Shown here: positions 1 to 52,608 of the stretch, in pieces
Layout of the letters: every line of letters starts with the position of its first letter
Numbering within the stretch: position 1 is the first letter of the stretch
Made by a program: the position numbers and the translations under genes
Assembly (NCBI GenBank): GCA_017538365.1
Contig: JAFYIZ010000005.1
Location: 1-52,608, forward strand
Reading direction: 5' to 3'
Length of the DNA stretch: 52,608 nt
Origin: a bacterium
GTDB taxonomy: Bacteria; UBP6; UBA1177
Notes under the pieces: generated by a model
Databases searched by the model: none
Seen by the model: the letters and a program-made list of their open reading frames with translations, nothing else
Told to the model about the DNA's origin: nothing

Positions 1-59
1 GAGTAGAGTTGAGTTGCCATCACTGCGCCGTCAAAAACTGAATCAACAAAAAACGCAGT

Positions 60-170
60 ATTTTAGGTCGTTTCATATCGAAGGCAAGTTTTTGCTTCGA
101 CTCCTTCGACTAAGCTCAGGAAACGAGTTCGTCAATCTGGATTTTGCGGGCGAGCCGCCCGCGCTCCGAC
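60..170. repeat. intergenic dispersed-repeat-like segment
   Basis: Non-coding gap between the left edge of the window and the yidC stop. It contains a cttcgact-type doublet (cttcgactccttcgact, about 97-113) and a perfect 7-bp hairpin, gcgggcg / cgcccgc with an AGC loop, at 146-162. Such short GC-rich palindromes between genes look like dispersed repeat (REP-like) material. No open frame here has a credible start or family match. The hairpin lies just past the yidC stop but has no U-tract on either side, so I do not call it a terminator. Confidence 0.4.
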
Positions 171-173
171 AGG

Positions 174-1760
174 TTACGCGTTTTTGTATTTTTTATTGAT
201 GTAGAACTGCTGGGCGATGCCGAGAACGGTGTTGACGAACCAGTAAAGCGTCATTCCGCTCGGGAGCATGAGGGAGATCCAGGTGAAAACGATGGGCATT
301 GTGTACATCATGATCTTCGCCTGCTTGTTGTCGCCGGTCTGCGGTGTGAATTTGGTCTGAAGGAGCATCAGGGCACCGAGCGAGATCGGGATAATGTAGT
401 AGGGGTCTTTTTCCGAAAGGTCGGTGAGCCAGAAGGGAAGGAACGGCGCGTTGAAAAGCTCGACCGCGTTCTGGATCATGTAGTAAAGCGCGATGTAAAC
501 GGGCATCTGGATGAACATCGGAAGGCAGCCGCCGAGCGGATTGATGTTCTCTTTCTGGTAGAGAAGCATCGTCTCTTTGTTGAGCGTTTCCTTGTCATCC
601 TTGTATTTTTCCTGCAGCTCTTTGATCTTGGGCTGCAGAGCCTTCATTTTGTTCATTGATTTGTAGCTTGCGTTGGAAAGCGGCCACAGAAGAAGTTTTA
701 CGACGATGGTGAGAAGGATTATCGCAAGACCGTAGTTGCCGAGGAAGCCGTAGAAGAAGTTGAGCGCGAGAAGAAGCGGTTCAGCGAGGAACGAAGTCCA
801 GCCGAAAGTGATCGTTTTTTCAAGTCCGAGCTCTTTCTGTTTGAGGAGTTCGCGCTCTTTCGTGCCGTAGTAGAGCGAAAACTCTTTAGTTGCGCTTTCG
901 CCGGGGTTTACGATCATTTTTTCTGCAGTTGCAGTGAAGCGTGAAAGGTTTTTCTTGGAATCGATCTCAGCCGCTGCGTGGAGTTTGTTTTCAGGCGAGA
1001 TGACTGCGAAAATGAAGTATCCGTAGTTGACTCCGATCCAGTTTACGAGGTCTCCCGCTTCGAAAAAGTCCTTGATGTCGCCGCTGTCATCCATCTCGTC
1101 GAACTTTCCGTCTGCATTCTGAGCGACGATCTTGAACTTCTTGTTGTAGGATGAAAGGATGTCGGAGTTTTCGAACTGCGAATCGAAAGAGACTGCCGGA
1201 GTCCATTCTACCGCGTTTTCGCCGTTGTTGATTATCGTTTTGGAAACGGTGAGGTTGAAATCGTCTTTCAAAGTTATCGTTTTCTGTTCGGTAACGCCTT
1301 GATTTTCATAGATGAATGTTACGGAATCGGCACTCTGGGCTGCAAGCTCGTAAGCGGGTTCAGCGCCGAAAACGGAGCTCATTGCCGGAAAGTATGCACC
1401 CTGCGTGAGACCTACCGAAAGATCGACTTCTTTCGATTTGTATCTCTCTTCCGTGATGAGCGACTTCGTGACTTTTCCTTCAAGAGTCGAGAAAGTGAGC
1501 TCAAGTGCGCCGTTAGAGATGTTTCCCGTTTTTTCGGGGTTCGTCTTGTCGGCAGTGGGCTGCGCAGTTTCCACGTTTGCGGCCGGCTTTTCTGCGACGA
1601 TTATGTTTTTGGGTGCGTCTTCAGTCGTTTTTTCAGCCTGCTCAGTCTGTTCCTGCTGCTTTTTTATCGCTTCAGGATCGGGTTTCGGGGCGAAGAACTC
1701 GCTCCAGATGAACATTACAGCGACCGAAAGGATCATCGCGATTATGAAGTTCTTGTTCAT
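174..1760 (-). CDS. yidC: membrane protein insertase YidC
   Basis: Inserts and folds inner-membrane proteins, alone or with SecYEG. The 528-residue protein has the Gram-negative YidC layout: an N-terminal membrane anchor (residues 5-23), a charged linker, a large periplasmic beta domain (about 85-300) and the conserved 60KD_IMP core from about 325 to 525. The conserved positive charge in the hydrophilic groove is Lys355 (TIVVKLLLWP), where E. coli has Arg366. The cytoplasmic coiled hairpin (about 375-400) and the NPLGGCLPMFIQMP segment are clear. The ATG start follows a GGAG ribosome site. The gene follows yidD by a few bases, the classic rpmH-rnpA-yidD-yidC order. The length is normal for a Gram-negative YidC, which supports an outer membrane-bearing host. 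Confidence 0.97.
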   Translation of the reverse strand: MNKNFIIAMILSVAVMFIWSEFFAPKPDPEAIKKQQEQTEQAEKTTEDAPKNIIVAEKPAANVETAQPTADKTNPEKTGNISNGALELTFSTLEGKVTKSLITEERYKSKEVDLSVGLTQGAYFPAMSSVFGAEPAYELAAQSADSVTFIYENQGVTEQKTITLKDDFNLTVSKTIINNGENAVEWTPAVSFDSQFENSDILSSYNKKFKIVAQNADGKFDEMDDSGDIKDFFEAGDLVNWIGVNYGYFIFAVISPENKLHAAAEIDSKKNLSRFTATAEKMIVNPGESATKEFSLYYGTKERELLKQKELGLEKTITFGWTSFLAEPLLLALNFFYGFLGNYGLAIILLTIVVKLLLWPLSNASYKSMNKMKALQPKIKELQEKYKDDKETLNKETMLLYQKENINPLGGCLPMFIQMPVYIALYYMIQNAVELFNAPFLPFWLTDLSEKDPYYIIPISLGALMLLQTKFTPQTGDNKQAKIMMYTMPIVFTWISLMLPSGMTLYWFVNTVLGIAQQFYINKKYKNA

Positions 1761-1769
1761 TTTCAGCTC

Positions 1770-1982
1770 CTATTTTACAGGGTCGTAACCACAGTTTTTG
1801 TTTAACGGATTGCAGCGGAGTATTCGCCAGATCCCCATCAACGCGCCTTTGAACGCGCCGTATTTTTCGATAGCCTGGATCATGTAGGTCGAGCAGGTCG
1901 GATAGAATCTGCACTGTCCGCCGAAGTAGGGCGAAAGGAATTTTTTATAAAGCCTGACGAGAAATATCAGAAATTTTGCCAT
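1770..1982 (-). CDS. yidD: membrane protein insertion efficiency factor YidD
   Basis: Small (70-residue) amphipathic protein that assists YidC-dependent membrane insertion. The family signature is plain: [18 protein letters not shown] with two Cys, then [16 protein letters not shown] and a closing CGYDPV. I start it at the ATG 1980-1982 because a GGAG sits about 9 bases upstream; longer in-frame extension would run deeper into rnpA. It overlaps the 3' end of rnpA by 38 bases and is 9 bases from yidC, so translation of the three is probably coupled. Confidence 0.95.
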
Positions 1983-2304
1983 TGAATTTCTCCGCAAAAT
2001 AGAGGAAATCGCGCTTGATCTCGTCAAAACTGAGTTCGCTTTTTCTCGGGATCACGACAAGATCCACCGGACGCGCGAAAGCGGCACGGTTGAGCCTGAA
2101 AACTTCGCGGATCCACCTTTTCGTTCTGTTTCTCGTGACGGAATCACCGACTTTTTTCGTGACGATAAGACCGAGTCTCATTCTGTCCGATTCCATGAAA
2201 TTGAAGACAAGCAATTTAGTCTTGAAAACGTTACCCTCGGTTTTTAACCTCGAGTAATCATGACCTTTTCTGATTTTATCCTGTTTGGAAAAAGAAAAAA
2301 CCAA
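1945..2304 (-). CDS. rnpA: ribonuclease P protein component
   Basis: Protein subunit of RNase P, which trims the 5' leader of tRNA precursors with the catalytic RNA (not encoded in this window). The 119-residue length and the basic RNR motif ([13 protein letters not shown]) are diagnostic, and the N-terminus [18 protein letters not shown] matches the usual start of the family. No ATG fits: the best start is TTG at 2302-2304, 14 bases after the rpmH stop and with a weak ribosome site. It is probably translated by coupling from rpmH. Confidence 0.93.
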
Positions 2305-2318
2305 TAGATTTTCGCCGA

Positions 2319-2468
2319 CTACTTTTCAAATATAGCAACCGAAAGAAGCTTTCTGCCTTTTTTTCTGCGTGCTTTGATGACGTTTCTGCCGTCAGCGGTT
2401 CTCATTCTTTTTCTGAAGCCGTGAGTTCTTTGTCTCGAAATTTTGCTCGGCTGATATGTTCTTTTCAT
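2319..2468 (-). CDS. rpmH: 50S ribosomal protein L34
   Basis: A 49-residue basic protein of the large ribosomal subunit. The translation begins [18 protein letters not shown], continues [19 protein letters not shown] and ends LSVAIFEK, matching L34 throughout. The ATG is preceded by AGGGAG at good spacing. It is the first gene of the minus-strand rpmH-rnpA-yidD-yidC operon and has its own strong promoter (2510-2537). dnaA, often the neighbour on the other side, is absent; mlaE is there instead. Confidence 0.96.
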
Positions 2469-2509
2469 AACAATCTCCCTAAAAATGACCTAAACCAAAA
2501 AACCGCGAC

Positions 2510-2537
2510 AGCATACTCAGAAATTCCTGAAAGTCAA
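2510..2537 (-). promoter_or_regulatory. promoter of rpmH operon
   Basis: Reading the minus strand, TTGACT (2532-2537) and TATGCT (2510-2515) are separated by 16 bases. The predicted transcript start near 2503 gives a leader of about 35 bases before the L34 ATG. Confidence 0.65.
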
Positions 2538-2632
2538 ATTTTAGGTCGTGTTTTCTCTCTTAAATTTATACCTGAAGATGAAAATCCGACCTTGAAACGA
2601 TGCTTAGAAGGTGCTGTTTTCGGCGTATTTAC

Positions 2633-2661
2633 TTGACGTATAGTGTTTTGGCTGTTATTTT
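2633..2661 (+). promoter_or_regulatory. promoter of mla operon
   Basis: TTGACG (2633-2638), a 17-base spacer and TATTTT (2656-2661) lie just upstream of mlaE, diverging from the rpmH promoter. The start site would fall near 2668, leaving only about 20 bases of leader. Confidence 0.55.
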
Positions 2662-2690
2662 TCGGTGCTTTTTTTTGAGAAGGGTTGAAA

Positions 2691-3455
2691 TTGTTGCAAT
2701 TTTTTTACAAGTTGGGACGCAGTTTAAGTGATTTTATGCGCTTCCTGGGTGATTGCTGCCGCTGGCTTTTCGTGCCGCCGTACAGGATCGGCCAGATTGC
2801 GGAACACATCGAAAGGATCGGAATCCAGTCTATTCCGATAGTTGCGCTTTCGGTTTTTACTACGGGTATGATTCTGGCGCTCCAGCTTATCAACATCATG
2901 TATATTTTCCGTGCCGAAACTTTTGCGGGAGCGGCTGTTGCGATTGCGATGAGCAGGGAATTGGCGCCTGTCGTCACCGCTATTGTGCTGATTGCTAAAA
3001 ACGGTTCGGCGATGACGGCTGAGATCGGAAGCATGCAGGTCACCGAACAGATCGCGGCGATGGAAACTATGGCTGTAAGTCCTCTGCGCTATCTTGTCGT
3101 GCCGCGCATTTTTGCTTCGATTTTAGCTTTTCCGGCTCTTACGGCTGTTGCGAATGCGGTCGGAGTCTACGGCGGATACTTTGTTGCGGCGCACGTTATG
3201 AACGTAAACAGCGTAGCCTACTTGAGCACGATGTATTTTTACGTTGATCCGGACGACATCTGGACCGGGCTCATCAAAGCGGCTGTTTTCGGCTTCATCG
3301 TCACGGTTATATGCTGCTATCAGGGTTTGCAGACAAGCGGCGGAGCGAAAGGTGTCGGCAGAAGAACCACGGCGGCGGTCGTCATTTCAACGGTCGCAAT
3401 TCTTGTCGCCGACTATGTAATGACTTTTTTGTTTATCAGATTTTTGGGAATGTAA
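2691..3455 (+). CDS. mlaE: MlaE-type lipid ABC transporter permease
   Basis: Inner-membrane permease of the Mla/MCE phospholipid transport system, which works with the MlaF ATPase and MlaD. The protein is about 254 residues, hydrophobic, with several membrane segments. It carries the MlaE family stretches around MSRELAPVVTAIVLIAKNGSAMTAEIGSM and the following region that turns at the periplasmic face. No ATG is present; three TTG codons at 2685, 2691 and 2694 are possible. GAGAAGGG ends at 2684, so 2691 or 2694 gives workable spacing and I use 2691. The stop overlaps the mlaF start as TAATG. Confidence 0.92.
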   Translation: MLQFFYKLGRSLSDFMRFLGDCCRWLFVPPYRIGQIAEHIERIGIQSIPIVALSVFTTGMILALQLINIMYIFRAETFAGAAVAIAMSRELAPVVTAIVLIAKNGSAMTAEIGSMQVTEQIAAMETMAVSPLRYLVVPRIFASILAFPALTAVANAVGVYGGYFVAAHVMNVNSVAYLSTMYFYVDPDDIWTGLIKAAVFGFIVTVICCYQGLQTSGGAKGVGRRTTAAVVISTVAILVADYVMTFLFIRFLGM

Positions 3456-4219
3456 TGGAAAACGCTATCGTCAGGGTCCGCAGCCTTTACAAGTCTTTCG
3501 ATGAGCACAAAATTCTGAACGGAGTCGATCTCGACATCGAGGAAGGGCGCATCACTGCGGTTATCGGCAAGAGCGGAACGGGAAAAAGCGTCCTCCTGAA
3601 GAATATCATCGGCATTCTGAAACCCGATAAAGGTGAGATTTTTTTCCGCGATTCCGATATCGCTAAAATGAATAAGGAAGAACTTCTGGAAATTAGAAAA
3701 AATATAGGTTATCTTTTCCAGGATGCGGCGCTTTTTGATTTTATGTCGGTTGAGGATAATATAAAGTTTCCTCTTGTCGAGCAGCTCGGGCTGAAAAACG
3801 GCAAAGAGCTTTCGGCCAGAGTCGCGGAACTGCTCGAACTTGTGGGGCTTCCGGGAACTGAGAAAAAGTTTCCGTCGGAGCTTTCGGGAGGCATGAGGAA
3901 AAGGGTCGGTCTGGCGCGTGCTATTGCGGTGAAGCCGAAAATCGTCCTTTTTGACGAACCGACGACCGGGCTTGACCCGATTTTGGCGGAAAGTATTGAC
4001 GCGCTTATTGATATGGTAAACAAGGAACTGAATATGACCTGTGTAGTTATAAGTCACGATATAGCTTCGGTTTTCAGGCATGCCGACAAGATTGCGCTGC
4101 TTTATGACGGCGTGATCCAGTTCTGCGGAACGCCGGACGAGGCGCTTGCTTCTACTCATGAAGTTATGCAGCGTTTTATTTCCAATTCATTCAGGGGAAT
4201 CGGTGCGGAGAGGAGATGA
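3455..4219 (+). CDS. mlaF: MlaF-type lipid ABC transporter ATPase
   Basis: Cytoplasmic ATPase that powers the MlaE permease. All ABC motifs are intact in 254 residues: Walker A GKSGTGKS (38-45), Q-loop LFQD (Q89), signature LSGGMRKR (143-150), Walker B IVLFDEPTTGLD (163-174) and a switch His in SHDIAS. I start at the ATG that overlaps the mlaE stop; the open frame extends further upstream but only inside mlaE. The 3' end overlaps mlaD by four bases (ATGA), so mlaEFD is a tightly coupled unit. Confidence 0.95.
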   Translation: MENAIVRVRSLYKSFDEHKILNGVDLDIEEGRITAVIGKSGTGKSVLLKNIIGILKPDKGEIFFRDSDIAKMNKEELLEIRKNIGYLFQDAALFDFMSVEDNIKFPLVEQLGLKNGKELSARVAELLELVGLPGTEKKFPSELSGGMRKRVGLARAIAVKPKIVLFDEPTTGLDPILAESIDALIDMVNKELNMTCVVISHDIASVFRHADKIALLYDGVIQFCGTPDEALASTHEVMQRFISNSFRGIGAERR

Positions 4220-5715
4220 CGAGAGCAGTTAAGATAGTGATATTTTTCGTTTTGTGTTCGTGCTGCGCCGGGATCTACATCTATAAATCGGCCGATTTCT
4301 TTGAAGGCGACACAAAAACATATTTTGCGTTGGCCGACGATGCAATGGGGCTTCTGCGTGACAGCAACATTCTTGTTTCAGGTGTCGTTGTCGGAAAACT
4401 CGACAAGATCGGTCTTGAGAACGGAAAAGCCAAGTTTACACTCAAAATCTCCAAAGAATTAGTTGTTTACGAAAATGCAAAACTTGAAAAAGTGATGGAA
4501 AGCATGCTCGGAACTTATGTCCTTGTGCTTGAACCGGGCGACAGTACGGCTTCCGTGCTTAATGAAAATGACTACATAAAAAATGTGAAGACCGATTCAG
4601 GAATGTCTGCCGCGATGAACAAAGCCACGGATATCATGGAAAAAACCGACGCCCTGATGGAAAAGGTCATGGAGCGCGAAAATAAGGAGAAAATCGATAA
4701 AATCATCGATATGCTCGTCAGAATGACAGAAAACACGACGCAGAATATCGAAGGAAACATGAAGATGCTTTCATCGGTTCTCAAGGATATGTCGGATGTC
4801 ATGCAGAAGGTGAATGCCAAAAGTGACACCGAAATGGAAAAACTGTCGAAAATATTGGAAAATACGCTCAAAGTTACCGACAGGATCGCCGAAATTTCAG
4901 ACGGTAAGGACGAGAAACTGAATCAGACTCTTGATGATCTCAGAAACAGCCTGAAACTTATCGCTGACGAGCTTGCCGCATCCCGCGGAGCAATGCAGGA
5001 TGTGCGTGAAATCACTTCGAATATGAACCAGATCACTGAAAAAGTGGCGAACGGCGAAGGAACGGTCGGTAAACTTATGACAGACGACAAACTTTATCAG
5101 GATATCGTCAAAGTTTCAGACAAGCTCACCGATTACGCCGATACGCTGCTCGGAATGAAGGTCTACGTTGACGCGCACTCGAACTACATGGTCTTCAACA
5201 ATGCCTTTAAGACTTATTTCGATATCACGCTTCAGCCGCGCAAAGACCGCTTTTATCTGCTCGGTGTCGTCGATGATCCGCGCGGCAATGTTTCGCATAC
5301 AGTGACGACCCATACGACTGATGTCGACGGCACGACATACATCGTAGAAGACGACAAAACTGTTGTTACAGACAAGCTGAAATTTAATTTGCAGATAGGT
5401 CGAATTTTCGGGCCGGTCGCACTTCGCGGCGGTATTTTCCAGAACAAGGCTGGCTTTGGAATTGACTACAATCCGTGGAAATACGTTTCGCTTTCAGCCG
5501 AGATCTTCGATTTCGGAAGCGGCGGTGCGCCTCAGCTGCGGGTTCAGGGTCTGGCCCGTCCGCTGCTTTGGACGATGGAGCCTTTCAGCTGGCTTTACAT
5601 TACGGCTGGCGGCGAAGATCTCATTAACGGAGAGCGCGATCTTTACTTCGGTCTGGGACTCAGATTCGACGACGACGATCTCAAAAGCATAGTTTCCACA
5701 GTTCCAAAACCATAA
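4216..5715 (+). CDS. mlaD: MCE-domain (MlaD-like) protein with long coiled coil and C-terminal beta-rich domain
   Basis: Periplasmic, membrane-anchored lipid-binding component of the Mla system. The layout of the 499 residues is: membrane anchor (about 5-24), one MCE domain (about 35-125, including ILVSGVVVGKLDKIGLENGK), a helical coiled coil rich in Lys, Glu, Met and Asp (about 130-300), then a C-terminal part of about 190 residues dominated by alternating beta patterns (for example KFNLQIGRIFGPVALRGGIF and LYFGLGLRF). The last part looks like an outer-membrane-facing beta domain. That is longer than E. coli MlaD (about 183 residues). The fusion suggests one protein may span from inner to outer membrane; this is inference. 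It is coupled to mlaF by an ATGA overlap and followed 12 bases later by the radical SAM gene. Confidence 0.88.
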   Translation: MTRAVKIVIFFVLCSCCAGIYIYKSADFFEGDTKTYFALADDAMGLLRDSNILVSGVVVGKLDKIGLENGKAKFTLKISKELVVYENAKLEKVMESMLGTYVLVLEPGDSTASVLNENDYIKNVKTDSGMSAAMNKATDIMEKTDALMEKVMERENKEKIDKIIDMLVRMTENTTQNIEGNMKMLSSVLKDMSDVMQKVNAKSDTEMEKLSKILENTLKVTDRIAEISDGKDEKLNQTLDDLRNSLKLIADELAASRGAMQDVREITSNMNQITEKVANGEGTVGKLMTDDKLYQDIVKVSDKLTDYADTLLGMKVYVDAHSNYMVFNNAFKTYFDITLQPRKDRFYLLGVVDDPRGNVSHTVTTHTTDVDGTTYIVEDDKTVVTDKLKFNLQIGRIFGPVALRGGIFQNKAGFGIDYNPWKYVSLSAEIFDFGSGGAPQLRVQGLARPLLWTMEPFSWLYITAGGEDLINGERDLYFGLGLRFDDDDLKSIVSTVPKP

Positions 5716-5727
5716 AATCGGTGAAAA

Positions 5728-6819
5728 ATGCGTCCTGAAATAAGAAAAATAGTTATAGATCCTGAGTTCGGAAACGCGGAACTTCCGCACAGAATCGCTG
5801 AAAAACTCTCGCTCAAGCCCGAATTTATGACGAAAGAGGAACTTTTGGATGAAATCAGGCAGAATTCCGGCGTTGATCTTTTCAAAACCGCGAAAAAAGT
5901 GCTTTTTTTCACTGAAAACAAAGGGCGTTTCCTCAAAAAATGCCCCGGTAGCAAAGGAGTTGTCTGCTGCAACTACTACACGATAAACAGCGTCACAGGA
6001 TGTCCTTACGACTGCTCCTACTGTATTCTGCAGCACTACATCGGCAACAATCCGTTTATTACTGTTTTTATGAATAGAAAAAAGGCGATAGAAGAAATCG
6101 TTTCGTTCCTTGCCGAAAACCGGTTTCTCCGCGTAGGAACAGGGGAACTGGCAGATTCGCTGGCGTTAGATTACCTGCTTGACGAGAGCGGATTTTTTAT
6201 CGGAGAACTCTCAAAACGATCACTTTTTGAGAGAGTCCAGTTCGAGTTTAAAACCAAATCTGCCGAAGTGGAACGCCTGCTTGAAGTGAAAGATCTCTAT
6301 CCGGATTCAAATATTGTCGCGGGATTTTCGGTGAATATTCCCCGTTTCAGCTCTTGCGAAGAGCCGGGAACGGCAACGCTTGAAGAGAGAATGAACGCGG
6401 CTGCACAGCTTCAGGCGAAGGGAGTCAAAGTCGCGATACATTTTGATCCGGTGCTTATGCTGGAAGAACTTTTCGACGACTATATGCAGCTCATAGATTC
6501 CATTTTTTCGCGTCTCGATCCAGAAAAAATCGCGTGGATCAGCATGGGCGGTTTCCGTCACACGCTTGCTTTAACCGAAACGATTATCGAGCGCAACCCG
6601 AAAAGCCTGCTTCTGCGCGGCGAAATGTTTCCTTCTGACAGTGACAACAAACTTCGCTATCTGGCGTTTGTCCGCCGCAGATTCTATACAGCCTTTAACG
6701 AGCGGATATCACGCTTTTTCAAAGGCAATCCACCGCTTTATATGTGTATGGAAAAGGCTTTCATGTGGTCTGATATGAAAATGCCGCTTCCTGAAGAAGT
6801 ATTCCGCAACAACAAATAA
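5728..6819 (+). CDS. spore photoproduct lyase-like radical SAM protein
   Basis: 363-residue radical SAM enzyme of the SPL family. The cluster-binding motif is GCPYDCSYCILQ, giving Cys92, Cys96 and Cys99 in the SPL-type CxxxCxxC spacing. Compared with B. subtilis SPL (from memory), Tyr97 is kept (Tyr98 here) but Tyr99 is Ile100. The stretch holding the catalytic hydrogen-donor Cys141 (ASCTSD) is replaced by GTGELADS (137-144), with no Cys. Repair of spore photoproduct by the known mechanism is therefore doubtful, and nothing here suggests sporulation. The substrate is unknown. It starts 12 bases after mlaD and is probably in the same transcript. The ribosome site is weak (GGTGAAAA). Confidence 0.82.
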   Translation: MRPEIRKIVIDPEFGNAELPHRIAEKLSLKPEFMTKEELLDEIRQNSGVDLFKTAKKVLFFTENKGRFLKKCPGSKGVVCCNYYTINSVTGCPYDCSYCILQHYIGNNPFITVFMNRKKAIEEIVSFLAENRFLRVGTGELADSLALDYLLDESGFFIGELSKRSLFERVQFEFKTKSAEVERLLEVKDLYPDSNIVAGFSVNIPRFSSCEEPGTATLEERMNAAAQLQAKGVKVAIHFDPVLMLEELFDDYMQLIDSIFSRLDPEKIAWISMGGFRHTLALTETIIERNPKSLLLRGEMFPSDSDNKLRYLAFVRRRFYTAFNERISRFFKGNPPLYMCMEKAFMWSDMKMPLPEEVFRNNK

Positions 6820-6889
6820 AAACACTCTCTTTCTTTGACTTCAAGCGATTCTGTTAGCCTGAATTAAGTGAAAATTTAAGTTTTTGAGC

Positions 6890-6915
6890 AAAAAAAACCG
6901 GGCTTTTCAGCCCGG
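6890..6915 (-). terminator. intrinsic terminator of the 6938-9349 lipoprotein gene
   Basis: Minus-strand hairpin CCGGGCT / AGCCCGG with a GAAA loop (6898-6915), followed by a run of eight U. It lies 22 bases past the stop of the lipoprotein gene. On the plus strand the U-run is poor, so it mainly serves the minus strand. Confidence 0.85.
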
Positions 6916-6937
6916 CTTTAAAGAATCAACTGACCGA

Positions 6938-9349
6938 TTAGAGGCAGGTTCCTAATTTCGAACCTTCCTCATTAGGAGTTTCGATGTAGGCTTTGTATGT
7001 TTCTGCATTCCAAATAGGAATAAGAACTGCATCGGAGTTGTCATAAGAGCATACAGGATGGTTTACAGGATCTATCTCGATGCCCTGATCTTCCATTTTT
7101 ACGTCCGTAACGATTGCGTTGCCAGGATAAGACTTGTTGCTTTCAGGAGACGGCAGAGAGTTGTCCCATTTAACAACGGCGATGACTTTCCATTCATTGA
7201 CATTGATTTTGAAATCTGTCGCAGAATAGTTGTCAGCCGGACGTTTGCCGTCGGAACTTGCTTTTCTCGGAGCTTCGTCACCGTCAACAAGAATTTCGAC
7301 TCTGGCGTCAACTGTATAAGCTTTGTCTTCTCCGGTGTAAGTGGAATCGCAGCGGTCTCCTGCACCATCACTGTAATTTGAAACACATGATACGTAGCCG
7401 ATGACAAGAAGATATTCATCGTCAATAACCGGAACATCGGGAACGCCGTCGCCGTTAGCATCAGTAATCGGACCCAAACCTATGGTTTCAGGTGTTTCGT
7501 AGTTGTTGCCGCCCCAAGTATTATCGATATCGAGAGAAGCATGCCATTGGATCGTTAAACCTTCATCAACACCGTCAAGACCGTTATCACCGAACGAACA
7601 GTCGTCATGGCGCCAATAAGCTTCGCATTCATCTTTGTTTGTAGATGGATCTATAGTGCCCAACGCGCAATCAACATTTCTTGCTTTTGTTCCGAGTAAT
7701 CCTTCTGTCGGCGTGAAATTATATGATCCTGCTTCAAGACTGCTCTTTTTGATCATGTGAATATCGACGTCGACGATTGTACCTTCTTTGGATTCCGATT
7801 CTGCTTTTGTTCTGAATCCCTGTTTATAGGAAAGCTGTGCAACTACACGAGCCTGCGGGATGATTTTCGGAACGACTGTTATGTCGGCCGTGTCACTGAC
7901 AAGGTCAGTTTCTTTATCAACGGTTTCAGCCTGAATGCTGATTTTGTAATATTTTGTACGTTGCTCTTCGCAGTATTTCTGGCGGCAGATAAGGTAATCT
8001 GAAAGTTTGAGGAAAAGGAACTCATCAGGATTGTTTTTGTCATATACCGGTTCGTTTCCGCATTCAGAAGCACATTTTGCAGCATCAAAATCTTTATTCT
8101 TGTTTTCTTCGCCGGGATATCTTCTCGGAGTGATCATCAAACCTGTGAAAGAAGCTCTTTTCGGGTTGCCTCTCTTTCCGTCGTCAGGAAGCCACTGACC
8201 AGCTGCAGCATCCATTTCTGAAAGTTTGAGTTTCGAATCATCAAGAAGAGGAGTCGGAGACTCTTTCATTTCCCATTTATATTTGATGTAGTATCTTTCT
8301 TCCCAGTTTGCAAGACATTTGTCAGGATGATCAGGATCGGAAACGCAGGTTTTTGAAAGATCCATATCAACTTTATCATAAATGTTTCTGTATGACATCG
8401 GCTCAGTGATAGGAGTTCTGAAGGCAACATGGATTATCGGTTTTGGCGGTTTGTTGGGCTGCCTTGTAATCTGGATACGATAGCTTGTCGAGCTTTCGCC
8501 GCAAGTATCGGTTTTGCCTTTCGTCGGATCGTTTGTGCAGATTTCGATAGAGAAATCGCCGTTAAGTCTGTAACCTTCGATAGGATTGTCCTTGAGGTAG
8601 GTTGCTGCAGCCTTGTCATAGCTGATGCGGATTTTGAATTTTGAGTTGTATTTTTTCGGGTCGAAACCTTTTTTGCAGACTTTGTCAGCGGAGTCGAGCT
8701 GAAGCGGGCAGAGTGAAGCGATTGAATCATCTTTGTTTTCGCCCAAATAGTCGAAAGTAAGTCCTTTTGCGTTGTATCCTTCAGCTGCAATGCCGTTTTC
8801 CATCTTCTGAACTTCGAGCTGGAAAAGTTTTTTGTAGTTCGGATCGCCAAGGTTTGCTATGAGTTCACCGTTCGGATCAATCATGTTGATTTTTCTGATT
8901 TTGAGTTCGCCGGTAACACCGCGGTTGTAGATTTCGAACTCTTTGGTGATTACGTCAGCAACTTCCGCTCTTACGGTTTTTACATAAACAGGAGCATCTT
9001 CTTCTATAACAGCTCCCGGTTCTCCGTCAACATCTTCATCTGATTCAGCATCATCTTCATCCGGGGTTGTTGGATCAATGTCTTCGTCAGGTTCGACATC
9101 TTCATCTGTTTCGGTCGGTTCTGTTGTCGGTTCGTCGGTCGGCTCGGTCGTCGGCTCTTCGGTCGGCTCTTCGGTTGGTTCCGCAGTCGGTTCGGTTGTG
9201 TTGTTTCCGTCATCCCACGGATAGTAAGCGAAGACCATTTTCGCCGGGTTCGACGCAATTTCGGGTTTTCCTTCAACATCGTAGCTGTTGCATGAAACGA
9301 AAGCTGAAATTCCGAGCAACAACAGTGTAACTACCAGTAATCTCTTCAT
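6938..9349 (-). CDS. large stalked lipoprotein, function unknown
   Basis: 803-residue predicted lipoprotein. The start at the ATG 9347-9349 is chosen because GGAGG lies about 10 bases upstream and gives the signal MKRLLVVTLLLLGISAFVSC with a lipobox Cys at 20. A Thr/Pro/Glu stalk of TEPT repeats and an Asp/Glu stretch follow (about 48-120). The remainder is a beta-rich, presumably periplasmic or surface portion with many Cys in the last third (CALGTIDPSTNKDECEAYW, CSFGDNGLDG), suggesting disulfide bonds. It contains Asp-rich DANGDGVPDVPVIDDE, which resembles a calcium-binding type-3 or dockerin-like loop. I do not recognise the family. It is monocistronic, with its own promoter and terminator. 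Confidence 0.85.
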   Translation of the reverse strand: MKRLLVVTLLLLGISAFVSCNSYDVEGKPEIASNPAKMVFAYYPWDDGNNTTEPTAEPTEEPTEEPTTEPTDEPTTEPTETDEDVEPDEDIDPTTPDEDDAESDEDVDGEPGAVIEEDAPVYVKTVRAEVADVITKEFEIYNRGVTGELKIRKINMIDPNGELIANLGDPNYKKLFQLEVQKMENGIAAEGYNAKGLTFDYLGENKDDSIASLCPLQLDSADKVCKKGFDPKKYNSKFKIRISYDKAAATYLKDNPIEGYRLNGDFSIEICTNDPTKGKTDTCGESSTSYRIQITRQPNKPPKPIIHVAFRTPITEPMSYRNIYDKVDMDLSKTCVSDPDHPDKCLANWEERYYIKYKWEMKESPTPLLDDSKLKLSEMDAAAGQWLPDDGKRGNPKRASFTGLMITPRRYPGEENKNKDFDAAKCASECGNEPVYDKNNPDEFLFLKLSDYLICRQKYCEEQRTKYYKISIQAETVDKETDLVSDTADITVVPKIIPQARVVAQLSYKQGFRTKAESESKEGTIVDVDIHMIKKSSLEAGSYNFTPTEGLLGTKARNVDCALGTIDPSTNKDECEAYWRHDDCSFGDNGLDGVDEGLTIQWHASLDIDNTWGGNNYETPETIGLGPITDANGDGVPDVPVIDDEYLLVIGYVSCVSNYSDGAGDRCDSTYTGEDKAYTVDARVEILVDGDEAPRKASSDGKRPADNYSATDFKINVNEWKVIAVVKWDNSLPSPESNKSYPGNAIVTDVKMEDQGIEIDPVNHPVCSYDNSDAVLIPIWNAETYKAYIETPNEEGSKLGTCL
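9109..9204 (-). repeat. 12-bp coding tandem repeat (TEPT stalk)
   Basis: Degenerate 12-base repeat within the 6938-9349 gene, about seven units, each coding a four-residue T-E-P-T type block (EPTAEPTEEPTEEPTTEPT). It is the same repeat logic as in the unrelated lipoprotein at 37585. Confidence 0.8.
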
Positions 9350-9403
9350 TTTTTCTGAACCTCCAATAAATATTCCAAGAATCACATAGCCAAACTTCGC
9401 GTA

Positions 9404-9431
9404 ATTATAGGTATAAGCGTTTAAAAGTCAA
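9404..9431 (-). promoter_or_regulatory. promoter of the 6938-9349 lipoprotein gene
   Basis: Minus strand TTGACT (9426-9431), a 16-base spacer and a perfect TATAAT (9404-9409). The start near 9397 leaves a leader of about 48 bases. Confidence 0.75.
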
Positions 9432-9455
9432 AAATAAAAAAGGGAATCTGAAAAA

Positions 9456-9491
9456 TTATTTCGTCAGGATTTTTTTGCCCAGAATTTTGCG
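9456..9491 (-). pseudogene. relic of a leucine-rich-repeat gene 3' end
   Basis: These 36 bases, directly after the FISUMP gene stop, read RKILGKKILTK-stop on the minus strand. They match the last 36 bases of the intact LRR gene (10884-10919, CKILGKKVQTK-stop) at 32 of 36 positions, including an uninterrupted run of 18. The simplest reading is that a second LRR paralog once stood here and only its tail remains. Confidence 0.6.
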
Positions 9492-9492
9492 G

Positions 9493-10875
9493 TCATTCTG
9501 AAAATTCTTTTACGCATCTGACTGAATATCCGTCGGCGCGTCCTCCGGTTGCTTTCGGTGATGCTGAAACCTGATCTTCGTACTGAAAGGCGAGAGCATA
9601 AGCTCCGCACGGAACGGAAGAATCCTCCGACTCATCGGCATCGGCATACCAGTAGTTTCCCCAGAGTCCGGTTTTACTTCCCATAAGCATAGCATAAGAG
9701 CCGTCGTAACGCGCTGCGGCAGGAAAATAGGAGTAAGAATCCGACGCTTTATCAAGCAGGATATACCAGCCGTTTTTGTAGTCATTTCCGTCAATTACAC
9801 CGTCATGATCGATGTCGTAAACGGAAAATCCGGATATATCTGTTTCATATCCGCCGCTTGAAGTGAAAAAGTCAAAAGTTCCTGCTTTAGGTACTCTGTA
9901 TCCAATCGGACACGGGTCGAAAAGGCTCTTTTCACCGTCGGAGCCGCCCCAGAGCGCAGGATTCGAGAACTCTTTGCGCAGCCAGTCGCGGCACTCCGCA
10001 AACTGTGATTTGTTGCTCAAAACCGTTGTCGGGTTGGAAACAGCATATTCAAGCGTGTTGCTATCGGTATTTTCCCACGACGAATGAGCGATTTCGACTT
10101 CATTCCCTTCCGCATCGTAAACAGGAACAGGCATGGTCGAAGTCGTCCCTCCTGAAACAACTGGAGAAGCCGGAAACGGATCTTTCCTTCCCCACTGGTA
10201 GAGCAATCCGTGACTTGCCGGTGAGTCAAAATCCAGTGACGTCGCGCCTAGATTTCTGTCCATCACCATAACGCCGTCTGCGGTTTTTACATCTGTTATA
10301 TCTTCGTCCGAAAGCCAGATGTGCCAGCTCCAGATGATGTTTCCTGCTTCATCAAGTGCCGCTACAATAGCGTTCCCACCTAAATTTTTTGCGGTAAAAT
10401 AAATTTTTCCATCTTCGAGTTGAAGTGAATCGATCAGACCGTTTTTATCACTCTGCCAGATGAGTTTTACATCCTTTGGATCAAGTTTTTTCTCAGTAAA
10501 ATCAATGCCTTCAACCGCTTTGCCATTGCCGCGCACGGTCGCATCAAAGCTGTATTCTCCCGCAGTTTTTACGATGTAGCAGTTTGCCGTTCCGGTCTCG
10601 GAAAGGTCGGTAACGTTTTCCGGTTCATCGTCAGACTCTACTGGCTCTTCATCAGTCTGAGTCTGGTCTTCGTCATCCTGTTCTGATAGAGTGCCTGTAT
10701 CATCAACATCTGCTGCGGAATCGCTGTCGTCTGTTGGATCCGTGCCGGTATCGACTACATCTTCATCGTTCTGCGGTTCGCCGGAATCGGTTTTGTCTTC
10801 ATTTTTTGAGCCGTTTCCGCATGAAACCGCGAAAAAAGCGCAGAAAAGTGCAAAAACAAGAAAGGATTTTTTCAT
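9493..10875 (-). CDS. FISUMP-domain lipoprotein
   Basis: 460-residue predicted lipoprotein. The signal ends AFFAVSC (lipobox Cys19), followed by an acidic Asp/Glu/Thr/Ser spacer of about 75 residues. The C-terminal half has the Fibrobacter succinogenes major paralogous (FISUMP) domain signature: VMVMDRNLGATS, LLYQWGRKDPFPAS, FDPCPIGYRVPKAGTFDFF and the closing GYSVRCVKE. An Asp-rich YDIDHDGVIDGNDY loop resembles a calcium-binding loop. FISUMP proteins are surface-exposed and their role is not known. It is the last gene of the DUF1538/PII/LRR run, 8 bases after the LRR gene, with no strong ribosome site of its own. Confidence 0.87.
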   Translation of the reverse strand: MKKSFLVFALFCAFFAVSCGNGSKNEDKTDSGEPQNDEDVVDTGTDPTDDSDSAADVDDTGTLSEQDDEDQTQTDEEPVESDDEPENVTDLSETGTANCYIVKTAGEYSFDATVRGNGKAVEGIDFTEKKLDPKDVKLIWQSDKNGLIDSLQLEDGKIYFTAKNLGGNAIVAALDEAGNIIWSWHIWLSDEDITDVKTADGVMVMDRNLGATSLDFDSPASHGLLYQWGRKDPFPASPVVSGGTTSTMPVPVYDAEGNEVEIAHSSWENTDSNTLEYAVSNPTTVLSNKSQFAECRDWLRKEFSNPALWGGSDGEKSLFDPCPIGYRVPKAGTFDFFTSSGGYETDISGFSVYDIDHDGVIDGNDYKNGWYILLDKASDSYSYFPAAARYDGSYAMLMGSKTGLWGNYWYADADESEDSSVPCGAYALAFQYEDQVSASPKATGGRADGYSVRCVKEFSE

Positions 10876-10883
10876 TTGATTTC

Positions 10884-11756
10884 TTATTTAGTCTGGACTT
10901 TTTTGCCCAGAATTTTGCAGCCGCGCGCTTCGAGGTCGGCGACGCTGTCGAAAGAGTAAATCGAGTTCATTTCGACATCAACGAGTTTGAGTTTCGGGTG
11001 ATCATTGATCGGCGCGAGGTCGCGGAGCTGGTTATCCTGCATGTAAAGTTCTTCGAGAGACAAAAGTTTGCCGAGGACGAGGATGATGTCGATTCGGTTT
11101 ATGTTGAGGCTTAAGACTTTGAGTTTCTGCAGGGGTTTGAGCGGGAATATCTCGATTACGGCGTTGTCGTTGAGGTAGAGATACTCAAGCTCTGTGAGGT
11201 CTGCGATCTGTGCGACATCGCTTATCCTGTTGCTGTTGAGCGAAAGTTTTTTGAGCTTTTTGAGTTTTGAAAAATCGGCGAGACCCTGTATTCCGTTGCG
11301 GCTGAGGTCAAGCTCTTCAAGGTTGACTAAGTCTTTTACCGGACGCATGTCGCCGATGAAATTCTTGTCAAGGTTGAGGTAGGTGAGACCGGTCAGAGTT
11401 TCGATCGGATACATCGATGTGATCTCGTTTTCGCCGAGGTCAAGGTATTTGAGGTTTTTGAGCTGTGAGAGCATCGAAATATCAACGATCTTGTTCTTTT
11501 TCAGAACGAGTTTTTCAAGATTCGGAAGTTTTTCGATTCCTTTGATACTGTTTATGAGCGATTCGCCGAACGGGTTCGCTTTAAGCGTCTCTTCGGTGTT
11601 CGAGCAGTCAAGTTCTTGAATTTCCTCAAACTTCTTGTCAAGTTTTTTGATGCAGTTTATGAAAACTTTGTCTTCGAAGCCTTCGAAATTCTGCCCCGAA
11701 CTGCACGAAATGAACAAAAACAGAACAGAAAGGACCGGAATAAGTGAAAATTTCAT
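10884..11756 (-). CDS. leucine-rich-repeat lipoprotein (internalin-like)
   Basis: 290-residue protein with a lipoprotein signal (lipobox LFISC, Cys18) and about eight 21-22-residue leucine-rich repeats of the internalin/SDS22 type from about 70 to 270 (for example LKYLDLGENEITSMYPI and LEELDLSRNGIQGLADF). Such domains bind proteins; a surface or periplasmic interaction role is likely. The start ATG has AGAGGT upstream. It sits 20 bases after the triple-PII gene and 8 bases before the FISUMP gene, so all are probably one transcript. Its last 36 bases are duplicated downstream of the FISUMP gene. Confidence 0.9.
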   Translation of the reverse strand: MKFSLIPVLSVLFLFISCSSGQNFEGFEDKVFINCIKKLDKKFEEIQELDCSNTEETLKANPFGESLINSIKGIEKLPNLEKLVLKKNKIVDISMLSQLKNLKYLDLGENEITSMYPIETLTGLTYLNLDKNFIGDMRPVKDLVNLEELDLSRNGIQGLADFSKLKKLKKLSLNSNRISDVAQIADLTELEYLYLNDNAVIEIFPLKPLQKLKVLSLNINRIDIILVLGKLLSLEELYMQDNQLRDLAPINDHPKLKLVDVEMNSIYSFDSVADLEARGCKILGKKVQTK

Positions 11757-11776
11757 ATTTTACCTCTTAATGAAAG

Positions 11777-12877
11777 CTATTTTTTCTTTTTGTCGGTATA
11801 GGAAAACGCTGTTCCGCTCTTCTTGACGATGATTTTTCCGTCGGTTTTGTCGGAGAAAAATCCCGCTTTGACGAGCGCGGTAAGGATCTCTTTGCGCTGA
11901 TTCTTGCCGATGACCATATCGGAAATTTCCATTGATTTTTTCGCGAAACCGTCGTTTGTTTTGGTCATCTCGCGGCAGTTGGATATCGTTGCACCGCTTG
12001 CACCCGCCGACATAGCCGCGTCAAGCATCTCTTTCGACTGAGTGTCGTTGCAGATGAGCATGATGTTCTCGAGATTCGTGAAATATACTCTTTCAACTGC
12101 GTTTTTGGCGTTGAGAGTCCGTTTTCTCCACTCGGTGCCGCCCTGTATCGAGTCGATGACGCTGATTATCTGGCCCATGCTGGCAGCCGCGCGGTTCGCT
12201 CCGAAGAAAGTCTTCGAGTCGAGAGTCGCGAGATTTATCGGATATGAGAAAATGAATCCCATGCCGGGACGATCTAAGTGGCCTCCTTCGATGAGAAGAT
12301 CCATCATTCCCTGTGCGTCATGGTTTGCAACGGCGATGTTTATCGTCTCTTTTTCAGCAGGGATCGTGATTCGGATAAGTCCCATTCTGTCGCGGATTCC
12401 GCCGCCGATACCGTATGAGATCATCGGAACGCACGAGCCTTTGTCGATTGCGGTTTTCGCAAGTGCCAGGCCTCTTCCGCGCTGGGTGATAGCGCAGATT
12501 CCCATGTAGTTCGACGGAGTCTCTTCAAACGGGAAGTCGAATCCGTCGAAATTTTCGTTATTTTCGCTTTTTTCAATCAAAACTGCTTCTTCGGTGAATA
12601 TCGAGCCGCGTCCTTCCTGCGAGAGGTCTGCGCCGTAAACTATCTTGTCGAAAATCTCTTTTTCTTTTTCCGCCGGAACGTAGAAATGGTAAGTTTCGAG
12701 GATGTTTTCGGAGATTCCCTTACGGTTGAAAAGCCAGTGCTTGTCGGTCGAGACGATCGAGCTGCTGCGCTGTGCGATATAGTTGTCAATGCCGCATTCT
12801 TTCAGGGCTTCGGCGACTTTCGGAGAGACGTTCTTATAAACGCTGCAAGTGAATTTTGCTATATTCGTGAATTTCAT
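11777..12877 (-). CDS. triple PII-like regulatory protein
   Basis: 366-residue soluble protein built, as far as I can read it, from three PII-like modules. Each ends in a version of the PII C-terminal signature (consensus GDGKIF): GRGSIF (89-94), GMGFIF (205-210) and TDGKII (345-350). The middle module is the clearest, with GICAITQRGRGLALAKTAID and GLIRITIPAEKE before its signature. PII proteins bind nucleotides and 2-oxoglutarate and gate transporters or enzymes. Here the partner is surely the DUF1538 membrane protein, whose stop overlaps this start as TAATG with GGAGG just upstream. PII-family proteins paired with DUF1538 are known from other genomes; three fused modules and the ligand are not something I can assign. 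Confidence 0.75.
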   Translation of the reverse strand: MKFTNIAKFTCSVYKNVSPKVAEALKECGIDNYIAQRSSSIVSTDKHWLFNRKGISENILETYHFYVPAEKEKEIFDKIVYGADLSQEGRGSIFTEEAVLIEKSENNENFDGFDFPFEETPSNYMGICAITQRGRGLALAKTAIDKGSCVPMISYGIGGGIRDRMGLIRITIPAEKETINIAVANHDAQGMMDLLIEGGHLDRPGMGFIFSYPINLATLDSKTFFGANRAAASMGQIISVIDSIQGGTEWRKRTLNAKNAVERVYFTNLENIMLICNDTQSKEMLDAAMSAGASGATISNCREMTKTNDGFAKKSMEISDMVIGKNQRKEILTALVKAGFFSDKTDGKIIVKKSGTAFSYTDKKKK

Positions 12878-14790
12878 TATCTGCCTCCGTTGTTTGAAGT
12901 CTGCATTTTCTTGGCCTTGCGGCTCGCGCTGATTCCCATGAGAAGGACTGCGAGGATCGGACATGCGGAAGCCATGCTGAGGATGCCGAAACCTTCGACG
13001 ACCCCTTCAACTCTGGCACCTAAACCGAGACCCATTGCAAGGACGAGCGGAACTGTGACAGGACCTGTCGTAACACCTGCGCTGTCCCAGCCGATATTGA
13101 CATACTGCTCATCGGAAATAGCCGTCAGAACAAGGAGGATCAGGTATGAAGGAACAAGCATCCAGAAAATCTGAATGTTCCAGATGATCTTGACTGCTCC
13201 GAGCGCGATGCCCAAACCTACGCCGAAAGCAACTGCGTAGATCAGAGTCGTTTTCTTGAAAGTACCGACAGAAAGTTCTTCTACTTTCATGCCGAGCGCA
13301 TTCAAAGCGGGTTCGGCAAGTGTCGCTCCGAAGCCCATGATGAATGCGAAAAGAATGACTATCAGGTATCCGCCGCTGCCGCCGTTTTTGCCGAAAATGG
13401 GGCCAATCTGCGGAATGTAGCGGTAGATTTTTCTCGGTTCGTCGTAGTTTTTCTCAACGAACGGGATCTGCGAGTATTTGTTTTCGCCCTCTTTTTTGAA
13501 GAAAAATTCGTTGACTTCGCCGTCAGGCGTGATCGATTTCTGAACGATCTCCTTGTCGAAATTGTGCATCGTTTCCTGACTGTCGCTCAGTTCTATCGCG
13601 CTGAAAGAAGCGGGAAGACGCGAGCCGACCTGCGTTCCGATCTTGGAAAGGCCGTATTCCATGCCGATACCGAAAAGTCCCATGCCGAGAATAGAAATGA
13701 AAATTCCGAGGAAAATTTCATCCTTTTTCGGCAGTTTTTCACGCAGAAGAACGACGAAAACAAGAAGAATGAAGATGGTGAGCGGAAGGATCGCCTTTGC
13801 CGCTTCGAAGAATTTTGTGCTTACGACATTAAAGAGGTTAATTGCCTCTTCAACTGCTTCGTTAGCCGAAAGAGTTGCTTCGGAAAACTGCTGTTTTACA
13901 GCTTCGAATCTCTCTTCCGTTCCGACTATCTGGAGAGCTTTCTCGTGGTTGGAAACACTGAAGAAATCTGCCTGCGACATCGGTTCCGGCAGGCTCATGT
14001 TGAGTGCCGCGCCGAAAATGTAAACAGCCAGGATCGGGAATGCGCTGGCAAGTGTTACGACACCGAAACCCATCGAATCGCTGTCTTCGCCGCCGACTGT
14101 CCTGCAGATACCGATACCGAGCGCAAGAACAAGCGGAACTGTGACAGGACCGGTCGTGACTGCGCCGCAATCCCAAGCCAAACCCGTGATATAAAGCAGG
14201 TTCTGATCAAAAACGCCCCAGATCGTGAAGATGAGAAGGAGCGGAATGACTATTAAAATAAAAGGTTTGAGCGAGATCGACTTCATGAAGCGGAGCATAC
14301 CGGCGATGACCGCGATGCCGACACCGATCCCGACGAATGCGACAAGATATTCGGCGTGCTGGTTGAGCATCACGAAGAGCAGGGGAGCTTCCCACGGCTT
14401 TACGAAAGAGCCGTTCGCCTTGAGGATCGCGATCGAAGGTTCGGCGTAAGTCGCACCGAAACCGAGGATGAAGCTGAACGCGATGATCGTGAAAAGCCCG
14501 CTTTTAAGCGGCAGTTTGATACCCAGAATTTCGCCGAGCGGCATGATTCCGAGGAAAAGACCTTCGAGGAAGAAGGCAAGACCTAAGATTACAAGGCCGA
14601 TACCTACCGAAATGACGCCTGCTTCGTAGATCGGCATGCCGAGGATCATCGACTGGAAAAGAATGAGGTAGATGACTACCGGAAGGACGGAAACGAGCTG
14701 TTCCTTCAGCTTGTCCTTGCAGAAGCCGAGCAGCATCATCATTGACTGTTTCAGCGGAATTTTGAGTTTTTCCTGTTTGTTAGAAGCCAT
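12877..14790 (-). CDS. duplicated DUF1538 integral membrane protein
   Basis: 637-residue polytopic membrane protein containing the DUF1538 domain twice. The internal duplication is visible in paired motifs: ILGFGATYAEPSIAIL and IMGFGATLAEPALNAL, then AVTTGPVTVPLVLALGIGI and GVTTGPVTVPLVLAMGLGL, then ASAFPILAVYIFG and ASACPILAVLLMG. Such inverted or direct duplications are typical of transporters and channels, but the substrate is unknown. I start at the second ATG (14788-14790) because GGAG sits 7 bases upstream; the ATG at 14802 has no ribosome site. It is the first gene of the operon with the PII-like regulator, which probably controls its activity. Confidence 0.88.
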   Translation of the reverse strand: MASNKQEKLKIPLKQSMMMLLGFCKDKLKEQLVSVLPVVIYLILFQSMILGMPIYEAGVISVGIGLVILGLAFFLEGLFLGIMPLGEILGIKLPLKSGLFTIIAFSFILGFGATYAEPSIAILKANGSFVKPWEAPLLFVMLNQHAEYLVAFVGIGVGIAVIAGMLRFMKSISLKPFILIVIPLLLIFTIWGVFDQNLLYITGLAWDCGAVTTGPVTVPLVLALGIGICRTVGGEDSDSMGFGVVTLASAFPILAVYIFGAALNMSLPEPMSQADFFSVSNHEKALQIVGTEERFEAVKQQFSEATLSANEAVEEAINLFNVVSTKFFEAAKAILPLTIFILLVFVVLLREKLPKKDEIFLGIFISILGMGLFGIGMEYGLSKIGTQVGSRLPASFSAIELSDSQETMHNFDKEIVQKSITPDGEVNEFFFKKEGENKYSQIPFVEKNYDEPRKIYRYIPQIGPIFGKNGGSGGYLIVILFAFIMGFGATLAEPALNALGMKVEELSVGTFKKTTLIYAVAFGVGLGIALGAVKIIWNIQIFWMLVPSYLILLVLTAISDEQYVNIGWDSAGVTTGPVTVPLVLAMGLGLGARVEGVVEGFGILSMASACPILAVLLMGISASRKAKKMQTSNNGGR

Positions 14791-14824
14791 TTTTTTCTCC
14801 ATAAAAGTTCAAAAAAAGCGTCCG

Positions 14825-14852
14825 ATTATACGCAAAAAGGTTTTTAGTTCAA
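14825..14852 (-). promoter_or_regulatory. promoter of DUF1538/PII operon
   Basis: Minus strand TTGAAC (14847-14852), 16-base spacer, perfect TATAAT (14825-14830). The transcript would begin near 14818, about 28 bases before the ATG. Confidence 0.75.
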
Positions 14853-14886
14853 AAAAATCGGCCGGGGCGGCAAACGGTGTAAAATT

Positions 14887-14914
14887 TTGCTATTTTTCGG
14901 GTTTTGAGTAAAGT
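14887..14914 (+). promoter_or_regulatory. possible promoter of the first DRTGG block
   Basis: TTGCTA (14887-14892), 16-base spacer and TAAAGT (14909-14914), diverging from the DUF1538 promoter. Matches are moderate. Confidence 0.45.
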
Positions 14915-14962
14915 TTCTGCCGTTTTGTTTGATTACCGTTTTTTATTTAAGGTGTTTGAAAC

Positions 14963-15307
14963 ATGAAAATAAGTGAAATCGTTAAACTTCTCGATGCAAA
15001 GATCGTTTGCGGGGAAGAGTTTGCCGACCGCGAGATCGAGAGAGCTTTCGCGTCTGACTTGATGAGTGACGTTCTTACTACTCCTTTTGACAACGGAATT
15101 CTGATCACGGGACTTGCAAATCCGCAGTCGGTAAGGACGGCAGACATGATGGATGTTTCGGTTATACTTCTCGCAAGGAAGAAAAGGGCGACCGAAGAGA
15201 TGATCAGTTTAGCTAAGGAAAACGATGCGGTGATAATCGAGTGTCCGCTCTCTGTTTTCCACATTTCGGGAATACTTTTCGAGCACGGATTGAAGCCGGT
15301 TTATTGA
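14963..15307 (+). CDS. DRTGG-domain protein
   Basis: 114-residue protein of the small DRTGG family (related to the N-terminal, non-catalytic part of HPr kinase regulators), with the characteristic SDLMSDVLTTPFDNGILITG and later VSVILLARKKRATEEMI. There is no kinase motif. The function is unproven, but in clostridia and Thermotogae these genes stand beside [FeFe]-hydrogenase and anti-sigma-like ATPase genes, as here. A paralog lies at 22497. It begins with an ATG after AAGGTG and is 17 bases before the HATPase gene. Confidence 0.82.
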   Translation: MKISEIVKLLDAKIVCGEEFADREIERAFASDLMSDVLTTPFDNGILITGLANPQSVRTADMMDVSVILLARKKRATEEMISLAKENDAVIIECPLSVFHISGILFEHGLKPVY

Positions 15308-15324
15308 TTTTTTTAGGGTGAGCC

Positions 15325-15738
15325 ATGAAATTCGAATATCACGTGGAAGGCGGAGATTTCCTCAACGCAGGCAACGCTTCGGGCAACATCAAAAAGGTTT
15401 TGAAAAAACTCAATGTCGATCCCGGCGTGCTTAAACGTGTGGTCGTCGCGCTTTACGAAGCCGAAGTCAACATCGTGGCGCATGCTTACCGCGGAAACAT
15501 CACCGCTGATATTTCACCTCAGAAGATAGAGATAGTTCTCGACGACGAAGGCCCGGGAATCCCCGACATCGGTCTTGCGATGCAGCAGGGTTATTCGACC
15601 GCTTCGACAAAAGTGCGCGAGATGGGTTTCGGCGCCGGAATGGGACTGCCGAACATCAAGGCAAACACTGACGATATGAAGATTGAAAGCGTTGTAGGCA
15701 AGGGGACGAAGCTCACGCTCTCGTTTAATCTCGCCTGA
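15325..15738 (+). CDS. anti-sigma-factor-type ATP-binding protein (HATPase)
   Basis: 137-residue stand-alone GHKL ATPase of the RsbW/SpoIIAB class. The N box is EAEVNIVAHAY, the G1 box DDEGPGIPD and the G2 box GFGAGMGLPN. Members act as protein kinases or switch proteins in partner-switching systems; the target here is unknown. The gene follows the DRTGG gene and is 10 bases before the hydrogenase-like sensor, so it likely belongs to an H2- or redox-sensing relay. Confidence 0.85.
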   Translation: MKFEYHVEGGDFLNAGNASGNIKKVLKKLNVDPGVLKRVVVALYEAEVNIVAHAYRGNITADISPQKIEIVLDDEGPGIPDIGLAMQQGYSTASTKVREMGFGAGMGLPNIKANTDDMKIESVVGKGTKLTLSFNLA

Positions 15739-15748
15739 CGGAGGGTAA

Positions 15749-17125
15749 ATGTCCAATCGTAAAAGACCTTTTTTTCACCACACACTTAGGATAAACAAAA
15801 ACAAATGCATAGGCTGCACGCACTGCATGAGGACCTGTCCCACAGACGCGATCAGGATCCGCGGCGGAAAGGCTTCGGTGAACCCTGACAAGTGCGTTGA
15901 CTGCGGAATGTGCATGATATCGTGCAAACACGACGCGATACTGGTAGAGCAGGACGATTTCCAGAAAATTTTCGACTACAAATACCGCGTTGCGCTCATT
16001 CCGTCGGTATTTCTCGGCCAGTTTGACGAGAACGCCGGTGCAAAACTGATATTCAAAGGTCTTCAAAGCGTAGGTTTTACGCATGTTTACGAGGTTTCGC
16101 GTGCTTCAGCCCTTTTTGAAGAGGCGCAGAAGGAGTATGAAAAGAAGGATGAAGCTGAATTCCCGCTGATATCTTCTTTCTGTCCTGCGGTCATAAGGCT
16201 TATCCAGGTGCGTTTCCCCTCGCTGCTCAAGCATATCGCTCTTGTAAAGCCTCCGCTTGATATTGCCGCGGTTCACTGCCGCAACGAACTCAAGAAAACT
16301 GGAATCAATCCGACGGAAATAGGGATTTTCTACGTTTCACCGTGCGCTGCGAAGATCGTCGCGATCAAACACCCGGTAGGTGAGAAAAAATCGAATATCG
16401 ACGGCGTCATCAATATGGATTTCATCTATAACAAGATCTATCCTTTCGTGTCGCACCACAAAAAAGACGATGAAACGCTCTGCCGTCCGGCAGACAACGA
16501 CCATGTTGCGTGGGAACTTACAGGCGGAGAGTGCATGAGACGCGACAACCACGCGATGGCGATTGACGGAATCCACAATGTAATCGAGATACTGGACAAA
16601 CTTGAAAACGGAGACCTTGACGAGAACATAAATTTCCTTGAACTCAGGGCATGCGATGAAAGCTGCGCCGGAGGAATCCTTGTTCCGGGAAACCGTTTCC
16701 TGACAGTCAGAAACCTTTTCCAGCGCGAGAATCTGCCATCGTGCAATGTTGCAAAATCGGATAAAAACGATCCGGCATGTGCAAACTGCAGCCTTTTCGG
16801 CAAATGCGGGAAGGAATATCTCAAAGAGGCATTAAACCTTGAAAAACTTCAGCCGAGATCGATGCTTTCGCTCGACGATGACATGGAAAAAGCGCTCGAA
16901 AAAATGGAGCACGTCGATACGATCATGCAGGTCCTTCCCAATATCGACTGCGGAATGTGCGGCTCTCCTTCATGCCAGTCTCTTGCAGAGGATATCGCAC
17001 GCGGCATCGCAGAGATCGACCAGTGCGTTTTCTTAAGGATCACGGCTACAAAAGACTCCGAAGATGTAAAGACCTTAAAAGAATCTGTCCGCAACGTCTG
17101 GGGCAGGATCAATAATAACGAATAA
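15749..17125 (+). CDS. sensor-type [FeFe]-hydrogenase-like protein
   Basis: 458-residue iron-sulfur protein. Two [4Fe-4S] motifs open it (CIGCTHCMRTCP at 20-31 and CVDCGMCMISCK at 49-60). A Fe-hydrogenase large-subunit-type domain follows (about 75-330). A Cys-rich end (C344, C347, C353) and a final FeS domain (CGMCGSPSC, 401-409, plus C426) complete it. The four H-cluster-ligand Cys are recognisable: Cys145 in SSFCP, Cys199 in SPCAAK, and Cys302 and Cys306 in ACDESCAGG. Catalytic enzymes have TSCCP; here the proton-relay Cys is Phe144, as in putative sensory hydrogenases. It is therefore likely an H2 or redox sensor rather than a turnover enzyme (inference). It ends the DRTGG-HATPase unit. 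Confidence 0.85.
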   Translation: MSNRKRPFFHHTLRINKNKCIGCTHCMRTCPTDAIRIRGGKASVNPDKCVDCGMCMISCKHDAILVEQDDFQKIFDYKYRVALIPSVFLGQFDENAGAKLIFKGLQSVGFTHVYEVSRASALFEEAQKEYEKKDEAEFPLISSFCPAVIRLIQVRFPSLLKHIALVKPPLDIAAVHCRNELKKTGINPTEIGIFYVSPCAAKIVAIKHPVGEKKSNIDGVINMDFIYNKIYPFVSHHKKDDETLCRPADNDHVAWELTGGECMRRDNHAMAIDGIHNVIEILDKLENGDLDENINFLELRACDESCAGGILVPGNRFLTVRNLFQRENLPSCNVAKSDKNDPACANCSLFGKCGKEYLKEALNLEKLQPRSMLSLDDDMEKALEKMEHVDTIMQVLPNIDCGMCGSPSCQSLAEDIARGIAEIDQCVFLRITATKDSEDVKTLKESVRNVWGRINNNE

Positions 17126-17126
17126 T

Positions 17127-17224
17127 TGCGCCGTAGAGATCCCGAGATTCCGTTATCCCGTGTTGCGCCGCCGTCGAGATCTCGAGATTCCGAGATTCCG
17201 TTATCCCGATAAAATTCGCGGCGC
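17127..17224. repeat. GCCGCC-bounded element with 8-bp degenerate tandem repeats (copy 1)
   Basis: The gap between two convergent genes is filled by tandem octamers of the form GNNATYCC: GAGATCCC, GAGATTCC, GTTATCCC, then after an internal GCGCCGCCG again GAGATCTC, GAGATTCC, GAGATTCC, GTTATCCC. The ends are gcgccg and cgcggcgc, an imperfect inverted repeat. Similar elements occur at 28835 and 45769. Confidence 0.7.
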
Positions 17225-17730
17225 TATTTATTCCTCACGCACTTCACAAAATGCGTTTCGTTTTTAGCTGCTTGATTTTCTTTGGTTCCTTCTTTTGAAA
17301 TCGTGAAAACCAAAACTTTTTCACTGTGAAACTGTGTTTTCGTCCAGAATGATCCGAACTCGAAATTTTCTTCGTATTTCACGCACTTTCCGCAGAGTTC
17401 TGTTTCGCAGCCGTCCCATTCGCAGCTGTCTGTAACTGCGCAGAAGTCTGAGTTTTCTTCTTCAACGCAGAGTTCATCGATGCTTTTTATTTCCTGAATT
17501 TCAGGCAGCCGCCAGTCATCAAAGCCGCTTTCTTCAAGGTCGTCGCAATAAGCGAGTGCCTTTTCAAAAGTCATTGTTTCGTGAGAAGTTTGCGACCAGG
17601 AATAAGGGTATTTGTAGGGATTTTTACGCAAAAAAAATCCTGCCGCGACAGCAGCAGCGATCAGAAGAACCAAAAAGATTCTTTTTTTCGCCGGGCGTCG
17701 GGCAGGATATGAAAAACCGCGTGATCTCAA
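17224..17730 (-). CDS. membrane-anchored DUF1566 (Lcl C-terminal-like) protein
   Basis: 168-residue protein with a basic N-terminus and one membrane segment (about 18-35), then a DUF1566-like domain. The hallmark is FEKALAYCDDLEESGFDDWR followed by LPEIQEI, and it ends THFVKCVRNK, the usual close of this fold. Eight Cys in the exported part suggest disulfides. It has a TTG start (17728-17730), 4 bases after the rho stop, with no clear ribosome site, so it depends on rho transcription. Its role is unknown; the domain is seen in secreted or surface proteins. Confidence 0.72.
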   Translation of the reverse strand: MRSRGFSYPARRPAKKRIFLVLLIAAAVAAGFFLRKNPYKYPYSWSQTSHETMTFEKALAYCDDLEESGFDDWRLPEIQEIKSIDELCVEEENSDFCAVTDSCEWDGCETELCGKCVKYEENFEFGSFWTKTQFHSEKVLVFTISKEGTKENQAAKNETHFVKCVRNK

Positions 17731-17734
17731 AGGT

Positions 17735-18985
17735 TTATGCGTTCATAGCCTTGAGGAAATCCTTGTTGGATTTTGTCTTGCTCATCTTGTCGAGCATGAA
17801 CTCCATGGAGTCGATGACATTGAGCGGGTGAAGGAGCTTTCTGAGTATCCAGACTTTGTTGAGAACGTCCGGTTCGAGAAGGAGCTCTTCCTTTCTTGTC
17901 GCCGACTTGTTGATGTCGAGACACGGGAAAATTCTCTTTTCCATGAGCTTTCTGTCAAGGTGAACTTCCATGTTACCGGTTCCTTTGAACTCTTCGAAAA
18001 TGACTTCGTCCATACGGCTGCCGGTATCGATAAGAGCAGTCGCGATGATGGTGAGCGAGCCGCCTTCCTCGATGTTTCTTGCTGCACCGAAGAATCTTTT
18101 CGGTTTGTGGAGTGCGTTTGCATCAACACCGCCGGAAAGGATCTTGCCTGACGGGGGAACGACGGCGTTGTAAGCACGTGCAAGTCTTGTGATCGAGTCG
18201 AGAAGGATAACGACATCTTTGCCGTATTCTACCATTCTCTTAGCCTTTTCGAGAACCATTTCAGCGACCTGAACGTGGCGGGTAGCGGGTTCGTCGAATG
18301 TCGAAGCGATGACTTCAGCCTTAACGCTTCTCATCATATCGGTAACTTCCTCGGGACGTTCGTCGATAAGGAGAACGATGAGGAAAATGTCGGGATGGTT
18401 TTCGGTGATCGAGTGAGCGATGTCCTGAAGAAGGACGGTCTTACCGGTTCTCGGCGGAGCAACGAGAAGACCACGCTGTCCCATGCCTATCGGAACGAGG
18501 AGATCCATGATCCTTGTCGACATAACCGTGCTTTTTGTTTCAAGGTGGATCTTCTGAGTCGGGTAGAAGGGAGTGAGGTTGTCGAAAAGAGGTGTGTGTC
18601 TGTTCTTTTCGATGTCTTCGGACTCAAAAACTGATGTGATCTTCTGAAGTGCGAAGTATCTTTCGCCTTCTTTCGGGCTTCTGATCTCGCCGCTGATCGT
18701 CTGACCTGTGCGGAGACCGTATCTTTTTATCATTGACGGCGGAACGTAGATGTCGTCGGGACCCGGAAGGTAGTTGTATTTCGGGCTTCTGAGGAAACCG
18801 AAACCGTCCGTGAGGATCTGAAGGACGCCGTCCGCTTCAATAATTTCATTGTTTTCAACGAGTTTCTGCAGGATCTCGTAAATAAGTTCCTGAACTCTTT
18901 TCGATGAAGCCTCTTCGATGCCGAGCTGTTCGGCCATTGCGACGAGTTCATCGGGTTTTCTGTTCTTCAATTCTTGTAAATTCAT
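17735..18985 (-). CDS. rho: transcription termination factor Rho
   Basis: 416-residue hexameric RNA-dependent helicase that ends untranslated transcripts. The N-terminal helix bundle is 1-47. The cold-shock RNA-binding domain has [20 protein letters not shown] (61-80), the Walker A is APPRTGKT (176-183) and the Walker B segment is [16 protein letters not shown]. The length matches the minimal Rho form. I take the ATG 18983-18985 as start because GGAG is 8 bases upstream; the in-frame TTG 12 bases earlier contains that ribosome site. A promoter about 150 bases upstream leaves a long leader, in keeping with Rho autoregulation in other bacteria. Confidence 0.97.
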
Positions 18986-19142
18986 AAGATTCTCCAAGTG
19001 GTTGATAAAATATCGAAATTAAAGGACTCTTTCAAAGAAGTTACCCATTTCTTACCTAAATAACGAGGAACGATTTTTGATTTTTGTTAAAACACCCAAG
19101 CATTGGCATTGAGAGTGAACAAAACGAAATTCACGGGCTGGA

Positions 19143-19170
19143 TAGATAGTAAATAAAAGGCGTTTGTCAA
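19143..19170 (-). promoter_or_regulatory. promoter of rho
   Basis: Minus strand consensus TTGACA (19165-19170), 16-base spacer, TATCTA (19143-19148). The transcript start near 19136 gives a leader of about 150 bases. The rest of the rho-lipoprotein gap (18986-19258) shows no gene. Confidence 0.65.
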
Positions 19171-19258
19171 GATTTTTTTGCTCTCGTGCTGTAAACAAGC
19201 GATTTTCCTGAAAATTTTTTGCCGGTTTTTGCGCGTTGGTCCGATGGATAAAGGCTTT

Positions 19259-20371
19259 TTACTCGACTTTGCTGTAATATATCCTCGCCGTGACGCGCAG
19301 AGGCTTTACCGATTCGCCGCCGGTGACGGAAATACGGTATGATATCGGTCCGTTGTGACCTTTTGCCGCCTGGTCGACGTATGCGATGAAGTATCTGAAG
19401 CCTTCATTCTCTTCGGGAAAGAATATGCTGAAAGGTGATTCCACGAGTTGCGACGGAAAGTAACCCATGACCGTGCCGAATTCGACATTTATTTCAGGCA
19501 TCGGGTCGTTTTTAGCCGCATCTTCATCAAGGTATCTTATCTCGAGAAGCATTTTAGCATGCTGATTCGGATCGGCGTCGAAATTTCCTTTCAAGTCGTG
19601 CGTGCTCAGTTCGAATGAGGGGGTTTCGCTGTTTATTACGGCCGATTTTTTCATTACTCTATATCCTGTTTCATCAGGATCGCCGTAATCCCAGACAGAT
19701 TCAAGGTCACCGTTAAAATTTATACCGTTCACTTTGTAGAGAACCGGAAATCCGAATGTCGGGCTGAAGTAAACTTCGCCAGTGAATTCGTTGTCACCCA
19801 AAAACTCGCTGAGAGGCCCTTCGCTTATCTTTCCGCTTCCAGTGTAGTGGCGCAGTCCTGAATACGAGCCTGAAGGAGTGCTTATCGAAACATCCTCCTC
19901 TTCAAGTTTTACTGTCCATTCGAATGAAACATCGACTTCGATCGGCATACCAGGGAGTTTTATCGTGAATTCACCGTTTCCTTCTGCCGTTTCGCCGAGT
20001 TCAGGCAGCTCGATGTCGACCGGCTGTTTGGGTTTTGTTCCCTCTCCGCTGTTCGATGTGTAGCCTCCGAAAGTCAGATGTCTTACGTCTTTTGTCACCG
20101 GCCACGGAGAAATAAGCATTTTCGCCTCGGTGTTTCCGTCTATTTTGACATCGATCACATCGAAAATTTTTCCGCCGAATTCCGATGACCCCGATTTCAC
20201 AAGAACATGAGGCTTCTTTTCATTTGCAAGCATGCCTGCATTGATTTCGATATTGCTTGTGACACTCGGTTCGCCGTAAGGACTTTTTTCGGCGTTGAAA
20301 GAGTCACTGCTTCCACCGCTGCATGAGACCGCAAGAAGCGCGAATAATGCAAAAAATACGATTTTTTTCAT
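19259..20371 (-). CDS. lipoprotein of unknown function downstream of uvrB
   Basis: 370-residue predicted lipoprotein. The ATG start (20369-20371) has GGAGG upstream and gives the signal MKKIVFFALFALLAVSC with the lipobox Cys at 17. The mature part is largely beta, with repeated short strands and acidic loops and no Cys after the lipobox. I see no family motif. It starts 12 bases after the uvrB stop and so is co-transcribed with it, though a functional link to repair is unlikely. The gene ends near the rho promoter region with no evident terminator. Confidence 0.8.
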   Translation of the reverse strand: MKKIVFFALFALLAVSCSGGSSDSFNAEKSPYGEPSVTSNIEINAGMLANEKKPHVLVKSGSSEFGGKIFDVIDVKIDGNTEAKMLISPWPVTKDVRHLTFGGYTSNSGEGTKPKQPVDIELPELGETAEGNGEFTIKLPGMPIEVDVSFEWTVKLEEEDVSISTPSGSYSGLRHYTGSGKISEGPLSEFLGDNEFTGEVYFSPTFGFPVLYKVNGINFNGDLESVWDYGDPDETGYRVMKKSAVINSETPSFELSTHDLKGNFDADPNQHAKMLLEIRYLDEDAAKNDPMPEINVEFGTVMGYFPSQLVESPFSIFFPEENEGFRYFIAYVDQAAKGHNGPISYRISVTGGESVKPLRVTARIYYSKVE

Positions 20372-20383
20372 GTTACCCTCCAA

Positions 20384-22345
20384 TTATTTATCCAGACTCG
20401 CCTTATATTTGAATATCTTGTCGCGGAGCATTGCGGCGTATTCGAAATCCCAGCTGTCGGCAGCTTTTTTCATTTCGCTTTCGAGTTCGGAGATGAGTTT
20501 TATGATCTTATGTCTCGGCGCTTTGGGTGAATCGTCCTTCGAGTGGCCCGGGATGTGGGCTTCGATGTCGAGTATCGCTTTATTGCTGACGCTGTGCGGC
20601 GTGATCCCGTGCTCGGCATTGAATTTTTCCTGTATCTGCCGGCGGCGCATGGTCTCATAAACTGCGTTTTTGAGGGAATCTGGCATCGTGTCGGCAAAAA
20701 GGAGCGCCCGTCCTTTTTCGTTTCTCGCGGCACGCCCTATCGTCTGGATGAGCGAGGCTTCGCTGCGCAGAAATCCTTCTTTGTCGGCATCCAAAATGGC
20801 GACGAGCGATACTTCGGGAATGTCGAGGCCTTCACGCAGAAGGTTGACTCCGACAAGAACATCGAACATGTTTTTCCTGAGTTCCATGACGATCTTGAGC
20901 CGCTCGATGCTGTCGATATCGCTGTGGAGATAACGCGCTCTGATGCCGCGTGCCTTGAGGAAATCGGTGAGGTCTTCCGCCATTTTTTTCGTAAGAGAGG
21001 TGACTAAAACTTTGCCGCCATCAGCAGTTTCTTTCACAATCTCGTCGTAAAGTTCAGCGATCTCGTTTTTCGCCGGAAGCACCTGCGGAAGCGGGTCTAA
21101 AAGTCCGGTAGGTCTATTGATAAGCTCAATGATCTCGCGAACTTGATCTATCTCGTACTCTTTCGGAGTCGCCGAAACGAACATTACTTTATCGGTCTTT
21201 GAAATGAATTCGTCGAAGTTGAGAGGCCTGTTGTCAAGCGCGCTCGGAAGGCGGAAACCGTAGTCCACGAGCACCTCTTTTCTAGCTCTGTCGCCGCGGT
21301 ACATTCCCTTTATCTGCGGCAGAGTGACGTGCGATTCGTCAACGATGACAAGGAAATCGTCACCGAAATAATCCATGAGTGTGGGCGGAGTTTCGCCCGC
21401 TTCGCGGTTTGTGATGTAGCGCGAATAATTCTCGATCCCCGAGCAGTATCCGGCAGTCTCTAACATCGCAAGATCCTGCGTCACGCGCTCTTTTATCCGC
21501 TGCGCTTCGATGAGTTTGCCGCTCTCTTCAAAGTATTTTATCCGCTCGGCAAGCTCCACTTTTATCTTTTCGACAGAGCGCTTCAAAGTCTCCTTTTCGG
21601 CAACGTAGTGGCTCGAAGGATAGACGCTCACTGAATCCAAGTTCTTGATTTTCTTACCTTCGAACGGTTTTATCAGCGAGATCTCCTCGATCTCATCTCC
21701 GAAATACGAGATCCTCACCGCGACATCCTCTTCATACGGCGGAAAGATCTCGACGACATCGCCTTTTACGCGGAATTTGCAGCGCTGAAGGTCTGTATTT
21801 GTCCGCTCGTACTGTGTTTCGACAAGGTCTTCGCAAAGTTTTTTCATCGGGTAGGTGTTACCGACAAAAAGTTTTATCGTGAGATCCTTGTAGTATTCGG
21901 GTGAGCCGATGCCGTAGATCGCACTCACCGAAGCGACGATGACGCACTGCCTGTTTTCAAGCAGGTGAGCCGTGGCGTAGTGGCGCATCCGCTCGATGTC
22001 GTCGTTGCGCGCCGCATCCTTTTCGATGTAGGTGTCGGTCGTCGGAATGTAGGCTTCAGGCTGGTAGTAGTCGTAAAACGAAATGAAATATCCGACCGCG
22101 TTTTCTGGAAAAAAGTTCTTGAATTCGCCGTAAAGCTGTCCCGCAAGCGTCTTGTTGTGTGCGATGACGAGTGTCGGCACGTTCAAAGCCTTGATTAGAT
22201 GCGCCATGACGAAAGTTTTGCCAGTTCCCGTCGCACCCAAAATAAGCTCGCGCTTCGAGCCGTTCTTGAAATTGTTTATGACTTTTTTTATCGCCTCGGG
22301 CTGATCCCCCGCCGGCTCAAACTGCGAATGAAGCTTGAATTCCAT
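20384..22345 (-). CDS. uvrB: excinuclease ABC subunit B
   Basis: 653-residue helicase-like subunit of nucleotide excision repair, which with UvrA finds bulky lesions and loads UvrC. It has Walker A GATGTGKT (37-44), the beta-hairpin region YYQPEAYIPTTDTYIEKD, the helicase motifs DESHVTLPQIKGMYRGDR and QTIGRAARN, and a C-terminal UVR motif (about 615-650) that binds UvrC. The start is the ATG 22343-22345 with GGAG 7 bases upstream. An in-frame extension of 66 residues exists but is low-complexity and not conserved. No uvrA or uvrC is in the window. Confidence 0.97.
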   Translation of the reverse strand: MEFKLHSQFEPAGDQPEAIKKVINNFKNGSKRELILGATGTGKTFVMAHLIKALNVPTLVIAHNKTLAGQLYGEFKNFFPENAVGYFISFYDYYQPEAYIPTTDTYIEKDAARNDDIERMRHYATAHLLENRQCVIVASVSAIYGIGSPEYYKDLTIKLFVGNTYPMKKLCEDLVETQYERTNTDLQRCKFRVKGDVVEIFPPYEEDVAVRISYFGDEIEEISLIKPFEGKKIKNLDSVSVYPSSHYVAEKETLKRSVEKIKVELAERIKYFEESGKLIEAQRIKERVTQDLAMLETAGYCSGIENYSRYITNREAGETPPTLMDYFGDDFLVIVDESHVTLPQIKGMYRGDRARKEVLVDYGFRLPSALDNRPLNFDEFISKTDKVMFVSATPKEYEIDQVREIIELINRPTGLLDPLPQVLPAKNEIAELYDEIVKETADGGKVLVTSLTKKMAEDLTDFLKARGIRARYLHSDIDSIERLKIVMELRKNMFDVLVGVNLLREGLDIPEVSLVAILDADKEGFLRSEASLIQTIGRAARNEKGRALLFADTMPDSLKNAVYETMRRRQIQEKFNAEHGITPHSVSNKAILDIEAHIPGHSKDDSPKAPRHKIIKLISELESEMKKAADSWDFEYAAMLRDKIFKYKASLDK

Positions 22346-22367
22346 CGGTTTCTCCAAAAAACAGGGA

Positions 22368-22396
22368 AATTTACACATAAAAAGCAAAATGTCGAA
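22368..22396 (-). promoter_or_regulatory. possible promoter of uvrB
   Basis: Minus strand TTCGAC (22391-22396), 17-base spacer and TAAATT (22368-22373). Moderate match only; no LexA-type box is obvious. Confidence 0.35.
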
Positions 22397-22433
22397 AAAT
22401 ATTTCCGATTTTGTATGAATTGGCTGCCGGCTC

Positions 22434-22461
22434 TTCACTTTTCCGATTTTTTCCGTATCAT
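22434..22461 (+). promoter_or_regulatory. possible promoter of the second DRTGG block
   Basis: TTCACT (22434-22439), 16-base spacer and TATCAT (22456-22461), about 35 bases before the DRTGG ATG and divergent from uvrB. Confidence 0.4.
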
Positions 22462-22496
22462 GGGGCGATTTTTGGTTTTTATTATTGGAGAAAAAT

Positions 22497-22829
22497 ATGA
22501 AAGTAAAAGAACTTATTGAAAAACTCGATCTTAAGATTTTCACCGAAAAAGGTGATCTTGAAAAGGAAATTACCGGCGGCTACACGGGCGATCTTCTCAG
22601 TGATGTCATGGGAACGGCGAAAGACGGAAATGTTCTCGTAACGGTTCAGTCGCACAAAAACGTAACAGCTATCGCTTCTCTCAAAGAGCTTGCGGCAGTC
22701 GTTCTGGTCAAAGGAATCTCTCCCGAACCCGAAATGCTCGAATCGGCAAATGACGAGGGAATCGCAGTTCTCGGAACGAAAGAGAACGCTTTTGTGATTT
22801 CGGGAAAAATTTACGAACTGATCAAGTAA
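22497..22829 (+). CDS. DRTGG-domain protein (second copy)
   Basis: 110-residue paralog of the protein at 14963. The shared core is GGYTGDLLSDVMGTAKDGN, comparable with SDLMSDVLTTPFDNG in the first copy, and the N-terminus MKVKELIEKLDLKI aligns with MKISEIVKLLDAKI. The ATG 22497-22499 is used because TTGGAG lies 8 bases upstream. Four bases after its stop begins the PHP gene. Function is unproven, with the recurrent link to hydrogenase loci being the main clue. Confidence 0.83.
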   Translation: MKVKELIEKLDLKIFTEKGDLEKEITGGYTGDLLSDVMGTAKDGNVLVTVQSHKNVTAIASLKELAAVVLVKGISPEPEMLESANDEGIAVLGTKENAFVISGKIYELIK

Positions 22830-22833
22830 AACG

Positions 22834-23574
22834 ATGAACCAGTACAGGGCTGATCTTCACATCCACACGCTGCTTTCCCCGTGCGGTTCGCTCGAAATGA
22901 GCCCCGCCGCGATTTTGGAAGCGGCTGCCGAAAAGGCGCTCGACATCATCGGTATCGCCGACCACAATTCGACGAGGCAGTCAACGATCATCCGCGACAT
23001 GGCGAAAAAATACGGAATTTTTGTTCTCTGCGGTGCCGAGATCAACACGAAAGAGGAGATCCACTGCCTTGCTTTCATGGAAGACGACGAAAAGCTTGGC
23101 ATTTTCCAGAATTATCTCGACGAACATTTGATAAAAGTGCCGAATAATCCCGAAAAAATGGGCTATCAGGTCGTCGTGAACGAGGCTGAGGAGATAATCT
23201 ATGAAGAGGAGAATCTTCTCATCGCCGCGATAGATCAGGATATCGAAGCGGCTGAAAAATTCGTCCACTCGTTAGGCGGGATATTCATTCCGGCGCACAT
23301 CAACAAAACTGTGAACAGCCTGCTCGGACAGCTCGGTTTCATTCCGCCGGATCTTAAACCTGATGCCGTAGAAATTTCGCGGCACATCACGAAAGAAAAA
23401 TTTTTAGCTGAAAATCCGTTCGTAAAAGGTTTCAACGTAACGACGGCGAGCGACGCGCACATTCCTGGCGATGTCGGAAAGATCGCATCTGTTTTTGAGA
23501 TAGAAAAAAGGAGTTTCGCCGAAATAAAAATGGCGCTTCACGGCGAAAACGGAAGGAGGGTTATCACAAAATGA
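22834..23574 (+). CDS. PHP-domain phosphoesterase
   Basis: 246-residue metal-dependent phosphoesterase of the PHP superfamily. The metal ligands are visible: DLHIHT (7-12), GIADHN (40-45), a Glu/His region CGAEINTKEEIHCLAF, PAHINK and the late SDAH. Members act on nucleotide, sugar or inositol phosphates; the substrate here is unknown. The position between a DRTGG gene and a HATPase is the one seen in hydrogenase-linked clusters of anaerobes. The last four bases overlap the next gene (ATGA), implying coupled translation. Confidence 0.86.
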   Translation: MNQYRADLHIHTLLSPCGSLEMSPAAILEAAAEKALDIIGIADHNSTRQSTIIRDMAKKYGIFVLCGAEINTKEEIHCLAFMEDDEKLGIFQNYLDEHLIKVPNNPEKMGYQVVVNEAEEIIYEEENLLIAAIDQDIEAAEKFVHSLGGIFIPAHINKTVNSLLGQLGFIPPDLKPDAVEISRHITKEKFLAENPFVKGFNVTTASDAHIPGDVGKIASVFEIEKRSFAEIKMALHGENGRRVITK

Positions 23575-24116
23575 AGGAACTTGCGCTCCACATTCTCGAT
23601 ATTCTTCAGAATTCGACCCGCGCAAAGGCGAATAAGATCGAACTCAACATTTTTGAAGACACCAAGGAAAACGTCTATTCAATAGAAATAAAAGATGACG
23701 GCTGCGGAATGTCGCCGGAACTTCTTGCCCGCGTCACAGACCCCTTCACGACGAGCAGAACTACGCGCAAAGTCGGTTTGGGAGTTCCTCTTTTCAAACA
23801 CACGGCAGAGCAGAGCGGCGGACACCTCGAGATAACATCAAAAGAGGGAGTCGGAACCACGATCAAAGCTACGATGCAGCACGACCACATCGACAGACCG
23901 ATCTTGGGAAGCGTTGCCGCGGTATTTGTCCAGACAGTCGCTTCAAATCCCGAGATCCGCTTCATCTACACCCACACGAAAGACGGGAAAAGCTACGTTT
24001 TCGACACCAAAGAGGTCAACGAGGCTCTTGACGGAATGCCTATCCAGAGCCCGGAAGTCATCAACTATCTCATCAGCATGATAAACGAAAATCTGAAAGA
24101 GATCGGGGTGAACTGA
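23571..24116 (+). CDS. stand-alone histidine-kinase-like ATPase
   Basis: 181-residue GHKL ATPase domain without a phospho-accepting His domain or sensor. The N box is LHILDILQNSTRAKANKIEL (Asn14), the G1 box DDGCGMSPE and the G2 box RKVGLGVPLFK. About 60 extra residues follow the ATPase domain, including FIYTHTKDGKSYVFDTKEV, which may bind a ligand or partner. It is probably a switch kinase for the hydrogenase locus (inference from position). It is the last gene before the hydC promoter. Confidence 0.83.
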   Translation: MKELALHILDILQNSTRAKANKIELNIFEDTKENVYSIEIKDDGCGMSPELLARVTDPFTTSRTTRKVGLGVPLFKHTAEQSGGHLEITSKEGVGTTIKATMQHDHIDRPILGSVAAVFVQTVASNPEIRFIYTHTKDGKSYVFDTKEVNEALDGMPIQSPEVINYLISMINENLKEIGVN

Positions 24117-24125
24117 CTGATTTTA

Positions 24126-24206
24126 TTGACAGTTAGTTTGTGCTAATTCTGATTAAAAAATTTTTTTACCGAAAATTTGACTTTCCTCCTTTTAATATTG
24201 TATGGT
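24126..24206 (+). promoter_or_regulatory. promoter region of the hydC-hydB-hydA operon
   Basis: Two candidate promoters lie in the 150-base gap. P1 is TTGACA (24126-24131) with TCTGAT 16 bases later (24148-24153). P2 is TTGACT (24177-24182) with TATGGT 18 bases later (24201-24206). Either would give an independent transcript for the structural hydrogenase genes. Confidence 0.5.
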
Positions 24207-24266
24207 CTGCCGCGGTTTATTAGTAATTGAGAGTTTCTTTATTTTCAGACAAGGAGGCTTGTTAGT

Positions 24267-24752
24267 ATGGCAAAAGCAACGATTAAAATCAATCGTCAGT
24301 ACTTGAAAGAGATCAAAGAAGTCTGCGAATCTTTCAACTACGAGAAAGGACAGCTTATCAATGTCCTTAAGAAGACACAGGAAAAGATCGGCTACCTTCC
24401 GGCAGAAGTCCAGATGGTCATCGCGGAAGAACTTAAAGTTCCGGTCGCAAAGGTTTACGGTGTAGTTTCATTCTACTCCTTCTTCACAATGGTTCCGAAG
24501 GGAAAGTATCCGATTTCGATCTGCCTTGGAACGGCTTGCTACGTCAGAGGCGCAGAAGGTATCCTTCACGAAGTCGAAAGACAGCTTGGCATCAATCCGG
24601 GCGAAACGACCCCCGACGGTCTTTTCTCTCTTGATTGTCTCAGATGCATCGGCGCATGCGGTCTCGCTCCGGTTATCATGATCGGCGAAAAGGTTTATCC
24701 GCGCGTAACGCCGAACAAAGTTAAAGAAATCCTTGACGAATACAGAAAGTAG
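24267..24752 (+). CDS. hydC: electron-bifurcating [FeFe] hydrogenase, HydC (NuoE-like) subunit
   Basis: 161-residue thioredoxin-fold [2Fe-2S] subunit, homologous to the 24-kDa subunit of complex I. The cluster ligands are Cys86 and Cys91 (CLGTACYVRG) and Cys127 and Cys131 (CLRCIGACGLAP), in the usual spacing. With HydB and HydA it couples NADH and reduced ferredoxin oxidation to H2 formation, or the reverse. An ideal AAGGAGG precedes the ATG. It is the first gene of the structural operon, 9 bases before the next. Confidence 0.94.
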   Translation: MAKATIKINRQYLKEIKEVCESFNYEKGQLINVLKKTQEKIGYLPAEVQMVIAEELKVPVAKVYGVVSFYSFFTMVPKGKYPISICLGTACYVRGAEGILHEVERQLGINPGETTPDGLFSLDCLRCIGACGLAPVIMIGEKVYPRVTPNKVKEILDEYRK

Positions 24753-24761
24753 GAGGGTAAA

Positions 24762-25151
24762 ATGGCAGTAAAATCACTCGCTGATCTCAAAAAAATGAGC
24801 TCGGAATTCAAAAACACCGTTTCTCTCAGAGAGAACGGAGACAATGTCGATTCCCTTATCCAGATCAAAGTCGCTATGGCTACATGCGGAATCGCAAGCG
24901 GCGCGAAAGAAGTTATGGATTTCTACCTTGAAGAACTCGACAAACAGGGAATCAAGGCGGTTGTAACCCAGACAGGCTGCATGGGCTACTGCTATGCAGA
25001 ACCGACGATCGAAGTAAAACTTCCCGGAAAAGATCCTATCGTTTTCGGTCATGTAAATGTCGAAAAAGCAAGCGAAATTCTTGAAAAATACATCAAGAAC
25101 GGCGAGCTCGTAGAAGGTATCATCCCGGTTAATTACGAAACGGTTAGATAA
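24762..25151 (+). CDS. [2Fe-2S] thioredoxin-like ferredoxin of the hydrogenase operon
   Basis: 129-residue protein with a thioredoxin-like ferredoxin fold resembling the N-terminal domain of HydB. The Cys are ATCGIASGA (Cys42) and TGCMGYC (Cys73, Cys77); only three Cys are present, so the fourth ligand is either different or lacking. Proteins of this kind occur beside hydCBA in anaerobes. A role as an accessory electron carrier or fourth subunit (HydD-like) is inferred. AGGAGG lies before the ATG. Confidence 0.8.
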   Translation: MAVKSLADLKKMSSEFKNTVSLRENGDNVDSLIQIKVAMATCGIASGAKEVMDFYLEELDKQGIKAVVTQTGCMGYCYAEPTIEVKLPGKDPIVFGHVNVEKASEILEKYIKNGELVEGIIPVNYETVR

Positions 25152-25163
25152 GGGAGTTTGAGC

Positions 25164-26954
25164 ATGACACATTACAGATTTCATATTCTCTGCTGCGGCG
25201 GTACAGGCTGCAAAGCTTCGAACAGCGCAGGCATAGTAAGAAAATTCGAAGCAGTTCTTAAAGAAAAAAATATCAACGATGTTCAGGTCATCACGACCGG
25301 TTGCTTCGGCTTCTGCGAAAAAGGCCCCATCGTTAAGATACTTCCCGACAACACGTTCTACGTTCAGGTCAAGGAAGATGATGTAGAAAACATCGTAAAC
25401 GAGCATATTATTAAAGGTAGAAAAGTTGAAAGACTTCTCTACACCGACCCGAAATCGGAAGGTCACGTTTCCGATTCCAAACACATGGGTTTCTACAAGA
25501 AACAGATGAGAATCGCTCTCAGAAACTGCGGTTTCATCAATCCTGAAGACATCCGTGAATACATCGCAAGAGAAGGTTACGCTGCACTCGGTAAAGTTCT
25601 CACCGAAATGACCCCGGAACAGGCTATCGACGAAATGACGAAGTCAGGTCTCCGCGGCAGAGGCGGCGCAGGTTTCCCGACCGGTCTTAAATGGGGATTC
25701 GCAAGAAAGTCCGTTGCTGACCAGAAATACGTTGTCTGCAACGCTGACGAAGGCGACCCGGGCGCATTCATGGACAGATCGATACTCGAAGGCGACCCGC
25801 ACTCCGTAATCGAAGCTATGGCTATCTGCGGATACTGCATCGGCGCAACGAAAGGTCTTGTATACATCAGAGCTGAATATCCTCTTGCAATCAGAAGACT
25901 CCAGATCGCTATCGATCAGGCTAGAGAATACGGTCTTCTCGGCAAAGGCATCCTCGGCACCGATTTCGAGTTTGACATCGAGCTCAGATACGGCGCAGGC
26001 GCATTTGTATGCGGCGAAGAAACAGCTCTTATCCACTCGATGGAAGGCCAGAGAGGTGAACCGACGGTTAAACCTCCGTTCCCAGCTGTAAAAGGCTACC
26101 TGGGCAAACCATCCAACGTAAACAACGTCGAAACTTTCGCAAACGTTCCTGTTATCTACCTCAAGGGTGCTGACTGGTTCAACAAGATCGGTACCGAAAA
26201 GTCGAAAGGAACGAAAGTTTTCGCACTTGCCGGCAAGATCAACAACGTCGGTCTTATCGAAGTTCCGATGGGAACGACTCTCCGCGAGATCATTTATGAA
26301 ATCGGCGGCGGAATCAAAGGCGGCAAAAAATTCAAAGCTGTTCAGACTGGCGGACCTTCGGGCGGCTGCCTCACCGAAAAAGACCTTGATACTCCGGTCG
26401 ACTACGAGAGCCTTGCTGCTGCAAAATCAATCATGGGCTCCGGCGGTATGATTGTTATGGACGAAGACAACTGCATGGTAGCTATCGCAAAATTCTACCT
26501 TGACTTCACAGTTGACGAATCCTGCGGCAAATGCACCCCGTGCCGTGTCGGCAACAAGAGAATGAACGAGATCCTCGACAAGATAATCAAGGGCAACGGA
26601 ACGATGGAAGACGTAGAGCTCCTCAAGAACCTTGCAAACGTCATCAAAGACACCGCTCTCTGCGGACTCGGTCAGACGGCTCCGAACCCTGTTATTTCGA
26701 CACTTGACAACTTCTACGACGAGTATGTCGCTCACGTAAAAGACAAAAAGTGCCCGGCAGGACAGTGCAAAGACCTTCTCAGCTATGTCATCAATCCTGA
26801 CAAGTGCATGGGCTGCACCGCTTGTGCAAGAAAGTGCCCGGTTGCTGCGATTACAGGAACTGTAAAACAGCCGCACTCGATCGATCAGGCAAAATGTATC
26901 AAATGCGGAACCTGCCTTGATACATGTAAATTCGGCGCAATTAGCAAACAGTAG
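25164..26954 (+). CDS. hydB: electron-bifurcating [FeFe] hydrogenase, HydB (NuoF-like) subunit
   Basis: 596-residue flavoprotein that carries FMN, binds NAD(H) and is the likely bifurcation site. In order: an N-terminal [2Fe-2S] domain (CCGGTGCKAS and TTGCFGFCEKGP), the NuoF FMN/NADH core with GLRGRGGAGFPTGLKWGFAR, an SLBB-like region, the [4Fe-4S] motif ESCGKCTPCRVG, and a C-terminal two-cluster ferredoxin domain (CMGCTACARKCP and CIKCGTCLDTCK). I start at the ATG 25164-25166, which has AGGGAG 7 bases upstream; the TTG 6 bases earlier is too close. Arg codons are mostly AGA, unlike uvrB, which fits high expression. Confidence 0.96.
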   Translation: MTHYRFHILCCGGTGCKASNSAGIVRKFEAVLKEKNINDVQVITTGCFGFCEKGPIVKILPDNTFYVQVKEDDVENIVNEHIIKGRKVERLLYTDPKSEGHVSDSKHMGFYKKQMRIALRNCGFINPEDIREYIAREGYAALGKVLTEMTPEQAIDEMTKSGLRGRGGAGFPTGLKWGFARKSVADQKYVVCNADEGDPGAFMDRSILEGDPHSVIEAMAICGYCIGATKGLVYIRAEYPLAIRRLQIAIDQAREYGLLGKGILGTDFEFDIELRYGAGAFVCGEETALIHSMEGQRGEPTVKPPFPAVKGYLGKPSNVNNVETFANVPVIYLKGADWFNKIGTEKSKGTKVFALAGKINNVGLIEVPMGTTLREIIYEIGGGIKGGKKFKAVQTGGPSGGCLTEKDLDTPVDYESLAAAKSIMGSGGMIVMDEDNCMVAIAKFYLDFTVDESCGKCTPCRVGNKRMNEILDKIIKGNGTMEDVELLKNLANVIKDTALCGLGQTAPNPVISTLDNFYDEYVAHVKDKKCPAGQCKDLLSYVINPDKCMGCTACARKCPVAAITGTVKQPHSIDQAKCIKCGTCLDTCKFGAISKQ

Positions 26955-26969
26955 GCAAAGGAGAAACAC

Positions 26970-28784
26970 ATGGATATGATTAAAATTACAATAGACGGCA
27001 AAGTTTTTGAAGTAGAGAAGGGGATAACCGTTCTCGAAGCCGCAAGAAAGAACGGAATCAGAATTCCGACGCTCTGCCACATGAATCTCACCGGCCTTAG
27101 ATTCGTGAACAAACCCGCTTCCTGCCGTGTTTGTGTTGTCGAGATCGAAGGAAGAAGAAACCTTGCTCCGGCATGTGCAACTGACGTTATGGACGGAATG
27201 GTCGTAAAAACACACTCGCTCAGAGTTCTCAATGCAAGAAGAACCATCATCGAGCTCCTTCTTTCCGACCACCCGAAAGATTGTCTTGTCTGCATGAAGT
27301 CAGGCAACTGCGAACTTCAGGATATCGCTCACGAATTCGGTGTAAGAGAAGTCCGCTACGATGAAAACTGTGCAATGAGCACATACAGAAAGGATAAATC
27401 ACCGTCCATCATCAGAGATATGGACAAATGCATCATGTGCCGCCGCTGCGAAACGATGTGCAACGAAATTCAGACTGTCGGCGCCCTTTCGGCTGTCAAC
27501 AGAGGTTTCAACAGCGTCGTTGCTCCGGCTTTCGAGCAGAATCTTGTTGATTCGGCTTGCACATTCTGCGGACAGTGCCTTGCAGTTTGCCCGGTCGGCG
27601 CACTTACCGAAGTTGACCACACCTGGAACGTTATCCAGGCGATCAACGATCCGAAGAAAGTCGTTCTCGTTCAGACCGCTCCGGCAGTCAGAGTCGCACT
27701 CGGCGAAGAATTCGATATGGAACCCGGAACGATCGTTACCGGCAAAATGGCAGCTGCTCTCAGAAGACTCGGCTTCGACTACGTTTTCGATACCGACTTC
27801 GCAGCTGACCTTACCATCATGGAAGAAGGTTCGGAACTTCTCGACAGACTTTCGAGATACCTTAACGGCGACAAAACCGTTAAACTTCCGATCCTTACCT
27901 CCTGCTGCCCGGCATGGGTAAACTTCTTCGAATACAATTTCCCAGATATGCTTGATGTTCCGTCAACCGCACGTTCTCCGCAGGAAATGTTCGGACCTAT
28001 CGCAAAGACCTACTTCCTTGAGAAACTTCGCGAGAAACCCGAATACAAAGACCTCAAGAGAGAAGATATGGTCGTTGTTTCGATCATGCCGTGCGTTGCA
28101 AAGAAATACGAGTGCTCGAGACCGGAACTTTCCTACGAAGGCAATCCGGATGTCGATTACTCGCTTTCGACCAGAGAGCTCGCTGCTTTCATCAAGAGAA
28201 TGAACATCGACTTCAACTCGCTTCCTGACGAAGATTTCGACAGACCGCTCGGCGAATCGACCGGTGCAGCTGTTATCTTCGGAGCATCCGGCGGTGTTAT
28301 CGAAGCTGCAGTCAGAACCGCTTACGAGCTTCTGACCAAACAGCCGTGCCCGAGTGTTGATTTCAAACAGATCCGTGGTCTTGAAGGAATGCGTGAAGCA
28401 ATAGTTCCGCTTCCAGATGGACTTCCGCTCAAAGAGATTAAAATCGGTATCGCAAACGGCCTTGCAAACGCAAGAAAGCTTCTCGAAGCAGTTCAGCGCG
28501 GCGAATGCGACTATCAGGCAATCGAAGTCATGGCTTGTCCCGGCGGTTGCATCGGCGGCGCAGGTCAGCCCTACCACCACGGCGACAGCTCCATCATCAA
28601 AAAGAGACAGGAAGCTATTTACCGCGAAGACGCAGGCAAACCGATCAGAAAGTCGCATGAGAACCCCTACATCCAGAAACTTTACGAGGAGTTCCTCATC
28701 AAACCGCTCGGCGAAAAATCGCACCACCTTCTTCACACTCACTACTTCAAGAAGAGAGAGAAATACGAGGAAGTCGACGATTAG
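26970..28784 (+). CDS. hydA: electron-bifurcating [FeFe] hydrogenase, catalytic HydA subunit
   Basis: 604-residue catalytic subunit. The order is: N-terminal plant-type [2Fe-2S] domain (about 1-80), the His-Cys [4Fe-4S] segment (HPKDCLVCMKSGNCELQ), two [4Fe-4S] motifs (CIMCRRCETMC and CTFCGQCLAVCP), then the H-cluster domain. All three H-cluster motifs are canonical: LTSCCPAW (Cys312 proton relay, Cys313 ligand), IMPCVAKKYE (Cys375) and MACPGGCIGGAGQP (Cys523, Cys527). It is therefore competent for H2 turnover, in contrast with the sensor-like protein at 15749. AAGGAG precedes the ATG, and a strong intrinsic terminator follows 22 bases after the stop. Maturases HydE, HydF and HydG are not in the window. 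Confidence 0.97.
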   Translation: MDMIKITIDGKVFEVEKGITVLEAARKNGIRIPTLCHMNLTGLRFVNKPASCRVCVVEIEGRRNLAPACATDVMDGMVVKTHSLRVLNARRTIIELLLSDHPKDCLVCMKSGNCELQDIAHEFGVREVRYDENCAMSTYRKDKSPSIIRDMDKCIMCRRCETMCNEIQTVGALSAVNRGFNSVVAPAFEQNLVDSACTFCGQCLAVCPVGALTEVDHTWNVIQAINDPKKVVLVQTAPAVRVALGEEFDMEPGTIVTGKMAAALRRLGFDYVFDTDFAADLTIMEEGSELLDRLSRYLNGDKTVKLPILTSCCPAWVNFFEYNFPDMLDVPSTARSPQEMFGPIAKTYFLEKLREKPEYKDLKREDMVVVSIMPCVAKKYECSRPELSYEGNPDVDYSLSTRELAAFIKRMNIDFNSLPDEDFDRPLGESTGAAVIFGASGGVIEAAVRTAYELLTKQPCPSVDFKQIRGLEGMREAIVPLPDGLPLKEIKIGIANGLANARKLLEAVQRGECDYQAIEVMACPGGCIGGAGQPYHHGDSSIIKKRQEAIYREDAGKPIRKSHENPYIQKLYEEFLIKPLGEKSHHLLHTHYFKKREKYEEVDD

Positions 28785-28806
28785 TCGCTGCTTGTTTCCA
28801 GTTTAC

Positions 28807-28834
28807 AGCCCCGGTTCGCCGGGGCTTTTTTTTT
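28807..28834 (+). terminator. intrinsic terminator of hydA
   Basis: Perfect 8-bp hairpin AGCCCCGG / CCGGGGCT with a UUCG tetraloop, followed by nine U. It closes the hydrogenase operon. Confidence 0.95.
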
Positions 28835-28898
28835 GCGCCGCCGCCAAAAATTTTCGTTATTCCGGGATTCCGTGATCTCGTGATTCCGGTCGGCGGCC
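28835..28898. repeat. GCCGCC-bounded element with 8-bp degenerate tandem repeats (copy 2)
   Basis: Begins gcgccgccgcc immediately after the hydA terminator and ends ggtcggcggcc. Between them lie the octamers GTTATTCC, GGGATTCC, GTGATCTC, GTGATTCC, the same GNNATYCC form as at 17127 and 45769. Confidence 0.7.
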
Positions 28899-28963
28899 AA
28901 TTCTTGTCTTTTTCCATGATTTTCTTTAAAGTTCAGGTGTTTTTGATTTTGTTTGGAGGAACC

Positions 28964-29548
28964 ATGAAAAAGATCGTGCTTTTAACTTTAGTTTTTATGT
29001 TTTTTGTCTCTTGCAACGAGTCGAAAAACGCGGCTCCGGCTGCCGAAAAAACGGTAAAACCTGCTGAAACGGCGCAGAATGAGGGCGAGATCGAAGTAAA
29101 AGGGCTTGAAAACGAAATTTTGGGCGAAGATTTCGACAAAGGGAAAAACATTCACGCGTTCGAGATGGTTTCTATCAAAAGCGGAGAAAAGGTGAAATTC
29201 GGCGATTTCAAGGGAAAGAGGATACTCGTCGATTTCTGGGCGAGCTGGTGTGAGCCGTGCATCGCGATGTTCCCTGAGCTCAATAAACTCAAAGCGGAGT
29301 ATGAAGACGGAAAACAGACGCTGAAGATACTTTCAGTGAGCGTTGATCCGATGCCCGGAAAGATAAAAAAGATAATTGCCGACAAAAACGCTCAGTTTGA
29401 TGTCCTGCAGGCGCCCGAATCGCTGGCTGAATCGGGCATAATCATGCCCTACATGGCGCTTGCCGATGAAAACGGAAATGTCATCACGACGATTTCCGGC
29501 AAACACACCTACGAAGAGTTCGAAAAAATCATAAACAGCGGAAAATAA
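28964..29548 (+). CDS. TlpA/ResA-type thioredoxin-like lipoprotein
   Basis: 194-residue predicted lipoprotein (signal MKKIVLLTLVFMFFVSC, lipobox Cys17), with an Ala/Glu/Lys spacer then a thioredoxin fold (about 62-194). The active site is WASWCEPC, Cys96 and Cys99, the ResA/TlpA form, and the cis-Pro region is GIIMPYMAL. Such proteins keep periplasmic Cys reduced, for example for cytochrome or disulfide handling, or act as peroxiredoxin-like reductants. The target here is unknown. TTTGGAGG precedes the ATG; an upstream in-frame start at 28880 falls in repeat DNA and is rejected. Confidence 0.9.
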   Translation: MKKIVLLTLVFMFFVSCNESKNAAPAAEKTVKPAETAQNEGEIEVKGLENEILGEDFDKGKNIHAFEMVSIKSGEKVKFGDFKGKRILVDFWASWCEPCIAMFPELNKLKAEYEDGKQTLKILSVSVDPMPGKIKKIIADKNAQFDVLQAPESLAESGIIMPYMALADENGNVITTISGKHTYEEFEKIINSGK

Positions 29549-29623
29549 CTTGTTTTCCTCTTGTTTTTGTGCGATTTATGCGGGCAGTTTGGCTGTTTTA
29601 ACAATTTCAAATAGGAGAGTGAC

Positions 29624-30745
29624 ATGGTAAAAGTCGGTGACAACATCAAAGCTATTTCCCCTTACAAACCAGGTAAACCCATTTCGGAAGTCGAAAGAGA
29701 GCTCGGTCTTACTTCCGCCATCAAACTTGCGAGCAACGAAAACCCGACGGGAATCAGCCCGAAAGTCCGCGAAGCACTCATTAATGCGCTTTCCGAACTT
29801 AACTACTACCCCGACGGCAACGCTTACTATCTCAAAAACGCAATCGTCGAATACCACAAAAAGAAAGGCGAAGAGATAAAATTCGAGGAAGTTTTCGTCG
29901 GAAACGGCTCGAACGAAGTCATTGACATCGCGATCAGAACCTTGATCAAAGGCGATGAGGAAGTCGTTCTTTCCGAGCAGGGTTTTGTCGCTTACGAACT
30001 CATCCTCAAGGCTGCGGATATCAAAATGAAACTCGTTCCGCAGACAAAAGAACACGTTGTCGATATCGACGGTCTCATTGCCGCGGTCACTCCGAAAACG
30101 AAGATGATCTGCCTCATCAACCCGAACAACCCGACGGGAACATACTATCCGAAAGCTCAGTTCGAAAAACTTCTCAAAGCTGTTCCGCAGGAAGTCATTC
30201 TCGTTGTCGACGAGGCTTACTTCGATTTCGCCGACGCTCCCGACTATCCGAACGGTTTCGACTACAGAAATGTTCACCCGAACATGATCATCTGCAGAAC
30301 GCTTTCCAAGGCTTTCGGTCTCAGCGGAATCAGACTCGGATACGCAATTTCAACTCCTGAAATAGTTGACTACATGAACCGCGTCAGGGAGCCTTTCAAC
30401 ACCAATTCGCTCGCTCAGGTTGCAGGAATCGCGGCTCTTCAGGATATGGAATACCTTAAAAACGCAATCAAAATCAACCGCGAAGGAAGGGAATATCTTT
30501 ACAAAGAGTTCAAAAGACTCGGTGTCGAATATCTGCCGACGCAGGGCAACTTCATGCTTTTCAAAGTCGGCGAAGAGGTAACTTTAGGGCGCGACTGCTA
30601 CGACTACCTGCTTCACAAAGGCGTCATCGTCAGACCTGTTGCGAACTACGGCTTCCCGAACTGGCTCAGACTTTCGATCGGTCTCAAAGAACAGAACGAG
30701 ACTTTCATAAAGTATTTTGAGGAATTTCTTAAGACGATCCGCTGA
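29624..30745 (+). CDS. hisC: histidinol-phosphate aminotransferase
   Basis: 373-residue fold-type I PLP enzyme that converts histidinol phosphate and 2-oxoglutarate to imidazole acetol phosphate and glutamate (and the reverse) in histidine synthesis. The PLP Lys is K229 in TLSKAFGLSG, with Asp196 in VDEAYFDF, NPNNPTG at 166-172 and the Arg in GIRLGY. The length is typical. TAGGAG precedes the ATG. It stands alone here, away from other his genes. A broader aromatic aminotransferase role cannot be excluded. Confidence 0.93.
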   Translation: MVKVGDNIKAISPYKPGKPISEVERELGLTSAIKLASNENPTGISPKVREALINALSELNYYPDGNAYYLKNAIVEYHKKKGEEIKFEEVFVGNGSNEVIDIAIRTLIKGDEEVVLSEQGFVAYELILKAADIKMKLVPQTKEHVVDIDGLIAAVTPKTKMICLINPNNPTGTYYPKAQFEKLLKAVPQEVILVVDEAYFDFADAPDYPNGFDYRNVHPNMIICRTLSKAFGLSGIRLGYAISTPEIVDYMNRVREPFNTNSLAQVAGIAALQDMEYLKNAIKINREGREYLYKEFKRLGVEYLPTQGNFMLFKVGEEVTLGRDCYDYLLHKGVIVRPVANYGFPNWLRLSIGLKEQNETFIKYFEEFLKTIR

Positions 30746-30770
30746 TCCCGCGAAAAAAATCCCTTAAAAT

Positions 30771-30798
30771 TTTACTTAATTTCCTTTATCCTTATAAT
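30771..30798 (+). promoter_or_regulatory. promoter of the orphan MCE gene cluster
   Basis: TTTACT (30771-30776), 16-base spacer and a perfect TATAAT (30793-30798), about 40 bases before the TTG start. Confidence 0.6.
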
Positions 30799-30837
30799 AT
30801 TCTGTTTTTTGTTTTAATTTTGTTCTTCGGGTGAATT

Positions 30838-31779
30838 TTGAAAAGTTCCGCTAATTTCAGAGTCGGCTTGTTTCTGCTTTTGTCGCTAGTGATGATTGCG
30901 GGTTTTATTGCGTTTATACTCGTCAAGAAAAACGTTTTTACCAATCATCTTTATTTTACCCTTTCGTCGTCTACCGGCGAGGGTATCACGGAAGGAATGC
31001 CGCTTCTTTTTTCCGGTTTTGAAATCGGAAAAGTCGAAAAATTCGAGCTTGACAACAAAGGAACGGTTCTCGTTCTTGTCAAAGTGCCTGAAGAACACGC
31101 GCACCGCATCAACAAAAGTTCTGTTTTTACACTTGAAAGGCCGCTCATAGGCTCTTCAAGATTCATTGTGACGACTCCGAATCTCACGGAGACTTTTGCA
31201 GACAGCAACTATATTTTTGAAACGCAGATGGTCGACGACATCAACGAAGTCATTAAAAAACTTCAGCCGATGGTTGAAAAAATCGACGATATTGCAAATA
31301 ATCTCAAAACTTTGACCGATGAAAAAAGTCATCTCAATAAAACTCTTGTCCATGTCGAAAAAATCGCCGGAGATCTGGCACAGAAACGCGGCATAATCGA
31401 GATGATGGCAGGTGACAAGGCTGCTGCGGCGCAGTTCCGAGAGGGCGTGGCGCACCTCAACAACTCTCTGGGTGAGATCGAAACTCTGGTCAGCAACGCC
31501 AACAAAACGCTTGTCAAAGCTGACGATCAGATTCTGGGCGACGAGGGAACGCTTGCCAAAGTCAATGCGATTGTGGAAGACGTGAATAAAAAAATGGCCG
31601 ATCTGGACATTCTGATCGCATCTCTCATCAAATCGGGCGAGAATCTTCAGGAAGGAACAAAAGATATGGACGTTCTGAGAAAGGATCTCGATTCGATCAT
31701 CAACTCGGTAAATTCGATGGTCAAAGATGTCCGCAGTGTGCTGCCGACGACTCAAAACAAAGATTTGGAGCTGCCGTAA
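30838..31779 (+). CDS. orphan MCE (MlaD-like) protein
   Basis: 313-residue protein with an N-terminal membrane anchor (about 8-28), one MCE domain (about 36-125, with GEGITEGMPLLFSGFEIGKVE) and a long helical C-terminal part that probably forms a coiled coil in the periplasm. It lacks the beta-rich tail of the MlaD at 4216. No permease or ATPase gene is adjacent, so it may borrow the MlaEF pair at 2691-4219 or serve a different one. The start is TTG; GGGTGA upstream is a weak ribosome site. Its stop overlaps the next start as TAATG. Confidence 0.85.
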   Translation: MKSSANFRVGLFLLLSLVMIAGFIAFILVKKNVFTNHLYFTLSSSTGEGITEGMPLLFSGFEIGKVEKFELDNKGTVLVLVKVPEEHAHRINKSSVFTLERPLIGSSRFIVTTPNLTETFADSNYIFETQMVDDINEVIKKLQPMVEKIDDIANNLKTLTDEKSHLNKTLVHVEKIAGDLAQKRGIIEMMAGDKAAAAQFREGVAHLNNSLGEIETLVSNANKTLVKADDQILGDEGTLAKVNAIVEDVNKKMADLDILIASLIKSGENLQEGTKDMDVLRKDLDSIINSVNSMVKDVRSVLPTTQNKDLELP

Positions 31780-32435
31780 TGAAAGTTTTTATCTTTGTTT
31801 TATCGCTTTTTCTCCTGATTTCATGCGGCGCAGGTCATATTCCGACATGGAGACAGAATGCCGGAGCCGATACAGTGAATTTCATTGAAAGCAGTTTCAT
31901 CGGAAATGAGCTTTATGCCTCGAAATATTTCGACAAAATGCTCGACGATTTCAGAATGACGGTCGATCCCGACGAGATTGTTAAAGCCTATCTTACAAAA
32001 TGTCTCGCAGAGTTTGCGCTTCTTGAATATTCCGAGTGCCGTGAAGCTGCCGACATGCTTCCGCTTCTTAAAAACGAAGAGAATATTGCATATTACAAAT
32101 TCGTTTCCGGTAAAACACGCTCGTCTGATGATTTCCCGAAAAAATACCGTGATGTCGTTGATGTGTCGCAGAACTGCAATGTCGAAAAGGCAAATTCGTC
32201 ACTTTCTTCGGAAAAAGACCCTGCGACTCTTCTGATAAAGGCCTCGTTTCTTGTAAAAAAGAACTGCTACAATGCCGAAACTGCGGGAATTGCGATTAAG
32301 GCAGCTTCAAAAGAGGGTTGGAAAAAGGCGGTTCTCAAGTATCTCGCACTGCAGCTTGCGTACTTCGAAAAGCACGGCGACGTACAGAACGCCGGACTTG
32401 TAAAAAAGAGAATGGAACTCGTTGTTTCTGAATAG
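31779..32435 (+). CDS. helical-repeat lipoprotein next to MCE gene
   Basis: 218-residue predicted lipoprotein (lipobox LLISC, Cys16). The mature part is almost wholly alpha-helical with paired helices resembling TPR or Sel1-like arrays (for example KAYLTKCLAEFALLEYSECR), but no repeat is strong enough to name. The TAATG overlap with the MCE gene indicates a shared job, perhaps an outer-membrane partner for MCE-mediated lipid transfer (inference). Confidence 0.78.
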   Translation: MKVFIFVLSLFLLISCGAGHIPTWRQNAGADTVNFIESSFIGNELYASKYFDKMLDDFRMTVDPDEIVKAYLTKCLAEFALLEYSECREAADMLPLLKNEENIAYYKFVSGKTRSSDDFPKKYRDVVDVSQNCNVEKANSSLSSEKDPATLLIKASFLVKKNCYNAETAGIAIKAASKEGWKKAVLKYLALQLAYFEKHGDVQNAGLVKKRMELVVSE

Positions 32436-32459
32436 ACTGGTAAATAAATGGGAGGAGTT

Positions 32460-33590
32460 ATGAAAATTATTCGTTTCCTTTTCTTGCTTGTTTTCGTTAT
32501 TTTTGTTTCATGCGGAACTTCCGAAACCAAATCGGACGGAGAGCCGCAGAAAAGCGCTTCTGCTCAGACTGAAAAGAAGGCAACATCATCGAAAAACATC
32601 AAAGTTTCCAATGATCCCGATGCTTTTGTCGAAGCTGTAAGGTTGAACGATGACGCACTTGCCGACAAATTTCTTGCTGCCGGCGCTGATGTCAACGCAA
32701 AAAACAAAAGCGGTGTTTACCCGCTTCACTGGGCTGCATGGAACGGAAATCTCGAACTTGTTAAAAAGCTTGTTGCAAAGCAGGCATACGTTGACGTAAT
32801 GGACGGCTACCGCGATGAAACCCCGCTTTCATGGGCTGCAAAAAAAGGTCATCTCGAAGTTGTCAAATTCCTCGTTGAAAAAGGTGCCGCGGTCAACAAT
32901 TCCGACAGATACAAAGAGACTCCGCTCATGGATGCGGCACGTTACGGTCACGACGAAATGGTCAGATTCCTGCTTTACAACAATGCGAAAATCAACGATG
33001 TCACGGTTGACGGCATCAGCGCGCTGATGTTTGCAAGCATGAACGGTCATGAGAAAGTCGTAAAAACGCTTCTTGAGTTCAGAGCAGACATCAACAAAAT
33101 TCACTTTAAAACGAGTAAAACAGCCCGCGGTTATGCTGAAGAACGCAAATTTAAGAGCATCGTCGACCTTATCGCGCGTCAGGCAAAGGTCGAAGGCGAT
33201 CTGATAAAAAGACCGGCAAAACCGGCTGACACCCAGTTTGTAACGACTCCGCCGGATCTTGAGACGCTTCAGAAAGCATGGGCTGGAAGAGAAGATTATC
33301 TGCCTCCGACACTTGAGGCGAAACACGTCACTTCGCACATGAACAAATTCCTTCCCGATATTACTCAGTGCTACCAGAGCAGATACGAGCAGGGCGACCG
33401 CAACATGATGGGAACGATGGAACTCATGGTCCGCGTTGCCGGCAGCGGAGTTGTCCTTGATGCATACTTCACAACAGAAAAGTATCAGTCATCGCTTTTC
33501 GGAGACTGCATCCTCGATGCTATAAGATCACGTCCTTTCCCGCAGTTCTACGACGGACAGATCGATTTCAAATACACTTACACCATCTAA
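32460..33590 (+). CDS. ankyrin-repeat lipoprotein with AgmX/PglI-like tail
   Basis: 376-residue predicted lipoprotein. The start is the ATG 32460-32462, since GGGAGGAG lies within the 12 bases before it; the signal ends VIFVSC (Cys18). Five or so ankyrin repeats follow (about 55-215; for example GVYPLHWAAWNGNLELVKKL). The last 90 residues (HMNKFLPDITQCYQSRY to FKYTYTI) resemble the AgmX/PglI C-terminal domain seen in myxobacteria: a Cys-Tyr pair, a beta stretch, then GDCILDAIRSRPFP. Protein binding in the periplasm is likely. It is 24 bases after the helical lipoprotein and probably in the same transcript. Confidence 0.82.
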   Translation: MKIIRFLFLLVFVIFVSCGTSETKSDGEPQKSASAQTEKKATSSKNIKVSNDPDAFVEAVRLNDDALADKFLAAGADVNAKNKSGVYPLHWAAWNGNLELVKKLVAKQAYVDVMDGYRDETPLSWAAKKGHLEVVKFLVEKGAAVNNSDRYKETPLMDAARYGHDEMVRFLLYNNAKINDVTVDGISALMFASMNGHEKVVKTLLEFRADINKIHFKTSKTARGYAEERKFKSIVDLIARQAKVEGDLIKRPAKPADTQFVTTPPDLETLQKAWAGREDYLPPTLEAKHVTSHMNKFLPDITQCYQSRYEQGDRNMMGTMELMVRVAGSGVVLDAYFTTEKYQSSLFGDCILDAIRSRPFPQFYDGQIDFKYTYTI

Positions 33591-33609
33591 AAGCTCCGTT
33601 TCCTTTTTG

Positions 33610-33636
33610 TTGACAAAATCCTTTTTATTGTATAAA
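33610..33636 (+). promoter_or_regulatory. promoter of HEAT-repeat/udg operon
   Basis: Consensus TTGACA (33610-33615), 15-base spacer and TATAAA (33631-33636), about 50 bases before the ATG. Confidence 0.65.
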
Positions 33637-33682
33637 TATTAAGGATTATTATTTTGTTCTTACCTAAAACGGGGGTGTTACT

Positions 33683-35200
33683 ATGTTTAAGGTGGTGTTT
33701 TTATTAGTGATTTTCTTTACTTCTTCGCTTTTCGGGCAGTCGGTTCTCGACGATAAAGTTCAGCTCAAGGATGAAAATTTCGTCAAATCTGTTGAAAGTG
33801 CAGACACGATCATTCTCGGAAAGTATATTCAGGGCGGCAAAACCAAAGCGAAAGTCATGGTCGACAAAGTTTATGTCGGCGATGCTTCGGGCGATATCGA
33901 GATCAGCGGACTCGACAATGAAAGAATCAGACTCCGCTACAAAAGAGACGCCTACAAAAAAGGTGATGGTTATGTCTTTATCCTCAAGAAAGGAGCGAAA
34001 GATTATAAACTGCTTGAAGACAGCATCACGATTCCGATTTCGAGAGACAACAAGGCGAACTTCTCGTTCAACACGCCTTATCTGATCAATTTCTGGCAGC
34101 TTTTCGACGAAAGGCTTCTTGAAGTTGCTATAAAGGCGATCCGTGAAAAAGCCGACAATATGCAGAACGACTCGACGAAAGAGACTTTTGACCAGCTCGT
34201 AAACGAGTTCATCGAGAAAAAGGATGCAGCATCGCTCCGCACGGCGCTTGCCGTCGCAAAACTCGGCGGACTTTCGATCGACGATGAAAAGTACAACTCT
34301 TTCATTGCCGGAACCGATACGCTTTCATGTCTTGCAGTCAAATTTTCGGGCGAAATCAAAGGCGAGCTTTACTTCAATCAGAACATTCTGACCAAGGCTG
34401 AAGGTTTCAATGCCGACAATCAGACCGCTTTCGGATATGCAGCAATGAACCTTTACTCAAAGCAGAGTGTTCCGGTAATCGGCAGAATGCTTAACAAAAT
34501 CAGCCTTTATGCTCCCTCTTCGAGTGAGTGTTTCCCTTATCAGAAACCTGCAACCAACAAAGAGGTTTTTGTCAGAGCGCTCATCGAAATCGATTCTCCC
34601 GACACGATAAGGCTTATCTCTTCTCAGCTTGACAGCGGTGATGCCGACTGGCTTGCAAAAGTTCTCGCAATCATTTCGGAATATGACGGTGCAGACCTTG
34701 TCGAGCTCGTTCTCAAGGCTGCAACGAATGAAAGAATTTCCGAAAGAGTTTTGGAATTCAGAAATTATTTCGACAGAGTAAAATCGAAAAGTGTTTCAGA
34801 AACGCTTATTTCCCTGTTCAATAAAAGCAGCGATACATATTGGAAGAAAACGATTCTTAATGTTGTCGGAACATATCAGTTCGCTGAATCGCTTCCTTTC
34901 CTCATTCAGGTTATGAACGAAGATTCAAAGGAAGAAATCAGAACGACAGCCGCAATGTCGATCGGTCAACTCGGAAATGCCGGCGGCGCTAAACCGCTTT
35001 ACGACTTCATCGTTCGTGAAAAATCTATTCTTGCGAAGTCGATAGGTATTCAGTCGATCGCAAAAATCGGTGACAAATCGGTTCAGGAATACCTTAAAAA
35101 GCTCGTAAGCGAAGAAACGGATCCGAAAGTCCGCGAAGAGGCTGCAAACGCTATCGAAGACAATTTGTTTATTCTCAGGTACGGCAGAGAAAAAAATTGA
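33683..35200 (+). CDS. secreted HEAT-repeat protein
   Basis: 505-residue exported protein with a cleavable signal (MFKVVFLLVIFFTSSLFGQ). The first part (about 25-150) is beta-rich and contains VYVGDASGDIEISG; the rest is helical with HEAT-type repeats, best seen near the C-terminus (ESLPFLIQVMNEDSKEEIR and AAMSIGQLGNAGGAKPLYDF). HEAT arrays usually bind proteins, so a periplasmic scaffold role is plausible. The 3' end overlaps the TTG start of the uracil-DNA glycosylase gene (TTGA), so the two are coupled although their functions look unrelated. Confidence 0.82.
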   Translation: MFKVVFLLVIFFTSSLFGQSVLDDKVQLKDENFVKSVESADTIILGKYIQGGKTKAKVMVDKVYVGDASGDIEISGLDNERIRLRYKRDAYKKGDGYVFILKKGAKDYKLLEDSITIPISRDNKANFSFNTPYLINFWQLFDERLLEVAIKAIREKADNMQNDSTKETFDQLVNEFIEKKDAASLRTALAVAKLGGLSIDDEKYNSFIAGTDTLSCLAVKFSGEIKGELYFNQNILTKAEGFNADNQTAFGYAAMNLYSKQSVPVIGRMLNKISLYAPSSSECFPYQKPATNKEVFVRALIEIDSPDTIRLISSQLDSGDADWLAKVLAIISEYDGADLVELVLKAATNERISERVLEFRNYFDRVKSKSVSETLISLFNKSSDTYWKKTILNVVGTYQFAESLPFLIQVMNEDSKEEIRTTAAMSIGQLGNAGGAKPLYDFIVREKSILAKSIGIQSIAKIGDKSVQEYLKKLVSEETDPKVREEAANAIEDNLFILRYGREKN

Positions 35201-35976
35201 TCCCGTCAATTTCTCCCGAATCGCTTGAAGCGTGGCTGCTCTGGCAGCAGAAGTTTCAACCTTTTACTTTCAATGAAAAATTCGCGGAAGAGATAAATTC
35301 CTCAATTTCAGAAGAGATTGCCAAATCTTTCAGAGAGGCAGGTGTTATTCCGGTTCAGAAAACAGTTTCGGTTTCCGTTACAACGGCTGAGAAAAGTGTC
35401 GAAGAACCGATTGACGATTCTCTTCCGCCGCTTGAAAAAGTGCGCATAAAAGCTGGTAGATGTTCCGCGTGCCGTCTTGCCGCGAAACGGACGAATATGG
35501 TTTTCGGCGAAGGAAACGAAAATGCCGACATCATGTTTATCGGCGAAGGGCCGGGCGAAGACGAGGATTTGTCAGGGAGACCTTTTGTCGGAAAGGCGGG
35601 GCAGCTTCTGACGAAAATAATCGAAAACGGAATGAAAATCCCGCGCAGTCAGGTTTACATAGCAAACATCGTGAAGTGCAGACCTCCGGCAAACAGAGAC
35701 CCGATGCCGGATGAAGCTCAGTGTTGCATCGGTTTTTTGAAGGAACAGATAAAAATTGTGAATCCGAAAGTTTTGATTTTATTGGGAAAAGTAGCGATGA
35801 AAAATCTGCTCGGCATTGAAAGCTCAATGTCGAAAGCGCGCGAAACGACCTATGAATATGAAGGAATAAAGGTTTTTGTTACTTATCATCCGAGTGCCCT
35901 GCTCAGAAACGAAGCCTACAAGCGGCCTGTCTGGGAAGACATAAAAAAGGCGATGAAATATCTCGGGATGATGTAA
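35197..35976 (+). CDS. type-4 uracil-DNA glycosylase
   Basis: 259-residue family 4 UDG, an iron-sulfur enzyme that removes uracil from DNA after cytosine deamination. The cluster Cys are Cys89 and Cys92 (CSACRLAAKRT), Cys161 (VKCRPP) and Cys176 or Cys177. The active-site segment GEGPGEDEDLSGRPFVGKAG (116-135) and the late TYHPSALLRN are typical. An 80-residue N-terminal extension, low in complexity, is common in bacterial members. The start is a TTG overlapping the previous stop; no other start fits. Confidence 0.92.
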   Translation: MIPSISPESLEAWLLWQQKFQPFTFNEKFAEEINSSISEEIAKSFREAGVIPVQKTVSVSVTTAEKSVEEPIDDSLPPLEKVRIKAGRCSACRLAAKRTNMVFGEGNENADIMFIGEGPGEDEDLSGRPFVGKAGQLLTKIIENGMKIPRSQVYIANIVKCRPPANRDPMPDEAQCCIGFLKEQIKIVNPKVLILLGKVAMKNLLGIESSMSKARETTYEYEGIKVFVTYHPSALLRNEAYKRPVWEDIKKAMKYLGMM

Positions 35977-35978
35977 CC

Positions 35979-36000
35979 TGAGACTGGTTTTTAAGTCTCA
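35979..36000 (+). terminator. weak hairpin after the UDG gene
   Basis: Perfect 7-bp stem TGAGACT / AGTCTCA with an 8-base loop, 3 bases past the stop. Only a short U-poor stretch follows, so termination would be inefficient. Confidence 0.35.
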
Positions 36001-36042
36001 TTGTTCGTTGTAAGTTAAGTTGTTTTTATACTGGAGAAATAA

Positions 36043-37557
36043 ATGTCGTTGAAAAAAATTTTATGCCTTGCTTTTTTCTTAAGTTTTTCGGCAATGCTTT
36101 CGGCTTCTTCTGTTCTTGAGCTTGTCGGAGCGCAGGATTCGGTGCATCCGTTCACCTCAAGAATAATCTCAACCGGTGCTGAAGCGGCTTACTTCAACCC
36201 TGCAGACCTTGCAACTCTTGATGATTCGTTCAAAATCGGTTTCGGAATGACGATCCAGAACAAGTCGATAAGCCATGCAAAAAGACCTGACGGGCATGAT
36301 GTCGGAGACTATATTTACGATTTTGCTACGGCGACTATGGGAACTGGAATTGACGGATATAATGCTCCGTTGCCTACTGCCAATCTCATAAACAAACGCG
36401 GTTCTGCAGACTATGACTCTTTTGACGGTGTAATAATGCTTGGTGCTGTCAAAAATATTGCAAAGAAAAGCCTTGAAAAACTTGGCGGTCAGCTTGCGGT
36501 CGGTGTTTACGCGCTTCTTCCTATTTCCGGAATCCAGACTCAGGAGCCTTTCTTCAACGATGAAAGGGAACAGTATTTTTCGAACAGTCTGCAATTTGAG
36601 CTTTACGGTGACAGACTTAAACAGTTCAGTGCGGCAGTGGCGTTGGCAGGGCGTTTCGGACGCTACTTCAGAATAGGCGCCGGACTTGCAATTTCGACTT
36701 ACACGAAGACTCAGAACCGTGTTTTTGTTCCAAACGCCTCTGATCCGTCGCTTCAGCTCATCAATGCGAAAATGAATGTCGGTGCTTCGGTTATGCCTTA
36801 CTTCTCGTTTGTTGCAAATCCTGTCGCAGGGTGGCATCTTACCGGAACTTTCCATTTCCCGACAAATACCGGTATTGTCAAACTTAACAATGAGATGCAG
36901 GTTCTTGGTTTGGACAATTTATATCCGGAAAATCAAAGATATCTCACAGCAAGTTCTTCAATGACTGCTGGTTATCAACCGATTAAAGTTGCAGTCGGAA
37001 CTTACTACAATATTGATATTAAAAATGATTATCAGATTACTCCGATGGCAGGTTTCGAGTGGTCGAGATGGTCGACATATATCAACCGTCACGGTGAAAA
37101 ACCGCTTGATAAATGGAATGATACATTTTCGGCAACAGCAGGTTTGATGATGCGCCATCCGGAGCGCAGAGCTGCTTTCGGTTTCAACTATGTTCCAAGC
37201 CCTGTTCCGGCACAGACAGGAAGAGAAAACTATGTTGATAATGATAGAATGGGTTTTTCTCTCGGATATCACGAATATTTCGGTATCACTGATCAGGTCA
37301 AGATCGGAGCCGGAATAAGCGGCTCTCTGCAGTGGCTTCTTAGCAGAACTGAAGAAAAGGATCTTGAGCGTTCAATGAAGGACGGCGGACTTGTTGACGA
37401 AGTTCCTGATGATGATACAAAATATTATGGCGACATGTCGGAAGATGAGGTTAAGGCAATAAAAGAGGAACTTCAGACGAATAACCCGGGATTTCCAGGC
37501 TGGACAAGCAAAGGTTTTCTTTTGAATATTGGTATTTCAGCAGAAGTTATATGGTAG
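36043..37557 (+). CDS. OmpP1/FadL-family outer-membrane protein
   Basis: 504-residue outer-membrane beta-barrel with a cleavable signal (MSLKKILCLAFFLSFSAMLSAS). The N-terminal hatch-like segment holds the family mark EAAYFNPADLATLDD, followed by alternating amphipathic strands through to a C-terminal aromatic-type end (ISAEVIW). FadL homologs import hydrophobic compounds such as fatty acids or aromatics; the substrate here is not known. CTGGAG precedes the ATG. It is followed 27 bases later by a stalked lipoprotein. Confidence 0.85.
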   Translation: MSLKKILCLAFFLSFSAMLSASSVLELVGAQDSVHPFTSRIISTGAEAAYFNPADLATLDDSFKIGFGMTIQNKSISHAKRPDGHDVGDYIYDFATATMGTGIDGYNAPLPTANLINKRGSADYDSFDGVIMLGAVKNIAKKSLEKLGGQLAVGVYALLPISGIQTQEPFFNDEREQYFSNSLQFELYGDRLKQFSAAVALAGRFGRYFRIGAGLAISTYTKTQNRVFVPNASDPSLQLINAKMNVGASVMPYFSFVANPVAGWHLTGTFHFPTNTGIVKLNNEMQVLGLDNLYPENQRYLTASSSMTAGYQPIKVAVGTYYNIDIKNDYQITPMAGFEWSRWSTYINRHGEKPLDKWNDTFSATAGLMMRHPERRAAFGFNYVPSPVPAQTGRENYVDNDRMGFSLGYHEYFGITDQVKIGAGISGSLQWLLSRTEEKDLERSMKDGGLVDEVPDDDTKYYGDMSEDEVKAIKEELQTNNPGFPGWTSKGFLLNIGISAEVIW

Positions 37558-37584
37558 TTTTAGCAATTTTTTAAGGAGAAAAAA

Positions 37585-38688
37585 ATGAAAAAATTCATGA
37601 TTTCAGTTGCAGCAATCTGCGCAACGATTTTCTTTGTTTCATGCGGCGGCGACAGTAAAACACCGGAAAAGGTCGATGACCCCGATACTGCAACCGATAC
37701 CGACACGGATACCAACGACAATCCTGACACTGCAACCGACACAGAACCGACAACAGAACCTACAACCGAACCTACGACTGAACCGACGACAGAGCCTACA
37801 GACGAACCGACGACAGAGCCTACAGACGAACCTACAACAGAACCTACAACCGAACCTACGACTGAACCGACGGAGGATCAAACCGAGCTTTATGAAAAAT
37901 TTATCGGAAGATGGGCTGCTGAGATAATCCTTCATTCCGATTCAGTAGCTGCTGGTATGGATGCTCCGAGTATCACAACAAGATATATCCTTGTAGATTT
38001 TTATGTTAACGACAAAGGGCAGCTTGATATGAATAAGGTTGATAACAAGCTGTGCAGCACCGAAAACCGCACGGGAAAGAAAGGTGCTCTTTCTGCAGGG
38101 AATGTTCTGTTCAATGAATCCAAGTTTAACACAATTTTCTGGCACTGGAAACCTTATGAGATTCCAGGACGTGAGAATACTCCTTATGTTGAAGTTGCTC
38201 AAAACGGTAATGAAATCAGCTTCAAACTCAATAAAGATTATGAACTCCGCGGCGCATGCAAACAAAAAGAAGACTGCAATCCGGCAGCTGTAGATAATAA
38301 CGGCGATGAGTGGTTTGTTTCCGGTAAAGACGATCAGAACATTTTTGATCACGACGGGGACGGTAAAGATGCATTCACTCTTGGTTTCAAAGGTTCTATA
38401 GCATCAACCGGAGATATGTATTATGTTCAGAAACTGTGGCATATTTTCGAAGGTAAACTTGTTGCTGACGACAAAATCGAAGGTAATGTAGAGTGGCATG
38501 ATGATCAATTGGTAGTTGGTGCAAGCAATCCAACATTAAAATCTGACAAAAAGACTACCACAAGTAAAGAAAAGTCAATATTCCAGTTCAGAAAAGTTGC
38601 TGACGATATGGACTGCGACACATTGCTCAATCGACCTACTTTCGATCTCGTCGACCCAAATGCAGGCGATGCATACGGAAGAGACTAG
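37585..38688 (+). CDS. stalked lipoprotein with TEPT repeat
   Basis: 367-residue predicted lipoprotein (signal MKKFMISVAAICATIFFVSC, lipobox Cys20). A stalk of Asp/Thr then eleven T-E-P-T type blocks runs to about residue 97, and the remaining 270 residues form an unrecognised, probably beta-rich domain with Cys pairs (CSTENRTG, RGACKQKEDCNPA). The stalk resembles that of the 6938-9349 lipoprotein, but the C-terminal domains do not look alike. AAGGAG precedes the ATG and a strong terminator follows the gene. Confidence 0.85.
   Translation: MKKFMISVAAICATIFFVSCGGDSKTPEKVDDPDTATDTDTDTNDNPDTATDTEPTTEPTTEPTTEPTTEPTDEPTTEPTDEPTTEPTTEPTTEPTEDQTELYEKFIGRWAAEIILHSDSVAAGMDAPSITTRYILVDFYVNDKGQLDMNKVDNKLCSTENRTGKKGALSAGNVLFNESKFNTIFWHWKPYEIPGRENTPYVEVAQNGNEISFKLNKDYELRGACKQKEDCNPAAVDNNGDEWFVSGKDDQNIFDHDGDGKDAFTLGFKGSIASTGDMYYVQKLWHIFEGKLVADDKIEGNVEWHDDQLVVGASNPTLKSDKKTTTSKEKSIFQFRKVADDMDCDTLLNRPTFDLVDPNAGDAYGRD
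37741..37872 (+). repeat. eleven-unit 12-bp coding tandem repeat
   Basis: Eleven 12-base units of the form acNgaNccNacN. Units 2-4 (37753-37788) and 9-11 (37837-37872) are identical over 36 bases, showing recent duplication inside the array. In-frame gain or loss would change stalk length without a frameshift. Confidence 0.9.
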
Positions 38689-38711
38689 GATATAGAATTT
38701 ACAATTTTTCC

Positions 38712-38738
38712 AGCCCCTCTTCGGAGGGGCTTTTTTTT
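38712..38738 (+). terminator. intrinsic terminator of the 37585 lipoprotein gene
   Basis: Perfect 8-bp hairpin AGCCCCTC / GAGGGGCT with a UUCG loop followed by eight U. It is nearly the same design as the hydA terminator. Confidence 0.95.
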
Positions 38739-38744
38739 ATTTGA

Positions 38745-38785
38745 TAACCTCACCCGAACCCTCTCCAGCGTGGCGAGGGACGAAG
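38745..38785. repeat. dispersed-repeat-like remnant
   Basis: The convergent gap between the lipoprotein terminator and the secA stop holds cctcacccgaaccctctcc followed by gcgaggg, a pattern like the common CCTCACCC...CTCTCC / GAGGG intergenic repeats of many genomes. A single copy in this window. Confidence 0.35.
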
Positions 38786-38791
38786 ATGTTT

Positions 38792-41524
38792 TTAGTCGTA
38801 GATACCTTTTCCCATGCAGCACTGTTTGAATTTTTTGCCGCTTCCGCACGGGCACGGATCGTTTCTTCCGACTTTCGGAGCTGTGCGTTTTACAGGTTCC
38901 TTTTCAAGTGTCGGAGCTGTCGTGTTTTTCTGAACTTCAGCTTCTTTCTTCTGCTCTTTCTGTTCGAATTTTTCAACGGCTTCCTGCGTTACGACCTGAA
39001 CTGAGAATAAGCGCTTTACCGATTCGGTGTAGATGCTGAACATCATATCCTGGAACATCGCGAAACCTTCGCGTTTGTATTCGAGTTTCGGGTTTTTCTG
39101 GCCGTAGCCGCGCAGCCCGATGCCCTCGCGGAGATGATCCATGCTGAGAAGGTGGCGTCTCCAGAAAATGTCGAGGACTTCAAGAACGATGTGGCGCTCG
39201 ATCTCGTTGCTGAGTTCCTTGTCGTACTGTGCCATTTTCTGGTCGTACTGTTCAAGCAGGAAATCGTAGCATTTCTGAGCCATAATCTGCAGCGCAGCTT
39301 CGTTTTTATGCCCGATGTAGTTGTTCGGATTTATGATGTCGGCAAACATATTTTCGTCAAGCTGAGCGCGCATCTCTTCGTTGTAGGCGAGAACTCCGGC
39401 GAGGAAATCCTTGACCATCGCGTAATCCCAGCTGTCAGGAGTCGATTTTTCAGGGATTATGTTGCTCAGATTTGTGTTGATGATATCTTCGATCATCGAG
39501 TAGATGACCTGTTTGTTTGCATCTCCGCCTGTCAGGATGTTGCGGCGCAGCGCATATATCGTCTTTCTCTGCTGATTCATTACGTCGTCATATTCGAGGA
39601 CGTTCTTACGGATACTGAAGTTGTGTGCTTCGACCTTTTTCTGTGCGTTTTCAATTGATTTCGAAATAAGTTTGTGTTCGATAGGCTGGTCATCTTCAAG
39701 ACCAAGTCTGCTCATTACGGTCGAAAGTCTTTCGCTGCCGAAAATACGCATGAGGTCGTCTTCGAGACTGAGGTAAAATCTCGATGAACCGGGGTCACCC
39801 TGACGACCGCTTCGGCCGCGGAGCTGGTTATCGATTCGTCTCGATTCGTGGCGCTCCGTTCCGATGATGTGGAGACCGCCCGCTGCAAGAACTTCCTTCT
39901 TTTCTTCGGCGCAGATTTTTTCGTATTTTGCGAGGATTTCCTTAAATTCCGGAGATTCGGTATCGACGAATTCCATGGTTGCTTCGGCCTCGGCGTAAGC
40001 GAGTTTTTCGGGGTTTCCGCCGAGCACGATATCGGTTCCTCGGCCTGCCATGTTGGTTGCGATCGTGATAGTCCCCTTTCTTCCGGCCTGAGCGACGACA
40101 TCAGCCTCTTTCATGTGAAATTTAGCGTTGAGGACGTTGTGCTTGATTCCCTGTTTCGTGAGAAGGTTGCTCAGTCTTTCCGACTTTTCGACAGAAACTG
40201 TACCGACGAGAACGGGCTGACCTTTAGCATTTCTCTCAAGAATTGCCTTGACGACAGCGTTTTCTTTCGCGACCTGTGTCTTATAGATCTGATCGGGCAT
40301 ATCCTGCCTGATAACGGGCTTGTTAGTGGGAATTACGGTAACTCCGAGGTTGTATATCTCGGCAAATTCGCGCGCTTCGGTATCTGCCGTACCCGTCATG
40401 CCGGAAAGTTTGTCGTACATTCTGAAGAAATTCTGGTATGTGATGGTCGCCAGAGTCTGGTTTTCGCGCTCGACCTTGACACCTTCTTTCGCTTCAAGGG
40501 CCTGGTGCAGACCGTCGCTGTAACGCCTTCCCTCCATGAGTCGGCCGGTGAATTCGTCAACGATCATGACTTTGTCGACGCCGTCGATGTTCTTGACAAC
40601 GTAATCAACATCGAGGTGGAACATGAAATTCGCCTTCAGAGCCTGCTGAACGTGGTGGACGAGTTCAAGGTTTTCCGGCGCGTAAAGGTTGTTGACACCG
40701 AGAAGATTTTCGACTCTGTAGATACCTTCCTGAGTGAGAATCGCGTTTTTCGCCTTTTCATCCTTCGTGAAGTGTTCATCTTCCTTGAGTGTTTTGACAA
40801 CGGCGTTCACTTTGACGTAAAGATCGGTGCTTTCGTCGCTCGGACCTGAAATGATGAGCGGTGTTCTCGCCTCATCGATAAGAATCGAGTCAACCTCGTC
40901 GACGATTGCGTAACGCAGATCGCGCTGGACGTAGTTGTTTATGTCGTATTTCATGTTGTCGCGCAGATAATCAAAACCGAATTCGCTGTTCGTGCCGTAG
41001 GTTATATCGCTGTTGTATGCGACTCTGCGCTCTTTCGTGTTCATTCCGTTGAGGATCGTTCCGACTGAAAGGCCGAGGAATTTGTAAATTCTTCCCATCC
41101 ATTCGGCGTCGCGGGCTGCAAGGTAGTCGTTGACTGTGACGAGGTGTGCGCCGCGTCCTTCAAGAGCGTTGAGGTACATCGGAAGTGTTGCGACGAGCGT
41201 TTTACCTTCACCGGTTTTCATTTCGGCGATTCTGCCTTTGTGGAGAACAATACCGCCGACAAGCTGAACGTCGTAGTGTCTCATGCCGAGAACTCGCTTA
41301 CCCGCCTCGCGGACAACTGCGAAAGCCTCTGGAAGCACTGAATCGAGTGACTCTCCGTTTGCGATCCTCTGCTTGAAATCGGCGGTTTTGGCAGCCAATT
41401 CAGCATCGGAAAGAGTTTTTATCGAACTTTCGAGTTCGTTGATTTTTGCGATTGTCGGTCTGATTGATTTTAAGAAACGGTCGTTTTCAGTGCCGAAAAT
41501 CTTTTTGAACAGGTATTTGAACAT
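38792..41524 (-). CDS. secA: preprotein translocase ATPase SecA
   Basis: 910-residue motor that drives unfolded proteins through SecYEG. The nucleotide site is [17 protein letters not shown] (Walker A) with [19 protein letters not shown] (Walker B and neighbours), the pre-protein cross-linking domain lies between, and helicase motif VI is [20 protein letters not shown]. The C-terminus carries the SEC-C zinc motif [13 protein letters not shown], which binds SecB or ribosomes. The length is normal. GGGAG lies 7 bases before the ATG. It is 27 bases after the zinc-ribbon gene, whose promoter it probably shares. Confidence 0.98.
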
Positions 41525-41551
41525 ATCGGAACTCCCGAATATTTTTGAAAA

Positions 41552-41854
41552 CTAAAATTTGAAAAGATCGCTGAGTTGTGTTTTTGCCTCGATTTCCTCG
41601 CTGCCGTCCTCGCCTTCGTTCTTGATGAATTCGAAGGAGGCACAGAAGTTTGCCTTGTCTCTTTCACGGATGAAGGAACGCGAGTCTTCACGGCATTCGT
41701 TGGTGTAATTCTCGTCATGGAAACGACAGTTCATGCAGCAGTGAAGGTCTGAGTAACAGAAGGGGCAAACGTCCTGTCTGCCGACTTTTCCGCGGATGTC
41801 TTCGAGTTCGTCGTCAAGCGATTTTTTGCAGTTGTGACAGATATAAACAGCCAT
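41552..41854 (-). CDS. small Cys-rich zinc-ribbon protein
   Basis: 100-residue protein with several Cys pairs: YICHNCKKSL, CPFCYSDLHCCMNCRF and a late FCASFEF. These suggest two zinc ribbons. The C-terminal 30 residues are acidic and probably disordered. I do not recognise a named function. The start ATG 41852-41854 has GGAGG upstream. It is the first gene of the secA transcript, so an RNA- or ribosome-linked role is possible but unproven. Confidence 0.78.
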   Translation of the reverse strand: MAVYICHNCKKSLDDELEDIRGKVGRQDVCPFCYSDLHCCMNCRFHDENYTNECREDSRSFIRERDKANFCASFEFIKNEGEDGSEEIEAKTQLSDLFKF

Positions 41855-41883
41855 AATTTCCTCCAAAAACAACAAAACGCGCT

Positions 41884-41911
41884 AGTATAGTGATTGTTAT
41901 AGAAAAATCAA
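41884..41911 (-). promoter_or_regulatory. promoter of zinc-ribbon/secA operon
   Basis: Minus strand TTGATT (41906-41911), 16-base spacer, TATACT (41884-41889), about 25 bases before the ATG. Confidence 0.7.
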
Positions 41912-41930
41912 GGTGTTTGCAAAGACCTTA

Positions 41931-41980
41931 CTGCCGCCGCCGACCTTAAGGACTTTAAGGACATTAGTATGCGGCGGCAA
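41931..41980. repeat. short element with perfect GCCGCC inverted ends and 9-bp tandem repeat
   Basis: Ends tgccgccgc and gcggcggca are a perfect 9-bp inverted repeat. Inside lie two copies of ttaaggac in tandem (cttaaggac, tttaaggac). It sits between the surface-protein stop and the zinc-ribbon promoter. The end structure matches the 8-bp-repeat elements, but the filling differs. Confidence 0.6.
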
Positions 41981-41995
41981 AAAAGCAGAAGTCAG

Positions 41996-44900
41996 TTAAA
42001 TGGATTTTTTTCTTGCAAAAAATGCAAAACCGAAAACAAAGATAATAGCTGCAAAAAGAGCGAAAATGCCGGTATTTTTGTCATCAATAGCCGTTACCGC
42101 GCAGCTTCCGCCGTCATCTTCGCCGTCGAGACAGGTGAAGTCGTTTTCTTCACATTTGTAGGTAAATTCCTTCGATTTTACCGGCAGTCCGATAAGTTCC
42201 GTGCTGGCTTCAAGTTTGACCTTGGATTTCTGGATCTCAATCTGTGCCATCTGGTCTTTCGGAATGTTGAATTCAGCTACCAGAAGCAGAGTTTTTTCTT
42301 CGCCTGTCGCAAAAGAAATCGGGGTGTCCAAAGTTATATCCAGAAGGTTCGAAGCTTCTGTCGGAACGGCTGTCGCAAGCAGGGTTTCTCCCTCGTAGGA
42401 AGCATCTTTGTTAGCATCAAGGTAAAGTGAAATCTTTTCAATTCCCTCTTGGAATTTTACCGATTTCGATGTCGTTTTGACGGTTATTTTCTTAATGCTG
42501 TTGGTGTGTGCAATAGCCTTTGCCCTTATCTGAAGAACTCCTACCGGAATTTTATTCATGCTGGAAAGTGACGGAATCGGCGGTTCGATGCTGCCTTTCG
42601 TGAAGACGAACGCTTCGACGGTCGGTTCAAACGAAAACTCTGCGAAATTCATCGGTGATTCCGACATTTCCGAGGTTGAATTTCCGACTTTGCCGAAAGA
42701 GAATCTCTCTATAGTTTCGATTTTGAAAAAGAAACTCGTATTGAGCGGAACCGATTCAGGCGTTTTGTATGAAACGTCCGCAACGATAAGGAAGTGATGA
42801 AGGGTGTTCGTCTCATAGATCGTCGAATCGCCTTTCAGAGCGAGCGAAACGGTGTTTGTCTTTACGCTCTGCGGATCAGTAACTTCAACATCGCCGTTGT
42901 CAACAATGCCGTTTCCGTTTTTGTCGTAAACAAGTTTGACGTTGTTTACCTGCGTAGACTGATCTTTTGTCTCGAGGCTGGCGATGACTGATTCAAACGA
43001 GAAGTTTTTGCCGTTTTCTTCAGTTGCTGCCATAACGGTGAACTGACCCATAACGAGTTTTTCGGTCGGAGCAGAAATGATTATTGCTGCTTCGCCGCTG
43101 ACAGGAGAGTTTTTACCTTTTGCAACGGTGATTTTAGCATTGGCGGCAAAGAGCGAATCGTCAACTACGCATCCGCCGTTTTTGCAGACTTTGCCTGTGC
43201 CGCACTCTTCGTCTTTCGTGCAGCCTTCGCCGTCACCGTAGCCGCCGCAGTTCGTGAGATCTGGGTTTTCGCAGACGGCAGCGGAAGGACAGCTGCCGAA
43301 AGTGAGTCTGAGCGGAATCGAGGTGTTGGTTTTGTAGGGTTTGCCCGAATCGTCGTTGATTATTGCGGTGTTTTCAATAACTTCGTTTTTCGGAAGGTTG
43401 TCTTTCGGTTTAACCTTGAAACGGATCATTATTGTTTCTTCGCAAGTCATCATGGTTGAATCGCAGTAACTAAGTACGTCTGCGACTTTATAAGGATTCG
43501 TCAGCGGGAAAGCGCCGTTTATGTCCTCGATCGGTTCCCATTTTTTGCAGACATTGTCGCTTTTCCACTCTTTGCACATTTCGGTTGTGCCTGAAACGTA
43601 GTTTACTTTTGAAGAAAGCGTATCCTGAACGGTTACGTTCGTCGAAAGATCGTTACCCCAGTTCTGGACTTTGATCATGAAGTAGAAGGGAGCGGTCGAG
43701 CAGACTGAATCAGCCTGTTCCGAGCATGAACAATAGTTTTTCTCTCTTCCGTCGGGAGTAACAGGGTTGATAGGAATATCGTATCTCGGAGCTTTGGTAT
43801 CAAGAGAGACAACCATGTAGTTCGGATAGATGCAGTCCGCGTTTGCACCTATTTTTATGAACATATTGGAATCGCCTTTTTTGAACTGTCTGTCAAAATC
43901 GGGGTTTACCTCTGCATCAAGCAGGAAAGTATCGACATCCATCGTGTATTCGAGAGAGTCAGGATCGGGGTTATTCGGGTCGCCTCCGATGCAGGTTTCG
44001 ATTTTATCGTTCCAACCGTAGAAACTCGAAATCGAGTTGTAGGTATCGGAATAGTTGAAAGCAGTTCCTTGAGAATCCTTGAATTTGGCAGGGTTACAGC
44101 TGTTCTGAAGAATAATCATATCTTCCGGAGGAGTTGTCTCGCCTGTTACCTGAAGACCTTCCGGCGGACATGCTGCAAAGCCAAGGCTGCCGCAGCCAGA
44201 TGCACTTGCCAAGCCGGGATCGCCCTCGTGAACAGCCATAGTCATTTTAATTATCGGTTTGTCAGGGAACTCGAATCCCGAAATACCGAGGTTGACTTCC
44301 TGTGTGCAGAATCTTCCGAAACCGTTGTAGATGTAGACCATTTTCGGGTTGACTCTGACTGAGCGGTAAACGGTGATAAGTGACCAGCCGCACATTACCG
44401 ATGCGCTGTAACCGTTACTGCCTATTATTTGAGAAAGATAACCGGAATCGTTTGAACATTCGACATCGCTGACAGTGTAGTTGCCGTAAAGCGACATACC
44501 GTCTGTTTTGTAGCCCAGCTCTCTTCCCTGAGCGTGGATCAGGTTGAAAAAATCGGTTACATCAACGCGGTAGGTGTAGTATCCGCCGTAAATAGTGCCG
44601 TTTTGTTCGGTCGTGATTCCTTCAAATGTAAAATCCTGCTGGCCAGGATTTGCGTCTGTTCCGGCAGTTCCGATTCTCGGAGCAACAGCATTTATAGTCT
44701 GATTGATCTGACCGTCGTCCGATGTGAAGTTGAGTGTCGCCGTGTTGTCGGTATTGAATACGTTGTTCGGGTCGAGACTCGAAGTCCAGACAAGATAAGC
44801 TGCTTCGACGTATGCATCTTCCGGAATATGAGCGTTTGTGAGTTTGAATGTGCTCTGCGGAAGGCAGCTGTCTGGTTCAGGGTTGTAGTCACCGTTATCA

Positions 44901-45121
44901 GTCCAGTCGCATCCTGCCGGCGAATTGGCATCGACGCAGCTCTCGCGGATATCGTTGCCCATCAACGATTTGAACATTACGAAATAGTCGAAACTTCCGG
45001 CTTCCCACTGAAGTTTTTTGCCGTCAAGCGTGGAAACTTCGGGACCGATCGTTGTTCCGTCATAGGCGAATACCGCCATTGTTGCCGCAAGAATCAAAGT
45101 CAAAAGTAAAAGTTTCTTCAT
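41996..45121 (-). CDS. large surface protein with Cys-TM-basic C-terminal anchor
   Basis: 1041-residue exported protein. The signal is MKKLLLLTLILAATMAVFA; start at the ATG 45119-45121 with GGAG 7 bases upstream. The first 450 residues are beta-rich with many Cys. A DUF11-like repeat follows (FMIKVQNWGNDLSTNVTVQD), then a Cys knot CTKDEECGTGKVCKNGGC of the EGF/EB type, then several beta domains. It closes with GGSCAVTAIDD, a hydrophobic helix (TGIFALFAAIIFVFGFAFF) and ARKKSI. That end resembles MYXO-CTERM-type sorting signals with an invariant Cys. It is probably cell-surface anchored (inference). It stands alone with a strong promoter. Confidence 0.85.
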   Translation of the reverse strand: MKKLLLLTLILAATMAVFAYDGTTIGPEVSTLDGKKLQWEAGSFDYFVMFKSLMGNDIRESCVDANSPAGCDWTDNGDYNPEPDSCLPQSTFKLTNAHIPEDAYVEAAYLVWTSSLDPNNVFNTDNTATLNFTSDDGQINQTINAVAPRIGTAGTDANPGQQDFTFEGITTEQNGTIYGGYYTYRVDVTDFFNLIHAQGRELGYKTDGMSLYGNYTVSDVECSNDSGYLSQIIGSNGYSASVMCGWSLITVYRSVRVNPKMVYIYNGFGRFCTQEVNLGISGFEFPDKPIIKMTMAVHEGDPGLASASGCGSLGFAACPPEGLQVTGETTPPEDMIILQNSCNPAKFKDSQGTAFNYSDTYNSISSFYGWNDKIETCIGGDPNNPDPDSLEYTMDVDTFLLDAEVNPDFDRQFKKGDSNMFIKIGANADCIYPNYMVVSLDTKAPRYDIPINPVTPDGREKNYCSCSEQADSVCSTAPFYFMIKVQNWGNDLSTNVTVQDTLSSKVNYVSGTTEMCKEWKSDNVCKKWEPIEDINGAFPLTNPYKVADVLSYCDSTMMTCEETIMIRFKVKPKDNLPKNEVIENTAIINDDSGKPYKTNTSIPLRLTFGSCPSAAVCENPDLTNCGGYGDGEGCTKDEECGTGKVCKNGGCVVDDSLFAANAKITVAKGKNSPVSGEAAIIISAPTEKLVMGQFTVMAATEENGKNFSFESVIASLETKDQSTQVNNVKLVYDKNGNGIVDNGDVEVTDPQSVKTNTVSLALKGDSTIYETNTLHHFLIVADVSYKTPESVPLNTSFFFKIETIERFSFGKVGNSTSEMSESPMNFAEFSFEPTVEAFVFTKGSIEPPIPSLSSMNKIPVGVLQIRAKAIAHTNSIKKITVKTTSKSVKFQEGIEKISLYLDANKDASYEGETLLATAVPTEASNLLDITLDTPISFATGEEKTLLLVAEFNIPKDQMAQIEIQKSKVKLEASTELIGLPVKSKEFTYKCEENDFTCLDGEDDGGSCAVTAIDDKNTGIFALFAAIIFVFGFAFFARKKSI

Positions 45122-45155
45122 CACAATCTCCTATTAAATCAACATAAAGCCGCAA

Positions 45156-45183
45156 ATTTTACCAAAAAACGGAAATAAGTCAA
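45156..45183 (-). promoter_or_regulatory. promoter of the 1041-residue surface protein gene
   Basis: Minus strand TTGACT (45178-45183), 16-base spacer, TAAAAT (45156-45161), about 30 bases before the ATG. Confidence 0.7.
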
Positions 45184-45285
45184 AGCAGAAAAGGTTTGAG
45201 TTCCGATATGATTTGATTTTTTGCTTTTTTTATGCGAAAACAGCGGGATTTTTTTGGCGTTTTGTCCTTTTTCAGCGGAGGAATC

Positions 45286-45768
45286 ATGACGAAAAGAGAA
45301 AACTACATATCGTGGGATCAGTATTTTATGGGTGTCGCACTGCTCAGTGCTCAGCGTTCCAAAGACCCGAATACCCAGGTCGGAGCGTGCATCGTGAACA
45401 GCGAGCACCGCATCGTCGGAGTGGGTTACAACGGCTTTCCGGCAGGCTGCGGCGACGACGCGCTTCCGTGGGACCGTGAAGGTGATTATCTGGACACCAA
45501 GTACCCGTTTGTCGTTCATGCCGAACTCAACGCGATACTTAACTCGATCCAGAATCTCCGCGGCTGCACGATCTATGTCGCACTTTTTCCGTGCAACGAA
45601 TGCGCGAAGGCGATAATTCAATCCGGTATTTCGGAGATCGTCTATCTTTCCGACAAATACGCCGATACCGACGCCGTCAAAGCGTCAAAACTCATGCTGG
45701 CTCAGGCAAACGTCAAAATGAGAAAACTCGAACCTGTTGCTGAAAGCATAGTGCTGAAGTTCAATTAG
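45286..45768 (+). CDS. deoxycytidylate (dCMP) deaminase
   Basis: 160-residue zinc enzyme that converts dCMP to dUMP for thymidylate synthesis. The zinc site is HAELNA (His78, Glu80) and PCNECA (Cys103, Cys106). The N-terminal SAQRSKDPNTQVGACIV and VGYNGFPAGCGDD are typical of the dCMP deaminase/ComEB family. The ATG start follows GGAGG. A longer in-frame start exists upstream but is not conserved. Confidence 0.93.
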   Translation: MTKRENYISWDQYFMGVALLSAQRSKDPNTQVGACIVNSEHRIVGVGYNGFPAGCGDDALPWDREGDYLDTKYPFVVHAELNAILNSIQNLRGCTIYVALFPCNECAKAIIQSGISEIVYLSDKYADTDAVKASKLMLAQANVKMRKLEPVAESIVLKFN

Positions 45769-45878
45769 CGCCGCCAGTTCTTGCCGGGATCACGAAATCC
45801 CGAACGCGGTGCAACGAGATTCCGCGATCCCGTAATCCGTAATCCCGTGATTTCGGAATTCTTTACGCCGCGCCGCCA
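45769..45878. repeat. GCCGCC-bounded element with 8-bp degenerate tandem repeats (copy 3)
   Basis: Starts cgccgcc right after the dCMP deaminase stop and ends cgcgccgcc. Between are octamer-like units such as GGGATCAC, GAAATCCC, GAGATTCC, GCGATCCC, GTAATCCC and GTGATTTC. It is the longest and most degenerate of the three copies. Confidence 0.65.
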
Positions 45879-45882
45879 TAAT

Positions 45883-45910
45883 TTGCTCTTTTTTTTGTTT
45901 TCCCTATAAT
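45883..45910 (+). promoter_or_regulatory. promoter of the HD-GYP gene
   Basis: TTGCTC (45883-45888), 16-base spacer, perfect TATAAT (45905-45910), immediately after the repeat element. Confidence 0.65.
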
Positions 45911-45939
45911 TAAGGGTTTTTTTGTTTAGGGAGGCAGTT

Positions 45940-47700
45940 TTGGCAGTTCACGAAGATTTGATATTTATTCCGTCGTTTCTCAAAATCGAGCGTTTTGACA
46001 ACAGAACGCCGGTTGTTTACGACAATTTTGCCGACATCGAGGCGAAACTTGCCGAGGTAGGCGGGGTACCTTACATTCTGATAATGTCGATGCGCGACTA
46101 TCAGCCGGAACTTTCGCTGATAAAGAATGCAAAAGCAGTGCTTATTGTTTCTTTCGACTGCGAATTCAAGCAGCTCGACCAGCGCGTTTTTGTCGTTGAC
46201 GGAGAAAAGTTCGACCGCTTTTCACTTGAATATATCCTCGATTTTATCAACATAACGAGTGATCTTTACAACAAAATCCTGGAAAACGCACAGATCGGGA
46301 TAAGTCTCAGCGTCGAAAAGGAGCCGAACAAACTTTACGGTCAGATCCTCACTTTCCTGCGTAAAGCGACCAATGCCGAAGCCGGAACGCTCTATCTGAT
46401 GAATGAGGAACACGACAAAATATTCTTCGTTTCAAGCCAGAACAGCCGCCTCGGTTCAAAAGTTTTCGAAAAGCGAGAAATCCCTTTCAACAAAAGAAGT
46501 TTTGTCGGTTACGTCTGCGACAAAGGCGAAACGCTGAACATTCCCGATGCATACAGCATTCCCGAAGATGCGCCGTACACTTTCAACAGCGATCTGGATA
46601 AAAGGCTCAACTATAAGACGGTTTCTATTATCACAGTTCCCATGAAGACGGCTACAGGGGACGTTGTCGGCGCGGTACAGCTTATCAACAAGCTCGACAG
46701 CGAGTCGGAAGAGCCAGTTCCGTTCAGCGATTTCGATACGATCATGCTCAAGAGCCTTTCGACTCTGGCGGCGGTTTCGGTTGAAAACAACAATCTGCTG
46801 CTTGAAACTGAAAAACTTCTCAACAACATGATAATTTCTTCGGTAAAAGCAATAGAACAGCGAGATCCGATCACGAAAGGTCACAGCATCCGCGTTTCGG
46901 CTTACACGATGGCGATTCTGAAACACGCACTCGAAAAACCTGAAATAGCGGGTCTGTATCATGTTGACAAAAACACGATGAAAGTTGCCGAAACAGCCTC
47001 TCTGCTTCACGATTTCGGCAAAGTCGGAGTCCGCGAAAAACTCCTCATGAAACAGCACAGATTCTATCCGGAAGAGCTCGAAACGATGAAGTGGCGCATC
47101 AAGTACGCCCTTGTTTTCATGAAGGACGGAAGCGAAGAAAAGGCAGTTGCCGAAGAGTTCCTTTCAAAGCTCGATTCACTCGATATTCCGCGTCCGCACA
47201 GTGATGAAGAAAACAACCTCATTGCAAAAGCGGCAAACATCATAGTTGATGCAAACGGTGAAAAAATAGAACTCGTCACTTCGGAAGAACTTTCGTATCT
47301 CAATATTCAGAAGGGAACGTTTACTACCGAAGAGCGTTCCAACATGGAAAAACACGTTCTTTACAGCTACGAACTGCTTAATTCGATCGACTGGCCGGTT
47401 TCGCTCAAAACTGTGCCGAACATCGCCGCATCACACCACGAAAAACTCGACGGCAGCGGTTATCCGTTCCACAAAAAGGCGGATGAACTCGGCATTATCG
47501 AACGTGTCATGGCTATTGCCGACATTTATGACGCTCTGACAGCAAAAGACAGACCTTACAAAAAGGCGATCCCGCCTGAAATAGCCGTTTCCATTATTCA
47601 GAAAGAAGTCGATGACGGCAAAATCGATTCCACACTTTTTGATGTTTTCACTGCCAACCGTGAAGCAATCGACAAAGAAGTCAATGAAAAAATAGGATAA
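45940..47700 (+). CDS. GAF-HD-GYP cyclic-di-GMP phosphodiesterase-like protein
   Basis: 586-residue signalling protein. A receiver-like N-terminus (1-110) without clear phospho-acceptor residues precedes a GAF domain (about 130-285) and an HD-GYP domain (about 295-586). The metal and catalytic residues are present: GHSIRVS (His315), LLHDFGKVG (His357, Asp358) and HHEKLDGSGYP (499-509). An insertion of about 80 residues (380-460) separates the HD and GYP parts, which is longer than usual. It likely cleaves c-di-GMP in response to a ligand of the GAF domain. The TTG start (45940) follows GGGAGG by 5 bases. Confidence 0.88.
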   Translation: MAVHEDLIFIPSFLKIERFDNRTPVVYDNFADIEAKLAEVGGVPYILIMSMRDYQPELSLIKNAKAVLIVSFDCEFKQLDQRVFVVDGEKFDRFSLEYILDFINITSDLYNKILENAQIGISLSVEKEPNKLYGQILTFLRKATNAEAGTLYLMNEEHDKIFFVSSQNSRLGSKVFEKREIPFNKRSFVGYVCDKGETLNIPDAYSIPEDAPYTFNSDLDKRLNYKTVSIITVPMKTATGDVVGAVQLINKLDSESEEPVPFSDFDTIMLKSLSTLAAVSVENNNLLLETEKLLNNMIISSVKAIEQRDPITKGHSIRVSAYTMAILKHALEKPEIAGLYHVDKNTMKVAETASLLHDFGKVGVREKLLMKQHRFYPEELETMKWRIKYALVFMKDGSEEKAVAEEFLSKLDSLDIPRPHSDEENNLIAKAANIIVDANGEKIELVTSEELSYLNIQKGTFTTEERSNMEKHVLYSYELLNSIDWPVSLKTVPNIAASHHEKLDGSGYPFHKKADELGIIERVMAIADIYDALTAKDRPYKKAIPPEIAVSIIQKEVDDGKIDSTLFDVFTANREAIDKEVNEKIG

Positions 47701-47722
47701 ATTTTTATTCCTGCGGATATAG

Positions 47723-47751
47723 TTGACAAACCTGTTTTTAAAACATTAGAT
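47723..47751 (+). promoter_or_regulatory. promoter of the phosphoglycerate dehydrogenase gene
   Basis: Consensus TTGACA (47723-47728), 17-base spacer and TTAGAT (47746-47751), about 40 bases before the ATG. Confidence 0.65.
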
Positions 47752-47791
47752 AGCCGCGTTGTTCTTTTAACACTTTTTTATGGAGGTAAAT

Positions 47792-48715
47792 ATGAAAAAA
47801 GTTCTTCTTGCTACCGAAAAACCTTTTGCAGCAAAAGCTGTTGCAAAAATCGAAGAGATCTGCAAAGCTGCAGGTTATGAATTCCGCAAACTTGAAAAGT
47901 ACACATCCGTTGACGAGCTCAAAGCAGCTGTCAAAGATGTAAACGCCATCATCATCAGAAGCGACAAAATCACGAAAGAGATCATGGACGCAGCTCCGGA
48001 ACTCAAGATCGTAGTCAGAGGCGGCGCAGGATTCGACAACGTTGACTGTGCAGCTGCAAAAGAGAAAGGCATCGTCGTTATGAACACCCCCGGCGTAAAC
48101 GCAAACGCTGTTGCAGAGCTTGCAATCGGTATGGCTATCTACACCGCAAGAACCTGCTTCACTCCGTCGACCGGAACCGAACTTAAAGGCAAAAAACTCG
48201 GTCTCCAGGCTTACGGAAACGTCGGCAGAAACGTTGCAAGGATCGCTAAAGGACTCGGCATGGAAGTTTATGCTTTCGACCCGTTCCTTACCAAAGAGAA
48301 GATCGAATCGGAAGGCGTAAAATACATCGCTACCAAAGAAGAGCTCTACAAGACCTGCAACTACGTATCGCTCCACATCCCGGCTAACGACGAGACCAAA
48401 AAATCGATCACGAAAGAGTTCATGATGGATATGCCGAAACCGGCTACACTCATCAACACCGCAAGAAAAGAGATCATTAACGAAGAAGACCTCGCAGCTG
48501 TTCTTGAAGCAAGACCCGATTTCAAATACGTCGCAGACGTTGCTCCGGACAACGCTGAAGAACTCAAAGCTAAATTCGAAGGCCGCGTATTCTTCACCCC
48601 GAAGAAAATGGGCGCACAGACGAGCGAAGCTAACGACAACGCTGCAGAAGCTGCTGCTACGGAGATCGTAAACTTCTTCGAAAAAGGCGATGTCCGATTC
48701 CAGGTCAACAAGTAA
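47792..48715 (+). CDS. serA: D-3-phosphoglycerate dehydrogenase-type 2-hydroxyacid dehydrogenase
   Basis: 307-residue NAD-dependent dehydrogenase, short form without an ACT domain, probably the first step of serine synthesis. The NAD site is GLQAYGNVGRNVAR (137-150); the usual GxGxxG reads AxGxxG. The substrate Arg lies in INTARKE (Arg225). The usual catalytic His (TPHxGA) is Lys: FTPKKMGAQTSEA (268-280). As I recall, Bacteroides and Entamoeba enzymes share this PKKMGAQT form, so it is a known variant class. The ATG 47792-47794 is chosen with GGAGG 7 bases upstream. Confidence 0.85.
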   Translation: MKKVLLATEKPFAAKAVAKIEEICKAAGYEFRKLEKYTSVDELKAAVKDVNAIIIRSDKITKEIMDAAPELKIVVRGGAGFDNVDCAAAKEKGIVVMNTPGVNANAVAELAIGMAIYTARTCFTPSTGTELKGKKLGLQAYGNVGRNVARIAKGLGMEVYAFDPFLTKEKIESEGVKYIATKEELYKTCNYVSLHIPANDETKKSITKEFMMDMPKPATLINTARKEIINEEDLAAVLEARPDFKYVADVAPDNAEELKAKFEGRVFFTPKKMGAQTSEANDNAAEAAATEIVNFFEKGDVRFQVNK

Positions 48716-48720
48716 TCGTT

Positions 48721-49356
48721 TTGGCTTTTACAGGAAAAAATCTTCTACTTTACGCGGTCACGGAAAGATATCCGGGCCGCGATTTTTTTGTTCAGATCGA
48801 ATCGGCTCTCAAAGGCGGTATCACCTGCCTGCAGCTTAGGGAAAAGCATCTTTCAAAAGCGGAATTTATTGATGAAGCCCGCATCGTAAAAAGGCTTTGC
48901 GAAAAGTATTCAGTGCCTCTCATCATAAACGACGATGTCGAAGTCGCTCTCGAAAGCGCTTCCGACGGAGTCCACATCGGGCAGGATGACGGAGACGTCG
49001 CGGAAGTCCGCAGGATCGCTGGAAACAGGCTCATCATCGGTGTTTCGGCGCACAATGTTGAAGAGGCTCTCGCCGCTGAAAAAGCTGGGGCTGATTACCT
49101 GGGATGCGGCGCGGTATTCGGAAGCACGACCAAATCGAATGTTCACGTCCTTCCGCTCGAAACGCTTAAAAACATCACGTCAGCAGTAAAAATACCGATA
49201 GTCGCGATAGGCGGGATCAACGAAAACAACATAATGCAGCTTTTAGGCACAGGCATCAACGGAGTCGCAGTGATAAGCGCCATCTTCGGAGCAGCTGATA
49301 TTGAGAGCAAGTGCCAAGAATTGAAAAGGCTTTCCGAAAAAATCGTCTCATTTTAA
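48721..49356 (+). CDS. thiE: thiamine-phosphate synthase
   Basis: 211-residue TIM-barrel enzyme that joins HMP-PP and thiazole phosphate to give thiamine phosphate. Marks are CLQLREKHLSKAEFI, PLIINDDVEVALESASDGVH, HIGQDD, GCGAVFGSTTKSNV and VAIGGINENNI. It has a TTG start five bases after the serA stop and no clear ribosome site, so translation is probably coupled to serA. It lies upstream of the TPP riboswitch and is not controlled by it. Confidence 0.93.
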   Translation: MAFTGKNLLLYAVTERYPGRDFFVQIESALKGGITCLQLREKHLSKAEFIDEARIVKRLCEKYSVPLIINDDVEVALESASDGVHIGQDDGDVAEVRRIAGNRLIIGVSAHNVEEALAAEKAGADYLGCGAVFGSTTKSNVHVLPLETLKNITSAVKIPIVAIGGINENNIMQLLGTGINGVAVISAIFGAADIESKCQELKRLSEKIVSF

Positions 49357-49365
49357 AATCCCTAT

Positions 49366-49393
49366 TTGACAAACTCTTTTTTAACGCTACATT
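49366..49393 (+). promoter_or_regulatory. promoter of thiD-cytX
   Basis: Consensus TTGACA (49366-49371), 16-base spacer, TACATT (49388-49393). It begins a transcript whose leader holds the TPP riboswitch. Confidence 0.7.
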
Positions 49394-49424
49394 TCGGCGT
49401 TTCGTGTTTTTTGATGTTCGTCTT

Positions 49425-49512
49425 TTGCAGGGGAGCGTGCTGAAGCAGGCTGAGAGGAAGTTAGGCTTTGACCCTTTGACCTGATGCGGGTAATGCCGCC
49501 GTAGGGAGTCTT
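49425..49512 (+). promoter_or_regulatory. TPP riboswitch (THI element)
   Basis: The conserved core is readable: GGGGAGC, GCTGAGAGGA, ACCCTTTGACCTGAT, GCGGGTAATGCCGC and GTAGGGA, in the right order and spacing. It binds thiamine pyrophosphate and lowers expression of the genes behind it, thiD and cytX. About 135 bases separate it from the thiD start. Confidence 0.95.
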
Positions 49513-49584
49513 TTGGAAAATCTTGTCAGTTTGTCAGCCGTTTTCATTGCAAAAATATAGATGTTTTTTGAAAGTTTTGGTTAT

Positions 49585-49615
49585 GCGGCGCGCCGGGGGC
49601 ACCACTCCGCGTCGC
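49585..49615 (+). promoter_or_regulatory. GC-rich hairpin between riboswitch and thiD
   Basis: Inverted repeat gcggcgcg / cgcgtcgc (one G-U pair) with inner cgggg / ctccg around a short loop. It could be the expression platform of the TPP riboswitch or an inserted repeat. The U-run that follows (tttat) is too short for a good terminator. Confidence 0.4.
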
Positions 49616-49647
49616 TTTATAAAAATAGTGCTGAAAAAGGAGGAATC

Positions 49648-50451
49648 ATGAAAACAGCATTATCAATCGCTGGCAGTGACTGCAGTGGAGGCGCCGGTAT
49701 TCAGGCCGATCTCAAAACGATGACCATGAACGGAGTTTATGCGATGAGCGCGATAACGGCTCTCACTGCGCAGAACACGACCGGCGTAACAGGCATTTCG
49801 GAGGTGACTCCGGACTTTCTCAAACAACAGATCGACATGGTATTTACCGACATCTTTCCCGATGCGGTGAAGATCGGAATGGTTTCATCTAGCGAGCTTA
49901 TCAAAGTCATCGCCGAAAGACTCCGTTTCTACAAGGCGAAAAACATCGTAGTCGATCCGGTCATGGTCGCAACGAGCGGCTCGTCACTCATGAAAACTGA
50001 CGCCGTGTCAACTTTGGAGGCAGAACTTCTTCCGATCGCGGCACTCGTCACGCCGAATATCCCCGAAGCGGAGATACTATCTGGTATGGCGATAAAAAAT
50101 GCTGATGATATGGAAAACGCGGCCAAACTGATAAGCAGAAAATTCGGCTGCGCTGTGCTTCTTAAAGGCGGTCACAGCATAAACGACGCGAACGACCTTC
50201 TCTGCAAAGGAACCGAAACTAAATGGTTCAAAGGCAAAAGGATCGATAACCCCAATACCCACGGAACGGGCTGCACGCTCTCTTCGGCGATAGCGTCGAA
50301 TCTTGCAAAAGGCTTTACGCTGGAAACCTCGGTCGAAAGGGCGAAAAGCTATATTTCAGGCGCACTTTCGGCTCTTCTTGATTTAGGAAAAGGACGCGGC
50401 CCGATGAAGCACAACTTCGATCTCGGCGGCGAATTTGCGAAGGAGGCCTAA
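49648..50451 (+). CDS. thiD: hydroxymethylpyrimidine/phosphomethylpyrimidine kinase
   Basis: 267-residue ribokinase-fold enzyme that phosphorylates HMP and HMP-P. Marks are SIAGSDCSGGAGIQADLKTM at the N-terminus, NGVYAMSAITALTAQNT, VDPVMVATSGSSL and the anion hole NTHGTGCTLSSAIA near the C-terminus. The ATG 49648 follows AAAGGAGG. It is under the TPP riboswitch and one base from the cytX start. Confidence 0.95.
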   Translation: MKTALSIAGSDCSGGAGIQADLKTMTMNGVYAMSAITALTAQNTTGVTGISEVTPDFLKQQIDMVFTDIFPDAVKIGMVSSSELIKVIAERLRFYKAKNIVVDPVMVATSGSSLMKTDAVSTLEAELLPIAALVTPNIPEAEILSGMAIKNADDMENAAKLISRKFGCAVLLKGGHSINDANDLLCKGTETKWFKGKRIDNPNTHGTGCTLSSAIASNLAKGFTLETSVERAKSYISGALSALLDLGKGRGPMKHNFDLGGEFAKEA

Positions 50452-50452
50452 G

Positions 50453-51625
50453 ATGGAAGAAAAAAGAACAACGCTGCTTGAAAACAGCTTTATATGGTTC
50501 GGCGCGGCGGTATCTATCGCAGAGATCCTGACAGGTACTTACTTTGCGCCGCTCGGCTTCAAAAACGGATTCTTAGCGATAATTTTAGGTCACATCATCG
50601 GCTGCTGCATGCTATTTCTTGCTGGGGTGGTCGGTGGAAAAGTGCGTCTTAGTGCGATGGATTCCGTCAAAATGAGTTTCGGAGAAAAAGGCGGAATATT
50701 GTTTGCGATCCTCAACATCATGCAGCTTCTGGGCTGGACAGGAATCATGATCTATGACGGCGCACTTTCTGCAAACGGGCTGGTCTCAGCCGGAAACTGG
50801 GTGTGGGCACTCGTGATCGGCATACTCATCGTTCTCTGGGTAATGTTCGGCATCGTCAATGTCACCAAAATAAACAGCGTCGCGGTGACTGCACTTCTTG
50901 TTCTCACCGTGATCTTGAGCGTAAAAATATTTACGGGTGAGGGGAGTGCAGTATCCAGCGAAGAGGCTATGTCTTTCGGCGCGGCGGTAGAACTTTCTGC
51001 TGCTATGCCTCTTTCGTGGCTGCCTTTAATCAGTGACTACACGAGCAAAGCTGAAAAACCCGTCAAAGCCTCGGCAGTAAGCGCTGTCATCTACGGCATT
51101 GTGAGCTGCTGGATGTACACTATCGGCATGGGAGCCGCGATTTTTACTGGAGAGAGCGATCTTGCCCAGATAATGATCAAGGCGGGACTCGGTGCGGGAC
51201 TTGTCATCATCATCTTTTCGACAGTCACGACCACATTCCTGGACGCATATTCTGCCGGAATCTCGGCCGAATCGGTCTCTGCAAAGCTCAAATCAAAGGC
51301 GGTAGCAGTCGCTGCAGCAGTTTTGGGAACCATCGGCGCGATACTTTTCAACATGGATGACATCACCGATTTCCTGTATCTCATCGGCTCTGTTTTCGCA
51401 CCGATGACAGCAGTCCTCATTGCCGATTTCTTCATTCTCAAGCACCGCAGCATCGAAAAAGCCTTCGTCTGGACGAACCTTATAGTCTGGGTCATCGGTT
51501 TTGTGATTTACCGCTACCTGATGAATGTCGATTTTATCCTCGGAAACACCCTTCCGGATATGCTCATCACGATGGCCATCTGCGTTGCGGCGAATAAAGT
51601 AGTCGGGATGAAAAAGGCGGCGTAG
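50453..51625 (+). CDS. cytX: CytX-type hydroxymethylpyrimidine permease
   Basis: 390-residue NCS1-family transporter with about twelve hydrophobic segments. The N-terminal FIWFGAAVSIAEILTGTYFA and the central MPLSWLPLISDYTSKAEKPV match the CytX group, which is repeatedly found under TPP riboswitches and predicted to import the thiamine precursor HMP. The ATG follows AAGGAGG at the end of thiD. Together with ThiD and ThiE it forms a salvage route from HMP; no thiC, thiM or thiG is in the window. Confidence 0.9.
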   Translation: MEEKRTTLLENSFIWFGAAVSIAEILTGTYFAPLGFKNGFLAIILGHIIGCCMLFLAGVVGGKVRLSAMDSVKMSFGEKGGILFAILNIMQLLGWTGIMIYDGALSANGLVSAGNWVWALVIGILIVLWVMFGIVNVTKINSVAVTALLVLTVILSVKIFTGEGSAVSSEEAMSFGAAVELSAAMPLSWLPLISDYTSKAEKPVKASAVSAVIYGIVSCWMYTIGMGAAIFTGESDLAQIMIKAGLGAGLVIIIFSTVTTTFLDAYSAGISAESVSAKLKSKAVAVAAAVLGTIGAILFNMDDITDFLYLIGSVFAPMTAVLIADFFILKHRSIEKAFVWTNLIVWVIGFVIYRYLMNVDFILGNTLPDMLITMAICVAANKVVGMKKAA

Positions 51626-51663
51626 ATTACAATAATTTTTGAGCCGCTTGTAAAGTTCTCATA

Positions 51664-51691
51664 TTGACCAAAAATCCTGTTTGACTACAAT
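51664..51691 (+). promoter_or_regulatory. promoter of the glutathione peroxidase gene
   Basis: TTGACC (51664-51669), 16-base spacer, TACAAT (51686-51691), about 40 bases before the ATG. Confidence 0.7.
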
Positions 51692-51731
51692 TCTCCGTAA
51701 TTTTTTGGTCACTATTTCAATGGAGAAAAAC

Positions 51732-52271
51732 ATGAGCATTTACGATTTTACGGTGAAAGACAGAAAAGGAAACGATGTCAAAATGTCCGATTACAAGGGC
51801 AAAGTGCTTCTTATCGTGAACACCGCGACCGGCTGCGGCTTTACTCCGCAGTATGAAGGTTTGGAAAAACTTTGGGAGGAATATCACGGCAAAGGTCTGG
51901 AAATATTGGATTTTCCGTGTGATCAGTTCGGGCATCAGGCTCCCGGAACAGACGAAGAGATCCATCAGTTCTGCCAGATGAAGTTCAACACCGGTTTTGA
52001 AAACTTTAAAAAGATCGAAGTAAACGGCGAAAATGCGGAACCGCTTTACAAATATCTCAAAAGTCAGAAGAGTTTCGCGGGTTTTACCGGCGAAAAAGCA
52101 GAATTTATGGCGGGCTTTATCGCAAAGCAGGATCCTGACTACAAAAACAATTCCGAAATCAAATGGAATTTCACGAAATTTCTCGTAAACCGCGAGGGCG
52201 TTGTCGTCGAACGTTTCGAATCTACAACGGAACCTGCCGAAATCGCTGACAAGATTCTTTCTCTTCTTTAA
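51732..52271 (+). CDS. Cys-type glutathione peroxidase
   Basis: 179-residue peroxidase of the GPx family, likely thioredoxin-dependent as in most bacteria. The peroxidatic Cys is Cys35 in NTATGCGFT, with the conserved Gln in FPCDQFG (usual form FPCNQFG, so Asn to Asp) and Trp-Asn in IKWNFTKFLV. The ATG 51732 is used because GGAG lies 8 bases upstream. It has its own promoter and would protect an anaerobe against peroxides during air exposure (inference). Confidence 0.93.
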   Translation: MSIYDFTVKDRKGNDVKMSDYKGKVLLIVNTATGCGFTPQYEGLEKLWEEYHGKGLEILDFPCDQFGHQAPGTDEEIHQFCQMKFNTGFENFKKIEVNGENAEPLYKYLKSQKSFAGFTGEKAEFMAGFIAKQDPDYKNNSEIKWNFTKFLVNREGVVVERFESTTEPAEIADKILSLL

Positions 52272-52298
52272 TTTTCCCAAAATTTTCTATTTTTCCTG

Positions 52299-52326
52299 TT
52301 GACATCCCTTTTTTCTGTGCTATAAA
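52299..52326 (+). promoter_or_regulatory. promoter of the ArsR-family gene
   Basis: Consensus TTGACA (52299-52304), 16-base spacer, TATAAA (52321-52326). The start site would fall inside the operator that follows. Confidence 0.8.
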
Positions 52327-52330
52327 TCAT

Positions 52331-52352
52331 TAGTTGAATGATTGTTCAACTA
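52331..52352 (+). promoter_or_regulatory. ArsR/SmtB-type operator
   Basis: Perfect inverted repeat TAGTTGAA-6-TTCAACTA directly downstream of the -10 box, the usual place and form for ArsR-family operators. The repressor gene begins 19 bases later, so autorepression relieved by metal is expected. Confidence 0.8.
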
Positions 52353-52370
52353 TTAAAATTTGAGGTCGTT

Positions 52371-52608
52371 ATGGAAGAAAGAGCTTATTGCGATTGTGAT
52401 GTCATCCACGAGGAGATCGTCAGAGCGGTGAAAAAGAAAGTCCCGCCTATGGAAGAGTATGTAAGCATGGCGAATCTTTTCAAAATGTTCGGAGACCCTT
52501 CAAGAATGAGGCTTCTGCATGCGCTTTCGATGCATGAGATGTGCGTCTGTGACCTTGCGGTTTTGCTCGGTGTCACGAAATCGGCGGTCTCACATCAGCT
52601 GAAATCGC
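52371..52608 (+). CDS. ArsR/SmtB-family metal-sensing repressor, CadC-like (partial)
   Basis: The first 79 residues are present and the gene runs off the right edge. The winged-helix DNA-binding part is clear: MANLFKMFGDPSRMRLLHAL, then MCVCDLAVLLGVTKSAVSHQ. Cys58 and Cys60 in the MCVCDL motif, together with Cys7 and Cys9 near the N-terminus, match the alpha3N metal site of CadC-type sensors for Cd, Pb, Zn or related soft metals. The regulated exporter is probably just beyond the window. The start ATG follows TGAGG. Confidence 0.9.
   Translation, partial: MEERAYCDCDVIHEEIVRAVKKKVPPMEEYVSMANLFKMFGDPSRMRLLHALSMHEMCVCDLAVLLGVTKSAVSHQLKS

What the first reader, a model, noticed from the sequence alone, without database searches (positions are those of the whole stretch)
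5728..6819. SPL-like radical SAM enzyme without the hydrogen-donor Cys, in an Mla operon
The radical SAM motif is intact (Cys92, 96, 99), but the position of B. subtilis Cys141 lies in GTGELADS and the second radical-relay Tyr is Ile100. The host shows no sign of sporulation. The gene is 12 bases behind mlaD, hinting at an envelope or lipid substrate, or at a DNA substrate with another mechanism.
Basis: partly seen in the sequence, partly recalled or inferred. Interest (0 to 1): 0.57.

Follow-up and report, generated by a model that had tools for sequence, protein, structure and literature searches.

The report
Spore-lesion-repair cousin with ParB-like partner
A rumen-type bacterium that shows no sign of making spores carries a distant cousin of the enzyme that mends UV damage in spore DNA; its relatives in many bacterial groups often come with a second, DNA-clamp-like (ParB) protein, so it probably works on DNA rather than on membranes, and it seems to keep a key cysteine in the place used by another branch of the spore enzyme.

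Summary
ORF 5728-6819 is real: a 363-aa SPL-fold radical SAM protein, 12 bases behind mlaD, in a relative of UBP6 rumen bacteria without Spo0A. The sequence reading is right: the Bs Cys141 column is Glu140 and Tyr99 is Ile100. (1) It is not simply donor-less: the 30 best-scoring SPLs of 199 Bacillota genomes also lack Cys141 and carry a Cys at another place (the C. acetobutylicum C74 type in print); Bacilli SPLs have it the other way round. That column is Cys72 here, Cys in 96-97 of 103 distinct family rows. (2) The mla link is genus-level (12 of 14 congeners, none of 12 other relatives with upstream sequence). The wider link is to a ParB-like protein: outside the window's phylum 56 of 58 genomes with the partner also have the SPL-like gene, within 1 kb in 37, always partner first. 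The window genome keeps the partner's C-terminal part on another contig. So the substrate is most likely DNA. The active site is remodelled (Glu140, Asp240, Gly274; co-varying cysteines 72, 80 or 74/75, 81, 340), so the lesion is probably not the spore photoproduct. Best reading: a two-protein radical-SAM DNA-repair module, a new variant of a known kind; no biochemistry found.

The parts
5728..6819 (+). SPL-like radical SAM protein, 363 aa (P0001), GE-type (GTGELADS)
   Evidence: PF20903 71.7 bits; SPL structures Z 32.5-32.7 over 322-325 residues
5941..5943 (+). codon of Cys72 (KKCPGS), in the column of the alternative SPL donor Cys and of Gt SPL S76; candidate hydrogen donor and/or metal ligand
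   Evidence: hhalign puts it two residues away
5965..5970 (+). codons of Cys80-Cys81, common in the family, not seen in SPL proper; candidate metal ligands with C72 and C340
6001..6024 (+). CX3CX2C radical SAM motif, Cys92-Cys96-Cys99, with Y98 kept
6025..6027 (+). codon of Ile100, in place of the second relay Tyr (Bs Y99)
6136..6159 (+). GTGELADS (137-144); Glu140 stands where Bs SPL has Cys141
6445..6447 (+). codon of Asp240 (HFDP), Asp in 100 of 100 distinct GE..D rows, Ala or Gly in SPL proper
6745..6747 (+). codon of Cys340 (MCME), Cys in 97 of 100 distinct GE..D rows
2685..3455 (+). mlaE-like permease, first gene of the local run of genes; linked to the SPL-like gene only within this genus as far as tested
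3455..4219 (+). mlaF-like ABC ATPase
4216..5715 (+). mlaD-like protein, 12 bases before the SPL-like gene

Best explanation
The gene encodes the catalytic half of a two-protein DNA direct-reversal repair module. Shown by computation: a full-length SPL fold with an intact radical SAM motif, and a recurrent partner gene whose full-length form is ParB-like (ParB N-domain, helix-turn-helix, own C-terminal domain). The substrate is probably not classical spore photoproduct but a related lesion, for instance another methylene-bridged thymine cross-link made by radicals without oxygen. In this genus the partner has no ParB domain and lies elsewhere, and the radical SAM gene came to lie behind mlaD, a local matter of position.
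For: SPL structures match 322-325 residues at Z 32.5-32.7, rmsd 2.4-2.5; the next fold has Z 14.8. Partner: of 77 loci with a called SPL-like gene (81 examined, 10 of the 77 from the window's genus), 32 have a gene of the ParB-like family directly upstream; PF02195 is over its cut-off in 4 of 8 family proteins scanned, one more matches below it, three short or divergent ones do not match; the L053 partner model (pLDDT 93) matches PadC, ParB, KorB and Noc. Over the same 290 genomes the SPL-like profile hits 108, the partner C-terminal profile 85, both 80, neither 177; outside the window's phylum 56 both, 27 SPL-like only, 2 partner only, 177 neither; 37 of the 56 pairs within 1 kb, partner upstream 37 of 37, same strand 36 of 37. 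In the phylum of G079, where 95 of 199 genomes have an SPL hit, the partner profile finds 1 of 199, a weak match with five stops. The window genome keeps the partner C-terminal part: E 3.0e-26 with a profile that did not hold it. Cys72 column. K177 and R277 are kept in 100 of 100 distinct GE..D rows and in 30 of 30 Bacillota SPLs.
Against: No activity of any family member turned up in the paper listings. Co-occurrence is not corrected for relatedness, and the partner profile was made from neighbours of SPL-like genes, so a genome may carry a seed; 11 of the 58 out-of-phylum partner loci could be checked and none shares 90% identical DNA with a seed locus. Three SPL-like seeds come from out-of-phylum genomes of the set (G028, G032, G036). 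27 out-of-phylum genomes have an SPL-like hit without the partner: 23 score under 300 bits, but G126, G137, G142 and G205 score 302-365. Most of the 77 loci (45) do not have the partner directly upstream by this caller. The partner could aim the enzyme at DNA for modification rather than repair. Three LexA-type consensus boxes gave 0 hits upstream, 0.14-0.60 expected. C72 co-varies with three other cysteines, which fits a metal site as well as a donor. hhalign places C72 two residues from S76.
Confidence: 0.55

Rival explanations
1. The four cysteines (72, 80 or 74/75, 81, 340) bind a metal, either a second iron-sulfur cluster or zinc, beside the active site. C72 is then a ligand and the enzyme works by a mechanism unlike SPL's (an electron relay or sulfur donation), still on DNA.
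For: Among 103 distinct rows, where C80 is lost but C72 is kept an extra Cys at 74/75 appears in 13 of 14, against 1 of 83 that keep C72 and C80; 80 rows hold all four and 13 the swapped set. The 13 swapped rows are largely one phylum-level group (Aminicenantes by record title for most of those with a name), so they are not 13 independent events.
Against: Five rows keep only C80 and C340 and one row lacks all of them. The 30 Bacillota SPLs have a Cys in the C72 column, in 29 of 30 the only Cys in that loop, and print names it as the conserved Cys of C. acetobutylicum SPL (PMC5368176, passages). The spacing matches no auxiliary-cluster motif that I recall.
Confidence: 0.35
2. It is a true spore photoproduct lyase that serves vegetative cells.
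For: Same fold, radical SAM motif, first Tyr, a Cys in the alternative donor column.
Against: 78.9 bits against the 400-bit cut-off of TIGR04070. Differences at columns 140 (Glu), 240 (Asp) and 274 (Gly) that hold in 100 of 100 distinct GE..D rows (column 140 was part of the choice of rows). A fully supported branch (100/100, length 2.57) parts the family from SPL proper. The named hosts near the window are mostly ruminant-gut MAGs, away from light.
Confidence: 0.15
3. It modifies DNA bases at sites chosen by the ParB-like partner (an epigenetic or protective mark) instead of repairing damage.
For: A ParB-like partner with a helix-turn-helix fits site choice. DndB of the ParB superfamily accompanies DNA phosphorothioate modification (PMC10853773, passages).
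Against: No PADLOC match at E 0.01 for the enzyme or for two partner forms. The pair occurs in 50 family labels outside the phylum (hand count), and I recognised no nuclease among the 25 commonest neighbour groups (by eye).
Confidence: 0.15
4. It acts on lipid or an envelope component together with Mla.
For: Same strand, 12 bases behind mlaD, kept in 12 of 14 congener loci.
Against: Two congeners have a phosphofructokinase-like gene upstream instead (name by eye). mlaD was not found in 14 of 14 loci outside the genus, two of which lack upstream sequence. The recurrent partner is ParB-like, and 14 of 15 genomes of the genus keep its C-terminal part.
Confidence: 0.06

Closest known systems
SPL of the alternative-donor type (30 best-scoring Bacillota SPLs; SPL(Ca) with C74 in print)
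   Same: CX3CX2C; no Cys at the Bs C141 site; a Cys in the column of window C72; K177 and R277
   Different: Keeps both Tyr (30 of 30 at columns 98 and 100), Ala or Gly at column 240 and Ile at 274; one Cys in the loop in 29 of 30; no Cys at 340; partner profile finds 1 of 199 genomes of that phylum, a spurious match
Bacillus/Geobacillus SPL (4fhc and mutants)
   Same: Full-length fold, Z 32.6 for 4fhc
   Different: Donor C140/C141 and second Tyr; 20% identity in the structural alignment
Spore photoproduct lyase family TIGR03886
   Same: SPL-like proteins annotated in, e.g., Deinococcus, Nostoc and Granulicella plasmids
   Different: Keeps the Cys at column 140 in the two rows examined; window scores 33.4 bits against a cut-off of 437.55
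ParB, Noc, KorB, PadC (for the partner)
   Same: N-terminal ParB domain and helix-turn-helix region
   Different: Own C-terminal domain with RYP and FEG motifs; two forms scanned score below the cut-offs of the partition families; the window genome's copy lacks the ParB domain

Membership tests
Spore photoproduct lyase (TIGR04070) | curated score cut-off 400 bits | tested here: not met
   78.9 bits
Spore photoproduct lyase (TIGR04070) | SPL fold over the whole length | tested here: met
   Z 32.5-32.7, 322-325 residues
Spore photoproduct lyase (TIGR04070) | CX3CX2C radical SAM motif | tested here: met
   C92, C96, C99
Spore photoproduct lyase (TIGR04070) | hydrogen-donor Cys at the Bacillus site (Bs C141) | tested here: not met
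   Glu140
Spore photoproduct lyase (TIGR04070) | a Cys at the alternative donor site (Gt S76 column) | tested here: met
   C72 in four of four MAFFT modes; two residues off in hhalign. Presence of the Cys only; its role is not tested
Spore photoproduct lyase (TIGR04070) | second relay Tyr (Bs Y99) | tested here: not met
   I100
Spore photoproduct lyase (TIGR04070) | repair of spore photoproduct | not testable with these tools
   needs an enzyme assay
Pfam SPL (PF20903) | gathering cut-off 27 bits | tested here: met
   71.7 bits
SPL family TIGR03886 | curated score cut-off 437.55 bits | tested here: not met
   33.4 bits
Mla system | link with mla genes kept beyond the genus | tested here: not met
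   12 of 14 congener loci, 0 of 14 others, two of them without upstream sequence
ParB-like proteins (partner, full-length form) | ParB_N domain | tested here: met
   PF02195 over cut-off in 4 of 8 scanned, short forms included; PadC, ParB, KorB and Noc matches to the L053 model
ParB-like proteins (partner copy of the window genome) | ParB_N domain | tested here: not met
   170-aa ORF that aligns with the C-terminal domain only; no NCBIfam match at E 0.01

The most novel reading that the evidence does not exclude
A widespread two-protein system in bacteria that do not sporulate: a ParB-like DNA clamp guides an SPL-fold radical SAM enzyme with a second, four-cysteine metal centre next to its active site, which directly reverses a cross-linked DNA lesion other than the spore photoproduct, probably one formed by radicals without oxygen.
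Probability: 0.2. Interest if true: 0.85.

Novelty: new variant of a known kind. Interest (0 to 1): 0.6.

Why it matters
Direct reversal of DNA damage by a radical SAM enzyme is known, as far as I recall, only from spore photoproduct lyase. Here a sister family is common (108 of 290 sampled genomes hit the profile at E 1e-10 or better; 26 of the 108 are from the window's phylum and some others are other SPL branches), no function for it turned up in my paper searches, and it recurs with a ParB-like partner. The pair, the donor-site cysteine and the Glu140 and Asp240 that hold throughout the family turn a name ('SPL-like') into testable claims about a possible DNA-repair route in bacteria that do not sporulate.

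Tried and rejected
Lipid or envelope role: judged unlikely on the genus-limited mla link and the ParB-like partner. Anti-phage defence: no PADLOC match at E 0.01 for the enzyme or two partner forms. Regulation by LexA: three consensus boxes, 0 hits near the operon starts; this excludes only those motifs. Natural fusion: two long proteins of one family label (L142, L147) carry a weak match to the partner C-terminal profile in front of the SPL part (E 0.0057 and 5.2e-6), and G226 shows both weakly in one 447-aa frame; suggestive only. The partner's last domain (residues 253-334 of L053) gave no strong fold match; it was not searched alone, so I claim no new fold. Sulfiredoxin-like and serine-kinase rows are weaker than the ParB rows and were not pursued. 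The sequence of C. acetobutylicum SPL was not obtained. In many of the 30 the Cys lies at residue 74-79 from some Met, in others no such Met exists.

Rows set aside: 20 near-identical congener loci (L001-L012, L030-L037) and five duplicate loci were dropped before the 118-row alignment; ten further rows proved to be the same gene in two collections and are removed in the 103-row counts; three rows without the GE..D pattern (L134, L143, L149) are outside the 100-row counts. Of 81 loci (80 plus the window) my simple gene caller found the SPL-like gene in 77; the other four are not counted.

Papers: PMC5368176, PMC3742179, PMC3765255, PMC8565304 and PMC10853773 were seen as passages; others only as search listings. 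The S76C rescue experiment is recalled; from calls I have only the mutant's title and sequence.

Mended on checking: the window genome's partner is now supported (profile without it) rather than (profile that held it); row counts were redone on distinct rows; the statement on Bacillota SPLs now covers only the 30. The odds did not change.

Full report
Observation. The ORF at 5728-6819 on the + strand encodes 363 residues with the radical SAM motif C92-C96-C99. Upstream on the same strand lie mlaE, an ABC ATPase and mlaD, the last ending 12 bases before the ORF. Pfam SPL is matched over its cut-off; the two NCBI SPL families are matched far below theirs. The nearest named records (88-92% identical) are mostly ruminant-gut MAGs, one of them titled UBP6. 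The window genome (97.6% complete by the tool's figure) shows one copy and no Spo0A match.

Fold. An AlphaFold model from 19 sequences has mean pLDDT 89.2. Its best matches are six entries of Geobacillus SPL, Z 32.5 to 32.7 over 322-325 residues including the N-terminal part; the next fold has Z 14.8. So this is an SPL-fold protein end to end, not just a radical SAM core.

The missing cysteine. In four MAFFT modes on 148 sequences the Geobacillus C140 column is window E140 and the Y98 column is I100. But SPL has two places for the donor. PMC5368176 (passages) says that the conserved Cys of Clostridium acetobutylicum SPL is C74, on the other side of the pocket from the Tyr. I searched 199 genomes of the phylum of G079: 95 have a TIGR04070 match at E 1e-30, 86 over the cut-off. 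I read the 30 best-scoring. All 30 have Ala or Ser at the C141 column and a Cys 14 residues before the first cluster Cys. Three SPLs of the Bacillus type (L133, L136 and Geobacillus) have Cys at the first place and Ser at the second. The second place is Gt S76, changed to Cys in the deposited C140A/S76C mutant. That column is window C72 in all four modes, and 96-97 of 103 distinct family rows have Cys there. Against this, hhalign on a smaller set puts C72 two residues away, and no distance could be measured.

A remodelled site. In 100 distinct rows with the GE..D signature (chosen by columns 139, 140 and 143, so those columns are fixed by choice), D240, G274, R277, K177 and Y98 are each in 100 of 100, C72 in 96, C81 in 94, C80 in 86, C340 in 97. 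SPL proper has Ala or Gly at 240 and Ile at 274, in five rows and the 30, and no Cys at 340. Where C80 is lost and C72 kept, a new Cys at 74/75 appears in 13 of 14 distinct rows, against 1 of 83 that keep both; most of the 13 that bear a name are Aminicenantes, so these are few events. Such swapping is what metal ligands do, so a second metal site is a serious rival to a free donor thiol. A tree of 62 rows parts the family (45 rows, two of them of other patterns) from SPL proper by a branch of length 2.57 with full support.

The partner. In 77 loci where my gene caller found the SPL-like gene (of 81), the gene directly upstream belongs to one family in 32, often overlapping or within tens of bases; in the other 45 it does not, among them the Nitrospinaceae loci. 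Eight family proteins were scanned: four pass the ParB_N cut-off, one matches below it, three short or divergent ones do not match. A full-length partner (L053) modelled at pLDDT 93.4 matches PadC, ParB, KorB and Noc in the N-terminal domain and the helix-turn-helix region; its C-terminal domain has RYP and FEG motifs. With a profile of that C-terminal domain alone (A4) and the SPL-like profile (A1) I searched the same 290 genomes. Both: 80; SPL-like only: 28; partner only: 5; neither: 177. Outside the window's phylum: 56, 27, 2 and 177. Relatedness is not corrected; the 56 fall in 50 family labels by my hand count. A4 was made from neighbours of SPL-like genes and from the window genome's copy; of the 11 out-of-phylum partner loci that were fetched, none shares 90% identical DNA with a seed locus, the others were not checked. 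One of the two partner-only genomes is a weak match with a stop inside. Of the 27 SPL-like-only genomes 23 score under 300 bits and four score 302-365. The two genes lie within 1 kb in 37 of the 56, the partner upstream in 37 of 37 and on the same strand in 36 of 37. In the phylum of G079, where true SPL is common, the partner profile finds 1 of 199 genomes, a weak match with five stops.

The window's own genus. Fourteen of 15 genomes of the genus have the partner's C-terminal domain, in open frames of 172-234 aa, on another contig or tens to hundreds of kilobases away where both genes were found. In the window genome it was found with a profile that did not hold it at E 3.0e-26; it is a 170-aa ORF between a TPR-like protein and a cob(I)alamin adenosyltransferase-like protein (the neighbours' names are by eye). 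In a related genus (G016) and in another family of the order (G019) it is directly upstream of the SPL-like gene. The mla link is the narrower one: mlaD is upstream in 12 of 14 congener loci and in none of 14 other loci, two of which have no upstream sequence.

Mechanism. Shown: fold, motif, partner, columns. Inferred: DNA as substrate (about 0.75), repair rather than modification (about 0.6), C72 as the hydrogen donor (about 0.5), no SAM regeneration because the second Tyr is gone (from what PMC3742179, passages, says of Y99F in Bs SPL), a lesion other than spore photoproduct (about 0.7, from the changed residues). SplB-type proteins (COG1533) are named as SOS-regulated in PMC8565304 and linked with SOS components in PMC3765255 (passages), but these may be other branches; my own search for LexA-type boxes found none.

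In print. I found no paper that joins an SPL-like protein with a ParB-like one: searches over the held library (one search lists one Clostridium genome paper that holds both words; not read); searches covered SPL itself. Most subscription papers are not in that library.

Verdict. A real and conserved protein of a large sister family of SPL for which I found no described function. The stronger finding is the ParB-like partner.

Noticed in passing
window 49419-49524 (+): TPP riboswitch, 61.6 bits against a gathering score of 54.3.
   Followed up: no
window 6938-9385 (-) and 9493-10875 (-): Two large secreted-looking proteins with long Asp/Glu/Thr/Pro-rich stretches (TEPTDEPTTEPTETDEDVEPDED...) after the SPL-like gene on the other strand; similar stretches recur near the partner gene in L130.
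   Followed up: no
Bacillota SPL, L196-L225: The 30 best-scoring SPLs of that search have a Cys at the Gt S76 site and none at C141; L218 of this type branches with the C141-type group in the tree (96/80), which hints at a donor swap inside SPL.
   Followed up: partly
L044, L045 and L046, between partner gene and SPL-like gene: In two UBP6-order relatives (L045, L046) an ATPase-like and an RloB-like gene (names by eye) lie between the partner C-terminal gene and the SPL-like gene; in L044 a gene that looks like a nuclease-fold protein does.
   Followed up: no
L134 (Fusobacterium vincentii record NZ_CP084075.1): An SPL-like domain inside a 624-aa open frame, with one Cys in the loop before the motif and one near column 140; a very long branch, so its place is unsure.
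   Followed up: no
records MT835770.1 and MT835514.1: Two records named bacteriophage from human faeces encode weakly similar SPL-like proteins (24.6-25.7% identity to L139).
   Followed up: no
Nitrospinaceae and related loci, e.g. L057, L060, L062: There the SPL-like gene is flanked by a dnaN-like gene and an M23-peptidase-like gene (names by eye) on the other strand, with no partner directly upstream.
   Followed up: no

Follow-up and report, generated by a model that had tools for sequence, protein, structure and literature searches.

A DUF1538 transporter gene of a rumen bacterium is paired with a predicted three-module PII protein

Introduction

PII proteins are the classical reporters of nitrogen state, and canonical ATP binding by GlnB and GlnK requires residues K90, R101, and R103. 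GlnK is a homotrimer that acts on the trimeric channel AmtB (PMC10710835), and in both the GlnK-AmtB and the SbtB-SbtA systems the transporter is a trimer to which a trimeric PII protein binds, its T-loops plugging the exits (PMC8352866).

The DUF1538 family is represented among characterized transporters by UmpAB of Halomonas zhaodongensis, a Na+(Li+,K+)/H+ antiporter formed as a heterodimer of separate proteins (PMC5484666). UmpAB by itself has antiport activity in E. coli, and the 2017 paper describing it never mentions PII (zero occurrences; PMC5484666). A predictor that estimates optimal growth pH from genomes counts DUF1538 as one of its key families (PMC13255231), which fits a role in pH or cation homeostasis. 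We found no description in the open-access literature of either a pairing of DUF1538 with PII or a chain of three PII modules. Here, we analyze such a pair.

Results

The two genes overlap and are likely translationally coupled

The window, that is, the whole stretch of 52,608 nucleotides that was analyzed, carries the pair on its minus strand, with the DUF1538 gene preceding the gene for the triple-PII protein.

12877..14790, minus strand: DUF1538 protein gene (Pfam PF07556), predicted transporter of the fused UmpA-UmpB type, 637 amino acids plus stop
11777..12877, minus strand: triple-PII protein gene, predicted by hhalign and AlphaFold2, 366 amino acids plus stop
12875..12879, minus strand: TAATG stop/start overlap, in which TAA and ATG have base 12877 in common

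A sequence-only reading of this DNA had given the coordinates, strand, and lengths of both genes correctly (637 and 366 amino acids, minus strand), and the overlap by TAATG that it described was confirmed, the DUF1538 stop and the triple-PII ATG meeting at position 12877. The same TAATG spacing was found at loci from the same genus as the window, and the arrangement makes translational coupling of the two genes likely. The source of the gene pair is a rumen bacterium of the group UBP6.

The DUF1538 protein resembles a fusion of UmpA and UmpB

The 637-amino-acid protein matched PF07556 above the Pfam cut-off (E=3.9e-106, 353.5 bits) in two stretches, and BLASTP aligned its N- and C-terminal halves at 39% over 165 amino acids (E=2.5e-22). 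Two short motifs, TTGPVTVPLVLA and FGAT[YL]AEP, each occur once per half. The claim that the protein holds two internal DUF1538 copies is thus borne out by the repeated motifs, the alignment of the halves, and the two Pfam stretches.

14008..14712, minus strand: N-terminal DUF1538 half, residues 27-261, UmpA-like (UmpA 115 versus UmpB 59 bits)
12931..13779, minus strand: C-terminal DUF1538 half, residues 338-620, UmpB-like (UmpB 109 versus UmpA 92 bits)
14122..14157, minus strand: TTGPVTVPLVLA, copy 1, residues 212-223
13036..13071, minus strand: TTGPVTVPLVLA, copy 2, residues 574-585
14437..14460, minus strand: FGATYAEP, residues 111-118
13309..13332, minus strand: FGATLAEP, residues 487-494
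13384..13644, minus strand: 87-residue hydrophilic loop in the UmpB half, residues 383-469, from hydropathy and charge

By best match the protein is a UmpA-UmpB fusion, with each half far under the equivalog cut-offs, and the whole protein likewise falls short of them, scoring 195 and 158 bits against NF041627 and NF041628, for which the cut-offs are 490 and 500 bits. Given half scores this far below the cut-offs, the substrate is one that we infer, and it may differ from that of UmpAB. The earlier statement that DUF1538 has no assigned substrate was nonetheless wrong, since UmpAB exchanges Na+(Li+,K+) for H+ (PMC5484666).

Hydropathy and the distribution of positive-inside charges suggest that the two halves are mutually inverted, and by the positive-inside rule the loops at residues 269-325 and 383-469 are probably external. 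These two loops make up much of the extra length seen in DUF1538 proteins linked to triple-PII proteins. Fused DUF1538 proteins are 636-742 amino acids long beside a triple (n=53) and 499-608 amino acids long beside another form of PII or none (n=15), with no overlap between the ranges (p=4e-9, a value that overstates independence, as many of the sequences are close relatives).

The 366-amino-acid protein is predicted to contain three PII modules

The triple-PII protein scored 15.9 bits against Pfam P-II, for which the cut-off is 25 bits, in a match confined to module 3 (E=0.016). Among its 47 relatives, 23 matched Pfam P-II at E<=1, the best at 3.1e-8, and a single-sequence search of the PDB gave sub-threshold matches to modules 2 and 3, including GlnK1 in module 2 (E=0.06). 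A reading of the protein as having one PII module, based on the weak Pfam/NCBIfam match in module 3 only, was overturned by profile comparisons. For these, a 47-member alignment of triple-PII proteins was cut into three modules, and each was compared by hhalign with an independent GlnB/GlnK reference profile built from genes unlinked to DUF1538.

12572..12874, minus strand: PII module 1, residues 2-102; retains the B-loop GRGSIF but neither the T-loop glycines nor the K58-equivalent
12224..12508, minus strand: PII module 2, residues 124-218, complete; matches linked PIIs at an hhalign probability of 99.8%
11792..12082, minus strand: PII module 3, residues 266-362; a shortened beta hairpin replaces the T-loop, and the B-loop, TDGKII, is degenerate

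All three modules aligned in register with the GlnB/GlnK profile across 85-92 columns, with scores of 36.1 (module 1, probability 87.5), 33.5 (module 2, 78.2), and 42.8 (module 3, 93.6). The highest score reached by column-shuffled controls (60 shuffles per module) was 22.1, placing the PII matches well above chance and excluding chance motif matches as their source. The corresponding probabilities against DUF1538-linked PII genes of other loci were 98.7, 99.8, and 98.8 for modules 1, 2, and 3. One of the profiles, A3, was built from reading frames taken from stop to stop and holds some untranslated upstream residues, which accounts for its odd weak side matches in Pfam.

Structure prediction gave a similar picture. 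With 47 homologues, AlphaFold2 modeled the protein at a pLDDT of 85.4 and a pTM of 0.85, with the ferredoxin-like beta-alpha-beta-beta-alpha-beta order (E-H-E-E-H-E) occurring three times; without an alignment the pLDDT was only 35. A Foldseek search with the model returned many PII chains from the PDB at probability 1.00 and TM scores of up to 0.76 by target length, the matching module being unspecified. The first-ranked Foldseek entry, 9lmn, was spurious (TM 0.19).

Based on the profile comparisons and the model, the 366-amino-acid protein is best described as three PII modules end to end, probably packed as a pseudo-trimer. The proposal of three PII-type modules in one chain is therefore upheld by hhalign, the shuffles, and AlphaFold2, the last predicting three beta-alpha-beta-beta-alpha-beta units rather than one. 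The segments on which that proposal was founded, GRGSIF (residue 89), GMGFIF (205), and TDGKII (345), do lie at equivalent places: all three fall on the same B-loop columns, occupied by GDGKIF in the GlnB/GlnK profile.

PII genes adjoin nearly all DUF1538 loci

In a sample of 386 genomes, PII modules were adjacent to DUF1538 at 46 of 47 loci, the sole exception being one locus without a PII neighbor (G063, L031). Within the window's own order, every one of the 22 genomes with DUF1538 carried the adjoining triple protein, either complete or truncated at the edge of a contig. Outside it, DUF1538 exceeded the cut-off in 21 genomes at 25 loci, 24 of which had an adjacent PII gene. The partners outside the order took the form of single genes, tandem pairs, fused doubles (G133, G148), a single gene plus a fused double (G203), and triples (G118, G146, G159, G296, and one locus of G338). 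No protein above the curated cut-off of the UmpA equivalog was present in sets of 23 and 368 genomes. At loci with split UmpA-like pairs, which scored 381-423 bits against the UmpA model, a single PII gene lay directly downstream in 29 of 30 cases.

Named complete records showed the same linkage, with single PII proteins of 112-122 amino acids beside DUF1538 in Chelativorans and Methylocystis and double PII proteins of about 222 amino acids in Peptoclostridium, Paraclostridium, and Vescimonas. RefSeq annotates the PII proteins adjacent to DUF1538 as 'P-II family nitrogen regulator'. The best match of the linked single PIIs among solved structures was PDB 9p1x (6.6e-11), in which two distinct PII chains are present in 12 and 6 copies; this ratio hints at 2:1 PII heterotrimers.

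A scan of genome contigs yielded 57 triple loci, most of them from metagenome-assembled genomes. A fused DUF1538 gene was located upstream at all 54 that had upstream sequence, and the other 3 begin at a contig edge. By record name, these loci derive from Spirochaetes, Desulfobacterales, Gemmatimonadetes, Calditrichaeota, Latescibacterota, Salinivirgaceae, Verrucomicrobia, Bdellovibrionales, and Syntrophomonadaceae, as well as UBP6, ruling out a triplication confined to the window's genus. No match to the triple-PII protein was found in plasmids. The survey of neighbors for single versus fused PII modules that had been proposed thus revealed arrangements of one, two, a fused double, one plus a double, and three, and the idea of a dedicated PII-DUF1538 pairing is well supported by the counts for the 386-genome sample, the split pairs, and the triple loci.

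In the window's own genome, neither a PF00543 PII nor Amt was detected. The triple-PII protein is accordingly the only recognizable PII-type protein of this genome, and classical nitrogen control is not evident there. Cyclic di-AMP is a second messenger in potassium control, and the genome does carry a diadenylate cyclase gene. That the regulator senses this nucleotide and links it to cation efflux nevertheless seems to us improbable: PstA provides the example of a PII-like cyclic di-AMP receptor (PMC4475381, PMC4316997), but no PstA match was recognized in structure searches or Pfam, and cyclase genes are common, occurring in 11 of 14 control genomes.

Only module 2 retains the T-loop and both pocket glycines

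The modules differ in what they retain of the PII ligand pocket and T-loop, and the features that set module 2 apart are as follows.

12347..12412, minus strand: module-2 T-loop region GIGGGIRDRMGLIRITIPAEKE, residues 156-177, the best-conserved stretch, of low model confidence (flexible)
12239..12280, minus strand: module-2 B-loop HLDRPGMGFIFSYP, residues 200-213
12122..12190, minus strand: conserved segment of the linker between modules 2 and 3, with a helix and a WR motif, residues 230-252

Module 2, which is the module closest to single-gene PII partners, has the glycines at the base of the T-loop (20/20 and 19/20), the K58-equivalent (20/20), and both B-loop glycines; in an unforced alignment to GlnK1, K176 falls at the position of PII K58. 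In module 1 only the B-loop is retained, the T-loop glycines and K58-equivalent being gone, while module 3, with its shortened hairpin, is without G87 and carries an arginine at the K58 column (14/20). The ATP residues K90, R101, and R103 are unconserved in all three modules and in the single PII partners, the canonical Q39 is replaced, and the Y51 column holds a gap or a replacement in every module. Consequently, from the set Q39, K58, K90, R101, and R103, only the K58-equivalent is left, and only in module 2. An ordinary nitrogen PII of the GlnB/GlnK type was rejected as the identity of the protein, given its length of 366 rather than about 112 amino acids and the missing ATP residues and Y51.

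Conservation is similarly uneven. Module 2 averages 2.94 bits, compared with 2.32 bits for the whole protein and 1.76 bits for the T-loop regions of modules 1 and 3. Residues 165-177 form the 13-residue window with the highest conservation, and 7 of the 8 top windows lie in the module-2 T-loop region. AlphaFold2 confidence was lowest at residues 166-171 and 256-259. A module-2 loop that is conserved yet floppy is what would be expected of a loop that becomes ordered on a partner. In the linker, Q236, D242, W250, and R251 are invariant in 47 sequences, and a helix at residues 234-245 is present in the AlphaFold2 model.

The sequence-only reading had proposed three distinct ligand sites. These found no support, as both pocket glycines and the K58-equivalent remain only in module 2, as does the T-loop, and K90, R101, and R103 are lost throughout; judged from these residues, a single functional site together with a single functional loop, both in module 2, would be the better reading. 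The nucleotide sensing that had also been suggested is, given the missing ATP residues, only a possibility.

These observations bear on several alternatives. It is unlikely, in our estimation, that the DUF1538 protein carries another substrate, such as ammonium or another cation, while PII reports on nitrogen or carbon status as usual, although the classical role of PII, the distant relationship of the two halves to UmpA and UmpB, and a genome without Amt or an ordinary PII are all consistent with such an account. The absence of the ATP residues and the replacement of Q39 argue against ordinary signaling, and the sole characterized family members are Na+(Li+,K+)/H+ antiporters (PMC5484666). 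Somewhat less unlikely is that the same two proteins form the pair, but that the pseudo-trimer activates or stabilizes the antiporter or is its obligatory cytosolic subunit, rather than a removable inhibitor. The near-universal linkage and tight gene overlap fit a constitutive subunit too, as does a ligand pocket without the canonical ATP residues, but a conserved loop of low model confidence resembles a switch, and the activity of UmpAB alone in E. coli indicates that PII is dispensable there (PMC5484666). Finally, PII-like enzymes are known, SAM-AMP lyases being an example (PMC12255297), and the triple protein might be an enzyme on a PII-type trimer scaffold with a metabolic rather than regulatory link to DUF1538. 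We regard this as highly improbable, considering that nearly all loci are linked to the transporter and that the best-conserved segment is the T-loop, with no evident catalytic motif.

The triple form probably arose by one triplication

In a tree of 112 modules over 104 columns, in which many forks were unresolved, modules 1, 2, and 3 each formed a single clade across phyla, with support of 99/95, 77/63, and 100/97, and these clades appeared in 100, 78, and 100% of bootstrap trees, respectively. The simplest reading of this topology is that the triple arose by one ancient triplication, after which the roles of the modules became fixed. The N-modules of the Clostridia-type doubles, with the exception of the long-branched N-module of G148, grouped (98/95) with the genes that come first in tandem pairs, implying that those doubles arose by a separate route, and the fused double of G203 derived from the second gene of a pair, giving one plus two modules. 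Within the family as a whole, the homotrimer has been left behind by several independent routes, namely the tandem pair, the fused double, the single gene plus fused double, and the triple, and we infer that heteromeric PII trimers were repeatedly locked into a fixed composition.

Discussion

Our main reading, to which we assign a probability of roughly 60%, is that the pair consists of a monovalent-cation/proton antiporter of the UmpAB kind and a dedicated pseudo-trimeric PII regulator that blocks it through one T-loop. Under the proposed mechanism, the three modules would fold into one pseudo-trimer that sits against the fused antiporter on its cytosolic side, with modules 1 and 3 serving as scaffold. 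A ligand, probably a small anionic metabolite or nucleotide bound otherwise than in the canonical ATP mode, would occupy the module-2 pocket (the G35/G37-type loop base, K176, and the B-loop glycines) and set the shape of the module-2 T-loop. This loop would then insert into the antiporter and block cation/proton exchange when it is unwanted, comparable to GlnK-AmtB and SbtB-SbtA. A single T-loop would suit the antiporter because UmpAB is a heterodimer and not a trimer, and would fit a target that has one docking place.

The other partner forms provide a counterpoint. The single PII partners, with three identical T-loops, are paired with the same transporter family, so that the transporter in general does not depend on there being just one T-loop, and fused two-module partners give no simple trimer.

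More tentatively, and at slightly less than even odds, the triple-PII protein may represent a PII regulator without threefold symmetry, an asymmetric single-chain pseudo-trimer with one working T-loop and pocket that is matched to a non-trimeric antiporter. The pairing would supply an orphan antiporter family with a regulatory partner that is nearly universal and would tie cation and pH homeostasis to PII signaling. The claim that PII proteins control trimeric transporters only also becomes testable, and the range of natural partners with one, two, or three PII modules offers a way to study how a symmetric signaling trimer becomes asymmetric.

Comparison with known systems

Given the conserved gene linkage, the triple-PII/DUF1538 pair is best read as a variant of the PII-transporter pair exemplified by GlnK-AmtB and SbtB-SbtA. 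Like UmpAB, the window's transporter has a homologous DUF1538 pair, with its N-terminal half nearest UmpA and its C-terminal half nearest UmpB; unlike UmpAB, the halves are fused in a 637-amino-acid chain with two extra hydrophilic loops and score well under the equivalog cut-offs. As in GlnK-AmtB, a PII gene adjoins the gene of the transporter that PII is thought to gate, but here a single chain of three unlike modules would face a two-part antiporter. SbtB-SbtA is similar in that a PII-like gene shares an operon with a secondary transporter of inverted repeats, the SbtB T-loop blocking the tunnel exit (PMC8352866), and differs from the window's pair in that SbtB and SbtA are both homotrimers and SbtB, with three T-loops, binds AMP. 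In 9p1x the PII units are separate chains, whereas in the window's protein they form one. The nearest relatives are the single, paired, and double PII proteins linked to DUF1538, which belong to the same family and occupy the same genomic place with one or two modules rather than three, the triple having arisen separately.

PII gene arrangements beside DUF1538

Reading of one locus in genome G338 (L140, 3-4569) revealed two tandem DUF1538-PII cassettes, the first with one PII gene and the second with two, and a third DUF1538-PII locus in this genome (L141) carries a triple PII. At L134 in G203 (4809-6059), a single PII gene precedes a fused double one, giving a total of three modules. The module tree traces both fused modules to the second member of the tandem-pair type, in which two separate PII genes lie adjacent to one another beside DUF1538.

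The triple-PII gene of G015 (L016/L025) appears to be frameshifted at about 2164-2532, close to a run of N, and its last PII module lies in a different frame. At L029, an open reading frame (2150-3210, minus strand) lies 3' of the DUF1538-PII-PII group and looks like an additional membrane transporter.

Genes flanking the pair

Genes downstream of the triple-PII gene in the window include:

10884-11756, minus strand: putative lipoprotein with leucine-rich repeats, immediately 3' of the triple-PII gene
6938-9385, minus strand: secreted-looking protein of 815 aa with a PT/EPTEEPT disordered repeat close to its N-terminus

On the other side, a divergently oriented gene group adjoins the DUF1538/triple-PII pair, with domain matches as follows:

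within 14963-17125, plus strand: DRTGG-domain protein (match slightly under the cut-off)
within 14963-17125, plus strand: anti-sigma-type HATPase
within 14963-17125, plus strand: Fe-only hydrogenase C-terminal domain protein, also with 4Fe-4S and FeS domains

This group looks like a sensory hydrogenase group.
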